A DNA stretch of 64,000 nucleotides, taken from NCBI GenBank assembly GCA_023053545.1, contig JAKZAN010000005.1:2356001-2420000 (forward strand), in the 5' to 3' direction. Position 1 is the stretch's first letter. Each line of letters begins with the position of its first letter. Below the pieces are notes generated by a model. The model had not been told where the DNA came from and did no database searches. It saw only the letters and a list, made by a program, of their open reading frames with translations. The position numbers and the translations under genes were made by a program. Below are positions 1-64,000 of this stretch, piece by piece. Source of the stretch: Lepidurus packardi. Taxonomy: Eukaryota > Arthropoda > Branchiopoda > Notostraca > Triopsidae.

Positions 1-10
1 TGGCGAAAGC

Positions 11-450
11 TTAAGGCTCCCGTATAGCTTAGCTTGTTACACAGACGCTTCCGCTAGGTGGCGCGCAGTGCTTTACATGGTTGTATAGGAACGCGCATGA
101 TTTCTGCGCATACAACGGCAACCAGGGTAACTTTTAGAACCATGGGTTCAATTTGCGTGAAACAGTTCTTTACAAGATATACAGTCAAATACTATCCCGG
201 CATAAATCTCCAAATTCAGGATTTTGCCTTTTTCTCGCGTAGTCGGAAAATAAATGTACATTTTTCAAATTGGCGAAGAACAAAAATTAAAAAAGTAAAT
301 ATATGCCTTGGCCTCCAAAATACTATTACCTACATTGCTGTCACTAAGTTTTCTTTAAAACAAGAAGCCTCGTTTAGTTTTCACCCAAGATTGCTGTTGT
401 TCTTCCCATCCTACTGGCCCAATGAAAGCTTAGCTATACGGGAACGTTAG
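11..450. mobile_element. MITE (subfamily A) with 20-bp terminal inverted repeats, in the last visible SelL intron
   Basis: The left end TTAAGGCTCCCGTATAGCTT is mirrored by the right end, whose reverse complement starts CTAACGTTCCCGTATAGCTA. The flanks are TTAA and TTAG, consistent with TTAA-type insertion after one change. The interior shares a block (GGTGGCGCGCAGTGCTTTAC and about 60 bp after it) with copies at 48490-48890 and 59625-59754. No transposase is encoded. Confidence 0.7.
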
Positions 451-468
451 GGAAACCAGCACACTTAC

Positions 469-630
469 CTTGTGCATGGAACGAGGCATTCCCAAGGTTT
501 GATACAACTGACGTTGCTTATCCAATAAAATAGGAAAGGGACAGGCGGTCTCTGTTTTCCATTGTCGAGCGCCTTTCTCATCGCCAAAGGAGACGATGCA
601 CACAGCGCAGCCCAAAGTAGAAATTTTGTT
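469..630 (-). CDS. SelL: SelL exon 5 (residues 186-239)
   Basis: Acceptor CATGTAG precedes 630, donor GTAAGT starts at 468; 54 codons, phase 0. It encodes CAVCIVSFGDEKGARQWKTE and the CPFPILLDKQRQLYQTLGMP core of the Prx-like fold. The downstream intron runs off the window and contains the MITE at 11-450. Confidence 0.8.
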
Positions 631-1450
631 CTACATGTGAGTCATAGAAAACCACTATTTAGAAGTGATACGCTGTGGCAGTTGTTACCAAAGAGTCCAC
701 TAGCTGAGCCACGTGAAGACGTCAAGGCAATCAAGCAAAATGGCGCAGCAATACGAACATAGTAAAGCTATTCGAGCCATATATGTGACTCAGGGAAGTC
801 GCAACGGATCCTTGGCTCTCTTTGAGCTCAAAAAGCGTCATTTCCGGAGGAACGCATGGGCCTTCAATGGGGACTTGAGATGTAACTTGCATTCCACGGT
901 CTATTTCTTGCAGAAAATCATCCCATTCATCCTAATCTCCGTTTTTTTTTTGTGGAGGGGTTTAATGGACTGATATGGCTATCTGTTAAACCTCACTTCT
1001 ATCTGTAGGAGCTGTTCAACTGCGTCGCACACGTCAGGATCAGCAAAGTGCTCTTGCCATAACAATTCCGCTTCTTTTCGTGTGCCAACACCCAGCCTTG
1101 TCGAAAATAAATGGGTTTAGGTTATTCAGAATTGAGGTGGCAAATATAGATGTGTTTGTTTCTTTTTACCCGGTAAAAAATGAAGCATAGGCGCCTAACG
1201 CTGCTCCCAATTGACCATAATCACGTTCCACAAAGGCAGTCCAGTCTTCTGTTATTTTAGAAAAGGAAAGTTTTATTTATGAACTGTTTGGTTGAGGGGG
1301 TTCTATGCTATTTTTACCTTGGCTTCTATTTCGGGCTGCCGTTAAAACTCTTTTAAGATCGGTAACAAGGTCAATCAGGGACACGCTAAGCGAAAGCTTA
1401 ATGCTCGCTCTGTTTGGCATAGAGTTTGTCGACCGTGCGTTGCACGCCAT
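469..1450 (-). CDS. SelL: Selenoprotein L (SelL)-type peroxiredoxin-like protein with UxxU redox motif; 5 exons, 3' end outside window
   Basis: Five minus-strand exons (1318-1450, 1170-1248, 997-1096, 689-931, 469-630) join in frame across GT-AG introns of 69, 73, 65 and 58 bp and give 239 residues. Residues 1-104 are helical and acidic. Residues 158-239 form a thioredoxin/AhpC-TSA-like fold: a VLLRHFA strand, then TGA-Leu-Pro-TGA-Arg at residues 171-175, the helix RLHVAQLVDSL, the strand CAVCIVSF, and a CPFPILLD/LYQTLGM segment typical of PRXL2/SelL proteins. The two in-frame UGA codons stand where relatives have CxxC. Known SelL proteins use UxxU to form a diselenide bond. Start chosen at 1450 because the context there is strong (A at -3, G at +4); another in-frame ATG at 1474 has a weaker context. 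The last visible exon ends in a GTAAGT donor in phase 0, so at least one more exon and the SECIS element should lie beyond position 1. A pseudogene is unlikely: every splice site and frame is intact apart from the two UGAs. Confidence 0.85.
689..931 (-). CDS. SelL: SelL exon 4 carrying the tandem UGA (UxxU) redox site
   Basis: An 81-codon exon in phase 0 at both ends. It reads DEWDDFLQEIDRGM, then a Pro-rich turn, MTLFELKESQG, the strand FTMFVLLRHFA, TGA (733-731), Leu, Pro, TGA (724-722), and RLHVAQLVDSL. No GT/AG pair lets an intron remove the two TGAs while keeping the flanking strand and helix in frame. The acceptor side (GGAGATTAG before 931) has a purine-rich, A-tract upstream and is the least typical splice site of the gene; the donor is GTAACA. 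Confidence 0.82.
997..1096 (-). CDS. SelL: SelL exon 3 (residues 71-104)
   Basis: Acceptor GACAAG precedes 1096 and donor GTGAGG follows 997. The acidic helical reading LGVGTRKEAELLWQEHFADP continues to DAVEQLLQIE. Reading through the donor meets an in-frame TAG within six codons, which supports the intron. Confidence 0.75.
1170..1248 (-). CDS. SelL: SelL exon 2 (residues 45-71)
   Basis: Acceptor TAACAG precedes 1248; donor GTAAAA starts at 1169. It encodes DWTAFVERDYGQLGAALGAY plus a short tail, matching the helical N-terminal half of SelL-like proteins. Entry phase 1 and exit phase 2 agree with both neighbours. Confidence 0.75.
1318..1450 (-). CDS. SelL: SelL exon 1 (start codon, residues 1-44)
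   Basis: Starts with ATG at 1450-1448 and ends at a GTAAAA donor (1317-1312) after one base of the next codon. It encodes a basic, hydrophobic amphipathic stretch (IDLVTDLKRVLTAARNRSQ) and no signal peptide. The leftover G joins AA of the next exon to give Glu. Confidence 0.75.
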
Positions 1451-4032
1451 ACTTGTGAACTCCCTATCGAACATAAAAGTTTGACAACCAAAGTCCACCT
1501 TTTCTACACTGATACCTTATTTTTCGCTTTCTGCTGTCTTCAGCCCGAATGTCCGAATCCAATCCGCGGGTTACTTGTGCTAGATCTGTCCACATAGATC
1601 TCCGTTTAGGCTCATTGACTCTTAATAGTTTGCAAAGTAAAAGTTTATAAACTTTTACTTTCATTTAGTCCGTACTCCACAAAAAACTTGCTCTTGTTTG
1701 TCGTTTTTAGGTAAACTAGCGTGTGTCTGTACTTCCTTTGATAGCGGGTTAAGCAAACCCAAATCGAATACAATAGAAAAATAGATTTAATTATTCCTCT
1801 GTTCTGAGCAGACACGTCAGCTCGTTTCGCTGCTCGTCATGAATTCTTAAATCCTTTTTGAATGAAGAATTTCCCTTAAAAAGTAAGGTATGGTTTCCCT
1901 GTAATACGTTAGTCGAAAAGGTTGTGACTTTTGCCTGCCATTATTATGCAATTATTATACAAATGCAATTTTTTGGTCGCACATTATAGTTTAGAAGAAA
2001 ACTGCAATATAGTAATGTAACCATGAAATAATGTAATTATAATTTTAACTTCGTATAGTACCATTTTTAAAGCGTAAACTTACAATGAAATAATAGAAAG
2101 ATAAAAAAAAATGACAATTTAAGTTGTGAAATGACAACTTTTTCTAAGAGTGTAAATGTTGGTAGTTTTGGAACCTTGCCTCATGATAGATAGGGAGACT
2201 CAAAAGCCCCGTTGTTTAAAACTTGAATGCGTTTGGAGAAACGCGCCAATGAAGACTTTCTTTTGTATGTGTACATATAGTGCTACCCTTTCAGGCGGTA
2301 ATACTTCTCTGTCTATTACTGTACACTTGCTCCGTCTCTCCACGGAAGCGCATCAGCGTACACATAGTTCTCCGCCGCTTGAGTCGTCGTGGTTGACGCC
2401 GCCGCCGTCGTCGTCCTCTCTTTTCCCAGTTCTTTTTTCGCCCCCATCGAGTTGTCACGGTAACGAGAATGTGAGTTTCTCTCGCTCACCGAGCCATTCT
2501 CACAGAGTTGTCTTGCAGCAAGAGCTGCTATCGACTTGGCCGGGAGTTTTTTCCTCCTCCCGTGGAAAATAAGCTGGTCTTACGGGGGAAAGTTACTTGG
2601 CTATCTACAATATCAGTTTCCAGGCAGAATTTCTGCCAAGAAGAACTTTTCTTTATCCAGAATGGAGTAATGGATTCAGTGTTCTAGCCAAAGAAATAAG
2701 TGGGATCTCAAAACTGGTGGGATATGTGCAATAGTGCAGGAAGATTCCGTTCGTTTCGCAAGAAACCGATTTAGTAAGTCTGCAGCAATTTGGCAGCCAT
2801 GTGTACTGTTAGTAGAGCCGAAACGGATTCTGGAGTCATTACAACACATTATTTCCGTTCTCTGTTCGAGTTTAGAGGAAAAATTAAGGTTGTCTGGATG
2901 GTAATTTTTAAAAATAACTAACTATACAATATTGAAAATTACATGGATAATCTTTGCACCGTAGATCAAAATTAAGTTTGAAAGAAATGCTTAAAAACAT
3001 GGAAGAAATTCAAGGAAAAGCTCTCGATAGGGCATCGGTAGCCTTGCAATGTATTGCTTATAGACATTGACTGCATCGCAGCAATAACGCCAGACTTGGG
3101 CCTTGTTATGTTTTTGATGATAATTTCGTGACGTTAGCGCTTTTTACTATCACTTGGCATGCACTTTAGCAGTCATAATAAATTTCAGCGAACATTCATG
3201 TTTTATTAGCTTGAAAGTTTTGTTTCTACTCGTCTTATGTGATGACATTCTAGCGGTATAAAACCTCGATATTCCTAGGTCTTTCACTTACTCTTCTTTA
3301 TATTTCTGTTATTCCCCTTTTCACGAAGTTGCGTAGCCAAAGAAATCAATATTGCCTTGGCGCAGCCACGAACCGCATCTCCCGTGTTCCTTACCGGAGT
3401 CTGCGCTCTCGGAATGGTACACAAATTAAGTGTAGGACTCGGCCTGCCCCAAGGTCATGGTCAGAGGTTAGGCCAGGACGCTAGACGCTTTAGATTGGAA
3501 CGTAGAAATGGAGGTAGGAGGGTAGGTTAGGGTAGGTGGGAAATCCTGGTTTCAAGCTTTTGGGTAAAAGGGAATTGGACTTTTAAAAATTAGTTTCTGC
3601 CCAGTCTAACGGAAAAGGAATTGAAATAAAAGGCCTGGTTTTTGGCGTGGCTGTTTGTATCATTGCGCTAGAATGCTTGATGCGCTGCTTGACGATGAAT
3701 AGTAGCAAACGAGTCTCCTTGACGTCTCACTGTTTACTCCGAATTGGAAATGATTGCTATGGAGACAGGCACCTGTTGGATGGCAGTAGACTTTGTCTTT
3801 TTTCTTTATTGCGATTTGCAAATGAAGACTTATTAAGTTGCAATAATGCTTCCTACTTGGCTCCTATTGATCCTTTTCGTCAGATAGGTCACTAATGGAA
3901 ATTTTTCGTTTTTGTTTCTTTCCACTGCGCACACTACCCGTTCCTTGGGATTTTTGTCTGGCTTCGCAGAGCACGATTGCTGTCTGAGTTACACTACGAC
4001 GGAGAAAGCAGTGTGTTGGTTCCGATTAGGAT
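1451..4032. other. Intergenic region between divergent SelL and RasGRP genes
   Basis: No supported coding exon. It holds a GC-richer, CpG-containing stretch at about 2330-2570 with GCCGCCGCCGTCGTCGTCC, which could be promoter or 5' UTR sequence for either gene; an AT-rich part at 1900-2150; and the possible TATA box at 3257. The open stretch at 2156-2572 is Ser/Pro-rich low complexity and is not convincing as protein. Confidence 0.5.
3257..3263 (+). promoter_or_regulatory. Possible TATA box for RasGRP
   Basis: TATAAAA in the context GCGGTATAAAACC, about 770 bp upstream of the first RasGRP ATG. Position and sequence are compatible with a core promoter, but no transcript start can be seen and an AT-rich region gives chance matches. 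Confidence 0.25.
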
Positions 4033-4099
4033 ATGTCTCCTAATTTGTATCATACCATGGACACTGGCAATGCTACTATTACACCAACTACAACTGCAG
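4033..4099 (+). CDS. RASGRP: RasGRP exon 1 (start)
   Basis: Reads MSPNLYHTMDTGNATITPTT and ends at GTAAGC (4100) with one base of an Asp codon completed by exon 2. Low complexity, so support comes mainly from the matching phase and good donor. Translation may begin at Met1 (4033) or Met9 (4057). Confidence 0.6.
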
Positions 4100-7000
4100 G
4101 TAAGCTGGCATCTGTCGTTCTGCAAGAATAAAACAACATCAACATAGTATTAGTAGATGAAAGCATTGGGATTTATTTCTGTTTGGGTATAGCCAGTTTT
4201 CTTTGATATTGTTTTTCTGGGCATTGTCCCTTTCATTTTGATTGGTTACAGATTATTAAAACTATTAGGTACCAAAGGCTTTCTCTGTACAACTTTAATT
4301 CTTTCAGACGTTTGTAAGAAGCGCGCAAGTTTGCAGTCATTTCGGTATTGCTAATTTGAGAAAACGTTTCAAAGCGGTTCTCGGTATACGTTTGACAACC
4401 TTTGCCCTTCTTTGGAAGGTTAAGGTGAATATGTGAGTGCTCGAATAATTTAGTGTGCCGAATGGGTCGCGTTTTGCTATTATGGGACAAAGTCAACCTG
4501 ATAAAGTGGAAACACAAAATAAAATAGGGCGTGTCTGTCGGAAAGTTGCCGTAATAGTGACAGTAATAATAAACAAATGCCCACGCTTTGACGTCAGGTG
4601 CTCTGACGTCACTGTCGGCTTCTTGCTCCTAATGGCACGCGCTGCAGTAATGCTTTTACACATTCCGTCGACTGTTCTACGGCTCGCGTTGCGCTGGGGA
4701 TTGTCGGAGCAGCTCGCGCGCGAAGCATCTCCTTATGCGGACGAAAACATCCAAAAGCTTTTTTCATTGTCGTGTTGACTGGGTCTCGCTGACGGTGTAG
4801 GCGTTTAGTGCCTTCTTTTTCTAAAAAAAGCAAGAAAAAAAAAACGACTAAGAAATAATCCTAGTTTCTTTGTGGTTTGGTTTATGCTTGTTTTTGTACC
4901 CCAGATGCAACGTCCTCCAGATATGTGATGGCCTCAAGCACGCTCCTCGTTTCCTCACCGACGTCATCGCATCAGTCTACCTGTAGCAGCACTGCAACTA
5001 CCATGTCGGCTAGTAATGTGACCCCCAGCCCTTCTTTGCCCGGAATTCTACTAGACGATGAGCGTCTTGGATCGGGGTCCAACTTATTGCCTGCCCTTAC
5101 AGGTTTACCCGTTCGGATACGTGCAGCCACCTTGCCCGTTCTATTGGAGCTGGCGGTAGCTTGCTTTAGTAAGTAGGAAATTTGATTTTGCGTGATTTTT
5201 GTTCCTGATTTCATGCGCAAACCTTTCCTTAGGTGAAGACGGAGAATTGCAGGAGAATGCCTCCAATTTTCCCCAGATTTTCTTCCTTATGCACCAGTGG
5301 TTTACCACGTCAGAATTGCTAACGGCCGAGTTCAAGCGCCTCTTAGCCAATGGACCATCTTATTACTCTACCTTGGCACCCATTTTCACTACTTTGAGCG
5401 CAAGTCCGTTACCCTCAAGAGCTGAAACGTGCTCGTCGTCATCGTCGTCCTCGGACACGCCTCCAAGATCATTAAGATCGTCGTCAGCCTTCGTTCGCAG
5501 TTCGGATCCTTTACCGCGGTCACGAACTAATATGGTTCTAATTCCGCGGCCGGCTCGTGTAGGATCTGAAGATGACGTCTGTCCCAGCTTTACGGCAGCG
5601 TTTCGACATTCCTTGTCGCACCCTCCGCCAGCTTTGTGCAGTAATTCAATGGATCAACGAGTAGCTGAAGAACTGGGTCCAGAACAGCCACTCGACGAAC
5701 CGACGGAATGCAGAAATTTTCGGAGAGCAATAGAGACGGCACAAGCCAGTGCCTGGAGCAATTTTCCCGTACGGCGACAGCAAAAGGTGGATCTTCAAGA
5801 GAACCCACACCTTAGAACACGCAGACGGCCCGCAGCAGAGAATCCTACTACGGTTACGAGCATTGACAAGGGTAGCAATGAGTCACCTGCTCGCGAGGAA
5901 GTGTGTATTGTGTGCAAACCTGATTGTAGTCATCGCACCGGCGGAGCACATGAGTGTGCATTGTACCGCTACCGCCGCCAAGTGTGTCACGCATTACGGT
6001 ATGGAAAAACTTGTTTCTTGATCATCAAAATGGGCCACTTTTTTCTTAACTGGGTGAAGGAACGTCTTGTAGGTTCTGGATCTTCCATTTCCCCGTCCAC
6101 TTTGATTTAGATCCTCGCCTGGCTGCCTTTATGCTAGATTTGAAGTCGCAGTTGACGGATGGGTGCCACCCGTACCTCGCCAACCTCATCGATCTCTCTT
6201 GTTTACCCTCATATGATTGGATACGCAACATTTCCGTCCGAGATCCTTCAGTAAAACATTGTCGTAAAGTCTCTTTGGTGTTTAACCATCTCGAGCCTTG
6301 CGAATTGGCGGAACATCTGACTTTCTTAGAACATCGCATCATGCGGCGCATAACGGTAGATTGTTGCTTTTTTACGTAATCTTATCAGTCTAATATCTAA
6401 GACTACGAAGTTATTTAGCAATTTAGTAGTTTGATAATTAAAGAATTCATTTAATTATTTAATTTCCTTTGTATTCATTAGTATTTTTATTAACATAGTG
6501 CCTTTTAAGTGTTTTTTGAGTTCAACCTGGGGTGTAAGATCCACCTTGTTTTTGCCATTCGTAGTTCCAAGATTACAAACAATACGCGGTGACTGGATCT
6601 TTGACGGATAACCCACGTTTGGAACGTTCGGTGGCCTTGTTCAACGGACTAACTCAATGGGTGCAGTGTATGGTGCTAAGTCGCAGTACGCCGCAGCAAC
6701 GGGCAGAAGTTATTGTGAAGCTGATTGACGTAGCCAAAGTAAGTTTATATCGTTGTTTCCTTTGTTTTCTTAAAATAAGAAATTATGACTATTGTTTACA
6801 TAGAAATTGAAAGAGTTACGAAATTTTAACTCTTTGATGGCAATGGTGGGTGGTTTAAGCCACAGTTCTTTAGCCAGATTAACGCGTACCGCTGCCTGTG
6901 TACCTGCCGATAGCCAACGTGCGTTGGCCGAACTCACCGAGTTCTTGACATCCTCGTCAAATTTTTCGAGCTATCGGAGAGCTTTACATGAATGTAAAGG

Positions 7001-9021
7001 GTTCAAGATTCCCATTTTGTAAGTATCCTCGCATGTCTAACTTTGAAAGACTTTTCTAGGTATAATTTAGCCAAAAGGTACATTCTATATTCTTCAATGT
7101 TTGTCTCTTTCTTGGTTGACCAGAGGCATTCATATGAAGGACTTGATTTCCTTACACGTTGCATTATCCGATGCAGTTGAAGGAGCGTGGGTTAACTTCC
7201 GCAAAATGGCCCAACTCTCCTTAATATTTCAAGAATTACAGGAATTGCAAAATGCCACGCCTCCATTGGGTGCCAACGTCGAATTAGTCAATACATTACG
7301 GGTAAGCTTTTTCATTTTGACTCGGAAAGTTTAAATCATCGAGTCGGATGTGGGGTATTGATAGGTCTCTTTGGACTTGGCTTACACTGAAGACGAAATT
7401 TATGAATTGTCCTTGGCGAGGGAACCAAGAAACTCCTTTTCGGTAATTGTCTGAATTCCTGTATTAGTTTCAGGGTTACTTAATGTTATTTAAAAAATAG
7501 CCCCAGTCTTCGCCGACTCGACCAACATTACTGCACGACTGGCCAAGTGGGCAAAGCTTGCCATCATCACCTTCGCCAGTAGCTAGTGCAGGATCGAGCA
7601 GCTTGTTTAGCAGCCCAGGTGCATCGCTGCCCTCGCCGCCGCCTACGGTATCAATTTTGTCCAACCATATTACTTCCATCGTGTTTTGCTAACACGTTTT
7701 TCATCTTCAGGGCCAAACCAAAGCTCACGATGCGGCAACACGCTCTGCCTCGGCACCGTTAGGGCGAGTAGCGCCATTGCCACCTTTACTAACTTCCTTC
7801 AACCAGGCTAGACAGAGTTCTACGAATATAGATGAGGCAGGCCCAGTGGGTTACTTGGAAACCCACGTTACTGCCATGCTAGATGCAGTATTTCATCCAA
7901 GACTTAAGCTTAAAGACATGTAAGTAAACTAACAAATCGTGTTCGAAGGTTCACAGTCCTAACATGTTTTAAATAAATTTTGAAAAAAACACACACAAAA
8001 AAACAGGTCGGTGGGTTCCAAAGAGCTAAGGAACTTTACTTTTCCCCATCAGGATATTCTTGCTAAGCACGACTTTCAAGAAGCTGTTTTTCTGAAACCG
8101 ACCTCGTGCGGACACTGTGCTGGACTGGTAATACCCTCAAGTAGTTGTGTAAACTTTGCAGTGATCCAAAGACCAAATCTGTTTAGCTCTGGGGTCCGTT
8201 ACGACAAGGATACAAGTGCAAGGACTGCGCCTTGAGTGTCCACAAATTATGCAAAAGTATGCTGAATCACGACTGTCGACCCCGGCCGCCATCGACGAGC
8301 AGTTTAGTCGGTAAGTTGACTTATGGAAGGCTCCTGCCAGACTTCTAATCTCAGCCTTCGTGTAAAGACTTACTGCAAGGTGGATCAGTACGTTCCAGAT
8401 TTCGTAGGCGTAAGAAGCTAACCCAGTCTGAAGCCATGGATTCTTCGCAAGACCTGCAAGGTCAGGACTGTTGCTGTCAGGATTTCGTATGTCCGACTCC
8501 CTGCAAGTCTTACGACAAAGCTGAATCGGATTTAGAAGCATTAAGCCCTCTTGCCTGCCGTAAAGATGTAAAAGGCAACGGAATTGCAACATTGCCCATG
8601 AAACTCGACTTACCAGGTACTTACCAATTATCCAAGCTGCGATGTATTAAATACTCTTTTATTATTTACTAATTTTTTTACCACTATAGTCAGCGAAGAG
8701 ATGGAACTTCCACTTCGGCGATCTTCGAGCTCTGTTGTTTCCTCGCATGGACAAGGTCACGCACACCTTAGAAGCCCAAAGCGCCGGAGCATGTTTTGCA
8801 CAAGTCCGTTGCCAATTAGGCCCAGAAAAGGTTCTTTATCAACTACGGGCAACTGTCGAAGTTTTCCTGGTTCAGGAGCTACTCGAAACGATTTGGATAA
8901 CGAACCAAGTTTGCGAGTTTCTGTCTCGGCGTCGCCGCGACGTAAGGTTAGCGACACTTTTGCCGTATTGTCCACTAGAAGAGCTTGTCTTTGTCAAGGC
9001 CACCGCAAAGACAAGAGCTAA
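4033..9021 (+). CDS. RASGRP: RasGRP-type Ras guanine nucleotide exchange factor (14 exons, complete)
   Basis: Fourteen exons totalling 3195 coding bases give 1064 residues with every phase matching. Order: REM (about 85-150), a Ser/Pro-rich expanded linker (about 150-345), the second REM helix and spacer (about 350-415), the CDC25 catalytic domain (about 425-675), a Pro/Ser linker, a shortened degenerate EF region (about 770-812), a C1 domain (815-864) and a basic Ser-rich tail. Diagnostic strings are FNHLEPCELAEHLTFLEHR, FNSLMAMVGGLSHSSLARL, FKIPILGIHMKDLISLH and YTEDEIYELSLAREPRN, close to vertebrate RasGRP1/3. In this family the protein loads GTP onto Ras/Rap at membranes when diacylglycerol binds C1. 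The start may be ATG 4033 or the in-frame ATG at 4057, which has the better context (A at -3, G at +4). Upstream non-coding exons are possible. Confidence is high for family and exon chain, lower for the exact N- and C-termini. Confidence 0.9.
4589..4611. promoter_or_regulatory. Two perfect CRE (TGACGTCA) sites in RasGRP intron 1
   Basis: TGACGTCA occurs at 4589-4596 and 4604-4611, with start positions 15 bp apart, in a GC-richer part of the 805-bp first intron, the longest in the gene. The octamer is the consensus for CREB/ATF bZIP dimers. Function is inferred from the motif and spacing only. Confidence 0.4.
4905..5168 (+). CDS. RASGRP: RasGRP exon 2 (N-terminal tail, start of REM)
   Basis: Acceptor ACCCCAG and donor GTAAGT. 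A Ser/Thr-rich segment leads into LPVLLELAVACFS, the first helix of a REM domain (compare the LxxLIxxCxxxFD pattern of RasGRPs). Phase 1 at both ends. Confidence 0.75.
5233..5998 (+). CDS. RASGRP: RasGRP exon 3 (REM core plus long Ser/Arg-rich linker)
   Basis: Begins SEDGELQENASNFPQIFFLM then HQWFTTSELLTAEFKRLLAN, the REM helices. About 190 residues of Ser/Pro/Arg-rich sequence follow where vertebrate RasGRPs have a short loop. It ends in RRQVCHAL, the start of the helix that reads ICHFIRYW in vertebrates. Donor GTATGG at 5999, phase 2. Confidence 0.85.
6073..6355 (+). CDS. RASGRP: RasGRP exon 4 (REM second part, start of CDC25)
   Basis: After the 74-bp intron the reading is RFWIFHFPVHFDLDPRLAAF, then LIDLSCLPSYDWIRNISVRD and the CDC25 box KVSLVFNHLEPCELAEHLTF. 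Donor GTAGAT, phase 0. Confidence 0.88.
6565..6738 (+). CDS. RASGRP: RasGRP exon 5 (CDC25)
   Basis: Starts FQDYKQYAVTGSLTDNPRLE and continues with ALFNGLTQWVQCMVLSRSTP, the SCR region of Ras-GEFs. Acceptor TTCGTAG, donor GTAAGT, phase 0 at both ends. Confidence 0.9.
6804..7018 (+). CDS. RASGRP: RasGRP exon 6 (CDC25 catalytic core)
   Basis: Reads KLKELRNFNSLMAMVGGLSH, containing the NFNSLMAxxxGL motif that defines CDC25-type exchange domains, then FSSYRRALHECKGFKIPI. Donor GTAAGT, phase 2. Confidence 0.92.
7124..7301 (+). CDS. RASGRP: RasGRP exon 7 (CDC25)
   Basis: Completes PILGIHMKDLISLHVALSDA, matching the P-x-LGxxLxDL motif of Ras-GEFs, then FRKMAQLSLIFQELQELQN. Acceptor TGACCAG, donor GTAAGC, phase 0 exit. 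Confidence 0.9.
7365..7442 (+). CDS. RASGRP: RasGRP exon 8 (end of CDC25)
   Basis: A 26-codon exon, VSLDLAYTEDEIYELSLARE PRNSFS, nearly identical to the RasGRP1 C-terminal helix of the exchange domain. Introns of 63 and 58 bp flank it. Confidence 0.88.
7501..7647 (+). CDS. RASGRP: RasGRP exon 9 (Pro/Ser linker)
   Basis: Reads PQSSPTRPTLLHDWPSGQSL and a Ser/Pro run. The LHDWPSG part aligns with the V-DWASG linker of vertebrate RasGRPs. The donor GTATCA at 7648 was chosen because exon 10 enters in phase 0; the intron sequence otherwise runs to a TAA at 7690. Confidence 0.75.
7711..7919 (+). CDS. RASGRP: RasGRP exon 10 (linker, first EF helix)
   Basis: Low-complexity linker followed by YLETHVTAMLDAVFHPRLKL, which aligns with the helix that enters EF-hand 1 in RasGRP1/2. 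The calcium loop that should follow lacks its acidic ligands. Donor GTAAGT, phase 2. Confidence 0.8.
8007..8127 (+). CDS. RASGRP: RasGRP exon 11 (EF remnant, first half of C1)
   Basis: Reads SVGSKELRNFTFPHQDILAK then HDFQEAVFLKPTSCGHCAGL, the H and first two Cys zinc ligands of C1. There is no second EF-hand before C1. Donor GTAATA. Confidence 0.88.
8187..8310 (+). CDS. RASGRP: RasGRP exon 12 (second half of C1)
   Basis: After a 59-bp intron ending TGTTTAG the reading is LWGPLRQGYKCKDCALSVHK then LCKSMLNHDC. With exon 11 this completes H-X12-C-X2-C-X13-C-X2-C-X4-H-X2-C-X7-C exactly. The Pro, Trp-Gly and Gln residues associated with diacylglycerol-responsive C1 domains are present. Confidence 0.9.
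8380..8616 (+). CDS. RASGRP: RasGRP exon 13 (basic C-terminal region)
   Basis: Encodes a very basic stretch RSRFRRRKKLTQ and a Cys-rich segment (QDCCCQDFVCPTPC). The acceptor at 8378-8379 is chosen by phase and by a TTCTAAT branch-point-like sequence 30 bp upstream; using the nearer AG at 8353-8354 would break the frame and leave a 44-bp intron. Donor GTACTT. Confidence 0.7.
8690..9021 (+). CDS. RASGRP: RasGRP exon 14 (C-terminus, stop TAA at 9019)
   Basis: Acceptor CACTATAG. Ser/Arg-rich tail (MELPLRRSSSSVVSSHGQG onward) ending RKDKS-stop. Phase matching with exon 13 selects this frame over the neighbouring open frame that would run to 9028. No recognised domain; a later alternative terminal exon cannot be excluded. 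Confidence 0.7.
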
Positions 9022-10248
9022 AGCTTAATGGGCCGAACTCGTTATTCAGTAAGCAAACAGAGAAATCACGGTAGTCGTAACGGCGACAAACGTTGATGTT
9101 TTTCTGATTTGCTTTTGTATTAGGTGTTGGCTGGGTCTGGATGCAAAGACCGATTGCCAGGGTTTTATATTTCATCCAAGTTACGGGTAATTTTCTCCGT
9201 CAACATACAAACCAACATGCATATCCTTATCGTACCCTATGATAATATATACCAAAATACCGAATTATTTTTAGGAAAAAATCCAAGTGTTTTATCATGA
9301 CGTGTAGCTTTTTTTCTAAGAAATAACCACAAGACGAATGAAGGTTTTACGGGTACACGAAACAACTCTTGAAAATAGGTGGAATGATCTCTCCCCTCTC
9401 TGTTTCTCTCTTTCTTTCTCCCTCTAAAAGTTGTGACGTTGTGGTAAACGTATGAATGCAAAGCGCGTTAAAGTCAGCATTCCGTTAAGGTCTTAGGCCT
9501 AATGGTGCCTTGAAGTTGTGTATGATAGGAAATCATGAAAAAAATCTGGCTTTCAAGTGAATCGTTACAATGGATATTCACAACGCATGACAGAAACGGC
9601 TAGTCAAATATACGGTGTTTGCAAAAGTTTTTTTCGGCGCTTTCTTGACTTTTCCAACTTTACAGAGTGAGAATTGGACAATCCTACTCTACGCGACCCC
9701 CGACCGCTGAAAAGTGAGAAACGATTTGAAACGTACTTAACTATTACTGCTAGTTTTGGCATTTCATGGTCTCAGTTTTGAATAACGTTGTAGGGTGACT
9801 TTATTGAGTTCCATTTTCCAGAACGTTGTAATGATGTCTGAGGTTTCTTAGGTGCTATCTCAGGTTTTTGCATATGTATAGAGCTTTCACAAGTCCCCAG
9901 TGAGTCGCCCTCATTGGAAACCAAAGGGAAGGACTTTGCATGCAAGTTAAACTGATGGAGTTGGGTATTAAATCACGACCATCGCCAAATAGTCCAAGTC
10001 CGTGAAAAGCCAAAGGGTATAGTTCCGGTTTCTGGGGGTTCTTGAACACTGCCATAGAAAGCTGGGGACCATCGCTTTTCAAAGGACTGTACTACAAGTT
10101 ATGCTCATCCCTTTCAACCGCAAAGATTTCGAGTTCCTGTATTGCAGATATTACACGTGGAGCAATAATCGAGTTTAGTTTGATCAAGTTCCATGTTACG
10201 GGATTATGCTTAACGAAAAGGGCAAACGTTTACAATTATGAAGTAGAG

Positions 10249-10254
10249 AATAAA
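10249..10254 (+). terminator. Candidate polyadenylation signal for RasGRP
   Basis: AATAAA in an AT-rich context 1.2 kb after the RasGRP stop codon. It is the first clear hexamer I found downstream on this strand. The distance is long but compatible with a 3' UTR, and chance occurrence is likely enough that this is tentative. Confidence 0.2.
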
Positions 10255-11796
10255 GTTAATAATTTAAGCTTAAAAGATGTTTAAAAATTTTGACATTATA
10301 GGACGTAAGAAATGTCATAGGATGTAAGAATCTTTCCTTTGCATGCTTTTCCGTGGAAATCCCTGGAAATCCCGCGAAATAATTCATCTGCTTGCTGTTT
10401 ATCTAATCGCTGTTTGGTTTCTACACTGATTGGGTGGCGGGAATGTCGCTTTCTTTGTAGATGACAATCTCTGAACAAGTTGTTTTGTGAAAACTTACAT
10501 GAATAGTGCGTGTTCTAAACCCCGTCATTACTTTAAGTGTATAATTTCCTTGAATTAATTATGTATTGTTTCGGAGTGAATCAACTAATGTCAGTGGTAA
10601 AACTTTCCGTTCTGCAACTGGCATGCCTGCCATGGGAAATGGGATGTCATTCCTCACTACTTTTGTTTGAGTTCACTAACTCCCTATTGTGCTTAGTTTG
10701 GCAATCTATACTTGCAAAGCAAGCTCAGTTCGACACGGTACGTAGCCCTTTACAATATTTGTATGTTACGCTGTTCTGATTAACCCATAGAAATAGAATA
10801 GAAACATGAAATATTTCCATGCTCTTAAACGCCGCAGCAGAGATTCGATATTGCGCCACCTTTCAGACGTACGATTTTATATGTTTATGAACCATAACTC
10901 ATAGAAGGAAAGCGAAGGTCCGAGTTGATACCCAAATGTACCTACAATACGCTCGCTGTCTTGTAGTAAGTACCGTTACCGAACCTCGAAGTTATTAATT
11001 GTTGCCAGGCACTTCAACCTACCTAACAACTGCACGGAATATCAGAATACTCCTATTTTTAGTGTCGGTGTAGGTGTTCTCCTTTGTCCGGAAGTTGTAT
11101 CCTTTAGGGCAAACTTCAATGTTGTACTCTTTTATCTCCAAAAGTAAGTTGTTAGGTACCATTTCCTAGAAATATGCGATAATAAGCAGTTTCTGAAAAG
11201 CAAAAAAAAATCTGTTAAAAAAAAAAAAAAAAAACTTCTTCTGTTTACTAGAATTTCTGGGGTCGACGCTGGCACTTGAAACATTCGTTTGGCCAAAGTC
11301 CAAATACTTCCGGACGCTTTTTATTTGCCTTTGGGGGGTCAAGTAAGACTTGAAGCGCTCATTTTTGGAGTACCACTTCTGGGTCAGTTGGAACTGACAC
11401 GATGCTATTTCATCGGCTCCTTTGCGACTTAATTATAAAGAATTATAAAAAAAAATCTGTTAGTTTTCTCGTTTTAAGTAGATCAAAATTGATCTGCCTT
11501 CTGCGCTCTACGAAACCTTTGCAGCATTAGCTTCCACTTTTGATTCCTCTTGCCCGTTGCATACTTTCCAGTCCCATTAGTTTGGAATCTTTGACTGTGA
11601 TACGTGCATTCCGATCTGCTACATTTGGCTGTCTGGGACAGAAATTGGGAAAAAGTTCTGAAGGTAAAAAATCTGAAAGAGAAAGAAATAGATCTCCGAA
11701 GTCAATTGTCCGCCTTTCTAACGTGGAATCTGTTTCGTTAGCTCCCCAAACTTTTTCTAGCATATTAGCTTGAAAGAGGCAAAAAAGGTGGGGTTT

Positions 11797-11823
11797 TGCC
11801 GTATCGGTCGTGCCGATACGGCA
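11797..11823. repeat. Perfect hairpin, 11-bp stem and 5-nt loop
   Basis: TGCCGTATCGG, loop TCGTG, then CCGATACGGCA. It is GC-richer than its surroundings and lies alone in intergenic DNA. Confidence 0.6.
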
Positions 11824-13377
11824 GTTCATCCAACTATACCCTTTGCCTTCACTTTTCAAGCTCGAACATCACCCTGTAAACTTTTTTGTGTGTGGGATGT
11901 GTCAGACCCATTTTTATCCCATTTCTAATCAAATTATATCTTTCACCTTTCACGTCTCTGCGGATTGCGGACCAGGGCGCAACTTCTGGCTTCGTTAATT
12001 ACATTTTAAGCTCTTTGGCTCTCATCAGATACAGAATACGTTAGAAAAAAGTGCCGCTTCCAGCTCCCACGCTCTCTGAAGTTTTTATCATTCCTTTATT
12101 CCTAATTCCGTACCTTGTAAAGGGATCTTGTCTTCACTTTTAAGAGCTTAAGCTATACGGTGTGCTTATTTTCTTCAATTTTAGGGGGGAAAAGTCTTAA
12201 TTGAGTCCCCGCTTAAGGTAAAAAAGGACTTGTCAGAGAGGAAAAGAGAGACTAAGGAGGCGTGGCATTGCAGCCGTGCTGTTTTGCTGCCTCAGCCTCG
12301 TCGTAACCCCAAACCAGTTTTAAGAAGCAGTAACAATTGCTTTATTCCTTGCTATGAAAGAAAAAAAGAAGATGCGAAGGCTTGCCGTGTTGCGGGAGGG
12401 TAATTTTCGTGTTCAAGCGTCATTGAATTGCCAGGAACTTGGTAATATATTACTTATGCTTCTCAGAAATCGCTAAAAGACGAGACTTTTTTCTTATTTT
12501 AGTTCATGTCAAGAAACAAGAACGGTATTCCTCGAACCACGGAGATGAAGTTGCCATGGTGATGCCAGGTCCCTTGAGAGACAGTTTTGTTCGCTTGGTC
12601 CCACACCTTGCAGTAATAACTGTCTGTTGCTATTACTTTTCTAATGACATTGGACTATTCGATAGGAAAACCCCGAATATCAGTTTGTGGCGCTTTGGAA
12701 TAACATTTTAAAAGTTAATGACGATGAATCTGTGTGACGTACTGTACGTTGGAAACGTTAGAAAAGCTCGAAACCCTTCTAAGATAATTTAAATCCGCTT
12801 AAATTTCCTGGCTAAACGAGATGACACGCTATATGTGGTATTTCAAAAACGTATACGCTCCGGTCGTGTGAATAAGAGACCGCTGTCAAACGAATGTCAG
12901 GAGCAGTAGACAAGTTTGTCACTCTGGACTGTGAACCGTGGTGCCTTAGCCTCTTAATTGAATAAGGGTCAGCTAGCTCTACTCAGGTTAATTGCCGAGT
13001 GAGTTCGCACGTTCCCTTTTTGAAAGCACATCAGAGAATTAACGAGACAAGGTTATCGGTTGCTTCATAAGGATGGATCATTGCATGAGTAACTCTGACA
13101 TGTCAGCTGACCAAAGTCAATCTCATGGATTTGGCAATACCGCTTGTATGACTTAACACAGCGAACCTCTAACATTTCAGTCTTATTTCCTTTGCTTATC
13201 CAGCTTTACCAGATATGGAGGACCAGGAATTGCAACTTGCCAAGAAAAGTAATTTTATACTAAAGTCAGACGTTCATCTTTTACGATTTCCTCAAATGAT
13301 TCACGATTCCCAATTGATAGCTTCAGACAAACTAATGATGCAAAGTAATAAGTAAGCTAGTGACCATTATCGGACGT

Positions 13378-13678
13378 AGACACAAGGACTACGGTGTACC
13401 CGGCACAAGGACGGACTACAAACCCCGACTTCGGACTACAAACCACTAACCTAACCTAGTCCTAACCAAACTTAGTCCTTAAGTCGGGATTTGCATTCGT
13501 TAAGTCGGGGCTTGTAGTCCTTATGACGTAATGTTTAATACGGCTGTGGCACCTTTTAATCTCGATGACTCTTAACCAATGAGCAGAGATTTTTTTAACT
13601 CGAAATGCTGCTGGTACCTGGAAAGATTAAGGAACCGTAGTCCTTGTGTCGGGGTCTGTAGTCCTTGTGTCGTGTTGT
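13378..13678. mobile_element. Small inverted-repeat element (MITE-like)
   Basis: The left arm (13378-13432) contains GACACAAGGACTACGGT and GGACTACAAACCCCGAC. The right arm (13631-13675) carries their inverse, ACCGTAGTCCTTGTGTC and GTCGGGGTCTGTAGTCC, in swapped order. The unit GACACAAGGACTAC is repeated within each arm. No coding capacity and no clear target-site duplication was found. Confidence 0.5.
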
Positions 13679-14677
13679 GCGTTATTTATTCAAATTAGTT
13701 CTATAACCAAACCAATGAGCCATTATACGAGTTTCCTTATTCCAATTTTGCGAAATATTATGTAGCGATGTTCTATTATCTGTGGGAAATATTATCATAC
13801 AAATGTCTGCTTTTTATTCAAAGCAGTTATTATTAAATTCAATTTAGGTTTTCACATTTCGGTTCAAGTTTAGTATTTTTATTCAATTTCGGAAGATTTT
13901 GTCATTTTCCCTATTTTAAATCAATGGAATGATAGCTATATTAGCCGCGATTCTTTGCGTTGCATGAGTTGGCTGAATGGGTTTGAGTTCTCCTTATAAT
14001 TATATAGTGGAAGGAAATGGCGTTTGAAAGTATCAAAGATAAAACCCAAAGTCCATTGGATTATAGAGCGGAAGACGCATTTGGACGCAAAGCTGTGGAA
14101 CTAAGTTCTATTTTTGAAAAAAAAATACAGTCTTAGACAGTTTTCAGCGGTAGAGCTGTATCCTCGGCTTATGTATAGTAGCCAGCAGCGCAAAAGAAGC
14201 GGAGACTTATCAGTAAAGTAACAAGAGACCATAGGGAGCAGCCATAGTTCAATAGTTCGATTTTCTTTCGGGCGCAGATGACCGAGAAGTCCGATTTGCA
14301 TGTGTCAGAAAAAGCAAAGGTTGGTTCCCACATCCTGCTCATTTTTATGGTTACTAACTTGTTTTTTCTTTCTATGGTGAGGGTGGATCCCCTCCTTAGC
14401 CATCACCTTGTATACCCCTGAATTGGCGTCTCCCTGCAAAGTCTGATAAGAAAAGGGGCGGGACGAGAGAAGAAAAACCATGTCGTATAACAAGCAGAAT
14501 ACAAAATTGTAGATTGCCTCTGCAAAGTATCTGGGGGATAAATGACATGCGTTAGGCGTTCGATTAAAAAGAAAAAAAGAGGGAAGAAAGAAAGGACTTA
14601 CAAGAAAACCTCCAAACAGCTCCCCAAAGCATCCCTTTGCGTTTTCTCCTCTTTAGGCAGTTGACAAGTCTCGTCGC

Positions 14678-15507
14678 AGAAATTTGAGCTTTTATCCGGT
14701 TCCTTGATTCTCTCCTTAGTATACAGAGTTACACCTATACATTGTAAACATGTTTACTGGGATTTTCACCTTCTCTGACGCTGGTGTAATGTTCGTTTAA
14801 TATACGTTTAATGTGCGTTTAATAGACGTTCGTTTTGGCGAAAGTTTAAGTCGACTTCAAGACTTGCGCTTATAAACGTTCAGAATGGGTAAACTTCGGC
14901 TTATAAGCGTTTTATTTAGCTAGTCAGCGTAAGACTTTGAAAGTCGACTTTCAGTTTTGGTCTCAAGTAAGGCAAGTCTATAACGAGCACTCGTGTGTCC
15001 GGGCTTAAACTTTGTTCAGTCCGCTTGTGTATTATTGTGTACGTGTTTACTATACGGATGACTAAGTTCAAAGTTCAAATTTCTGCGACTTTCGTCTCAG
15101 AAATTTGAGCTTTTATCCAGTTCCTCAGTATACAGGGTTACACCTGTATATTGTAAACATGTTTACTGGGATTTTCACCTTCTCTGATGCTGGTGTAATG
15201 TTCGTTTAATATACGTTTAATGTACGTTTAATATACGTTCGTTTTGACGTTCGTTTTGAAGTCGACTTAAAAGTCGACTTCAAGCCTTGCGCTTATAAAC
15301 GTTCGAAATGGATAAACTTCGGCTTATAAGCGTTTTATTTAGATAGATTTATTTAGTTTTAGCTAGTCAGCTTAAGACTTTGAAAGTCGACTTTCAGTTT
15401 TGGTCTCAAGTAAGGCAAGTCTATAACGAGCACTCGTGTGTCCAGGCTTAAACTTTGCTCAGTCCCCTTGTGTATTATTGCGTACGTGTTTACTGTACGG
15501 ATGACTA
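14678..15507. repeat. Two tandem copies of a roughly 400-bp repeat rich in GTCGAC palindromes
   Basis: Copy 1 (14678-15065) and copy 2 (15099-15507) share AGAAATTTGAGCTTTTATCC, TGTAAACATGTTTACTGGGA, GCTTATAAACGTTC and the end GTACGTGTTTACT-TACGGAT. Copy 2 has a short insertion near 15330-15360. Each copy contains AAGTCGACTT-type palindromes. Shorter relatives lie at 15790-15920 and 33720-33900. Confidence 0.75.
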
Positions 15508-15789
15508 AAGTTAGTATGTTTTTAGAAGTATGGTATTTTTAACACATTTAGTGTGTTTCAATACAGTACAAGTAACATGTGTGATTACGTCATATGTGCT
15601 TGAACGGTGAAGCGAAATATATAACAGTTTGTCGTAACCCTGAAAGCAGGCGATTGTATTGAAGACATCTTTATTTCTAACTTGATTGTAAACAATATTG
15701 ATCGCGTTTCCCACTGGACGAAATTGAGCAGTGTAACGTGCATTTTCACAAGCAACTGCCCCATCGGTGGGCCAGTTGCAATCTAATGC

Positions 15790-15920
15790 TTACAACCGTT
15801 CGTTTTGGACTGAGACTCTCCAAGTCGACTTCCGTAAACTGTAAAAGTTTAGGCTAAAACGAACGCTGATAAGCGTAAGTCGAGGAAGTTTGGCTGGTCT
15901 AAGTTTAAGTCAAAGGTGTA
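15790..15920. repeat. Diverged relative of the GTCGAC-rich repeat
   Basis: Contains CGTTCGTTTTGG, AAGTCGACTTCC and AAGCGTAAGTCGAGGAAGTT, the last also present in the block at 33720-33900. Confidence 0.5.
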
Positions 15921-16724
15921 AAAGGAACACCGCTATTATGGGATTGTTTGGAATGATTGGATATGTATGTTTTATATTTGGTAATATGATGACGTCAGAT
16001 GTGAGCGCACCGAAATTGGTCAATTGTTATGGTTGAAGTCATGTTTTGAACCTTTGCCTTTGTTCGAGTCAGTCAAAAGTGCAGTTATTGGTCTGGTTAA
16101 GCAACAATGAACCTTTGCAAAAGAGCGTGAAATTTCATTTTTTCATTATTGCGTCGTTGTTGACTGTCATTGCGAATCAAATTTCATTATTGTGGAAACC
16201 AACCGAAAAGGGAAATAGAGATCGTACTCTCCAACAGTGAAAAATTTTTCGAAATGGTGCAGAACACTAGAAAAGTTCATTTTAATCGTAGAGTAGGCTG
16301 GAAAGCCTGTTGACAAACTTATTTATTTGTCAGTCATTTACATGACTTAGCAAGGAGTTCGTATCTCAGTTTACAGGTGTACGAAAGTTACAAAAAGTTT
16401 GTGACCCTGATTTGTTTGTCAGAAAAAAAGTTTGCAGAGTTGCAGACTCTGGAGAACCCCGGTTACGAAGTTATATATCGATTTGTAGTCATATATTGAT
16501 ATACAGTGATATATATTGTAAATTACGATACTAGTTAAAAAATAAATTCTGTGAAGGCCGGACTTGTAGCAATACTTTGCCTTACTTGACGTTACTCAAC
16601 AATGAAACATAAAGAAGTATATAAAGAAACAAATGATGAATGCTCAAACAAGTCTTAGGGTGCTTTGGTTAATGTACACGCTCAATCACAGAAATTGACT
16701 TTTCCTGCGCGCCGTGATTTTCAG

Positions 16725-16888
16725 GCTCTGCTGTACGCCATGGACTAAGTAGCCGCATAGTCCAAACCTCCTCGTGCGGTCCCATTGCCCTTAGCGGGCA
16801 ATGGGACATGCTTGCTAAGCCGAACCGACACTTGCCCAAACGCCGTGAGGCGCGGGTCTCGGCCTTGCGGGACGGCAATCGCGTGATG
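16725..16888 (+). other. GC-rich isolated exon-like block of unknown identity
   Basis: A sharply GC-richer segment bounded by an acceptor-like GATTTTCAG and a good donor GTGAGAAG. It is open for 54 codons (SAVRHGLSSRIVQTSSCGPI to LPKRREARVSALRDG, then NRVM) with G/C-rich third positions. The same DNA forms hairpins: a 7-bp stem at 16741-16764 and a 12-bp stem with 5-nt loop at 16779-16807. I do not recognise the peptide. It could be an orphan exon, a repeat fragment or a structured RNA segment. Confidence 0.35.
16779..16807. repeat. Perfect 12-bp hairpin within the GC-rich block
   Basis: GTCCCATTGCCC, loop TTAGC, GGGCAATGGGAC. A second stem (TGGACTA / TAGTCCA) lies just upstream at 16741-16764. 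Confidence 0.7.
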
Positions 16889-19800
16889 GTGAGAAGAAAA
16901 AGCCACTATACAGTGAGTTAGGTTTAAGTAATAAGAACCAAGACTCCTTTTAAACTAAAAAGCAGGTATACTAACGGAAGTTAGGGAGCTTGGTCTTTCG
17001 GTTGGAAGGAAGGTTACAAAAGCTACAAAGCACGGTTACACAGGTTACAAGGACACAAAATTGTAACTGTTCGGGTGTACGAGGTTACAAGCGTGTCGCG
17101 AACCCCTTGTGACTTAGTCTTTACGAACTTAACCAATTGGAAGAAAAGATAAGGATTTGAAGTAGGTTTCTGACTTTGACTGTGCTATAAACGAAGCAAA
17201 ATGGATTTTATCTTGCAACAATACCCTTTTCTTACTTAAAATTGCTAGACTACATGACGCGCGAAATCTTACAGATATACATAAGCAACGAAAAGGATTA
17301 TGTCGACAAAAAACACTGTTACATTGCTATGAAAAGCCTTACATGTCATTTTCAATTTTTTATTATGATGGTTTTGGCTGTTAGTTATTGGATTAAGTAT
17401 TACTCAGGTGCTTTATGAATATACGAGGCATTAAATTTACGATGAATTATGGTTTTTCTTGTCGATATAGATGTCATGTTTTCACATTATCTTGCGTTTT
17501 AACTGGATCTTTAGTATACTAATCGTAGCCGTATTTTTTGTGCGTTTAAGTGTTTATAATGCTGCGTGGACTTGTAGGGCCTGTCATTTCATGTTGTTGT
17601 AGGGCCTGTCGTTTCGGGGGGGGCTTTTGGTATATGGCTTTTGAGGGGGGACGCCGTACTCTTGGGTGCTTTTAATTTTCCTCGTTGGGGTGTGCTTTTT
17701 ATCGTGAGAAGTTTGATAAAGTGTGGTGGGTTGACCTAAATAGGAAGGACTATTTGTGGCTTTCTTAGTCTCACATTGCTATTCATCAAAGCATTGTATG
17801 CTGGGCCGGGTATTGAAAAGAAAGGAAAAAACGTTTCGAAAAGTTATCGCCGCATTGACTTGAACGACTTTGGGGACTTGACTTAAAAGGAAACTTTGGT
17901 ATTGTACGTTATTCATTGTGTATATCTTGAAGCCTCGGACAGACTTGTATAGGGTGGTAAGAACGTTCACTTTTATTATAAAAGGGATAAAATACGAGTT
18001 GCCTTAGATACAAAGGGACAGGTTCTCCACCTGTTATACTGCTAACTTATTATTGCTTTGAAGATGTAAGGCTTTTCTTCCCATATCTGGAGCAATTTAG
18101 CCCCTAAAAGTTTGCTCCGTACTGTCGTGTAAGTTATGCCTTTAATTATCAAGCGATAGAATGACACATCTAGTCTACTACGTTAACGAACTATCTTTGT
18201 TATGAGGTCTTAGATGATTAAACGCGAAAAGAAAAGGGGAAAAAAAGAAAAAAGTCAACAGTAGTTTCTTGATCACATTTGATGAGTCCGCTTGTACAGC
18301 TCGAGGCAGCTTGCCTTTCGATTCCGCTTGGTTTCGCGTAGAAGTGGGAAGAAATGTGCCGCGAAATATACGAGTATCGTCGCTGGGTAGAGATTTCCAG
18401 GGATTGGTGTAGCGATTTGCTGGATGGAAGGCATTGGAATAAAAATCTCGCTCAAAATGCATCATAAGTGATTGTGCTTGAACGGAACTTTAAGATTCCA
18501 GTTTATATCCATTTGTGTATATACATAAAAACATATATAGAGCAGCTTGAGCGATTTTTCTTACGAATAAATGGAAATGGAGAAGCAGAGGATGTGCGAT
18601 AATAATGTATTTGAGGGGAAAAGAGGGCACACAGAAGAGGACGCCAAGAAAAATTTGTTTATTTGAAAGTACTGCGTTTCCGTGTTGTGCTCTACTCGTC
18701 AATACCGAGACCCCGAACGTCTAAGTGCCGCTTCTTTTTTATATATATTTCTGCCGGAGAATAAATACTACAGCTTTATTAAACTACGCAGCTGGTTCTG
18801 TACTATTCCAGAAAAGAAGAAAATCAGGGTTTCCCAAGTTTTTATTTTCTTTAGGGATTTTCTGAGAAATGCCACCAAACATCTCCGGGAATCGCGGGCT
18901 GTGAGGATCTGTATGCTCCGCTCAAGTGCATATTTTTAGCGTAAATATATTCTTGCTTCCTTGATTGCTTTTTTCCCCCTTTAGTAACTTGCCTATTAAT
19001 CTCGCCCCACTATGGTACTAATTTCCTCTGCCCGAAATGGGTGTGTTTTTCTGGCGGAAGTCATATATCTGTCCACAAGATCTAAAACTTGGCAAAACCT
19101 AAATTGGCCTACAGTAATATAATTCTAGAAGAACCCCCACACATGGAATTTCCTGCTGAGGCCAATAACTCACCTTAGAACAGTCGTTATTTCTGAAGAG
19201 GAAAAAAAAGAAAAAAAAAACGAAGAGAAAAAAAAAAGAAACTTGAGTCGAATGCTAGGATAAAATTTGGAGGGAGGATACAATTAGGAACGCTATTTTA
19301 AATTAGGCACAGTATATCAGCAAAAAAGAGAAACCCACGACCCAAGTTCGTGTATTAGTTGTTTTCACTTTGGTTTCGTTCCGTTTGTAGCCAGTCGGGT
19401 ATGTAACTGTCTTGGCGGTCGTCGTCTAAGAGGCAAGTTGTTTGGAGATCTTGTTAACGAACAAGTCCTAACATATGCCCAGTCTAAGAAGATGTGTGCA
19501 TGCACTGAGCGATGGATGACCTCGTTAGCTCAGCCCATAACGCACTACAGCAGCAGCCCAGCTACGGAGAGACAACCCTTTCTCATGTGTCGGAGGTTCG
19601 GACTTACACAAACCACCATTTGTCTTTCCTGTACCCACACAGGACATACATGGACACACATTGTTGACTACTCTTCGCTCCTGCACTCTAGAAACGACTC
19701 TTAATAAATTATTAAGTCGTCCTGTGCTGTATAATTGCGAATGAATATTCAAAGAGCGTGTCCTCATCCGTATCTACAGCCTCGCCCTAGTACTCTCACA

Positions 19801-22800
19801 CGCAGAATGTGTACTAGGAACATACACTTAATTACGTTCGCCACAGCCCTCCTTCATATCCCTTGGCTCTTCTTCCTGGCATCGAACTTTCATTCTCTCC
19901 GCCCATCCGCATCATTTTACGTCTAGGAAGCTCTCCGGCGCGTTAAAATGGATATTATGCAAATGTGCTTCAGAAGAAAAGCCTTTATGAGCCAAAAGAA
20001 CCACAGCCGCTGTAAAACTCGGGAAAGTTGACGCCACGTGTTTGCGCCAAGCGCAATCCGGAAGTAGCTAGCGACATCTGTTTTTGGGTTATTAACTCAG
20101 GACACGCGGGCATACTATAGAGGTACTAGAAAACAATAGGAAAAAACGCTTTGTCTGAGAGGGTTTCTGAGAGGCACCATAATTTTTTGCTATCGTTGGC
20201 GAGTTGTAGTTTGGCAGGTTGGGTCTTTGGCAAAAAATGGGTTATGGACGGATGTGGGGGAGTAATACAATAAAGACTCAAGTCTGCTCAGCCAAATGAC
20301 CGCAACGCCATCCCCCAGTGAGCGTGCTCAGACATTGCGTATTAACGACAGACGCCACCACGCTGTCCTTGAACAGATCACCGCAATCATCCTTTCAACA
20401 TTGATGGAACGAAGCTACTTATGCAAATGGAGCTACCAGGCCTATAATAACTTTCAAGTGACGGCTCTTTTTCTCCGAAACAGTTGGACGGGGCATGCTG
20501 CAGCATTTTGTCTTGCTTGTCATGAGAAGCGTTAGATTGGCCAAGGCACGCCACGCGGGAGTCACCAGCTCAAGTTTTGCCTTCCCTTTTCTCTTTCTTT
20601 CTTTTCTTAAAAAAATAGATTGGGGAAGCAAAAAATTCAGTTCCACTCTCTCAAGTATCACCATTAGTGTAACAAATTCCTTTTACGTCATTATTTCTGC
20701 TTGCTTGGCGTGAAGAAGCGCTTTGGGCTATGAAAGAGCTGCCATTTTTTCCAATGCGAATCTGCAGTTTGAGCGAAACGTTTCATGGCTTATTGTATCT
20801 TCTTTTGGTAAAAATCTATACTACATTATGTAAGAAATTAAAAAAAAAAAAAATTTGAAGGAACTAGCAACGTTTGTGTTGGTGTCCTTGTAGATGTTCA
20901 GTATTTATGGAAAATAGGTTGGTTTAGCATTTTAAAACATTGGTCTCAAATGGCTCCGAAGGAGGGGGGGGAGGGGGGAAGTTTATACAACGTCTTGTTT
21001 TTACTGTTGTTTCACTGGGGGTAGGATGTAACAAGAGTGCTTCAGTTAGGAAAGGCTTAATTAGCCTTGTCCAATTAGCATTTTCCGGATAATTGCCTAG
21101 CCATATGCAGAATATGCCACGCTGTGGCTGTATTTAGTGTTGCAGCACTGGCTGCTGCTACTATGTATTGGATACACTCCTGTAACTCGCTAAAAACCGC
21201 CCCAAGTTGCTTTGGTTTAGGCTTCTGCCCAGTTAATGAGCGAAAAATGGGCTCGTGTCTTTAGGCAACAAGGCTCAAGAGGGCTCGTAAAACGCAAATT
21301 GGGAACTCGGTTGATGTGTTTGCTTCGCTGGGCGGAGTACAGGGCACACTAATCGTATCACTGCAATTAAACTGCATGAAAACAAAAGACCCCAAGTCAA
21401 TTGGCTCCGTATTGCTACAAAGTATTTCCCCAAGTAGAAGGTTACTAAGCGAAGGGTATTGAATCCTGGACAACAATCCTATCTGTTCGCTTGGCTTCAT
21501 CTCCCCCTCGTTGTTATCGTTATTGAAATCCAGTCAACGTATTTAGGGAAGAAACAGGGATTTTCGGACGAGGGCAACCGGATTCCATGCTTCTTTATTA
21601 TTATTATTTTTTTCTTAAAAACAGAAAAGCGTTCCCCATGAACGACCTAGAGATTACAAATATCTTTCAATGAGCTGGAAAAGGCCAGATAGTAATTTCT
21701 GTTGAAATTCAGCCTCATGTATGAATGACGCACTGATGGTTTATGCACTCTCTTGTGAGGAAGATAATTTTTTTGATCCATTTTTTTTACTTTGAGTATA
21801 TTTACTTGGAGGTCATTACGTTAGTAATTATGCAAAGGACATACATTCCTTTCTATATGTACTTCATAAACGGTAATTTGAGTGAAGTTCATGCGAACTG
21901 ATAACGATATCGTTTTTTCCTGCTCGTCCTGGTAAACGTGCCAATAGAAAAGGTAGACTTGGGTTCCTGTCTAGTTAAGAATAGTTCTTGACATCCAAGT
22001 ATTCATTCCATAAAGAGTCATTTTCCTTTTAATACGTGGCACCGATAATCGGATTAGTGACTCTCGAGCAGAGTTCATCAAAATTTCTATACATTTTCGT
22101 CGAAGCTGGTTCGCTTTCGGGGCACTATTAGGTCCAAAATAAAAGCTACCCACGTGCTCCCCGAAACTTCTCTGCTCTTCAGACTGCGTTGATCTGCCTT
22201 ACCGACTAATGGTCTCGTTTGGCGTAATAATGAAAAATGAATAGTGACTGAAAAGCGTATTGCCACACATGTATTTCTTATATTTGTATAAAGATGTCTA
22301 TTCTAGAAGTGAGTATCACATTTCGGGATAGCACGAAAAGAAAAAAATATAATGGATTATCAGAATGGAATTAAATCAGAATGGATTATCAAAAGTTTGT
22401 CAAGGGCCTATGGGTTAAATTTTGTAAAAAATCAGCATTTTAATGTAAGTTTCTGGAAGCTTCTGAAAATGTATGGGTAGTAGGAGGCCAGTGACCTGGG
22501 GCGCAGATCTAGTGACAATTCTGGGCGCGAAGGAGGATTTCTGAAGGGAAAGTCAAAGGTAAACGGGTAGTATTAAATGGAAAGTTACGAGAAAGGGTTG
22601 CCTGACCCGCCTGCAGATAACATGTGTCCGAAGACAAACGGTGCCAAGCATAGACGCTTCCTAGAATTGGTGTTGCGTAGTAATACAAGGGGCGTAAAGG
22701 CAAAAAGGGAGCCCAAAACTAAAAAAGAAGGAGCGTGAAGAGCACACGGAAGGAAAATGCTTTTACGGTGTGGAGGATTTTGATGTCTGTCTCCCGAGGC

Positions 22801-25800
22801 ACAAAAACAAGCCTTTTCTGCCTCCCTCCAAACCTAGGCAGAAATACTCGGAGAAGACAAGTATGAGAGGTGAGCCACAAAAAAAAAAAAAAAAAAAAAA
22901 TCATTCCTAACAACTCCTCGGGCATGACGTGACTGTACTAGCCGTAATCATATCGATCTATGAATCGGAAAGAAGCGCCTTGATATCAAGAGCTGTCACA
23001 GCAGACGACAGCCAAGATAAATCCGGTTATTTCCTTTTGCTTTCTTCCTCACGTGAGACAAGACCACTATATAGTCTTTTTTTTTAGACAATGATGAGCC
23101 CGAAATTATGTTTCTAAAACATTTCTGCGTATGTCATGTTCATGTCTTCCGAAGACAAAGATTACCTGGAGAGGGCAGCCTGGGGCTTTACATAAAGTCA
23201 CCACGTGGAATTGACCACACGGGTTATCATCTTGACTCTCAGCAAGCAATCGGCGTCCGCACTTTTTTCAAAAAAAAAAATAAGAAATAAAAGTTGTTAT
23301 ATGCCGCGGAGAAAAAATAAGAACTGCAATGATGGCACTTGGAAAGTTTGGGTAAGGGGACAAGGGTCAGTGGGGACTCATATTGGTTGCTTGTGTAAAG
23401 TTCGTGGGATAATATCTTCCTTTTTTTGTAAATATATGACTTTAAAAAAAAATTTAAAAAAGGAAAGGGTCCTTTCTTTTGCTTTCTGAAAACTGTCTAA
23501 AGAATTGGAGTGGGCACCTCGGCTAAAATATGGCTGTCGGAAATATTGACTGACCGCAAGATATTGGCTTTTTTATATATTGGCGCAGGAGATGCTGCTT
23601 TAGTGCCAAAAAAGTCGGTCTCTAAAAATCTGTAGTGGGACAAAAGGGAGAAAAGGTTTTGGGAAAGGGAGGCTGACTTTTCGCGTCATTTATCATGAAG
23701 GCGTTAGCGCACAAGCTTGCTCGTATTACTTTTCCCTGCAGGCTTTCAGAAATCCTAGACGGGGAAAAAAAGTAACTGAAAATAAAGAAAATAAGAAGCC
23801 AATCGTTTGAATAGGGACGATCTGTTTGAAAGAGTGGGTGACATATTTGTCTGTACCGTGGAGAAAAAAAGATCCGAAAATAAAATATAAAAAATGGAAA
23901 TTTCTGCCAACCGCTATATTAGAAGCCGCAGTACTATTGCGGCAGCCGAAGACATGGGCGTGTGCCTGGCGAGATATGAAACGCGTTATTGGACAAATAA
24001 GAAGTGGTATTAGCCTTGCTACGCACTTCATCATCATAAAGTACGTCAATTGGCAGGAAATGTCGTTCCAAATGACTCCCTCTTTACAAAGATTGTGTGA
24101 CATTGCAGAGAAGTTTAACTCATAATTTGAGTTTAATTTCAGGAACTCACTTCGTTAACTAGAACTGTTGTTGTGAAATTGGAACTCGCTCGTTCCAAGT
24201 TGGTCTTTTGCAGTAATTTTGCTTCCAACACTGGGGGGAGTAGGGGAGGTTTCACTGACACTATCTAAGTTTAACTACCATTCCCATCTATTTTTAAAAG
24301 ACTCACTGTGTATATGTTTGTCCGAATGGTGCGCGTATATTGCTTTCCTGAAATAGCAAGTGACTTGAAACTGTTGCAAGTGAATCATACGACGCAAACC
24401 CTGCATACAACTGTCGCCAATTCGACGAGATGGGCCAACACTGCAAGTACTGTACATTACTTTCCTAACTTTCATTTGCAATACAGTAGATGCCGCTTAT
24501 CTTATTCTTAATCTTATTAAGAATAAGGTAAGCTTATTATATTTAATGGTATTGTGATCACGTTTGCCAAGTGAATATTGATTCTATTAAGCGGAGATTC
24601 TAATAACCGAAAATCGGAAATATGTACCAAAGAAACAAAGCAATGTCTACTTCTGACGCTTTCCCCCTTTTTTCTGGATTCACTGCACCCACTATTGTTT
24701 ATTTCGTAACGACTTTTCAACAATGTTCATAGAGATGATTGAGGAATTCCTAATGAAACAACCACTTCATGGCAAATTTTTAAAATTTAGCTCGACAAAA
24801 GTTTCAATGAGTAGCAACTTCTCTTTTACATTGAAATCAAATCTTGTTCGTCGCCATTTTTTATGAACGCAGGTCTAAAACACAACTAACATTACGCCTT
24901 TGAAGTATACAGCTACGCATAGGTAGGGTTCTCAACACGATATCTCTTCTAATTTGGCCAATCGTAATGAATGAACAATGTTCATTTAATTGACTGGGGA
25001 ATTTAGAAGGGATTTCCCCTACGCGTAGTATTAAGCTGGAAATGACCCGATTGGTCAAAACGACCTAAAGCTATATCTACTCTATTTAGAAAGTAATTGC
25101 TTTAAAGTGTGGTTTACTCGGAATTTTCTTAACATGTACGAATTCGTCTGTCCTTTCTAGGTAAGTTTTTGTCTAATTTTAGGTAATTTTTTATGGAAAT
25201 CTTATAGCATGAATCTTTTTTTACGGGTCATTTAGCTAGAACAGTTTAGGTTACCTTTAGGTATCATTTAGTCATCGAATAATTTAATCATTTGACTAAA
25301 ACCCCAAGCTTTTTTAATGTTTAGAGATCATCTGGATAAGAATGTTATTTGTGCAGTAATGATAGTCGCTTGGAGCAGTCTTTTTACCTTTACACTCGCT
25401 TGCTAGTACTCTCATCATAGCTATTACAGAAAAGCCTCTATCCTATCTGAAAAGCAGCCCAAGAACAGAGCCTTTACACACTTGAGTGTAAGCTCTCTAA
25501 GTCTTGAGCAAGCAAGCAGGCCAACTCCGCCCTGCCTGCGCTGTGAAGTGCGACTCCGCTCATGCAACGAAGAAATACGGGACACGGCTCGGGTGGGGGG
25601 ACTTGCCAGCGAGAGTCAGTCACTAGACGCCCAGCAACGTCGAGCCAGTACACCATAACACGGACAGGACACTGACACGCATTTTAGTGTCGTGGAAGTC
25701 GGCGATGCCGAAAGGTGCTAAAAGTGTTCGCATTCCCGACATTCTTACAACTTCTCAGTCGTTAGTTTTCTTCCCAAATGCTTAACTCGGACTGAAATAC

Positions 25801-28800
25801 ATTCTTGGACCCTGTCTCCCGTTGAAAGAAAAAAAATCACCCAGGATTTTTTTGCTCTGGCAGAAATTCTTCAGTTTGGCATAAAGTTTAGCCTGACCCC
25901 GAACCGTTAAAGTTACGCACAGTTAAACTCTGGAATGTGTCCAAAGAGTATGCAACCCAGGTTGCAATGAACGTGTTGGGCCACTTTGAAAGACAGGGTC
26001 TGGTATGCCGCATTGGACTTTGCAACTCTTTCCTTTAGCACGAGACCACCCCAGTTCCTTGCTCGAGCAGAAATTCGGCGGAATCTTACGCTTTGAAAAC
26101 CTTCCGCTCACGGAATAGTTAAGAGAAAGGGAAAGGGGGAATACATACATACACATCCAGTCAGTAGTGTGCACGACGTGCTAATGAGCTCTTCTACTAA
26201 AAGTTGGCGTGTGGGAGTCCGCCATGGGGCTATATGACAAAATGCGCCATGCTCCTTTACCAAGCCTAACTTGATAGCTCAAACGATTGCTGGCAAGATA
26301 AGTTTCTGTGAGAGAGAGACAGAAGAGACCGGGTCCGCGAGTCCAGAAGACCAAAAGTGTGTAGCGAAAGAGATGGTCACCAAGTTCGCCCAACTTACCT
26401 CGCAATCCAATTGCTGCTGAACCAGAAATTGGGACTATTGCGGAAAGTTAGTTCACTGTGGTGTGTTCTGAGTGTGTGTGGATGTGTGTGGGACCAGGTT
26501 GCACCCTGCTGATTTGGACCCGTCACCATCATCAGCGATTGTAGTTCCTTGTCAAGTGTCGCAACAACCAAAGTATCCTTTATTGCAGGCTTTCCCTCCT
26601 TCGTTTCCCCGTTACATCCTGTGGCTCCATAGAGTGTCGTGTCGAGTTGGAACTGGCAGAAAAATAAACACGTCTTAAGCGTTTGTGAAACCAAAGCGCC
26701 AATTTTCCCTCACTAGGCTTTGACTTTTTATTTTTGAGTTTATTTTTCGCTCTTTTCTCCTGGCAAGCAGCAGAAATTAAAAAAAAAATAAAAAAATAGA
26801 AGAGACTGCAGCAGTGACAAGCAAAAGCCTTCTTCATCCGCCACCCACCACCTCCCCGGAAAAAAGGATGAAAAAAAGATGCAATTCAAAGACAATTGCT
26901 GGTTGGGGACAGCTGGGGCTGCATCTTAAGTGTCTTTGGGCCAAGTGGAACTACTAGCTCTTTCATCTCTATACGGGCGTGTGCGGCAGTAATTTTTCTC
27001 GGGACAAAAGCAGGGGAAGGGTTGTTTGAGCGCTCCCAGAAATAAAAACAAAGAAATAATACTGTCCTGTTCCCTATACGTAGTCATAGCTTGGGTAATG
27101 TGAATGGAAGCTGACTCGTGTTGTTAGTATGCCGACATAAGAGTACAAAGCTCACAAAGTCATTCAGGATTCTTAAAAAATCAATCAGAAATGCCCCAAG
27201 TTCGAAGCTTTTAAAAAGTTAGGTGTGTTTTTTTTTTGTTTTTGTTTTTTTACCACCAAAGAAATTTCAGATATTTCTGCGACTGATAGACTGTGTTGTG
27301 AGAGACCCACATCTGCCAGCGTGGAAGCATTGCTTTGATTGATTAATAACATTCTTTGTCGCTTTCCACATTCCGTTCCGTTCTCTTACGTGTTCTTTCG
27401 CTAAGACAACAATACCAAGGGAAACAAAAAATCCAAGAAATTAAAACAAGAGCCGGGGACTCGAAAATTCCAGCCTGTCATCGCCGCCCCAGTGTTGCGC
27501 TGTGCTCTTGGGATGGGGATATGTGTGTGAGGTGGGTGCCAGTTTTCGCTCATGTTCCCTGGATCCTCTAACACAACAGAAACGTAAAGCGCCACAACAA
27601 CAGACACAAAAAGAGCTTTGGTGTTACGCGAAGAGAAGTGAAGCTTTGATGGCATTTTTGGCTATTATCAGGTTTCGGACGACAAACACTCTAATGACGC
27701 AGCGTTTAATGAGCATTTCAACTTAATGAAGTCCCCTCGTCGTCATTTCTGTTGCTGGTTAGGTGTCAGCAGGGTCTTCCGTGCCCCATCTGCCTCGTTT
27801 GTTGCTATTAGAAGCAACTACTGGGACTTAGTGAGACACACACACACTGAGCGAGAAAATTACCTTTAAGCGTGACACGGAAGAGCATAACGAGCGAAGT
27901 GGAATTCAAAAGTCTTCAGCAATAAGCTTGATTGCTGCCTACGGCCACCGCTTCCCATTCTGACGGGATTTTCTCCGAAGCAAGACGTTCGCGTTTCTCG
28001 TGTTGACGTGACGTACCGGCTGCTACTTGCTGCAGTTAGTAGAAACTTGCAGGGGGAAAGAAAAGAGCGTAAACTTGAAGGACCCGTTTTTCCTTTCCTT
28101 TGCGTTCTTTATTTAACCAGGATGGGTAATTTTAAGTTATTCAAAGAAGAGACAAGTCAGCGTCAACCAGTCTAGCAGAAACTGCGCCAAAAAAGCGAAG
28201 AAAAAGAGACAGGACAGCTGATTCTGCTAAAGCTGCTATAGGATAATGAGTTGGGATAAGAATTTGTGTCTCTTGGAAAGTCAAAGTCGATCCTGAAGGC
28301 CCTGTAGCGCGCCAACTGTTTCAACCTCATTGAACTCGGTTGAATGTAACGTTTGTCTGTGCCAAATCTTGTTATCTTCACACTTTTCCCCCTTTTGGAA
28401 ATCCCCTTGAATTTTTTCTGTTCCATTTCTTATATTTTGGCTTCACCCAGACTCTTGTCCGACTCCTCGTATGCTTTCTTTCAAATCCTCAGCATTGGGT
28501 AGAAGAACACACACCACGTGATACGAATATCACATCCATCGCCAGCTGTGTACCCAAAAATCTGCGGTGAAGTACGAAATCTGCGGTGAATCTCGTGCAA
28601 CTCTTACCTGATGTTAACGACATTCTTCAAAGTGTTTCTTGCCATTTCTTTTGTCTTTCGTGGCTTACTTTGCTGACGACGAATCGCTACTAGTCGCCTC
28701 GCCTGAGCTCCTAAGGCGGGGCTGACGTACTGTGCAGTACTGTACGTGAGAAGTATGCTTGCTTGATCGGTACTTGTAGGTTTCATTGTCTCTATCATGC

Positions 28801-29170
28801 CTGGCTCGTGAATATTAATTGCCCAAAGGGTACCAATCAATAACGGTTAAAGGTGAAGTGAATAGCGATTCCGCGAAATCGCAGCTCCACGCTAAAACAC
28901 GGATCCACACAACAACAACAACCGCTTGGGATAGCTCCATCAAAAACTGTCCGGTTACGGTGCCATATGACGGTGTGAAATACAAACTGGGTCTGAAGTT
29001 GTCACGTGCACACACTCTCTATTACGTACAACAGTTTTTCCCAAAGGAAACTATTTAAGACCAAGGGTCCAACCAAACAATAACCCTGACAAACACTAAA
29101 TTCCTCCCCCGAAGTCGTCGAAAACCCCTTTGCTCTTTAAAACAAAGCTGAATGTGATAGAATCGCAACC
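16889..29170. other. Intergenic DNA upstream of the Side-family gene
   Basis: No supported coding exon. It holds simple A/T and AT runs, tandem traces of TGTAGGGCCTGTC near 17573-17615, and a duplicated GAATGGATTATCA near 22351-22390. A GC-richer stretch at 25470-25680 could be promoter or 5' UTR sequence for the downstream gene. GT-rich simple sequence occurs near 26460-26490. Open frames such as 23726-24103 (minus) and 23826-24125 (plus) overlap each other and resemble no known family. Confidence 0.4.
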
Positions 29171-29285
29171 ATGTGCTCCCTGGGATTTCTAGTGTTAGTT
29201 CTAACTATGAGCCTTCCAAGACAGTGGGTCAATGTGATGGCTGTAATTGACAGCAATGGACTGGCTGCAGAAATTGACAAACCAG
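29171..29285 (+). CDS. side: Side-family exon 1 (signal peptide)
   Basis: ATG in good context (ACC before it) starts MCSLGFLVLVLTMSLPRQWV, a hydrophobic signal peptide, ending with IDKP and one base of a Val codon. Donor GTATTC at 29286. The 9.3-kb intron to exon 2 is typical of secreted-receptor genes. Linked by phase 1 and by the need for a signal peptide, not by homology. Confidence 0.65.
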
Positions 29286-32200
29286 GTATTCTTGCGAACA
29301 TGTTTACATCTTTTTTTATTTTTACAAAAATTATTATGACAACTTTTCTTTTTTTGCAATGGGTCTTTTTTTATTTCTTTCTGTATTTTATGTTATAATG
29401 GGATGCCAAAGAAAGGATTGGGAGAGCGCCATGAATTTTTTTTCCCAAAATATTTTTAATTTGTCCGCATTAAGCTATTTCTGGCCTGCAAGGCCACAAA
29501 ATTTAAAAAGGAAGATATAAAAAAAAGTTACTACATATAAAGTAGGTCGCTTTTCGCCCACAGTCGTCTGATGGATGAGCCATATGTTTTCGGTTGCTTT
29601 TGGCTGTAGTTGGCAAGTCGTGAACTAGGACTGGACTGGGGGGAGGAGGAGTACGAGGTCCCGGACTTCATTTCTTGGTGTATATAGCAATGCAAAATGG
29701 GTTTTTAACGAGGCTTGTTGCTTCCGCTGCTTCCCTTTTTTTTGGGTCCACGCCTCACGTACTGCACTGGAAGACCCCGAAAGAGGCAGAAAGAAGAGAA
29801 AAGCCATTTCGGAGGCTGTTAAGCAGAAATTTCGTTACAGACGGGGCAAACCCAATAATAAGATAAGCAGAAATGGTCCGTTTTGAAAAGGGCTTGTCTG
29901 ACACTAATATGAGACCTATAAATCTTAACGTTCTTTTTGCGAAGTATGATTTTCTTTGGTTAATCTTTTATCCTCCTTTTTGGTGGCCTACTTTATGTGC
30001 ACACTGTGACACTTTACAAAAGCGTCAATTTATGGGGCAGGGGACTGATTAATTGGAGAGCAGAAAGAGGGAGAGCAAGTTTTAAGACTTTTAGCTATGC
30101 ATAGGCGCTTAGCATAGGACCATAGCCTGGCATAGGCGGTTAGCAGGAGGCAATTCAGGACAACTTTGGACAAAACCCGGTACGCATTACGACTAAACTT
30201 TTTAACCGTAACTTTGGAAATACTAGTATCTAATGCCGAAATCGCTACATTTCCTTTCCACATCATAATAAAATAGCAATATAGAGATTAAGATGGAAAC
30301 CAATTAAAATTCATTGGCTCTGAAATAAATCTGGCTAAAATTACTTGATATGGCAAGTTTGTATTGAAGAAGATAACTTGTGGTACAAATGGCATGTAAT
30401 AAAAAAATCAGCTCTTTATAAATCTTGTTTTAGCATGCCAACCGCCAAAGCAGATCTATGCCTAGCTAAACACTTTTTTTTACTTCGTTGATCGGTAGAC
30501 CCTAGTGAATAACTTTGCATGGGGAAGGATACGTCTGCCTAGGATAATTACTGAACTATTTGTATGGAAATTAAGCGCTGCACACTCCGAATCGAATGGA
30601 GAAAAAAATCTAGAAAAGCATTGAGTTGAAAATTTAGACGGCTTTACGTCCAAGACTAGAAATCTCACATCCATTGAAGAAGGATCATGCAATTACCTCT
30701 GTTTCAAAGCTGATCCGCTTGACTGATTTGAAAACTTTTTGTCTGTTTTGTTTTTGGCCGTAGCAGGGTCTAAGCAGGCACCGACGTAGCACCACGATGA
30801 CGTCATGGGAGAGCCCTTGACTCTTGCAAATCTTCTGACTTGCAATTCTGCTTTATGCTTCATTTCTGCTTCATTTATGTTAAGAATACATTTTGGCAAA
30901 CACACACAAGCTTTTTTAACAAAAAAAGAACATTCAAACTATCCGGGACTAAGCAGGCACCGGCGTAGCACCACGATGACGTCATGGGAGAGCCCTTGAC
31001 TCTTGCAAATCTTCTGACCTGCAATTCTGCTTTGTGCTTCATTTATGCTTCATTTGTGTTAAGAATACATTTGGGCAAGCACACACAAGTTTTTTTTAAA
31101 CAAAAAAAGAACATTCAAACTATCCGGGACTAAGCAGGCACCGGCGTAGCACCACGATGACGTCATAGGAGAGCCCATGACTCTTGCAAATCTTCTGACT
31201 TGCAATTCTGCTTTATGCTTCATTTCTGCTTCATTTATGTTAAGAATACATTTTGGCAAACACACACAAGCTTTTTTAACAAAAAAAGAACATTCAAACT
31301 ATCCGGGACTAAGCAGGCACCGGCGTAGCACCACGATGACGTCATGGGAGAGCCCTTGACTCTTGCAAATCTTCTGACCTGCAATTCTGCTTTGTGCTTC
31401 ATTTATGCTTCATTTGTGTTAAGAATACATTTGGGCAAGCACACACAAGTTTTTTTTAAACAAAAAAAGAACATTCAAACTATCCGGGACTAAGCAGGCA
31501 CCGGCGTAGCACCACGATGACGTCATGGGAGAGCCCTTGACTCTTGCAAATCTTCTGACCTGCAATTCTGCCTTATGCTTCATTTCTGCTTCATTTATGT
31601 TAAGAATACATTTTAGCAAGCACACACAAGCTTTTTTAACAAAAAAGGAACATTCAAACTATCCGGGACTGTATTTCGGTAGCAGCCGCGCGCTACTGTT
31701 TGAAAAGCGTACACGAGAGGAGAGGCCGCTAATCTTTGATAGTTGATGTTTAAAGTGAGCCTATGATCAAGAAGGTCTACAGACGGGTACTAATAGAAAC
31801 TAGCTTAAGGTACTAACGAAACAGGTGGAAGAGTTCCTTAATGTGGGGTAGGGGGTAGACTTGCAAGCGGAAAACTGTCGAGGTTAGTAAGCAATACTGG
31901 CTGATGTGTGCTTGTCTGGAAGGAAAAAGCAGTCCTAACGTTTGGTATTCTGCTTCGCCAAATAAGAAGAGGCGTTATTTTGATTACCCAGGCACGTACT
32001 GTCAGCTCTGCGATCATCCCGTGCTGTACAAGCAATGGGAAACAGGATCGTGAGCCCCAGCCATCCCTTTTCCTTCGCTCTGCTGATCACTCGCTCTGCT
32101 GCATGATCGCAAGGAAAGGCTCGTTTGTCTCTATATAAAATGCTCCATGTCCGGACATGGAACTCAACTGGACGGGGTGACCTCGCAGGTGAAAAGGAAC

Positions 32201-35200
32201 GGTGAACACCAAGGAAAAAAAACAGGAGGCCTTATAAGGTATTGATCCCCCGTTCTGGGAAAATAACCTTCCAATACTATTGGATACGAAAATAAAAAAG
32301 CATATTTCGTGCGATTTATTCCTGAAAAGGCACCAAGACCAATGTGGAACACAACACCACTTTCAGCTTGCGTGAGCTAAAAGGTATTTCATTAGCACCT
32401 ATAACAAAGTTGATGCAAACAGGACAGTGCTGTAGGCTACCACATTCCAGGATGAGTCGTAGCTCTAATCATGAGCTAAATACCTATCATTACACTCTAT
32501 ATCCTATACAGAGTGGGGGGAGAAGGACAGTGGAGCAATATGTATCAGCAACGAGGGCAAGAGGGGAGAAAAGCGTAATATCCTGCAATGGTATTTGCAA
32601 GTCGAGTGGATAACTGCAATAGCTTTTTGACGCCTTACTCTACCGTTTCGCATTTTTTTTATTTTTGTATTGTTGTTCTTTGTTCTGGTTTGCCAATGCA
32701 TTCGCGTGCTTGGGATCTATTATGAAAGTATCCGAAAGTGCTGCCAATCGATAGGCTTGCTAGATAAGTCTGACGAGCTCTAGGTCCAGTTGTACTTCCT
32801 GTGAGCAATTGTGTGGACTATGATTGAGTATTAACATAGTCTGTACACTATACGCTGGTCGTTTACAGACTATAGAACGATATTCTATTCTGTTCTAGTG
32901 TGCTATGGCCCAACTCGCCCCGTTCTTTTTAGTGCTAACAGAGAGGTATATTACGTTACCAAACATACGTGTAATGTAGTATATTCCTATTTCAGAGCTA
33001 ACATAGCTCTACATTCAAGATTGACATGCGCTTTTCGCTCCAAAACAGAACCGTTTTCGCTCTAAAGTAGGAATTTACTCGTATGAACACACTCTTCTCT
33101 TAAAGAAAAAACGAAAGAGGTTATTACATCAAACCTCCGGAATCGACTCCCGGTAGGAGGAAGTTTCGGACGATTACATTTTAATATTCATTATTACGTT
33201 GCTGTGAACCTTATACTGGCACAACGACGCAACAGCGAATCTTATTCGACTTGCCTTTTTGCCTTGTAGTATAAGAAAAAGGCAGACTGAACTAAGACTC
33301 GGAGTTCTTGCCTGGCGTTATGGAAACGGCAGTAGATTTTTACATAATAGTTTAAATAGTTACAAAATAGTTTAAATAGTTAAAAAATAGTTACAAATTT
33401 TTACGAAATAGCTTAATCGAATGTAGATAGAAACGAAACGGTCTACTGATCTTCTGCTTATCTTTCTCAGTTAGCTTTTATGTTGGATGAGAGGATTACT
33501 TGTAAAAGAAAGGGTTAGTTTCCCCCGCCGAGTATCCGAACCAAAGCCAACTATAATTGTCCTCGCTTTGCTTGGACGGAGATTGATTTCGCTGTCACCT
33601 ACTTCGGTGTCTTGTGGCTGGTTGCAGTACCAGAATCTCGTACATCTACCATTACCGTATTAGCCGCTTGAGAAGACTTGTCGATAAACATTTGGTACCC
33701 GGTTGATACTCGAGCAGCGTCATTATGACGAAAGGTTAAGTCGACTTAAAAGTCTCAAGACTTTTAAGTCGACTTAAAAGTCTACCTCAAGACTTGCGCT
33801 AAGTCGACTTCCATAAACTGCCGAAGTTTGAGCTAAAACGAGCGCTTAGAAGCGTAAGTCGAGGAAGTTTGGCTAGTCCAAGTCGAAGGTAAAAACCGAA
33901 CTTGGCTATTGTCACCACAAAAACTGTTGACTAATAATAAATTTCAGAAAATTCAGTAATTTTAGCTTTTTTAGGATAAAATCCTACGTTTTTCTTTTAA
34001 CCCATTTTTAATTGCAGCTATTTCCACTTTGCAGCTAGTTCACAAGCTATTTCCTTTCGGGGTTTCAAAAAGCCCTTGAAGTAAAGTAAACTTTGACCAA
34101 TGAACTAAAGTGACACCCGATTTTCTACTTGTATTGTAGCAGGGCCGCATTTCCCATAAGGCCAACCTAAGCCATCGCCTAGGGCGCAGCAGTCAGGGGG
34201 GGCGCAGAAAGAGAAGAAATAATCAAATATTTGCAAATTTTTAGTCTTATTTTGAAGGCCATAGACGTATAAAGCTGTTTTTTAAATTTACCTCCACACA
34301 TATTAAATAAATTGAGAGGTAGATTTACGTTACGGCAACGGAAGATAGTACGTCGACGTTGTTGAGCATCTCTACAGCTTGCGCTGCCTTGCTACTGGCA
34401 AGGCAGCGCATTAGAATAGAATAGAATATCGTTCTATAGTCAGTAAACGAGCAGCGTATAGTTTACACACTATGTTAATATTCAATCATAATCCACACAA
34501 TTGTTCACGGGAAGTACAACTTTGTCTGCTCCGGAGCAGTCTTTCTTAGTTCAAATAATCTTACTTTCAAATCTTAATTCTTTTTTTACTTCCAAAAATA
34601 AACTTACCTATTAAAAGGAAAATTCTGAATAAACTTTTCAAGGAGGGGGCGCATAACTGTGTAAGCACGGCCATGTACTGTAGTACTACAAGTCATACAT
34701 TACGTAAAGCTGTTGTGAAATATTGTATAAAAAATAAACTTGATAACTTAAATAATTTAATATTATACATGCCACATTACGGGACACTGTAACACCGATA
34801 TTTTAATTACGAAACTACCTAACTCCCTATTTTTATTATTTTTTGGCAGTGTTCAGGAACAGAATCTAGAATGAACGAAGTAACATAGTTCAATTTAGCT
34901 GCTCAACGTAAATCTTATTTTGAAGGACTAAACGAGCTTACTGCTTTGCTTTAAACGGTCAAAAAGCATGTGATTAAGCTTTTGTTTATAATTCGAAATA
35001 ATCGGCACGGAGTGGGAACCGAACAAAGCGCATTGACTTGTACGTCTAAAAGATGTTAGTGATAACATCGTTTTGAAAACGTTTTCCGTGTTGATGCGCG
35101 TAGCGGGCTTTCAAAGTCAAAGTGCATATGGCAAGGTTCACAAAAACCCAGCTTTTGGTTATCGACCCGCCCTAAAAAGGTTGTCGGGAGGGGGTTTGAT

Positions 35201-38200
35201 TTCCAAAGTTTTGGGTCCGAAAAGTGGATTAAAAACATTGCACATACTTCGCTTGATATGCGTTCCTTTGGCTCGGGATATTTTTCCTCATGTCGTTGGG
35301 AAGTATGTGACCTGACCCAAAAAGAAAAATAAAAAAAAGTAGGTCCAGAAATGTTTAAAGCATTGTAATAGTCATTAGCTTTGTTAGGCCATCAAGCGAA
35401 TTAAACAGTCGGCTAGACAGCAACGATGAGTTTCTTAACTGAGTTAGGTCGAAATATCTTATAAAAAAGACCTTTGACTTGAGCTCAAGCATTTCTCTTC
35501 GTTCTGCTTTAAAGGTTTATAATTTGGTAGCGAACAACAGCTTTTCCCATGGCCCGCTCCATATTTAATAAGCAGTTGGGACTAGAAAACTTGTTCCACG
35601 TTACTCACTGCCTCCGCACTTGTCTTCTGGAGGACTTAAAAGTTAAGCCCCTCCCCTCCGTTTCCGTTCAAATCCTTTTTGCTTTCGGGCAGGCTAGAAG
35701 AGGAAGAGCTGTCTTGGGATGATTGCTAATGCAAAGGAGTGTGCTAAAGAGCAGGCAAAAGAGACAGAAGCGTTTACTCACGACTAATTAGCTCTAGGAA
35801 AGGCAAATGTTGTTGTCAAACAAGAAGAACGCGGCTTTCAGTCCTGCTGGCTTCCAAAAATTAGGGAAGACCGGGTCTTCTACTAAGAATTTCTTCGCTG
35901 AAAGTGAAGATCATATGAAAGTGAAAAATAAAAGTAGCCTCTAATAAGAACTTGGAAGAATTTCTAAATGTGGATAAGAATTTGAATAAGAATGAAGGAT
36001 TGTAATAAGAATAGGAAGATTTCTTATAAAAATTGATAGCATCTGGAAATGAAAAAATAGAAAGGAAAGTTGTTTCAAATTACCCCAAGTAAGTGACCTC
36101 TGCTTAATCCAACTTTTTAATGTATGCTTAAGCCACTTTCAAGTCACGCAAATGGCTTTTAAAGGGTGATGCGTAAAAATGACTTCATTTAAGACTATCT
36201 AACACGATAAGCTATGTAGGGCGTGAAATATCCATAAGAATTTAAGGCCACGAATTTGTCAATACTAAACGAGCATAGCGAACTACTTTGGAACGAAATG
36301 GAACGGGTGGGGTGAATTCTTATGGGAAATTCAACCCCCCCCCCCCCCCCCAAGTGTGGAAAGTGGTTTGCTAGTTCGTGTTCAAGACACATAAGCAATT
36401 CATTAAATGGGGGTTTAGGTTTCCGAGACTTTGACCTTAGAAACCTGAAACAGCTTTCAATAGTGTTACTTATGTAGTTATGCACTGGACGTTTTTGCCT
36501 ATAATACTGAATTTGTCAGTAGATGTCGATGGATTTTTTTTCTTTCTCTTTTTTTTTACCAGTTGCGAAGTACGTTAAGGGATGCCGAAGCAAAATTGAA
36601 TTAGTAATTGAAAAAGCAAAATTGAATTAGAAATTAAACTTGTGAAACTATAAAATGAAGTTTGTGAAATGGATAGTTGGCAAGATTTTATTAAACCCAA
36701 CAATCACTGCACTATTTAAAAAAGGTACAAATTGGTATAAATAAATGTAAAATCTTATAAAAAATAGTATAACATTACGATAAAATATCATAAATATAGT
36801 TTTTAAAAATTTGTAAAATATAAAATTTTTTAAATTATATTTTTTATTAGTGAAGAAATCCGGAAAAGATTTTTTTATTCTTATTTTTATTTAGTTTGGA
36901 AAGGGAAGGGAAATGTTTGCCTTTCCCGTGATGTTAACTTTTTGACTTACTACGAATTTCTGTCATAGAAATTCCGGTATTTTTTTCGCATGAATTGTTG
37001 AATGTGTTGCTCTTTGACTTTACAAGGCTTTACAAGGCTGGAGGGCTAGAAGTCTTCAGAGCAATTGACACAAAATGACTCTGAGATGCTAAGTGTCTTG
37101 ACGTTACTAAATGCGATCTTTAAAAAAGAGGAAAAAAAATGCCTTGGTAGAGGGGGAAATTGAGTATATTGCAGCACTCGTAAGGTTATATTTCTGTAAT
37201 CTTGCCTCGTATAGAGACACGTTTAATGGACCCATTGACAAGGGAATTTAAACTCGTGTATGTTCCGTCATGTTATCACTGTTTGAGCTCGTCATACTGA
37301 AACTTTGAGCCCTTGTCAAAACAGTTCAAACTCAAGTATAGGGCGGGCGTTAATTAACCTTGTAACTTAATTAACCTTATAACATAGGTGGAAGTGTGCG
37401 TGAGAGGGGTGTTTCCGGGCATGGGAAAAGTACATCGTGTCATTGTGCTGTACGTAATTTGAGGAGGGTAGTAACTAATTATCGATTGCCTAAGTTTGGC
37501 GACGTAAAATTTGAAAGGGGGAATACAAAGGGGTACCATATCTGATATCTTAATTCGGAAAATAAGTGCAAAACCATGGGGTGGGAGTCCGGAGAACCAA
37601 AAACAAGCTGTTATATAACCAGCAAATCCTTAGAACAAACTAGTGGGGGGTTATATTACGTAATCCTATTTTGTATTGGAAAGGGAGAGACGGTGCAATA
37701 TCATTGTTTATGCGAGACCTTGACCCAAAGAAAAAAAATATAATAAAAGATTATTCAGGGTACCTTGGGAATTAGTATGAATTCTCGGGTTCGCCATTTA
37801 GAATGGCCGAGTATCGTACGTATTGTCGCGGTTCGCCTTTCCCAAATGCTGTATTTCCTTTACTGTCCACAACTGGACTGCCTTTTCTTTACATTTGCTC
37901 GTCTTTTTATACCACTTGGCGACCTTTCTTATCGAATATGCTTCTTTCAACGTTGGTTCTTCATTGACCCGACCTTGCCCTTTGCCAAGAATCCGCCACT
38001 TACTCCCAAACACGCAAATGAACCAAAACCAACGTCTTGAAAAGGGTCATTCGCTACAGTATATATAAACCATATGCTATAACCTCTATACTGTGAATAT
38101 ACTCTGCTATAACCTATTTAGTGCTGTGATACTATACCTCCTTTAGTGCTGTGATGCTATACCTTCACGTTTCAGGTGAAATAAAGTAGGCAATGCTTCT

Positions 38201-41200
38201 TGACACGGGGAGTCCAATTTCGGTGGCTAGTGACGATTGACATGAAGGCAATAAATGCCGTTAGAAAGGAGTGGGGGATATAGTTCTTTTTGCCTTAGCT
38301 TTGCTCTTTCATAGTAAACAGTTGGAAACTCCCCAGTGGACGTTAATGAAGTTGAGTCTTGAAAGTTGAACACCTCATCACTCCTCAGCGCGAGGAATTC
38401 CCCAAGAAATATATATTCCTCGTTCTCATGAAAGTCAGAAGGGGAAGACAGATATAGTTTATTTTGCGACCTTCATTTCGTTCTGCCTCTTGTTATTTTT
38501 CGCCCAAGACCTCTTTTCTAGTGTACTGTAACTGACCGAACCAGTTGGGACATTCCAAGGCAATTCTTTTCAATTCCCCTGACTTGTTTGTTTTCTTTCT
38601 CGCAACGACAGTTCCCGCCGAGGATTTGACTGCAGCTGCCGGACGCTCGTCCCATATGGAATGCGATTTGATGACAAGTCGGACTGCCGACAGCGCGTAT
38701 CTCGTATTGTGGTATTATGAGCCCAGCAAAAAGCCGATCTATAGGTGATTGAATCCCTTTTTCAGACTGTTGTTTTGAACCGACGATAGATGGCGTTACC
38801 TGTGTATGTCACTGCAGTGATCAAATGGGGGACGTCGTAGGTTTTTAAGGATCTTAAGTGCTTTTCCGTGCCATAAAACTCTGATATTTTGTTGGCTGAT
38901 ACATGTGCTCGTTTTGACATTGCGTGAACTGGGTGGGGCTCACTTTCTTTTTTTTTGGGGGGGGGAGGGAAATTGACATGCACAGTTTTTTGGGGGATAC
39001 TGTAATTTCCCTTTGGCGTGAGGCTAATAAAATTAACTCAACAACTCTCTGTTTTTTTTTTCTTTTTGTCGGTTATGGACACAGTGTGGATCTTCGAGGC
39101 AGGTCGCCGATGCAAGCTAAACATTTCGTAGAAGAACGGTTTCGACCCCGACTCCGTTTTCTGCTCACGCCTCCTGCCACGCTCGTGCTCGACAATGTCA
39201 CAGAGGCCGACCAAGGCATTTATCGATGCCGGGTAGACTTCCGACTTTCTCCCACCAAACACGTTCGATATCGACTCTCGGTTGTAGGTAAGTTTCCTGT
39301 TTTTTATTCCCTCTTCATACATAGGGTTGCTTTTTAGCTAAGAGCTGACTAACATGAAGGAAGCAGCTCTTTTTAAATAACGTTTACCCGGAATGAGAAA
39401 ATGGCAACGACGCCCTTAAGGTGACGCAATAAGAAAAGACATTCCCGCTGTTATTACGTTATTGACTTTACTTCATTAATAATTTACTATTCTGCTTGAA
39501 AAAATACGAGACTATGCGTCGTTCTGCCTTGGAGCGTTTATCCTTTCGCTCAAAGTGAGTAAACTCTGAAAAAAAAGGTTTAGGTGATTAATTTTGACAA
39601 CGGTAGTTCGCATGGTGTTCGTACATGGAAATGGTGTAAGAAGAAAGATCAAGTTTTGCTGTTACTAAGTCGTCAGCGCGACAGCCTTTGTTTAATGAAG
39701 CCATCAAAGAAATCCAAATTCAATCATGTTTAAATTGGAGACTTGACATGATTTCTCAGCAAATTTATGTCACTGAAGGTATCCCTTTTTCTTATGATTG
39801 CTTCATGACTAAGCCCCCGGTTTCTATCACAGACTTTAACTGAAACTGAAACGTATACCCATAACTATCTGCAATATTCACATAGTTGTACATGAAAAAT
39901 CGCACGTTGTACATGATTTCGGAAAAAAATTGCATAGAGAAATCAGCTATTTTGTCAGTAGTTCTTTGTGACTCATTGTCTGATTTTCAACGAATCAAAA
40001 TTCTATCCAAATAAGGAAGTGAACATTAGACGTCATGCCAACAATAGTCTGAATATTTGCCTACTTGTACATGAAAGATAACGTGGACTTTCAAGCAAAT
40101 AGGGAAATAGTACGACGTCCCGTGTAAATTTTACATGGTCATATTTTAATATCTACGATGGTCATATTTGCAAATTACATGCTAACAGCAACGTCACACA
40201 GTTTTCATCCCAAAAGCGCAAAGAAAATCACCTTCATAATTTTTCATAATTTCATCTTACGTTCCATGAGAAACGTGTAAGCTATGAATCAGGAAACTTT
40301 GGTCTGGTTTTGAACTGGTTTGGCCTGAGAATATTCAACTAATTCTAGACGCCAACTCAGCTTTCTCGCGATACATTTTTCGTTATGAATACGCGCAAGT
40401 AAGACAAAAACAATAATTATAACTTTAGTGACGAAAGAAACGAAAGACTCTCTTAAAGACACCCGTATAAATTAGCTTATTGATGGTAAACATTCACAGA
40501 TGGCACTGCTGTTTGTTATTGTTTGGCGAAAACCTTGCGTAAAAAATTTAAGCTTCATTTGCATGTTATTAATGTATTATTAATTGGAAAAGAGGTTGGC
40601 TTGGTTGTGCATTAGCTTTTAATATGCTCAAGCTTACTGTCAAATAATTTTTTTTATAAAAATGTGCTGATGTGAACGAAAAGCTGTTCCGAAATTCCCC
40701 ATGCTAACCGCCCCTACCGAGCTCAAGTATACGGGAGCTTTACCGTTTAGTATAACGTCATGATAGACAAAGAATTCCTTTCGTTACTAAAGTCCTCGAC
40801 TCTTAAAGCGTCGAATGGGCCTAAAATATGTGACGTAGGCCAACGTTTTGACTGCTTTTGATATTAGTAAACCAAAGAAAGGAATTGGAACCTTCACGGA
40901 ATCCATAATGAATCCAACCCCGCAGACTTGCAAGTTAATTAAATATTGCTTTTTTCCGTTTTCCGACCGTGAATCATGAAGAAGGCAATAAGCTTCTGGT
41001 ATTGAAAGAAAGCAAAAAGGCATTCCTGTGTTTGTACGGTACGTACCGTATATCTATGCAAAAATGTCAGTAGATAATATACATTCCTCTGGTACTACAT
41101 GAGACAAGAATGAAAGAGGGGTAGAAGGAACAAAGTTTTAAAGGAAAACAAAACAAAACAGCTGTAGAAAAAGATTTTTCCAAAGCAATCTGCTTCCTTT

Positions 41201-44200
41201 TTACTGTCTTATAGATAAGTACATGCGTAGTTGAAAAGGAAGCGAGAGAACATAATGGGTTTCGTGCTTTGGCCGCGATGAGGGAATTCCGATAGGGTTT
41301 CGTTGTTTTTTCCTTCCTTTCCGTTGAGAAGTTGGAAAGCAAGAAAGGTTTTCCTTGCTTCGATTCTCGAGTATGGTCTGTCTTTATCTACTCTACGATA
41401 CGGACTGACGAGTAGTACTTCTTGCGTGTTTTCCGTCTAAGTTCTGTGTCTGTCTCTTCTCTTTGGTCCGTCTTGGGCGTTGGAGTTCGCGCTCCCGTAA
41501 TACTTCAAGTCGGTCCCAGAAGCCGCGTTTTCTGGGGAACAAGACGCAAGTTTTCTTAGCTCGTGCCTATCAACCCGTATGGAAGACTTTTATTCTGGAT
41601 CACCTACGTGAGGAAGGAAAAATAATGGAAGAAAGTAAAACGGATTCACGAGCATTCATGGGATGCAAGCAAGAATAGCGTAAAGAGGCGCTGCATTTTA
41701 TATTGCCTTTGTTGAGGCGGAAGCAGGAGCAAAGTCTTTTGAGACAGAGTAGCCATTTGCCTTTTTCTCCTTTGCTTTTTACAAGAAATCGAAAAGAAAC
41801 GGTTAGCTTTTTCCCCCTTTTTATTTCTTTGCCTCCCAGCTTCCCAGAGTGGGCTTTTTTCGTCTTTGGACAAGCAAATGGAGCTGCAGCCTTAAGGTCT
41901 ATTAGGCCGTGTCGCTTACATTTTCAGAAATGGATCGCATTAAAGCAGGCGAGTAAAAGTGGACGATTCTATCGCATTTCGTTAGGACAAGGAATAAATA
42001 ACCTTATACTACGAAAGAAAAGGAATTATTCTTACAATTGGATAGTGTGGTCCCTATTGTGTTTCTAGTACAATACACTAATTATCATCACAATAATTGG
42101 AATGTGTTCTATTATTGATAATAATTAATAAAACTAATAATTAATAGTGTGTAATTAATAATGTGTTCTATTATTGATAATAGTTAATAAAACTAATAAT
42201 TAATAGTAATACGTAACAATAATTAATAGCTTTTATTAGAAATAATAAATCACTTCGTAATTAGTGATATTACAATATAACTGCATGGTTTAAATGGGCA
42301 AATTACCCTAATGAATTTTATATGAATTTTTAAAATTACGTTTAAGTCAATTCATAAAAAGTAATTTGTGAAATATTATAATTGCAATACAATTACACAT
42401 TTTTTTATGTTACAAGATCCCTGTCTAAATGTCGTCTAAATTTGAAATATCTAAATTATTCAAATCGAATTTTTTATTCAATGGAAATTATGTACAATAA
42501 TTATGGAAAATGAAATGAAATAATTAATTTATGAAATAATTAACTATGTACAATAAAAATGGAAACTATGCACCATAATTACTGAAGTTAATGGGGTAAA
42601 GAGATAGACTTTGTACATTTTGATAACGGAAACTTTGAAGTCTTTAAAGACATTCCAGTTAAGAATTCAGAAGAAAACATTCAATTTATTAGTAAAATGA
42701 GAAAAACATCTCTTGCGTTATGTGAGGTCAGGTCAAATGAAAAGCTAAAACGCAAAACTAGAATAAGAGATTAATATTATCAATATTATTACGATTAATA
42801 CACTTAAGTATTATACTAAGTAATACACTTAAGTCAGACGGGAAGTCGTAATGTTACTCCTTCATGTCTCAGCAATCGCACCACACCGTACAGTGAAGCA
42901 ATATAATGCAGTAATCGAAATAATAATGCTCTAGATTCTAGAGCATTATTATTACGTTTGTTATATTGCTTCGCTGTGCGGTGTGGTGCGATTGCTGAGA
43001 CATGAAGGAGTAACATTACGACTTCCCGTCTGACTTAAGTGTATTACTTAGTATAATACTTAAGTGTATTAATCGTAATAATATTGATAATATTGATCGA
43101 GGCACGATCTAGAGTCTAGATCGTGCCTCGCATGGTATATTTTAGATTATTTTAGAAGGGATAGTATGCTGGAATACACTTAAGTATTATTTTTTCTATT
43201 GTAACTATTCTTCGAAACGCAACAACGTAAACAAACAGGAACTGTCCTTTTTGCCACTTAGGGATTTCTTGGAAAGTATATATCTACAAATAATAAACTA
43301 TGGAAAGTGTATATCACAGATACATAAAGCTGCAACGGGGAAGCAGATATAAAAGCTGGTAAGCACTGGGAAACATAACGTATTATACACTACTTGGAAA
43401 TACGGCTATTCAATGTCGGCCTTTTGATAACACGGCCCCCCTCCCCAGTCTGTAGCACGACGGGGAATAAACAGTGAGGAAACAAATTTGTCACATTCTT
43501 AGGACTGCACAGAGTGCTTAGCAGTCTATGCGATACTTGGACTGTTGAATGGGCGGGTAAAGTGTAATGAAATGGAAGAAAAGAAAAAGTAAAAAGAAAA
43601 GAAATAAGACGGGAAGTGTCATTAACCGTAAAATGGAGTTAGTGGTCAACGCTACGCCAGCGTAGGACAAGGGGCATTCCTTTTATTGGCACTAAAGAGG
43701 AGAGAAGACTTTCTATTCCTTACTTCACTCCTATCCGCACTCTATATAAGCGAAGGGAGGCGTGAGCATGAAGGTTTCTGTTTTGACCCCGAAGAAGCCA
43801 TTTCAGATCATTTCGTGCTCGTTTTTCATTTGAAACTTCGCGAGGGGGTTGGAATTGCTGTTTTCCCGACAGATATGTGTAAAGACAGGTGTTTTTTGCG
43901 TCATGGATGCGGAGTGTACCAGCACATGTTGCAAGTATACGAACTAAGCCGAAAGTTCCCCAAACCTACCCCTGATGTTTTTTTAATTTTTTAATTTGTT
44001 GCTCGGCAACCTAGGTCCGCGATCAGATTTCTGGGCTATTGTCGTAGGCATCATCTCTTAGAAATCCGAGTCCCTGACGGACGTCACCGTCAACGATACC
44101 CGACAACAACAACAAGCAGAAAACTTGGGGTTTCCTAAGTGAAGAAGTAGGCCATTGTACGCGTATAAACGGATCCATATTAACGCCTTAAAAGCTCCCG

Positions 44201-47200
44201 TATACCTTAGCTCGGTATAGGCGGTTAACATGGCAGTTTCTGTTAAAACAGCACATTTCATTAAAAAAAAATATTTGATAGTAAGCTTACTAACAGCTAA
44301 TGCAAAACCAATCCACTATTTTGCCATTAATAATAAATTGGTAATATGCAAATCTAGTTTGCATTTTTACACGTCTTTTGCAAAACAATAACAAACATCA
44401 GCACCATCTATGAGTGTTTCGCATGAATAAGCTAAGGTTTACGGGAGTGTTAAAGGCAAGATATAACGTACACGTGTAAAAGTGTTTGTACACGTCTTTT
44501 CCAAAACAATAACAAACATCAGCACCATCTATGAGTGTTTCGCATCAATAAGTTAAGGTTTACGGGAGCCTTAAAGGCACGATATAAACGTACACGTGTA
44601 AAACTATTAAAGCAGCCTACAACTTTTTAAAGCTTCGTAAGGTGTCGTTAAAATAAAGCGCTGATTATTTTCGGTGTAAGGAAAATGAAAGTGATCCGGG
44701 GTCTTGTGATAATATAAAATGATTCAGTAATGAAGCAGCCTCAAGCATTGAGGGGGAGAAAGATAGGGATAAGGCTTATGAAGGAAATCTTACGCTAATA
44801 CCTTACATTTTTTTCGTAGAAGACGTTATTAGGAGTGCAGCTCGCGAAGATCCAGAGAGTCAGCAGCATGATGCAAAGGAACGTTAGATTTCATTGAAAA
44901 GAGGAGCTTCTATTTCTGGGAGTTGGGTTCCCTTCGTCTTTTTTCCCTGTGCCCATGTCCCCAGGATAGGAAATAACAGCGTTCTCGTGTTTTTTTCTGT
45001 ATTACTGCAGTAGGCAAAGCAGGCAAAGGTAATGACGCCATCTGCAGTAATAAGGAACTCTCATGGTGTACGGTCGTTCTATAGAAAACTAATGCGCAAC
45101 ATAAAGTTTGACTTGTAGTTTTGCCAAAAGGGCATCTCGGTGTTTTTCTCTCTTTATGTTAGATAGTATGATATATAAATACCCTAAGTCATCATCCCGC
45201 GGTTTTCCTCTTTAGGAAAGTGAACAAAAGCAAACGTCTAGCTTGATTACAGCACACGATTTGAAGTTCGGTTGGCATGATTGCGAATAATTCAAAGAAG
45301 TAGTGAATCCGCTTTCAGAGGATTTACTACTTTCTCCATTGAGACACCATGGAAAGGAGGATTTACTCCAGTTTTCAGGCCTTAGCCAAGTTCTATTCAC
45401 ATCAGTACTTCAAGAGGTTTACGAAAGGAGACCAATAAAGTTGTTGAAGCAAATTTCCTCCCTTTGAACAAAAAAGATACAGCAACTGGGCCCTACTTAG
45501 TTGGTAAAGGACCCATCAAAATCCTATTGAACTGCAGTGGATTGTCCGCTTGTATTCAACCATTATTTACTATTTCTCATGCGCTTTTCTTAGTTATGAA
45601 TTCTCAAGCTTGAATTTTACCAAGCTAGGTTCAATTAAATTCAGGGAATCCTTATATAAAGATCTTTATGGTATAATACAGATCTTTAAATCAACCTCAG
45701 ATTTTCCTGTTTTTCTAAAATGGAGTTCGAACTTCCTGAACTTACGCATTTAAGTTCAGATTCCCTGAATTCAAGTTCAAATCCTCGCAATCCAAATTGA
45801 AATTTGTGAATTCAAGTATAATGTACTCTAGGTTTCTGGATTTCAGTTAAATTAAAGTTAGGAATCCATAAGTATCAAATTTTCTGAATTTGAGGCTCTG
45901 GTATACCTGAGCTTAGTGATGCAAAACAGTCGCAGATGGCGCTGATATTTGTTATTGTTTTTGCAAAAGCCGTGAGTAAGAATGTAAAAAATTAAAGAGA
46001 TAGTGATTGCCGGTAAATTTATAAAAAAAAAAAAATGGCTTCTGGAAAGTAAAATTTTTCACCGCAGTTTGCTGTGACAGCACAATGTCCCAAATCATGT
46101 CTCGAACGTTCGGAGCAAAATTTCTAAAAACAGTTTGAATTGAAACCAATTTCAACAATTTCAACAGATTTGAAACCAATCTAAAGCGAAACTTCTATTT
46201 TTTTCTAAAAGACCTGATGCACAACCAAAGGACACACTTATAGGCAACGTATTTTATACAGTTGCAGACTTCATTTGGCTGTTACTATTTTATTATTAAT
46301 TGGGACAGGTAGATTGGTGGTACACTAGCTGTTAGTGTGCTCAAGCTTGCTGTCAAGGAATTTTTTCCTGAAATGTGCTGATTTTAACAAAGTTGTTTCG
46401 AAATTACCCATGCTAACCGCCTATCCCGAGTTCAACCTTTCTGCATTTCATTTCAGATTCCCTGAAATTCTCGGAATCCAAATTCAAAGTTCATGCATGC
46501 AAATATAATGCCAACTCTAGGTTTCTGGGTTTCGACTAAATTAAAGTTAGGAATCCATAATTGGTAAACTGTTAAAACCCTAACCCTTTTTTAACATTAT
46601 TTACGAGGTTAAAAGAGATTCACAATCCGGAACAACCAAACTGACTTGCATCTGCTTAAAGCTACACCCGACGCTCAAATCGGCTATTGAGATGTTCCCA
46701 TTCGAGACAAAGGAAAATCCAAATCCGAGAAGAAGAAAATGAAAACGACAAAAAAAAATAGGAAAACAACCCAATCTCAGCATCACAATCCGTTCCCTGA
46801 CAGCGAATACAACGAATTATAGTGCATGCGTAATGAGTGTCTTAACGTCCTGTCGTTACAATCCTTTGCAACCCCTTGATAGCTATTCAAGCTTGGGCGC
46901 CTTGCTCCCTGTCAATTCCCTGGCTGCCTCTTGCCCGCCTCTCTTCTCCTTTTCTTTTTTTCTAAAAATATCTATTTTGCAAATTCAGCTTGGCTTGTTG
47001 TGTCCAAGGGCGTGACCTAATATTGATTGCACTTGAGTGGTTTCTGCTGTGGTTGTAACCTATCAACCATTTTTCACGCGTTCATTTTTCTCTCTCGTTC
47101 TCCCACTTTTCGTGTAAGGTTCCATACCTCTTTCATTTTTACTCCCTTAAAGCCACTTATGCATGGCAAAAGCTTTGAGGGGAAAAACCCCCCAAAAAAT

Positions 47201-50200
47201 CAAAAAAAAAAAATTGCAGTTGAGCTTTGTTGCCCAAAAATCCTTGGCCTTATATCGAACGATGGGACAATAGTGTACAATTAAAGGCAAAACACAAGAC
47301 TCCCACTTGTCATATTTCGAGGGAAGGGGGTTAGGTTGATAGTATGGATTTGATGACGCGGGTATAAAGCTGGTGCTTGACGGCCTTGTCCTGGCTGGGT
47401 GTCAATGGCAGCTTTTGGGTGCTGGGGTCAATTGATTGAGTGCCACGATATTTCTTAAAGATAGCTACCACACACCAAACGAAAGGGGCCATTATAACGC
47501 CTGGTGTCTTGTCGTGTAGCGCACAGTTCCTTTTTTTTCTTATATTTTTTCGTTCCGCTTTTAGGCTTCATAAGAGGCAGCGTTAGGTCAAGTAATGGAA
47601 GTTTGTCTTATAATTTCTCTATCAAGATGGCCAGTCCAGTTTTTTCCCCTCCTGCTGACTGATCCTTTCATAGGCTCTCATGGAACTTTATTTTTATAAC
47701 CGCAACGAAAGGAGGACAAGTATGTGGTGGGTGAGACCACCGACTTTGTATTTACGTTGTGTTTTTATTTAATTTTTATTTTGCACATTGCTGTTCCCTA
47801 CTTTCCATGTGTGGAGGAGTCGTAGACAACGGACGGACCTTAAATACCAGCGACGTGGTGTGCACCAATCGGGGTTGCTTTCTAGGCTTTTGCATTGTTT
47901 AATTCACAGGTTGCTAAATCTTGAAAAGCAGTATTGGGTGTGGGGTAAGTGTAAAATGGAGTAGCCCATCAGCTCCGTAATCCAGTTACGAGCTTTAAGT
48001 CTCACTTTTCTTCCATGTTCCTTTGCGTGCTTTTTCGCTCTTAGGTTCCGCTCGTCGGGCCTTTTTTTTTCTTTTTTGTGGGCTAAGATGTAAGCAGACG
48101 AAGAAAGTGGCAGGCAAAGAAAATTGCTGGGTTAATCCGAACTTCGGCAGAAACCCGGCAGGATCTTTGTAGCTATTTTTTTGTAAGGGGGTCTCGTCGA
48201 AAGCTTATTCCACCCCTACTACCCCTTTTATTCCCCCCAAAAAAGAAAAATCTATAAGGGAAAATAATTAAATTTTTGTAATAAGTATAGAAAGGGTTAT
48301 TGAGGAATGGGACTACTGAAGCTGCAAAAATTGATTTAAATATTTTGCTCCAAATATAACTAGCTCCCTTTTTAAATACAATTATTTTGTTGTTTAATTG
48401 CTTGTCAAATGAAGTTGATCTGGAGTAAGAGTTTAAAACTTCGTTGACGGGAGCAAACTATTATAATGAAAGCGTTCAGGGGACATGGGAAGGATAGCTT
48501 AGCTTGGTACAACCAAGCTACCGCTGGGTGGCGCGCACTGCTTTGCATGCGATATATGAACGCTCATGGCTTCTGCGCATAAAACAGCAAGCCGGGTAGC
48601 TGTATAACCACGTCTTCAATTTGCAAAAAAATTGTCTTATAAATATAACAAAAGATGTCTAGGACTCGACATTTTCCCAAACTTTGCTTTTGTTACCAGA
48701 GGTGAAGAACTAATTTGCATTTTTCACATTAATTAAGCGAAAAATACAAAGAAGAAAATCATCATGCATTTCGTATTGAGGTTGCCTACATTACTGTTAA
48801 GAAGTTTTGTGCAAAAATATTTAGTTTTTACGTAAGCGATTCTGCCTTCCCCCGCTATCGCGGCATCGAAAGCTAAGCTATACACTAAAAAAATGCTGGC
48901 CCTTTGAACATTCTTAATTGACATAAAGGCACTGCAATATTATAATGGCAAGATATTACCAATATCTTTATTGTAATTTCTCAAATTTCCAGAGCAAAAG
49001 GCCTCCAAATTAAGTATTTATATCGTATTTATTACAGTTATTTTACTAGAATTTATTGACATCAAAGAGTCCACAACGTTTAATTGTAAAATTACCAATG
49101 TTTTGCACGCAGTGGAGCCTTTAAAAAGCGAAAGAAAATGTGTCAACAAGAAAAGGATCAATTGTATAACTGTATAGCGTGCTAAGGTCAGTTTTTTTAT
49201 TTAATAAGGGCGACGAGAGTCCACAGATAAGGAAAATTTCTGTCGAGCAATAAAAAAAATGCTCTCATCCACCCCGCAGGCAGCTTGAATTATAAAGATG
49301 GGACAACAACACCAAAAAAATAATAAAAAAAAATATGGGAAGAAGTGATAAGACCGTCGAGCTCTGCTTCGAGGCTATGGGAATTAATTTGTGATGATGA
49401 CAGTAGCCAAGCAAATATTGTCTGCTTTTGGGAGAACTGGGCAACTTAAAAATGGTCACAATCCGCTCCGGCACCCCCGGACGATGTCTCGTAAAACTTG
49501 GGAAGATATCTTTTGGGTGGATGGACGACAACGAGCTATGGGCCTCTTTTTTTTGCTTATTTTTCACCATAATCTTGAACTATGGGCTATGATAACACTG
49601 GGGGGAATGTTTTACGTTATTAAAAGGATGCTGAGGGAAAGAAGATGGTAAAGATCCCCTTATACTTTATGCCAGCAGCGTGTTCTGACTAAAATCGTTT
49701 GTTGTCCACTTTTAAAAAGCAAATAGTTTTTCGTGCGTGTGTGTAGGATGAAAGAAAGAGAGAAAATTATTACTCCTTAATTAACTAGATTTTTTTTTCT
49801 TTTCGTGTGTTTGTGTTGCGTTTCTTTTTCTCCTATAAAACAGAGGCACCAGGCACTCCCGTCATCTATGATGAAAACATCCGGAGAGAATCTACCGTCC
49901 TTGGGCCGTACAATGAAGGTTCTGATGTACTCTTGGCCTGCGAAGTTTCTGGAGGTAAGTGCTAATTGGTGCTTTGCTTTTTAACAAGTGGCTGGGTATA
50001 ACGGTAATGTAATAAGTATAACGTATAATAAACAGTATAACGGTAATTTAAAATAATGACATTATAATGAAAAAAAATAATATCCCAAATGAATGACGTA
50101 AAAATGCCTGTTAAATTTAGTAACATTTTAATGTAAAGTGATGAACAAGCTATGTCTGGTATTACTTCGTTATTAGCTCGATTTCATAGTAATTTATACA

Positions 50201-53200
50201 ACACTAGAGCTGAAGGTTACTACCTTTAACTATTTATGAAACGTAAAAGTGGCATACTTGTAAGTAAACAGTGAAAGCCGCTTAACATGAATTTGAAGGG
50301 ACCGGACAACTTATTCGCGTTAAGAAGAATTTGTGCTAAAAAATATATGTAAAAACACGGAGTGTTGGGGCGAGAAAGACCAAACGTTGCTTAAGTGGTT
50401 TGTGTTTCGTGTTTAACGGTTTTCACTGTACATATAAAAGTGTATGAAAGGGAAAGATAGCCGTCCAATCAGAGAGCCAGTATGCCCGTAAGTCCCTCCC
50501 CAATCGCTGCGCTAACGGTTACCTTTCGCTAGCTATTCATGAACATGAAGATGCAAGCGTAGCGTGTTTACGCGTCAAGTTCATGAACCGCTAAAAGTAA
50601 CCTATTAGCTTAAGTTTGCTATACATGAGTATAAGGTAACTTGCGTCATTCTGCCCTGGTAAGTCTGCCTTTCACCCCGAAGTTAGTAAACTATGAATAG
50701 TAAGTAAGGTAAAGTGATTGATTTTCACAAGGCTAGAGTTCGAATGCTTACGACGCTGAATGGTGTTATTGCCAAGTGGACCTAACTGGAAATTACTTTG
50801 CAATCAAGCAGTCAAGTAAAAAAGAAACCCGGTTAATTTTACTTGTAAATCTTGACTTTAACACTTGGAGCTAACCTAACGCAATACGTTTATAAGCAAC
50901 GTAATGTAATAAAAAATAATAAAACGGAATGAAATATTGGTTTTGCGAGGTGCGTTTTAAATGTCTAAATAATGTAAGCTATACCTATATTGCTGGAATT
51001 ATTTTTGCCTTCTTTGCGGAATTGCTCAACCACATGAACTCGTGCTTGCCTTGGGTACATGTAGAGAGCGAAAGTATCTTTATGAGTGGTGGCGGCATTT
51101 AACCAAACATCCCTTCATCGATTTGTTTCCGCGACATTCGTCTGCTTCGGTAAACCGGCTTTAATGTTATTAGTAAACTTGCTGAACTGGGCAAACATTT
51201 GCGCTTTGAAGCCGCGACGTTATCGAGAACTTTGACGTTAGCTTTGGCTTAAAGCAAAATATGGATTTATCTGTTCCTAGTGCGTGTTTGTCTATGCCAG
51301 CGAAGTACGTAGCTCTATAAAAGTATTGATGGGATTGCTTATTGCTGTTAAAACCTTAGAAATTGTGTAGACAGTCAAACCAAGCCTTTTTTTTATTTGT
51401 GTTGGGCTAAAGTATAGAGGGAGAGCTTGCGTGTTGCTGTTTTGCAGGCATATCAGAAGCGTGTGAAATAAGGTGTGAAAATGAAATAAGAGTGTTGCTG
51501 TACCGCCTGACGCCCAGCAATACGGCCACCCACGAAATAGGTGGAAAAGTACCAGCTCGCTCTAGCAAGAGTTGGGTAATAATGGAAGGGGGGAGGGGTG
51601 TGGGGACAATTTCTTAATGCGTCCATTTTCCAAGTATGAAGCTTCTACACACAGCAATCGAGTGTAATACTTACCACCATTACTTAACGCCCTTTTCCAG
51701 TCATCTTTTTTCTCACTTTCCGGAACATCAAAATGTGAATACTCCAGTTCCCCTATGAGATACGACATGCAATTGTTGTCGGCTATCGAGTGTTAAGAGC
51801 CCATTCGTCGCATGTGTACATACGTTAACGTTTCTCCCTTTTCCTTCTTTCTCTTCCCTCGGCGACACTTGACTCCAATAATGTAAGGATTCAAGTTGCT
51901 TTTACACGTTAACGTCAAGGGAAGTACAACTTTTGAACGTTGAGGATTAACAAGTCAAGAAGCGTAAAAAAAACGAGTTGGAGAGAGTCAAATAGTCCGT
52001 TTTTTTTTCATTAACGTTTTCTTTTTTTTCTTTTCTCTTTTAACGATAACGACATCAGTGGGCGTTAAAAAGAGGTTGTGGGGTGGGTTTGGGAGCATTT
52101 TCCTTTTCCATGTGGAATTTTGCTAAGGGGACAGATGAATGATTGCTTTTGGCGCCCGAGTAAGTGTTATACTGCAGAGTAGCGCTGGGCAGGAGTAGTA
52201 AATGTGACAGTTTCCGGGCCGAAAAGAGAAGTTTTTTTTTTATTAGATATGATGTATCGAAAGGAAGAATGACGTTCCCAGGGTCAAAAGCAACTCTTGT
52301 TGTGTATATAATCCACGAATAGTTGCCGATGCCTTGACAGTTTTCATTTTATCTTTCACTTCCGCTTTGGTTGTACATTCAAAGCAGTGCCGAGGAAGAA
52401 TAAGCAAATAAAATACAAAATAACTCTAGTGATATGGTAGGAAGCTTTTCTAAAGTTTCAAGGTATAAACCATGCAAGCAAAACTAATATCTAGCAAAAG
52501 TTGCCTTTCAACTTTTCCAGAGCTTTCCTTTGCGATTGTTGGAAGAATTTGCCCTAAAGTGCACCCAATAAATTGGTCGCATTTTTTTTTTTTTACTAAG
52601 AAATATGATGATACCTTCTAAGTTAACAAATGACTCAAGTCTCTCGTATACCTTAGTTTAGTGATGCGAAACAGTCCCAGATGGCACTGATGTTTGTTAT
52701 GGTTTCGCGAAAGCCACGCTTAAGAAAATAAAAAAAAAAACATATAGCTAATTGCCGGTAGAATTTCTACGCTTGTTTTGCCTCTGGAAAGTACACTTTG
52801 TCACCACAATTTGCTGTAGCAGCACAATGTCCCTAATCAAGTCGTCGAACTTTCGGAACAAGATTTTTCGAAAACGGCTTGTCACGCCAAATTTGGAAAC
52901 AATCTAAAACAAACGTTTTCCTTTTTAACAAGCACAAGCAAAGAACCTATTTTGTATTTCACATAGTTTCAAACTTCCTTTGCGTGTTACTAAATGGAAA
53001 GTTGTTCCGAAATCCCCCGTGCTAACCGCCTATACCGAGCTAAGGCATACAAGAGCCTGAAATGGTAATATACGTAAATCTATTTTTTTAGTATTACAAA
53101 TTAGTAGTACTACGTATTAGACATGCAAAACTGTCCAACTTTATTTTGTACAAAGTGTCTAGATTAGCAGTAATGTGGAGTGTATACGATTTAGGGATTA

Positions 53201-56200
53201 CCAGTCTCCTGCATTGATGTCGCATGCGATGGTGTTCTATAAGGGATAGCGTAATTCCCTTTTACTCCGTGAACATGTAACTTACGATGGGAAGTTGGGT
53301 CTTGATGGTTTTGGAAATCTACATAATTGGTCTGGTATTGCTCCTATCTGTAGGTGGACCCAACGTCCGAATCACTTGGTGGCGTGGCAATCAACGCCTG
53401 CATTCTCGTACTGAAACTTCCTCGGATCGCCTCCGCGTGAGTCGCCTGGAATTACGGAATTTGGGACGCAAAGATCACGGTGCTGTGCTAACTTGTCGCG
53501 CTGAAGCTGGGCCAGGCGTCCCAGCATCGAGCAGTAATGTCAGTCTACGGCTCCATCGTAAGTTTACAACTCATATAACTTTGGTTCACTTGCAAACATG
53601 ATACTTTCCATCATGTTCCACTTAAAGTACTTGGACTGTATACTTACTACTTTTCGCCCGAGACTGTTATTTCTGCCCATAAAACATATAAGGATCTTTC
53701 CTCAACAGAAGCAAAATAAGGCTGAATTGGGCTGTTTTTTACCATCACCAAAGTTATGGAAAGACCGCTTAATAGTCAGTACCCAAACCAAGCGTCTCAC
53801 GTCATGCTTGTATCACGCTCAAGTTACTTTTTCATCCCCTTTGCTGTGTATGCACACTGCGTGGGCTAGCCCACGAAGTGTGTATACATAGACCCCGAAG
53901 ATTAGTTTAAAAGAAGCCATTAGCAATTTTTTCCTCTTTTTCTCTCATCAATAAAGGGTGGGAAGAGGGGAAATGTGACCCCTTTTGGAACATTGCTAAA
54001 AGGTAAAAGAGCGTGCCACACAAAACTCTTAACAAATTATGTTTTGGGGTCAAATCAATGATGGATTTTTTTTTCTTGTCACTTTTATGTTATCTTCCCT
54101 TACTGGCAAGTAAATCCTATTAGAGAAATCAGACAGAGAAATTAATTGTAGGGAAAAGATTTGCAGGATTGAAGCTGTATAAAATAGGCCTGAATTGAAT
54201 TCGAGCACGTTTGGAGGACACGTAATCTTTTTCATATTTTTTTTTTTGGAAAACAAATTAAAATAAAGATCATCCAATCCTGAAAAGGACGCGTTTCCCA
54301 TGGCTACATACTTCGATGATAACCTCTCATAAACACTGACATCAAAAGAAGCCTAGGAACTTTTTTTTTTTTGCGTTTCATTTCCCGATTTCCATCTGGG
54401 GCTTTTTCCTTTGCACAGTACGGAAGCTTATATATCTGCAAGGAAGAGCTGTCCTCCAAGTCCCTTTATTGAAAAGAATGAATCCCCTTTTGCCGCCACA
54501 AGCTGGCCTTTGGTCAGCTTATTGCATCCTTCTCTTCAATTCGATATTATGACGAAACTGCTGACGTTTAATAACCGTTCAGCACAGCTTTTCCCAAGGA
54601 AGAAAGAAAAACGAAAGGAAACGATGCTGGTTTCGCCTCTACATTTCTTCTTTCATAGCGTGGACTTAATCGCTCTTTTCTCCTGAAAGGATCTTGTAAT
54701 GAAAGCCTTACCGCAGATTGAATTGTAAACAAACCTCGAATTGCTTTGAATCGGAACATCTAACCATATATATTAAGCCCGAATTCTATACTATTATGTG
54801 TCTAAACCTTAAGTTCTGCCAAAACAAAATGGGAATCTAATCCGAAATACAAAGCATCGTCTAATTTCAAAAGAAAAAGTGGGTCCCATCTTTGTTCTTG
54901 TTTTTATTTCTGCGTAGTGAGACCAGCTGCGGTGGAAATTCCAAGTCATAGTACAAACCTCGAGTCCGGAAAGCTGCACGAAGTTATGTGCAAATCAGCA
55001 GGCGCGATACCTCCAGCCATCATCACCTGGTGGGCGAGCAATAAGCAACTGGATAATGTCGAAAGCACGGTGAGTTCCAGGTTCCATTTCGCATTGATCC
55101 GTTATCGTGAAGGGGGAAAATGACAGGGCCAGAGAGGGAAAGGGTTATGTTGGCCTTTTACTTCTTCTCAAGACATTATGTTCCTCTCTTTACACGACGC
55201 TTGACTTAGAAGTTAAGACTAATGACGTGTTAAAGCCACCGAGAAAAAAAGCTCATAACGCTGACTGACGATGGCGAGTTATACACAAGAAGAGATGGGG
55301 GTGCAAAGTGTGTCAGGGTGAGTAAACACATTACTAACAACCTTTCCCTATACTCCTACCCCCCTGCGCCCCCTGACGAAGTTCGCTCAACCGGGAAGTC
55401 GTTTCTTCGCTATTTTAGTCAGGAAATGCCAACGTTATTGCCCATACAAATAACACCACTTTCCTCCTATAGAATCCGTGGAGCTCACAGCTCAAAATAT
55501 GCTTCGTTAAATGCAAATATTACTCTGTAGATACATTAGAAGTAATTGCCTAGCACAGCTCTCATTATAACTGTCGTAGGTTTACAACTTTGGGTTCATG
55601 GTTTTCAGCGTGCACAGTAACTGTGCTTTGATAACGAGAAAGTTTAACGACTGAAATGATGACCTAACAAATGGGTTCCGTCATTTTTTCATTTTTTTAC
55701 CGTACTTTTAATCGTAACGTATTTCTGCCTTGCCTAAGGTATTGTGTTGCATGTCTTGTGTACGACAGTGACTTGCATATTTCCTTATTACTTTCTGGAG
55801 GAAAAAAACTTCGTTTTACCAAACCGATTTTCCACATACACTTAGAGTGACACACGCCATGTTCCCTGGTTTCTTTTAACCTTTTCATGAATTCAGCCAG
55901 AAGTGGATGCTGCGCTTTTTCAAGCAGACACAATTTCCGACTCCACCAGGAGCAAAAAAGTGACTTTTGTTGTTGTTTACAAACAACCATGTTTCAAAAG
56001 AATACAAGTCAGTTTTCCCTAGAGTATAGGGCCTCCTTAGATTGTGTTACAGTTTAATTCGGCAGGGAAAGTCTCGGCGCAATGTCTTGCAGTAATAACG
56101 TTTTGGTACTGCTAGGGCATGAACTAAAAAATTCTATACTAATTCCTACTAGTTCATAGTAATCCGTAACATTATAGTATAAAAAAGCATTTTTGAGGCC

Positions 56201-59200
56201 CTTTAACTGGATAAATTTGAGGAATTAAGACATGAAAATGTCTTAATTCTATAAACAAATGGGTTCCGTCATTTTTTAATTTTTTTAGCCTACTTTTAAT
56301 CGTAATGTATTTCTGCCTTGACTAACGTAGGGTGTTGAATGTTTTGTGTACGACAGTGACTTGCATATTTCCTTATTACTTTCTGGAATTGCTATAGTTA
56401 TGAAATGCTATAGTTCTGAAATTGCAAAGAAACTTGTGCACAAATTTGTATACAATTATACAAAGATAACAGCGTTTTAGCTTGTAGGTGAGCCTTTACC
56501 TGTTGTAGCAGTGCTACAAGGAAAACCTTCCTAGCGCAATGGAGTATGCACGTCTCGCATATAGCCTGTAGGCACACATTGATTATTGTTGATCAATAGC
56601 ATCATACCGTAGCATGTTTCAGCATAAGGGAAAGACAGCCTGGCCACAAATTTGCGGTGCTCACTGTGTTACTTTGGGATGCATGTTTAACTCCTGGACA
56701 TAACACATAAACTAGCGGAAGAAATGCTAATAACGCGAAAATTGGGGTGTAATTCCGGGACTTGATGGGGCTGGGGCGGTGGGAGGAGCATTTGTATTTT
56801 CACAGATTTTAAAAGCTTGTAACTAATTTAGATATTATTTATTCAAATGAATATGAATGCATAATGGACTTCAAATAATTGTTTGAGTGCATTGGTGAGC
56901 CCAAACAAACAGAAAGAAAAAATAGGGGGATCAAGAAAGAGCTTTTTTTCATTAATTTTATCCTCGGCCTAAACACTGTTTGCTAACTTGATTGAATGTT
57001 TTGTTGATCGAAATGGTGCTTGTCCATTTAGATAATTGTTACTGAACCCTAATGATACCAAGTGAGCTGGACGATGCTACGCTGTTCGTTCGAGGTTAGC
57101 GAGGACGGCTATTTGTTAGTTTGATGATTAAGTTCTGTGTATATGTTGCCTTTTCTTCCACCAGAAACGTTTAGGAATGCCTTTTCTTGGGTATTGATGG
57201 GCAGCAGGGCAGGGCGACTCGGATGCTCAGGAAGTATCTACTGCTACAGCCCAAGAAGGTATAAACTGTACGGGACTGGGACGTCTAGACGAACGAGTAT
57301 CCCCAGTGGCAAGTAAAGCTGTCCATTACTTTCCACGTTGGCGAGTAATCAGTTACATTAATCTGACAAAAGACAAGCGGAACTTATAAAGCAATAGTAA
57401 CAGTACGAGCCTAGCTCTCTCTCTCGCTCTGTCTGTCTCTTTTTCTCATATTAGCCTTAACCACTCCCCTGTATTGCTGTTAGAACTCCAGAAGACACGC
57501 AATACTATATAAGCTAACCCAGTGTAGCGTGTATCTATAATATTTCTTTTGTTCTTTTATTTATTTTATATTCTTTTATTTTCTTTTACAGGTCTCAGAG
57601 GATGGGAACACGACTACATCCATCTTGTCTTTGATCCCCAGCCCGGAAGATGATGGGAAAATTTTGACATGTCGAGCTCAAACACCGCAGCTCCCTGGAG
57701 GCGTGTTAGAAGATTCTTGGAGAATGCAAGTCTATTGTAAGTTGTAGGATTAATAAATAGATTAAAGAAAAATTAGGAACGTTTCTCAATCGCTAAATGT
57801 TTCCATTGAAACTTCTTTTTTTAATTTAGAAAGCTGGAAACTTTTTTTAAATACAAAGCCAAAGCTGGAAGTAATATTGTTTCCAAATTCAGTATAAAGT
57901 TCTTTTATGTCAAAGTTATTTTGGCTGGGAAAGTTTGAGAACCCGGTTCCTTTTACCGTTTCTAAACTTGAAAAAAAAAGATTCCTTTTGGAATGCGCCG
58001 TCAAACGGGAATTGATCGAAAGCAATAGTAGCAGAATCTGTCGTCTCCTTTTCTATTAACGGTGAAAAAGCAAAAGGTGAAGGAGTATCCTGCGTTTTCG
58101 ACGGGGAATCACGAGCTGCGTTGGGCGCACGTTAACCCGGGCTGGAGTTTGTGAACACTTCTTGTGTCTTTATTGGAGCGTGGTATAGATCCGCTGCAGC
58201 TCGTGCTAACTTAAAACGTACGCCGAAAACCAGACCAGAAAAGAAAGCGAGAGGCAAAGAGAAGTATTAATGCATTTTTGAAATATGTTTGTCAACGTCA
58301 ATTCAATTGTCAGCTTGAGTGCATACGGAAAAACCTTTACAGGGGGTGGGGGGGGGGGGGTTGGAGCAAAGTGGAGGTTCTGTGTGTCTATGAATTGCTT
58401 CCAGTTGCTGTTGCTGGTACAGCCGGATAGCAAACATGACCTTTTTCACGTGCGTCAGGCGTCTTCGGTATTCCTTTTACATTTTGCATGCATTTCCCTA
58501 GCACAGGGGCGGAAAAGAATCCTTTCTTGTCAGAGATAAGCGAAACAGAAATGAAAATTTGCCGAAACATACATAAATCATTTTTTCTTTCTCCTTTTAA
58601 CTACAGTTCCGTTTGTAGTAGCAGTTCACTTCCAGGATCAGAATCTAAAAAAACGAAAGGATATAAGCCAAATTCTTTTAAGTTCCTAATCTTTTCGCTT
58701 GTCTTATGTAACCTTTTCTCATGAATTTCTTATTTTGTAGATATGCCACGCGTAAGCCTTGGTTTAGGCCCAGGATTTCATGCAGAGGAAATTCGTCAAG
58801 GGGAACACATTTATTTGGAATGCCATGTGAGAGCTAACCCTTACATCCATCGCTTGCTTTGGTACAAAAACGTAAGTTCTGGTTGTTTATATTCATTGTC
58901 ATTCGACTCGCCTGATCGGCCGTGTAATTTTTTATGATGTAAAGTAACAGGATAAAAGAATTGACGTAATCTTGTTCGGAATTAACTTACTATTGCAGTA
59001 CATAACAAGAAAATTCCTCGAATTTGGCAATAAAATATCATTAAACTGCAGTAAAACTTACAATATTACGAATACTGTATTTATTTACGTTAATATTAAA
59101 TGTTAATAATTTATTCTGTATGCTTAATACTGTTTACATTCGCAAATGTACTTATTTATATCTATTAGTAGTGTATATGTACTGTATTATCTTATATGAT

Positions 59201-62200
59201 GCGCGTATCCAATTTGGAGGCGGAGGCACATTAATTACTGAAACGTGTGGTGTTGCAGTGTAGTAATATTTTTGAACAATGGTATCAAAGTAATATTACA
59301 AAGTAAACATTCAAAACGTATTAAATATTAATAATAAACGTTACATAGATTTATGAAAGCTAGTTGAACTTTGGAAGTGTATAACTACTTTCAGTTTTGA
59401 TCTAAATGTTAAATTCAGGTATGTATTACAATAAAGTTGTCCAAACGAAGTAATCTTGTCAACTAAATTTTTTTTAAAAGCTTGCAACCTTTTTCTCCTT
59501 TGAAATTCTGAGCCTATTGCCAGCTCCTGTGCGGTTAATTACGTATTTTAAATTAGTTATATATTTGTGCTCTAGACGTTATTTTATTATACTTTTGAAT
59601 ATAGGTTTCATGCAAATTTGCCACAACTGTGATGAAACGCAGTTTGCCGGTTAATGTGCAGAAGCAGTGCGCGTTCAAATACCGCGCTTGAAAGCACTGC
59701 TCGCCACCTTACGGTAGCTTGGGTATAGCAAGCTAACCAATACGGGAACGTTAAAAGTTGTTAAAATCACTCAAACATTGTCACTTCAAGAGACATGGCT
59801 TATTATTTGTATATTCTTGTGAAATACTCTGGAACACTGCAATCTCAATACGAGTAAATGATCTTGAAACTTGTCTGCAACAATTAATTACGTAGTGGCT
59901 TCCTTGTTATTATTTTCATTATTGAAAAACCGTCAGTTGAGGCCGGTAACGCTAAGACTCAACGGCCCCGCCTTGTTTTCATAGCCCCAATTTTCCAGTA
60001 CCTGTGAAGTTGACATCTTGTTTATGATCCTATTAGCAAGAGTATAAGTTCGGTCGGGTTTTGGGGTATTCCATAAATAGTTACACAAGCGTGCAGCAGT
60101 TTCGAGTCTCGGTTTTTAGACGTGCGTCGACATAATTTGTGTTTATAACTGCTTCTCCTTGATACTTTCACAGGGTTTAGTCTTGACTCATAATACCAGC
60201 GTGGGCATCGTCATGGCCAATCAAAGTTTGGTGCTACGAGATGTTGGCCGCCATACAGCCGGCAATTACTCCTGCGTGGCTACCAACAGACAAGGCGAAA
60301 CTGCTAGTCAACCTCTGCAATTACACGTCAAATGTGCGTGACTTTTCCTTCTTGGACCGAGCCCCTGGCCGGCCTTGTATACCGTATACAGTATAAACCC
60401 CCTCTTAACACTACTATGCCAAGCGAAATTCTCATAAACTCCCCGCGTCAATATTGGCTCTCCTTGCGACTTTCAGACTTACGCTTTAGTCAGATCTATA
60501 CCGTACAAAACAAACTCAACCGGTCTTTATTTGGCCGTCTGCTTCTTATGTCTATTTTTCTCGCAAGTCCCAATTGCCATCGGTACAAAAGGAGCCTTTA
60601 GCACAGAAGAACACGTAACTTTTGTCTTTTTTTGGGGGGAGAAAAAAATAGTAAAAACACAAAAAAAGTGGGAAAATGAATTTATTACACGTAGAGGAAA
60701 AACAAGACAGGGCTATATGGGAACAGCATTGCATGAGAGCCAAATGGCGTGCTTTAGCAACACGCGGTTTAGTCGAGTTTCGAGGTTGTAGCTCAGATTA
60801 GGGAAAGTAATTTGTACGAAAAAGGGACACCTCCGTCCTCGCAGCAAACTTCATTGCCAAAGCTGTAAACAGAACCCCTTTTGGGTGTCCTATTGTGTTG
60901 CTAGGAATACTTGTGTGTCTTTTTCACGAATTCGAATGAAAACGCCTATTCAATGTTAAAAAGGTGCCCAGCGTAGGAGAATAAAAGAAACTGGGAATAG
61001 AAAGGGAAAGAGAGTAATTCTTAGTCGAGGACCCTTTGCCGGAGCCAATGAGAGAGAACGAAAATAAAAGCACGAAAATCGGCGGAGTGTGCTCTGCCCA
61101 GGTCTTTTTTTCCCTTTTTTTGTGAAGGTAATTGTATTTGATCTCACTAATTTACTTTACTGCGATTTCCCATTTCATGCAGATGCACCAGTATGCCGGA
61201 CATTGGAGCCCCAAATTGTCGTCGTTTCCCGGGATGAACCTGCTTTACTTCGATGTCAAGTCGAGGCGGAACCAGCGAGCGTAGCTTTCCGCTGGACCTT
61301 GTCCACGGGTCGTGAAACAGCATTGGTTCCCCGCGAAGCCCCCTCCGATGCGGGTCTTTCGAGTATACTTGAATACATCCCACGTCGAGACGCGGATTTT
61401 GGGCTTTTACAATGCTGGGCGAGTAACAGTGTGGGCAACCAGAAAGAACCGTGTATCTTTAACGTCACCCGTGAAGGTAACAAGAGATTACTTTAGCACC
61501 CCATACACGCATACTTAAAAGTCTAGGAAGGAGAAGGGAGGGAGGGGAGCTTCCCTTGTACCTTGTACCGGTACAAGTCGTCGCGCGTAACCCCAAATCC
61601 AAGTTGTACTTGTCAGCATTTTATCGGAGCTTGCGAATCCAAATCTGCTTCTCCTCGTCTCATTTTTCTCCCCTTCTGGCGGCCTCCTTTTATTCTAACG
61701 TTGTAAAATAAGACAATATCCCAACTTGCTTACTATAGTTATCTTTCCTGATTGGCGTTGTATGCGGTGTCACAAAGTCGCTGTCCTGGGGCACGTTATA
61801 TGAGACAGACAGGGAAGAAGTAAGAAAGATGACATTGTGTGCGATTCGTTACCCACCGCAATCGCTACGAGTGAAGTTTCCTTCGTTACGTTCTTGTGTG
61901 TGTCTTGTAATCAAAGGAAATATCCGAGTCTAGAACAAACCCGAAGAGTTACAGAAGAGGAACTATAATTAGCACAAGCGAAGAATAGCTTCTGTGTTGA
62001 GTAAGGTTTCAAGAAATGGGAAGCTTACAAGAAAGTAAGGTTTGGGATGACAGTAGAAAGTACGGTCTGAAGTGCCAAGTCAATTACATAGACGTGCCGG
62101 TTGTGGCACTGATTTCTTTTTAGATATTTCTTTTTTTTTGCACCTTGGCTTAAGTTGCTACAATACTAGTATTGAGTAAAAAAAATAATCCTAAAAAAAC

Positions 62201-63972
62201 TTGGTGGAACCGCTGGTAAAGATTAGCTTTAGGTCCTAGCTTGTTATTGCGTTAGCCAATTTTTTGCCCTTTTCTAAGGCAATATATTGATTAGCTTCAC
62301 CGCCCCTTGGCCAGATGTTCCATGTTTGTTAAAGCTTTGAGCTACACGAGAAGAGATAAGTGCTTTTGCAAGTCAGCAAAGTTTCCGAATCCAGTTAAAA
62401 TGAAGTTAAAACCGAGTTTTCGTTGGTTTAAAAACTTGAAAGGGTCAATCATGAAGCGCTAAAACCGCGCGCTGGAATGGTTAAGATTGAGTAGGAAAGA
62501 TTGTAGAGAACTACGTCTAAAGCCAGAGCAATATACCAGTGGGGATTAACGCGAGGCTGCTGCAGCGAGGTTTTAGGGGGTTGGAGCGCTACTGTCGCGC
62601 TACTGGAATTGGGTACCCAGATGTGACATTAAACCCAAGAGGCCAAAAGGGGATAGCGTTGTTGTTGTCACGTGTGGGCCGAAACTGTTTATGTATGTAT
62701 CTATCTAATGGTCTCCCAGCATGAATGCAAATGGGTGAAAGGTATAAGCATAGGGACACTGGGTCCCACTCCTGTTGTTTTCCAGTGCCTTGTATCTTCT
62801 GCACTGGAGCTAGAGAATATAACACAGACACGTTAATTCGGTAAAGCTGTAAGTGAACTGATCTGTTTCTAGCTCATGTGTTGCTATTGCCATTACAGGT
62901 GTTCCCCTGGCACCCTCAGAGTGCTCATTGCAGAGCCCAGCGGACGGAATCCTTGAAGTGGTCTGCTCGACTGTCACCAACAATAGCACATATGCCCATC
63001 ACAATCGCCAGGCTTCGTGGCGATCGTCGGCATCGCCTTCGTCGGTGGTGTATCTCCTTGAGTTATACGATGCGGTGACAGGTCATATACTGCGTAATGT
63101 GACGAGTCGCTTTCCTCGATTTAACATTTCGGATATCGACCCCAAACGCCGAGTATCAGCTTCTGTCACGGCTGTTAATCGACAGGGCCGCTCGGAAGCT
63201 GTCACACTGGAAGGCGCCGTTGAACGCGCCGTGGGCAGTAGGACTGGTAAGTTCGTTCTTGTATTTCCTTTTCTTTTCGGGCATAGATTTGCTGTCTTTT
63301 GTGTGTCATCTTCGTCTGTTGTAAGCCATTGGACGCACACCAAAACAAAAACAAAACCCAATACAAGAAAGACCCACGCAAGGGTAATACAGTGGGCCTA
63401 CAGTACGTCTCTACAGAGAAGCAATGGGGGGAATTTGATACGCAGTGTGGTCTGGTCTGTGTGAAAGGCGATTTGGAACCGTACGGGGCTTTAGAGCGAC
63501 GGTGTGGCGGCTGGCGGGTCAATCTGGCATCGCCACTTCGCGCAGTACACTGCATGCACCCCGTGGGTTTTGCTAGAGGAAGTCTATTTAGGTTGTCACA
63601 TGCAGGAGTGCTGCAACAGTGCTGTCGAGCTGAAGCCACTGATTTCCCAAAAGCAATTGCTGCTATGCATTTCTTAAGCCTCGTTCCCCCGTGGAAAGGA
63701 GGGGGGTAACTTTTGTTGGCATTTTCTGGTAAACCCGAGAAAAAGTCTTAACTAGGACATTTCTTTCCCATTTTGCTTAGTTTTTAAATTGCTTCTTTTA
63801 TTATGATTTTCTTTTTTCCGGGAAGGGTTGCACAAGAGAGACATTTCTGCCTTGTGTCGCCCACGGGTACGGGTACGGGCACAGCTGTGTTGCAGCTCTT
63901 GGAAGTAGAAATAGAAGTCACCCTCCAGTTTTTATTAACTTTGCTTCTAGCTTTAATTCCCCTTGTGGGACG
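29171..63972 (+). CDS. side: Sidestep-family immunoglobulin-superfamily receptor (12 exons seen, 3' end outside window)
   Basis: Twelve exons join in frame to 710 residues. Order: signal peptide (1 to about 25), Ig1 (about 39-150), Ig2 (151-255), Ig3 (256-354), Ig4 (355-451), Ig5 (452-549), FNIII (550-665), juxtamembrane sequence and the start of a transmembrane helix (about 693-710). Each Ig domain has its two Cys and core Trp. Side-specific strings include LWYYEPSKKPIYSVDLRGR, ADQGIYRCRVDFRLSPT, PGTPVIYDENIRRES and VKYAPVC. Sidestep proteins are neuronal and target-cell surface ligands for Beat receptors in axon guidance and synaptic matching. Many NxS/T sites suggest glycosylation. The intracellular tail lies beyond 64000. 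Which Side paralogue (side, side-II to side-VIII) this matches cannot be decided here. Confidence 0.88.
30082..30472 (-). mobile_element. Diverged MITE-like element (subfamily B)
   Basis: TTAA at 30082 is followed by TTTTAGCTATGCATAGGCGC and CATAGGCGGTTAGCAGG. The right end reads GCATGCCAACCGCC and CTATGCCTAGCTAAACAC, roughly the inverse. The GGCGGTTAGCA/TGCTAACCGCC core is shared with copies at 40453, 44188, 45893 and 52635. Confidence 0.4.
30767..31670. repeat. Five-copy 180-bp tandem repeat with alternating monomer types
   Basis: Five monomers share CTAAGCAGGCACCG, CACGATGACGTCAT, GCAATTCTGC and ACATTCAAACTATCCGGG. Monomers 1 and 3 carry one variant set (GACTTGCAATTC, TTTTGGCAAACAC). Monomers 2 and 4 carry another (GACCTGCAATTC, TTTGGGCAAGCAC). 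Monomer 5 is mixed. The perfect octamer TGACGTCA begins at 30798, 30977, 31158, 31337 and 31518. Confidence 0.9.
32131..32161 (+). promoter_or_regulatory. TATA-like box with adjacent 18-bp perfect palindrome in Side intron 1
   Basis: CTATATAAAA at 32131-32140 is followed by TCCATGTCCGGACATGGA at 32144-32161. It could mark an alternative promoter or a dimeric factor site. An ATG at 32157 opens only a seven-codon frame. Confidence 0.3.
32788..32901 (+). repeat. Inverted repeat partner, left copy
   Basis: About 115 bp (GTTGTACTTCCTGTGAGCAA to GAACGATATTCTATTCTGTT) that recurs as its reverse complement at 34407-34522. Confidence 0.75.
33720..33900. repeat. GTCGAC-rich palindromic block related to the 14.7-15.5 kb repeat
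   Basis: Two copies of TTAAGTCGACTTAAAAGTC flank CTCAAGACTTTT, followed by GCGTAAGTCGAGGAAGTTTG, which is also present at 15880. The palindromes could extrude as cruciforms. Confidence 0.6.
34381..34409. repeat. Perfect 12-bp hairpin inside the hAT-like element
   Basis: GCGCTGCCTTGC, loop TACTG, GCAAGGCAGCGC. It sits directly beside the inverted-repeat segment. Confidence 0.7.
34407..34522 (-). repeat. Inverted repeat partner, right copy
   Basis: Reverse complement of 32788-32901 with about ten percent divergence; it lies inside the hAT-like element. Confidence 0.75.
38612..38744 (+). CDS. side: Side-family exon 2 (Ig1 N-terminal half)
   Basis: Acceptor ACGACAG; reads VPAEDLTAAAGRSSHMECDL with the first Ig Cys, then AYLVLWYYEPSKKPIY with the core Trp. 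Donor GTGATT, phase 2. Confidence 0.88.
39085..39287 (+). CDS. side: Side-family exon 3 (Ig1 C-terminal half)
   Basis: Acceptor GACACAG after a T-rich tract. Reads SVDLRGRSPMQAKHFVEERF and, after an NVT glycosylation site, ADQGIYRCRVDFRLSPTKHV, the second Cys strand of the V-type Ig domain. Donor GTAAGT, phase 1. Confidence 0.92.
40453..40743 (+). mobile_element. MITE subfamily B copy
   Basis: Left end TTAAAGACACCCGTATAAAT, then CACAGATGGCACTGCTGTTT. Right end ATGCTAACCGCCCC, CAAGTATACGGGAGCTTTA. The ends are inverted repeats of each other. Confidence 0.65.
42085..42230. repeat. AT-rich tandem duplication
   Basis: TGTGTTCTATTATTGATAAT followed by TAATAAAACTAATAATTAAT occurs twice with a spacing of about 65 bp in strongly AT-rich sequence. 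Confidence 0.6.
42772..43098. repeat. Large foldback palindrome, arms about 160 bp, single-base centre
   Basis: The left arm (from ATTAATATTATCAATATTAT) and right arm are near-perfect reverse complements meeting at GCTCTAGA-T-TCTAGAGC, centre 42936. Differences are a few substitutions near 42890 and a small length difference near 42908-42925. No open frame is shared. Confidence 0.9.
43098..43130. repeat. Perfect 16-bp hairpin next to the large palindrome
   Basis: CGAGGCACGATCTAGA, a single G, then TCTAGATCGTGCCTCG. The centre has the same TCTAGA-N-TCTAGA arrangement as the larger palindrome it adjoins. Confidence 0.85.
44188..44574 (-). mobile_element. MITE subfamily B copy with a tandemly duplicated end
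   Basis: TTAA (44188-44191) precedes AAGCTCCCGTATACCTTAGC. The other end, GCTAAGGTTTACGGGAGTG, is followed by TTAA (44450-44453). About 120 bp of that end is then repeated, ending GTTAAGGTTTACGGGAGCC-TTAA (44571-44574). TTAA at all three ends supports TTAA target choice. Confidence 0.75.
45752..46570. repeat. Direct repeats flanking a MITE
   Basis: A segment at 45752-45890 (TTCAGATTCCCTGAATTC to AAAGTTAGGAATCCATAA) recurs at 46447-46570 (TTCAGATTCCCTGAAATTC to AAAGTTAGGAATCCATAA). The MITE copy at 45893-46440 lies exactly between them. Confidence 0.65.
45893..46440 (+). mobile_element. MITE subfamily B copy
   Basis: Contains CTCTGGTATACCTGAGCTTA, CAGATGGCGCTGATATTTGT and, near the right end, CATGCTAACCGCCTATCCCG. 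The terminal repeat on the right is eroded. Confidence 0.6.
48490..48890 (+). mobile_element. MITE subfamily A copy
   Basis: GGATAGCTTAGCTTGGTACA and GGGTGGCGCGCACTGCTTTG match the element at 11-450. The far end, AAGCTAAGCTATACAC, is the inverted terminal sequence. The ends have diverged and no target duplication remains. Confidence 0.6.
49844..49954 (+). CDS. side: Side-family exon 4 (Ig2 N-terminal half)
   Basis: Reads EAPGTPVIYDENIRRESTVL then GPYNEGSDVLLACEVSGG with the first Cys of Ig2. The GPYxEGxDVxLxC pattern is strongly conserved in Side proteins. Donor GTAAGT, phase 1. Confidence 0.9.
49955..53353. other. Side-family intron 4 (3.4 kb)
   Basis: It interrupts Ig2. Besides the MITE at 52635-53058 no gene or clear repeat is seen; the 51562-51768 minus-strand frame is not convincing. 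Confidence 0.5.
52635..53058 (+). mobile_element. MITE subfamily B copy
   Basis: Left end CTCTCGTATACCTTAGTTTA and CAGATGGCACTGATGTTTGT. Right end GTGCTAACCGCCTATACCGA and GCTAAGGCATACAAGAGCCT. It is the best-preserved interior of the B group. Confidence 0.7.
53354..53557 (+). CDS. side: Side-family exon 5 (Ig2 C-terminal half)
   Basis: Acceptor TCTGTAG. Reads GPNVRITWWRGNQRLHSRTE, then LRNLGRKDHGAVLTCRAEAG with the second Cys, and an NVS site. Donor GTAAGT, phase 1. Confidence 0.9.
53558..54917. other. Side-family intron 5 (1.4 kb)
   Basis: Lies between the Ig2 and Ig3 exons. Simple T tracts and a purine-rich stretch; no gene, repeat family or clear regulatory site recognised. Confidence 0.4.
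54918..55069 (+). CDS. side: Side-family exon 6 (Ig3 N-terminal half)
   Basis: Acceptor TGCGTAG. Reads LRPAAVEIPSHSTNLESGKL, HEVMCKSAGAIPPAIITWWA with Cys and Trp-Trp. Donor GTGAGT, phase 0. Confidence 0.9.
55667..55800 (+). repeat. Direct repeat copy 1
   Basis: Begins AACAAATGGGTTCCGTCATT and ends CTTATTACTTTCTGGA; it recurs at 56254-56388 with scattered substitutions. Confidence 0.8.
56222..56249. repeat. 12-bp hairpin with GAAA tetraloop next to direct repeat copy 2
   Basis: GAATTAAGACAT-GAAA-ATGTCTTAATTC, perfect stem, ending five bases before the second direct repeat copy. Confidence 0.6.
56254..56388 (+). repeat. Direct repeat copy 2
   Basis: Second copy of the 134-bp segment at 55667-55800, about 587 bp downstream in the same intron. 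Confidence 0.8.
57592..57736 (+). CDS. side: Side-family exon 7 (Ig3 C-terminal half)
   Basis: A strong polypyrimidine tract and TTTTACAG precede it. Reads VSEDGNTTTSILSLIPSPED then DGKILTCRAQTPQLPGG. Donor GTAAGT, phase 1. Confidence 0.92.
57737..58740. other. Side-family intron 7 (1.0 kb)
   Basis: Lies between the Ig3 and Ig4 exons. It contains a G-rich run at about 58341-58361; no gene is seen. Confidence 0.4.
58741..58871 (+). CDS. side: Side-family exon 8 (Ig4 N-terminal half)
   Basis: Acceptor TTTGTAG. Reads YMPRVSLGLGPGFHAEEIRQ then GEHIYLECHVRANPYIHRLL and WYKN. Donor GTAAGT, phase 0. Confidence 0.92.
58872..60173. other. Side-family intron 8 (1.3 kb)
   Basis: Interrupts Ig4. AT-rich first half, then the partial subfamily A MITE at 59625-59754; nothing else recognised. 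Confidence 0.45.
59625..59754 (-). mobile_element. Partial MITE subfamily A copy
   Basis: Read on the minus strand from TTAA (59754-59751): CGTTCCCGTATTGGTTAGCT, CAAGCTACCGTAAGGTGGCG, GAACGCGCACTGCTTCTGC, matching the first 120 bp of the copies at 11 and 48490. The other end was not found. Confidence 0.6.
60174..60333 (+). CDS. side: Side-family exon 9 (Ig4 C-terminal half)
   Basis: Acceptor TTCACAG. Reads GLVLTHNTSVGIVMANQSLV then HTAGNYSCVATNRQGETASQ with the I-set YxCxAxN motif and three NxS/T sites. Donor GTGCGT, phase 1. Confidence 0.9.
60334..61182. other. Side-family intron 9 (0.85 kb)
   Basis: Lies between the Ig4 and Ig5 exons. Unremarkable sequence with A/T runs; nothing recognised. 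Confidence 0.4.
61183..61476 (+). CDS. side: Side-family exon 10 (whole Ig5)
   Basis: Acceptor CATGCAG. Reads YAPVCRTLEPQIVVVSRDEP, LLRCQVEAEPASVAFRWTL, and GLLQCWASNSVGNQKEPCIF. The Ig5 domain is encoded by one uninterrupted exon, unlike Ig1-4. Donor GTAACA, phase 1 at both ends. Confidence 0.92.
61477..62898. other. Side-family intron 10 (1.4 kb)
   Basis: Lies between Ig5 and FNIII. It contains the palindrome CTTGTACCGGTACAAG at 61562-61577; nothing coding is recognised. Confidence 0.4.
62899..63246 (+). CDS. side: Side-family exon 11 (fibronectin type III domain)
   Basis: Acceptor ATTACAG. Reads GVPLAPSECSLQSPADGILE, then VVYLLELYDAVTGHILRNVT and SASVTAVNRQGRSEAVTLEG, the FNIII pattern closing the Side ectodomain. 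Several NxS/T sites. Donor GTAAGT, phase 1. Confidence 0.92.
63247..63836. other. Side-family intron 11 (0.6 kb)
   Basis: Lies between the FNIII and membrane-segment exons. Overlapping open frames on both strands near 63299-63709 resemble no known family and are treated as intronic. Confidence 0.4.
63837..63972 (+). CDS. side: Side-family exon 12 (juxtamembrane and start of membrane helix)
   Basis: In the required phase the exon ends VTLQFLLTLLLALIPLVG before a GTGAGC donor at 63973, a convincing start of a transmembrane segment. The acceptor is uncertain: CACAAG before 63837 follows a long T tract; GGCACAG before 63885 is in the same frame and would shorten the exon by 16 codons. The helix probably continues in the next exon outside the window. 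Confidence 0.55.
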
Positions 63973-64000
63973 GTGAGCCTATCGTATTTGCTCTAAATTG

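Follow-up and report, generated by a model that had tools for sequence, protein, structure and literature searches.

A predicted UxxU selenoprotein L gene with a SECIS-like element in an arthropod genome

A six-exon gene with two in-frame UGA codons

The window, that is, the whole 64-kb stretch of DNA that was analyzed, corresponds to C4:2356001-2420000 on the 13.5-Mb contig C4 of a genome of 108.6 Mb in 344 contigs. A predicted selenoprotein L (SelL) gene begins near its left edge and runs off it on the minus strand; because exon 6 sits beyond window position 1, the end of the gene is invisible in the window alone. Extension of the contig below position 1, which the first-pass annotation had proposed as a check, yielded a TAA-ending exon and a SECIS-like element. 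The features are as follows (window positions unless C4 is named).

1318..1474, minus strand: exon 1, from the first ATG; in frame, donor GTAAAA
1170..1248, minus strand: exon 2, in frame; acceptor AACAG, donor GTAAAA
997..1096, minus strand: exon 3; acceptor ACAAG, donor GTGAGG
689..931, minus strand: exon 4, holding the UxxU motif (LRHFA-U-LP-U-RLHVAQL); both U positions are TGA codons in frame
469..630, minus strand: exon 5, thioredoxin-like domain 3' of the UGAs
1..468, minus strand: the portion of intron 5 that lies in the window
C4:2355743-2355979: exon 6, in frame and closed by TAA; it lies 21 to 257 bases to the left of window position 0
C4:2355654-2355699: SECIS-like core; ATGAT, stem, AA in the apical loop, GGAA

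Exons 1 to 5 have GT/AG borders and keep the reading frame at every junction, and the sixth exon joins in frame as well, bearing out the earlier claim that the flanking exons are in frame. Exon 4 comprises 81 codons, and its minus-strand translation, with TGA read as U, is DEWDDFLQEIDRGMQ...MFVLLRHFAULPURLHVAQLVDSL. The only in-frame stops are the TGAs at exon codons 67 and 70, in agreement with the first-pass reading of RHFA-U-LP-U-R. Including the stop, the CDS measures 978 nt and, from the first ATG, encodes a product of 325 amino acids with U179 and U182. Translation from the ATG at codon 9, which has A at −3 and G at +4, would give 317 amino acids with U171 and U174; this codon has the better start context and may be the likelier start. 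The first-pass numbering of the two Sec residues (171 and 174) holds if codon 9 is the start, and its product length of 239 residues follows if translation is also cut where exon 5 ends; exon 6 brings the protein from that start to 317 amino acids.

The predicted protein belongs to the SelL-related redox proteins

With C in place of U, the spliced 325-amino-acid protein matched NCBIfam model NF040769 (SelL_rel_redox, SelL-related redox protein) at 128.3 bits over residues 163 to 314, above the curated cut-off of 120. Exon 4 alone covered model positions 21 to 48 at 31.7 bits. An exon-by-exon search of the genome with the same model listed seven matches, none of which reached the cut-off, single SelL exons staying below it, and the model also matched 12 of the 14 control genomes below the cut-off. 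Two Pfam families were found in the protein, PF13911 at residues 189 to 301 (65.1 bits, cut-off 27) and PF00578 at residues 145 to 245 (40.8 bits, cut-off 26). From their spans, the domain extends through and 3' of both UGAs; by sequence comparison it is a Prx-like/thioredoxin-like domain. Among PDB entries, prostamide/prostaglandin F synthase 9us9 scores best (E = 1e-4), and its CVVC aligns with ULPU. UxxU thus occupies the redox position at which relatives carry CxxC, as had been claimed from the motif. The comparisons support the gene in the window as another member of the known SelL family, an assignment that we regard as well supported at the sequence level.

A SECIS-like element follows the stop codon

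The SECIS-like core begins 43 nt 3' of the stop, at a distance of 475 nt from the second UGA. In the pattern scan it shows AUGA and GA, an apical loop that opens with AA, and 11 of 12 stem positions paired. A single candidate SECIS would serve both UGAs; it has the core pattern and one strict-scan hit, and its score with the Rfam model RF00031 (SECIS_1) at the 3' flank (L003:1642-1707, minus strand) is 19.3 bits, short of the gathering score of 35. Genome-wide, RF00031 gave four matches at E values up to 1, all beside Sec-type genes and none over the gathering score; the SelL site is absent from these matches. Folded alone, the 46-nt core adopts a form near that of a SECIS (−12.1 kcal/mol). 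The pairing drawn by hand comes to −6.4 kcal/mol, and a 100-nt stretch at the site, folded without constraints, takes a form other than that of a SECIS. Counting 400 nt from the start of the element, we saw neither AATAAA nor ATTAAA.

The strict form of the pattern scan had no hit on either strand of the 64-kb window, and no Rfam family matched the whole window at gathering scores. In the window together with loci L001 to L068 it gave six distinct hits, at SelL, at a partial duplicate of the SelL 3' end, beside SPS2, at a GPx and beside two exons that we take, from their motifs, to be SELENOF-like and SelW-like; no Sec codon was seen for the SELENOF-like gene. Run on 2 Mb of random sequence from a first-order Markov model, the strict scan made 9 hits, none of which had the score of the SelL site; 10 Mb from a second-order model produced 35, five of them at that score or more. 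Three sites found by a looser scan or by Rfam were missed by the strict one (the SelU-like gene, the GPx on C241 and the SelW-like exon on C122). The loose scan found nothing SECIS-like in the tested stretches after the C5 GPx and TrxR, and its hit after a Cys-bearing GPx on C309 is likely a false positive.

The partial duplicate of the SelL 3' end (L002:1496-1883, minus strand, which is C4:2347496-2347883) is 88% identical and carries a SECIS-like core of the form GTGA...AA...GGAA. The TAA of a TRPA1-like gene precedes it by 472 nt; the last 420 codons of that gene, read in that frame, contain no TGA. The duplicate is probably a relic.

Selenocysteine machinery in the genome

Judged from sequence matches, the host Sec machinery is for the most part present, with tRNA-Sec, SepSecS and SPS2 as well as candidates for PSTK and eEFSec. 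A tRNA-Sec gene, which we take to be animal-like, lies at C4:8069987 on the same contig as SelL (77.8 bits, cut-off 47). The tRNA-Sec model gave 13 hits genome-wide, three of them over the cut-off; of the eight with loci examined by ARAGORN, two were called tRNA-Sec and six tRNA-Ser, one tRNA-Ser being over the model cut-off. SepSecS is found at C5:7322538-7324185 (262.1 bits including neighbors, cut-off 224.85) and SPS2 at C1:5090309-5091205 (159.2 bits including neighbors, cut-off 125). The SPS2 gene has U in GUGCKVP and a SECIS-like site, and aligned with Selenide, water dikinase 1. A PSTK-like exon at C3:2340032 scored 101.6 bits, below the cut-off of 382.

The presence of eEFSec, another check named in the first-pass annotation, is indicated by eEFSec-like exons at C2:4908694-4910105; their pieces score 26.6 to 59.5 bits, below the model cut-off, and their best PDB match is the selenocysteine-specific elongation factor 5izk (E = 4e-32). 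Two further candidates were rejected as eEFSec, a SelB-model hit at C3:9752883 that is a mitochondrial-type EF-Tu by sequence and C5:4233045, the sequence of which looks EF-Tu-like.

Other candidate selenoproteins and neighboring sequences

The large contigs carry two GPx genes with TGA at the expected Sec place, one reading IIANVASKUGKT, and a TrxR-like gene with GCUG before the stop in its putative last exon, pieces of which score below the TIGR01438 cut-off. A SelU/PRXL2-like gene with RRFGUVFCR, of the same superfamily as SelL, was found in two pieces (C2:7191558-7191665 and C2:7204534-7204791) that we infer to be one gene; the loose scan placed a SECIS-like site ~250 nt after the match of its last exon. 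An exon of this gene matched 9us9 (E = 6e-14), and an approximate two-exon peptide scored 71.7 bits with NF040769, below 120.

Five small contigs (C325, C229, C241, C73 and C122) bear another tRNA-Sec, which differs from the first, and another SepSecS. They also have a GPx that combines an in-frame TGA with a SECIS hit, and SelW-like exons in which TGA and SECIS hits likewise occur. Such contigs with Sec genes of their own suggest another eukaryote in the assembly. Elsewhere in the genome, three pieces of the hemocyanin family are over the cut-off, and exons of an Ig-superfamily gene occupy positions 38918-63461 (plus strand) of the window, one of them matching Sidestep IV (9nq2, E = 4e-11). 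To our knowledge, the Sidestep and hemocyanin families are restricted to arthropods, and both finds point to an arthropod as the most likely host.

About 5 kb from SelL, at window positions 6565-8232 (plus strand), lies a RasGEF exon (39.2 bits) with a weak C1-domain match below the cut-off. The last SelL intron contains a dispersed repeat that recurs, at 72 to 80% identity, at L002 823-691, L002 8635-8512 and window 48624-48494. Window ORFs 62862-63464 and 5196-6110 matched no Pfam family. A search of the genome contigs (genome_contigs) for prokaryotic relatives with a 158-amino-acid query gave one locus, L036, which is a chance frame with internal stops; a search of plasmids gave none.

Proposed mechanism and alternatives

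The mechanism that we propose starts from what the sequence shows: the exon structure, the family membership, a SECIS-like element and the greater part of the Sec machinery. The element in the 3' UTR would bring in eEFSec with Sec-tRNA-Sec, and both UGAs, three codons apart, would be decoded as selenocysteine. The product would fold as a Prx-like/thioredoxin-like domain with UxxU in place of the CxxC of its relatives, and the two selenols would pair as a diselenide taking part in a redox cycle. For this SelL, the insertion of Sec, the diselenide, the redox activity and a substrate for it are what we infer. Because domain homology continues past both UGAs and a SECIS-like element lies shortly after the stop, the two codons go beyond chance. 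The SelL identity put forward from the motif is supported by the NF040769 score of the spliced product and by the element in its 3' flank. We put the probability that this is an intact six-exon SelL gene, with both UGAs read as Sec via the 3' SECIS to give a UxxU Prx/Trx-like redox protein, at roughly 95%.

The most serious alternative, in our view an unlikely one, is that efficient decoding is limited to one of the two UGAs, the full-length UxxU form being minor or another residue being inserted. A single SECIS-like element serving two UGAs three codons apart would fit such an outcome, but published SelL has the same layout, with two Sec and a single SECIS (PMC3316567).

There is very little room for the UGAs being true stops, either of a truncated protein of ~178 amino acids or of a decaying SelL pseudogene. 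The partial copy of the SelL 3' end nearby speaks for this, and duplication therefore occurs at this locus; against it, exons 5 and 6 keep the frame, the splice borders and the domain match 3' of the UGAs, both stops are TGA and fall at the CxxC positions, and the SECIS-like element stands 3' of the TAA stop. No more credible is a SelU/PRXL2-type selenoprotein instead of SelL, to which the shared PF13911 domain and the UxxC SelU-like gene of this genome might point, since the motif here is UxxU rather than UxxC and the NF040769 cut-off is passed here (128.3) and missed by the approximate SelU-like peptide (71.7).

Two in-frame UGAs decoded as Sec from one SECIS would make this SelL gene a potential test system for such decoding. 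SelL is one of the few proteins with two Sec residues in one active site, and annotation programs for which UGA is only ever a stop would presumably cut its gene short or break it up. If the proposed reading is true, a working UxxU SelL in an arthropod would imply a diselenide-reducing partner there. Another complete model of a SelL gene, probably in an arthropod and accompanied by a SECIS-like element and Sec machinery, would also help to date SelL losses. We regard it as an even bet that this arthropod, with its small genome, maintains a functional UxxU SelL beside a Sec system and several further selenoproteins, possibly as the first arthropod SelL.

Comparison with known systems

The SelL family was reportedly described by Shchedrina et al. 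2007, and an aquatic host is among its characteristic features. For SelU/PRXL2 the redox motif is CxxC or UxxC. The SelU/PRXL2 proteins, including prostamide/PGF synthase 9us9, resemble the present protein in the PF13911 domain and in a redox motif at the same place; they differ in that the motif is CVVC in 9us9 and UxxC in the SelU-like gene of this genome, as against UxxU here. The thiol-disulfide oxidoreductase ResA (PDB 2h1b, 1st9) likewise has a redox CxxC at the same place in the 2h1b alignment, with cysteine rather than selenocysteine and an E value of only 0.65.

SelL is listed in sponge, placozoan, cnidarian, annelid and amphioxus (PMC3473315) and in tunicate (PMC2874816), and occurs in fish with one SECIS for both Sec (PMC3316567). 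A further paper attributes a diselenide bond to SelL and places it in fish, invertebrates and marine bacteria (PMC2397514). A partial literature search returned no report of SelL in arthropods, and earlier reports may exist; the term "SelL" does not appear in the main text, as distinct from selenoprotein Table S26, of a centipede paper (PMC4244043), nor in that of a second arthropod paper (PMC2500217). Like known SelL, the gene described here is predicted to combine two Sec as UxxU within a Prx/Trx-like domain with one SECIS on the 3' side and an animal host that has a Sec system; unlike the hosts listed above, that host is probably an arthropod.
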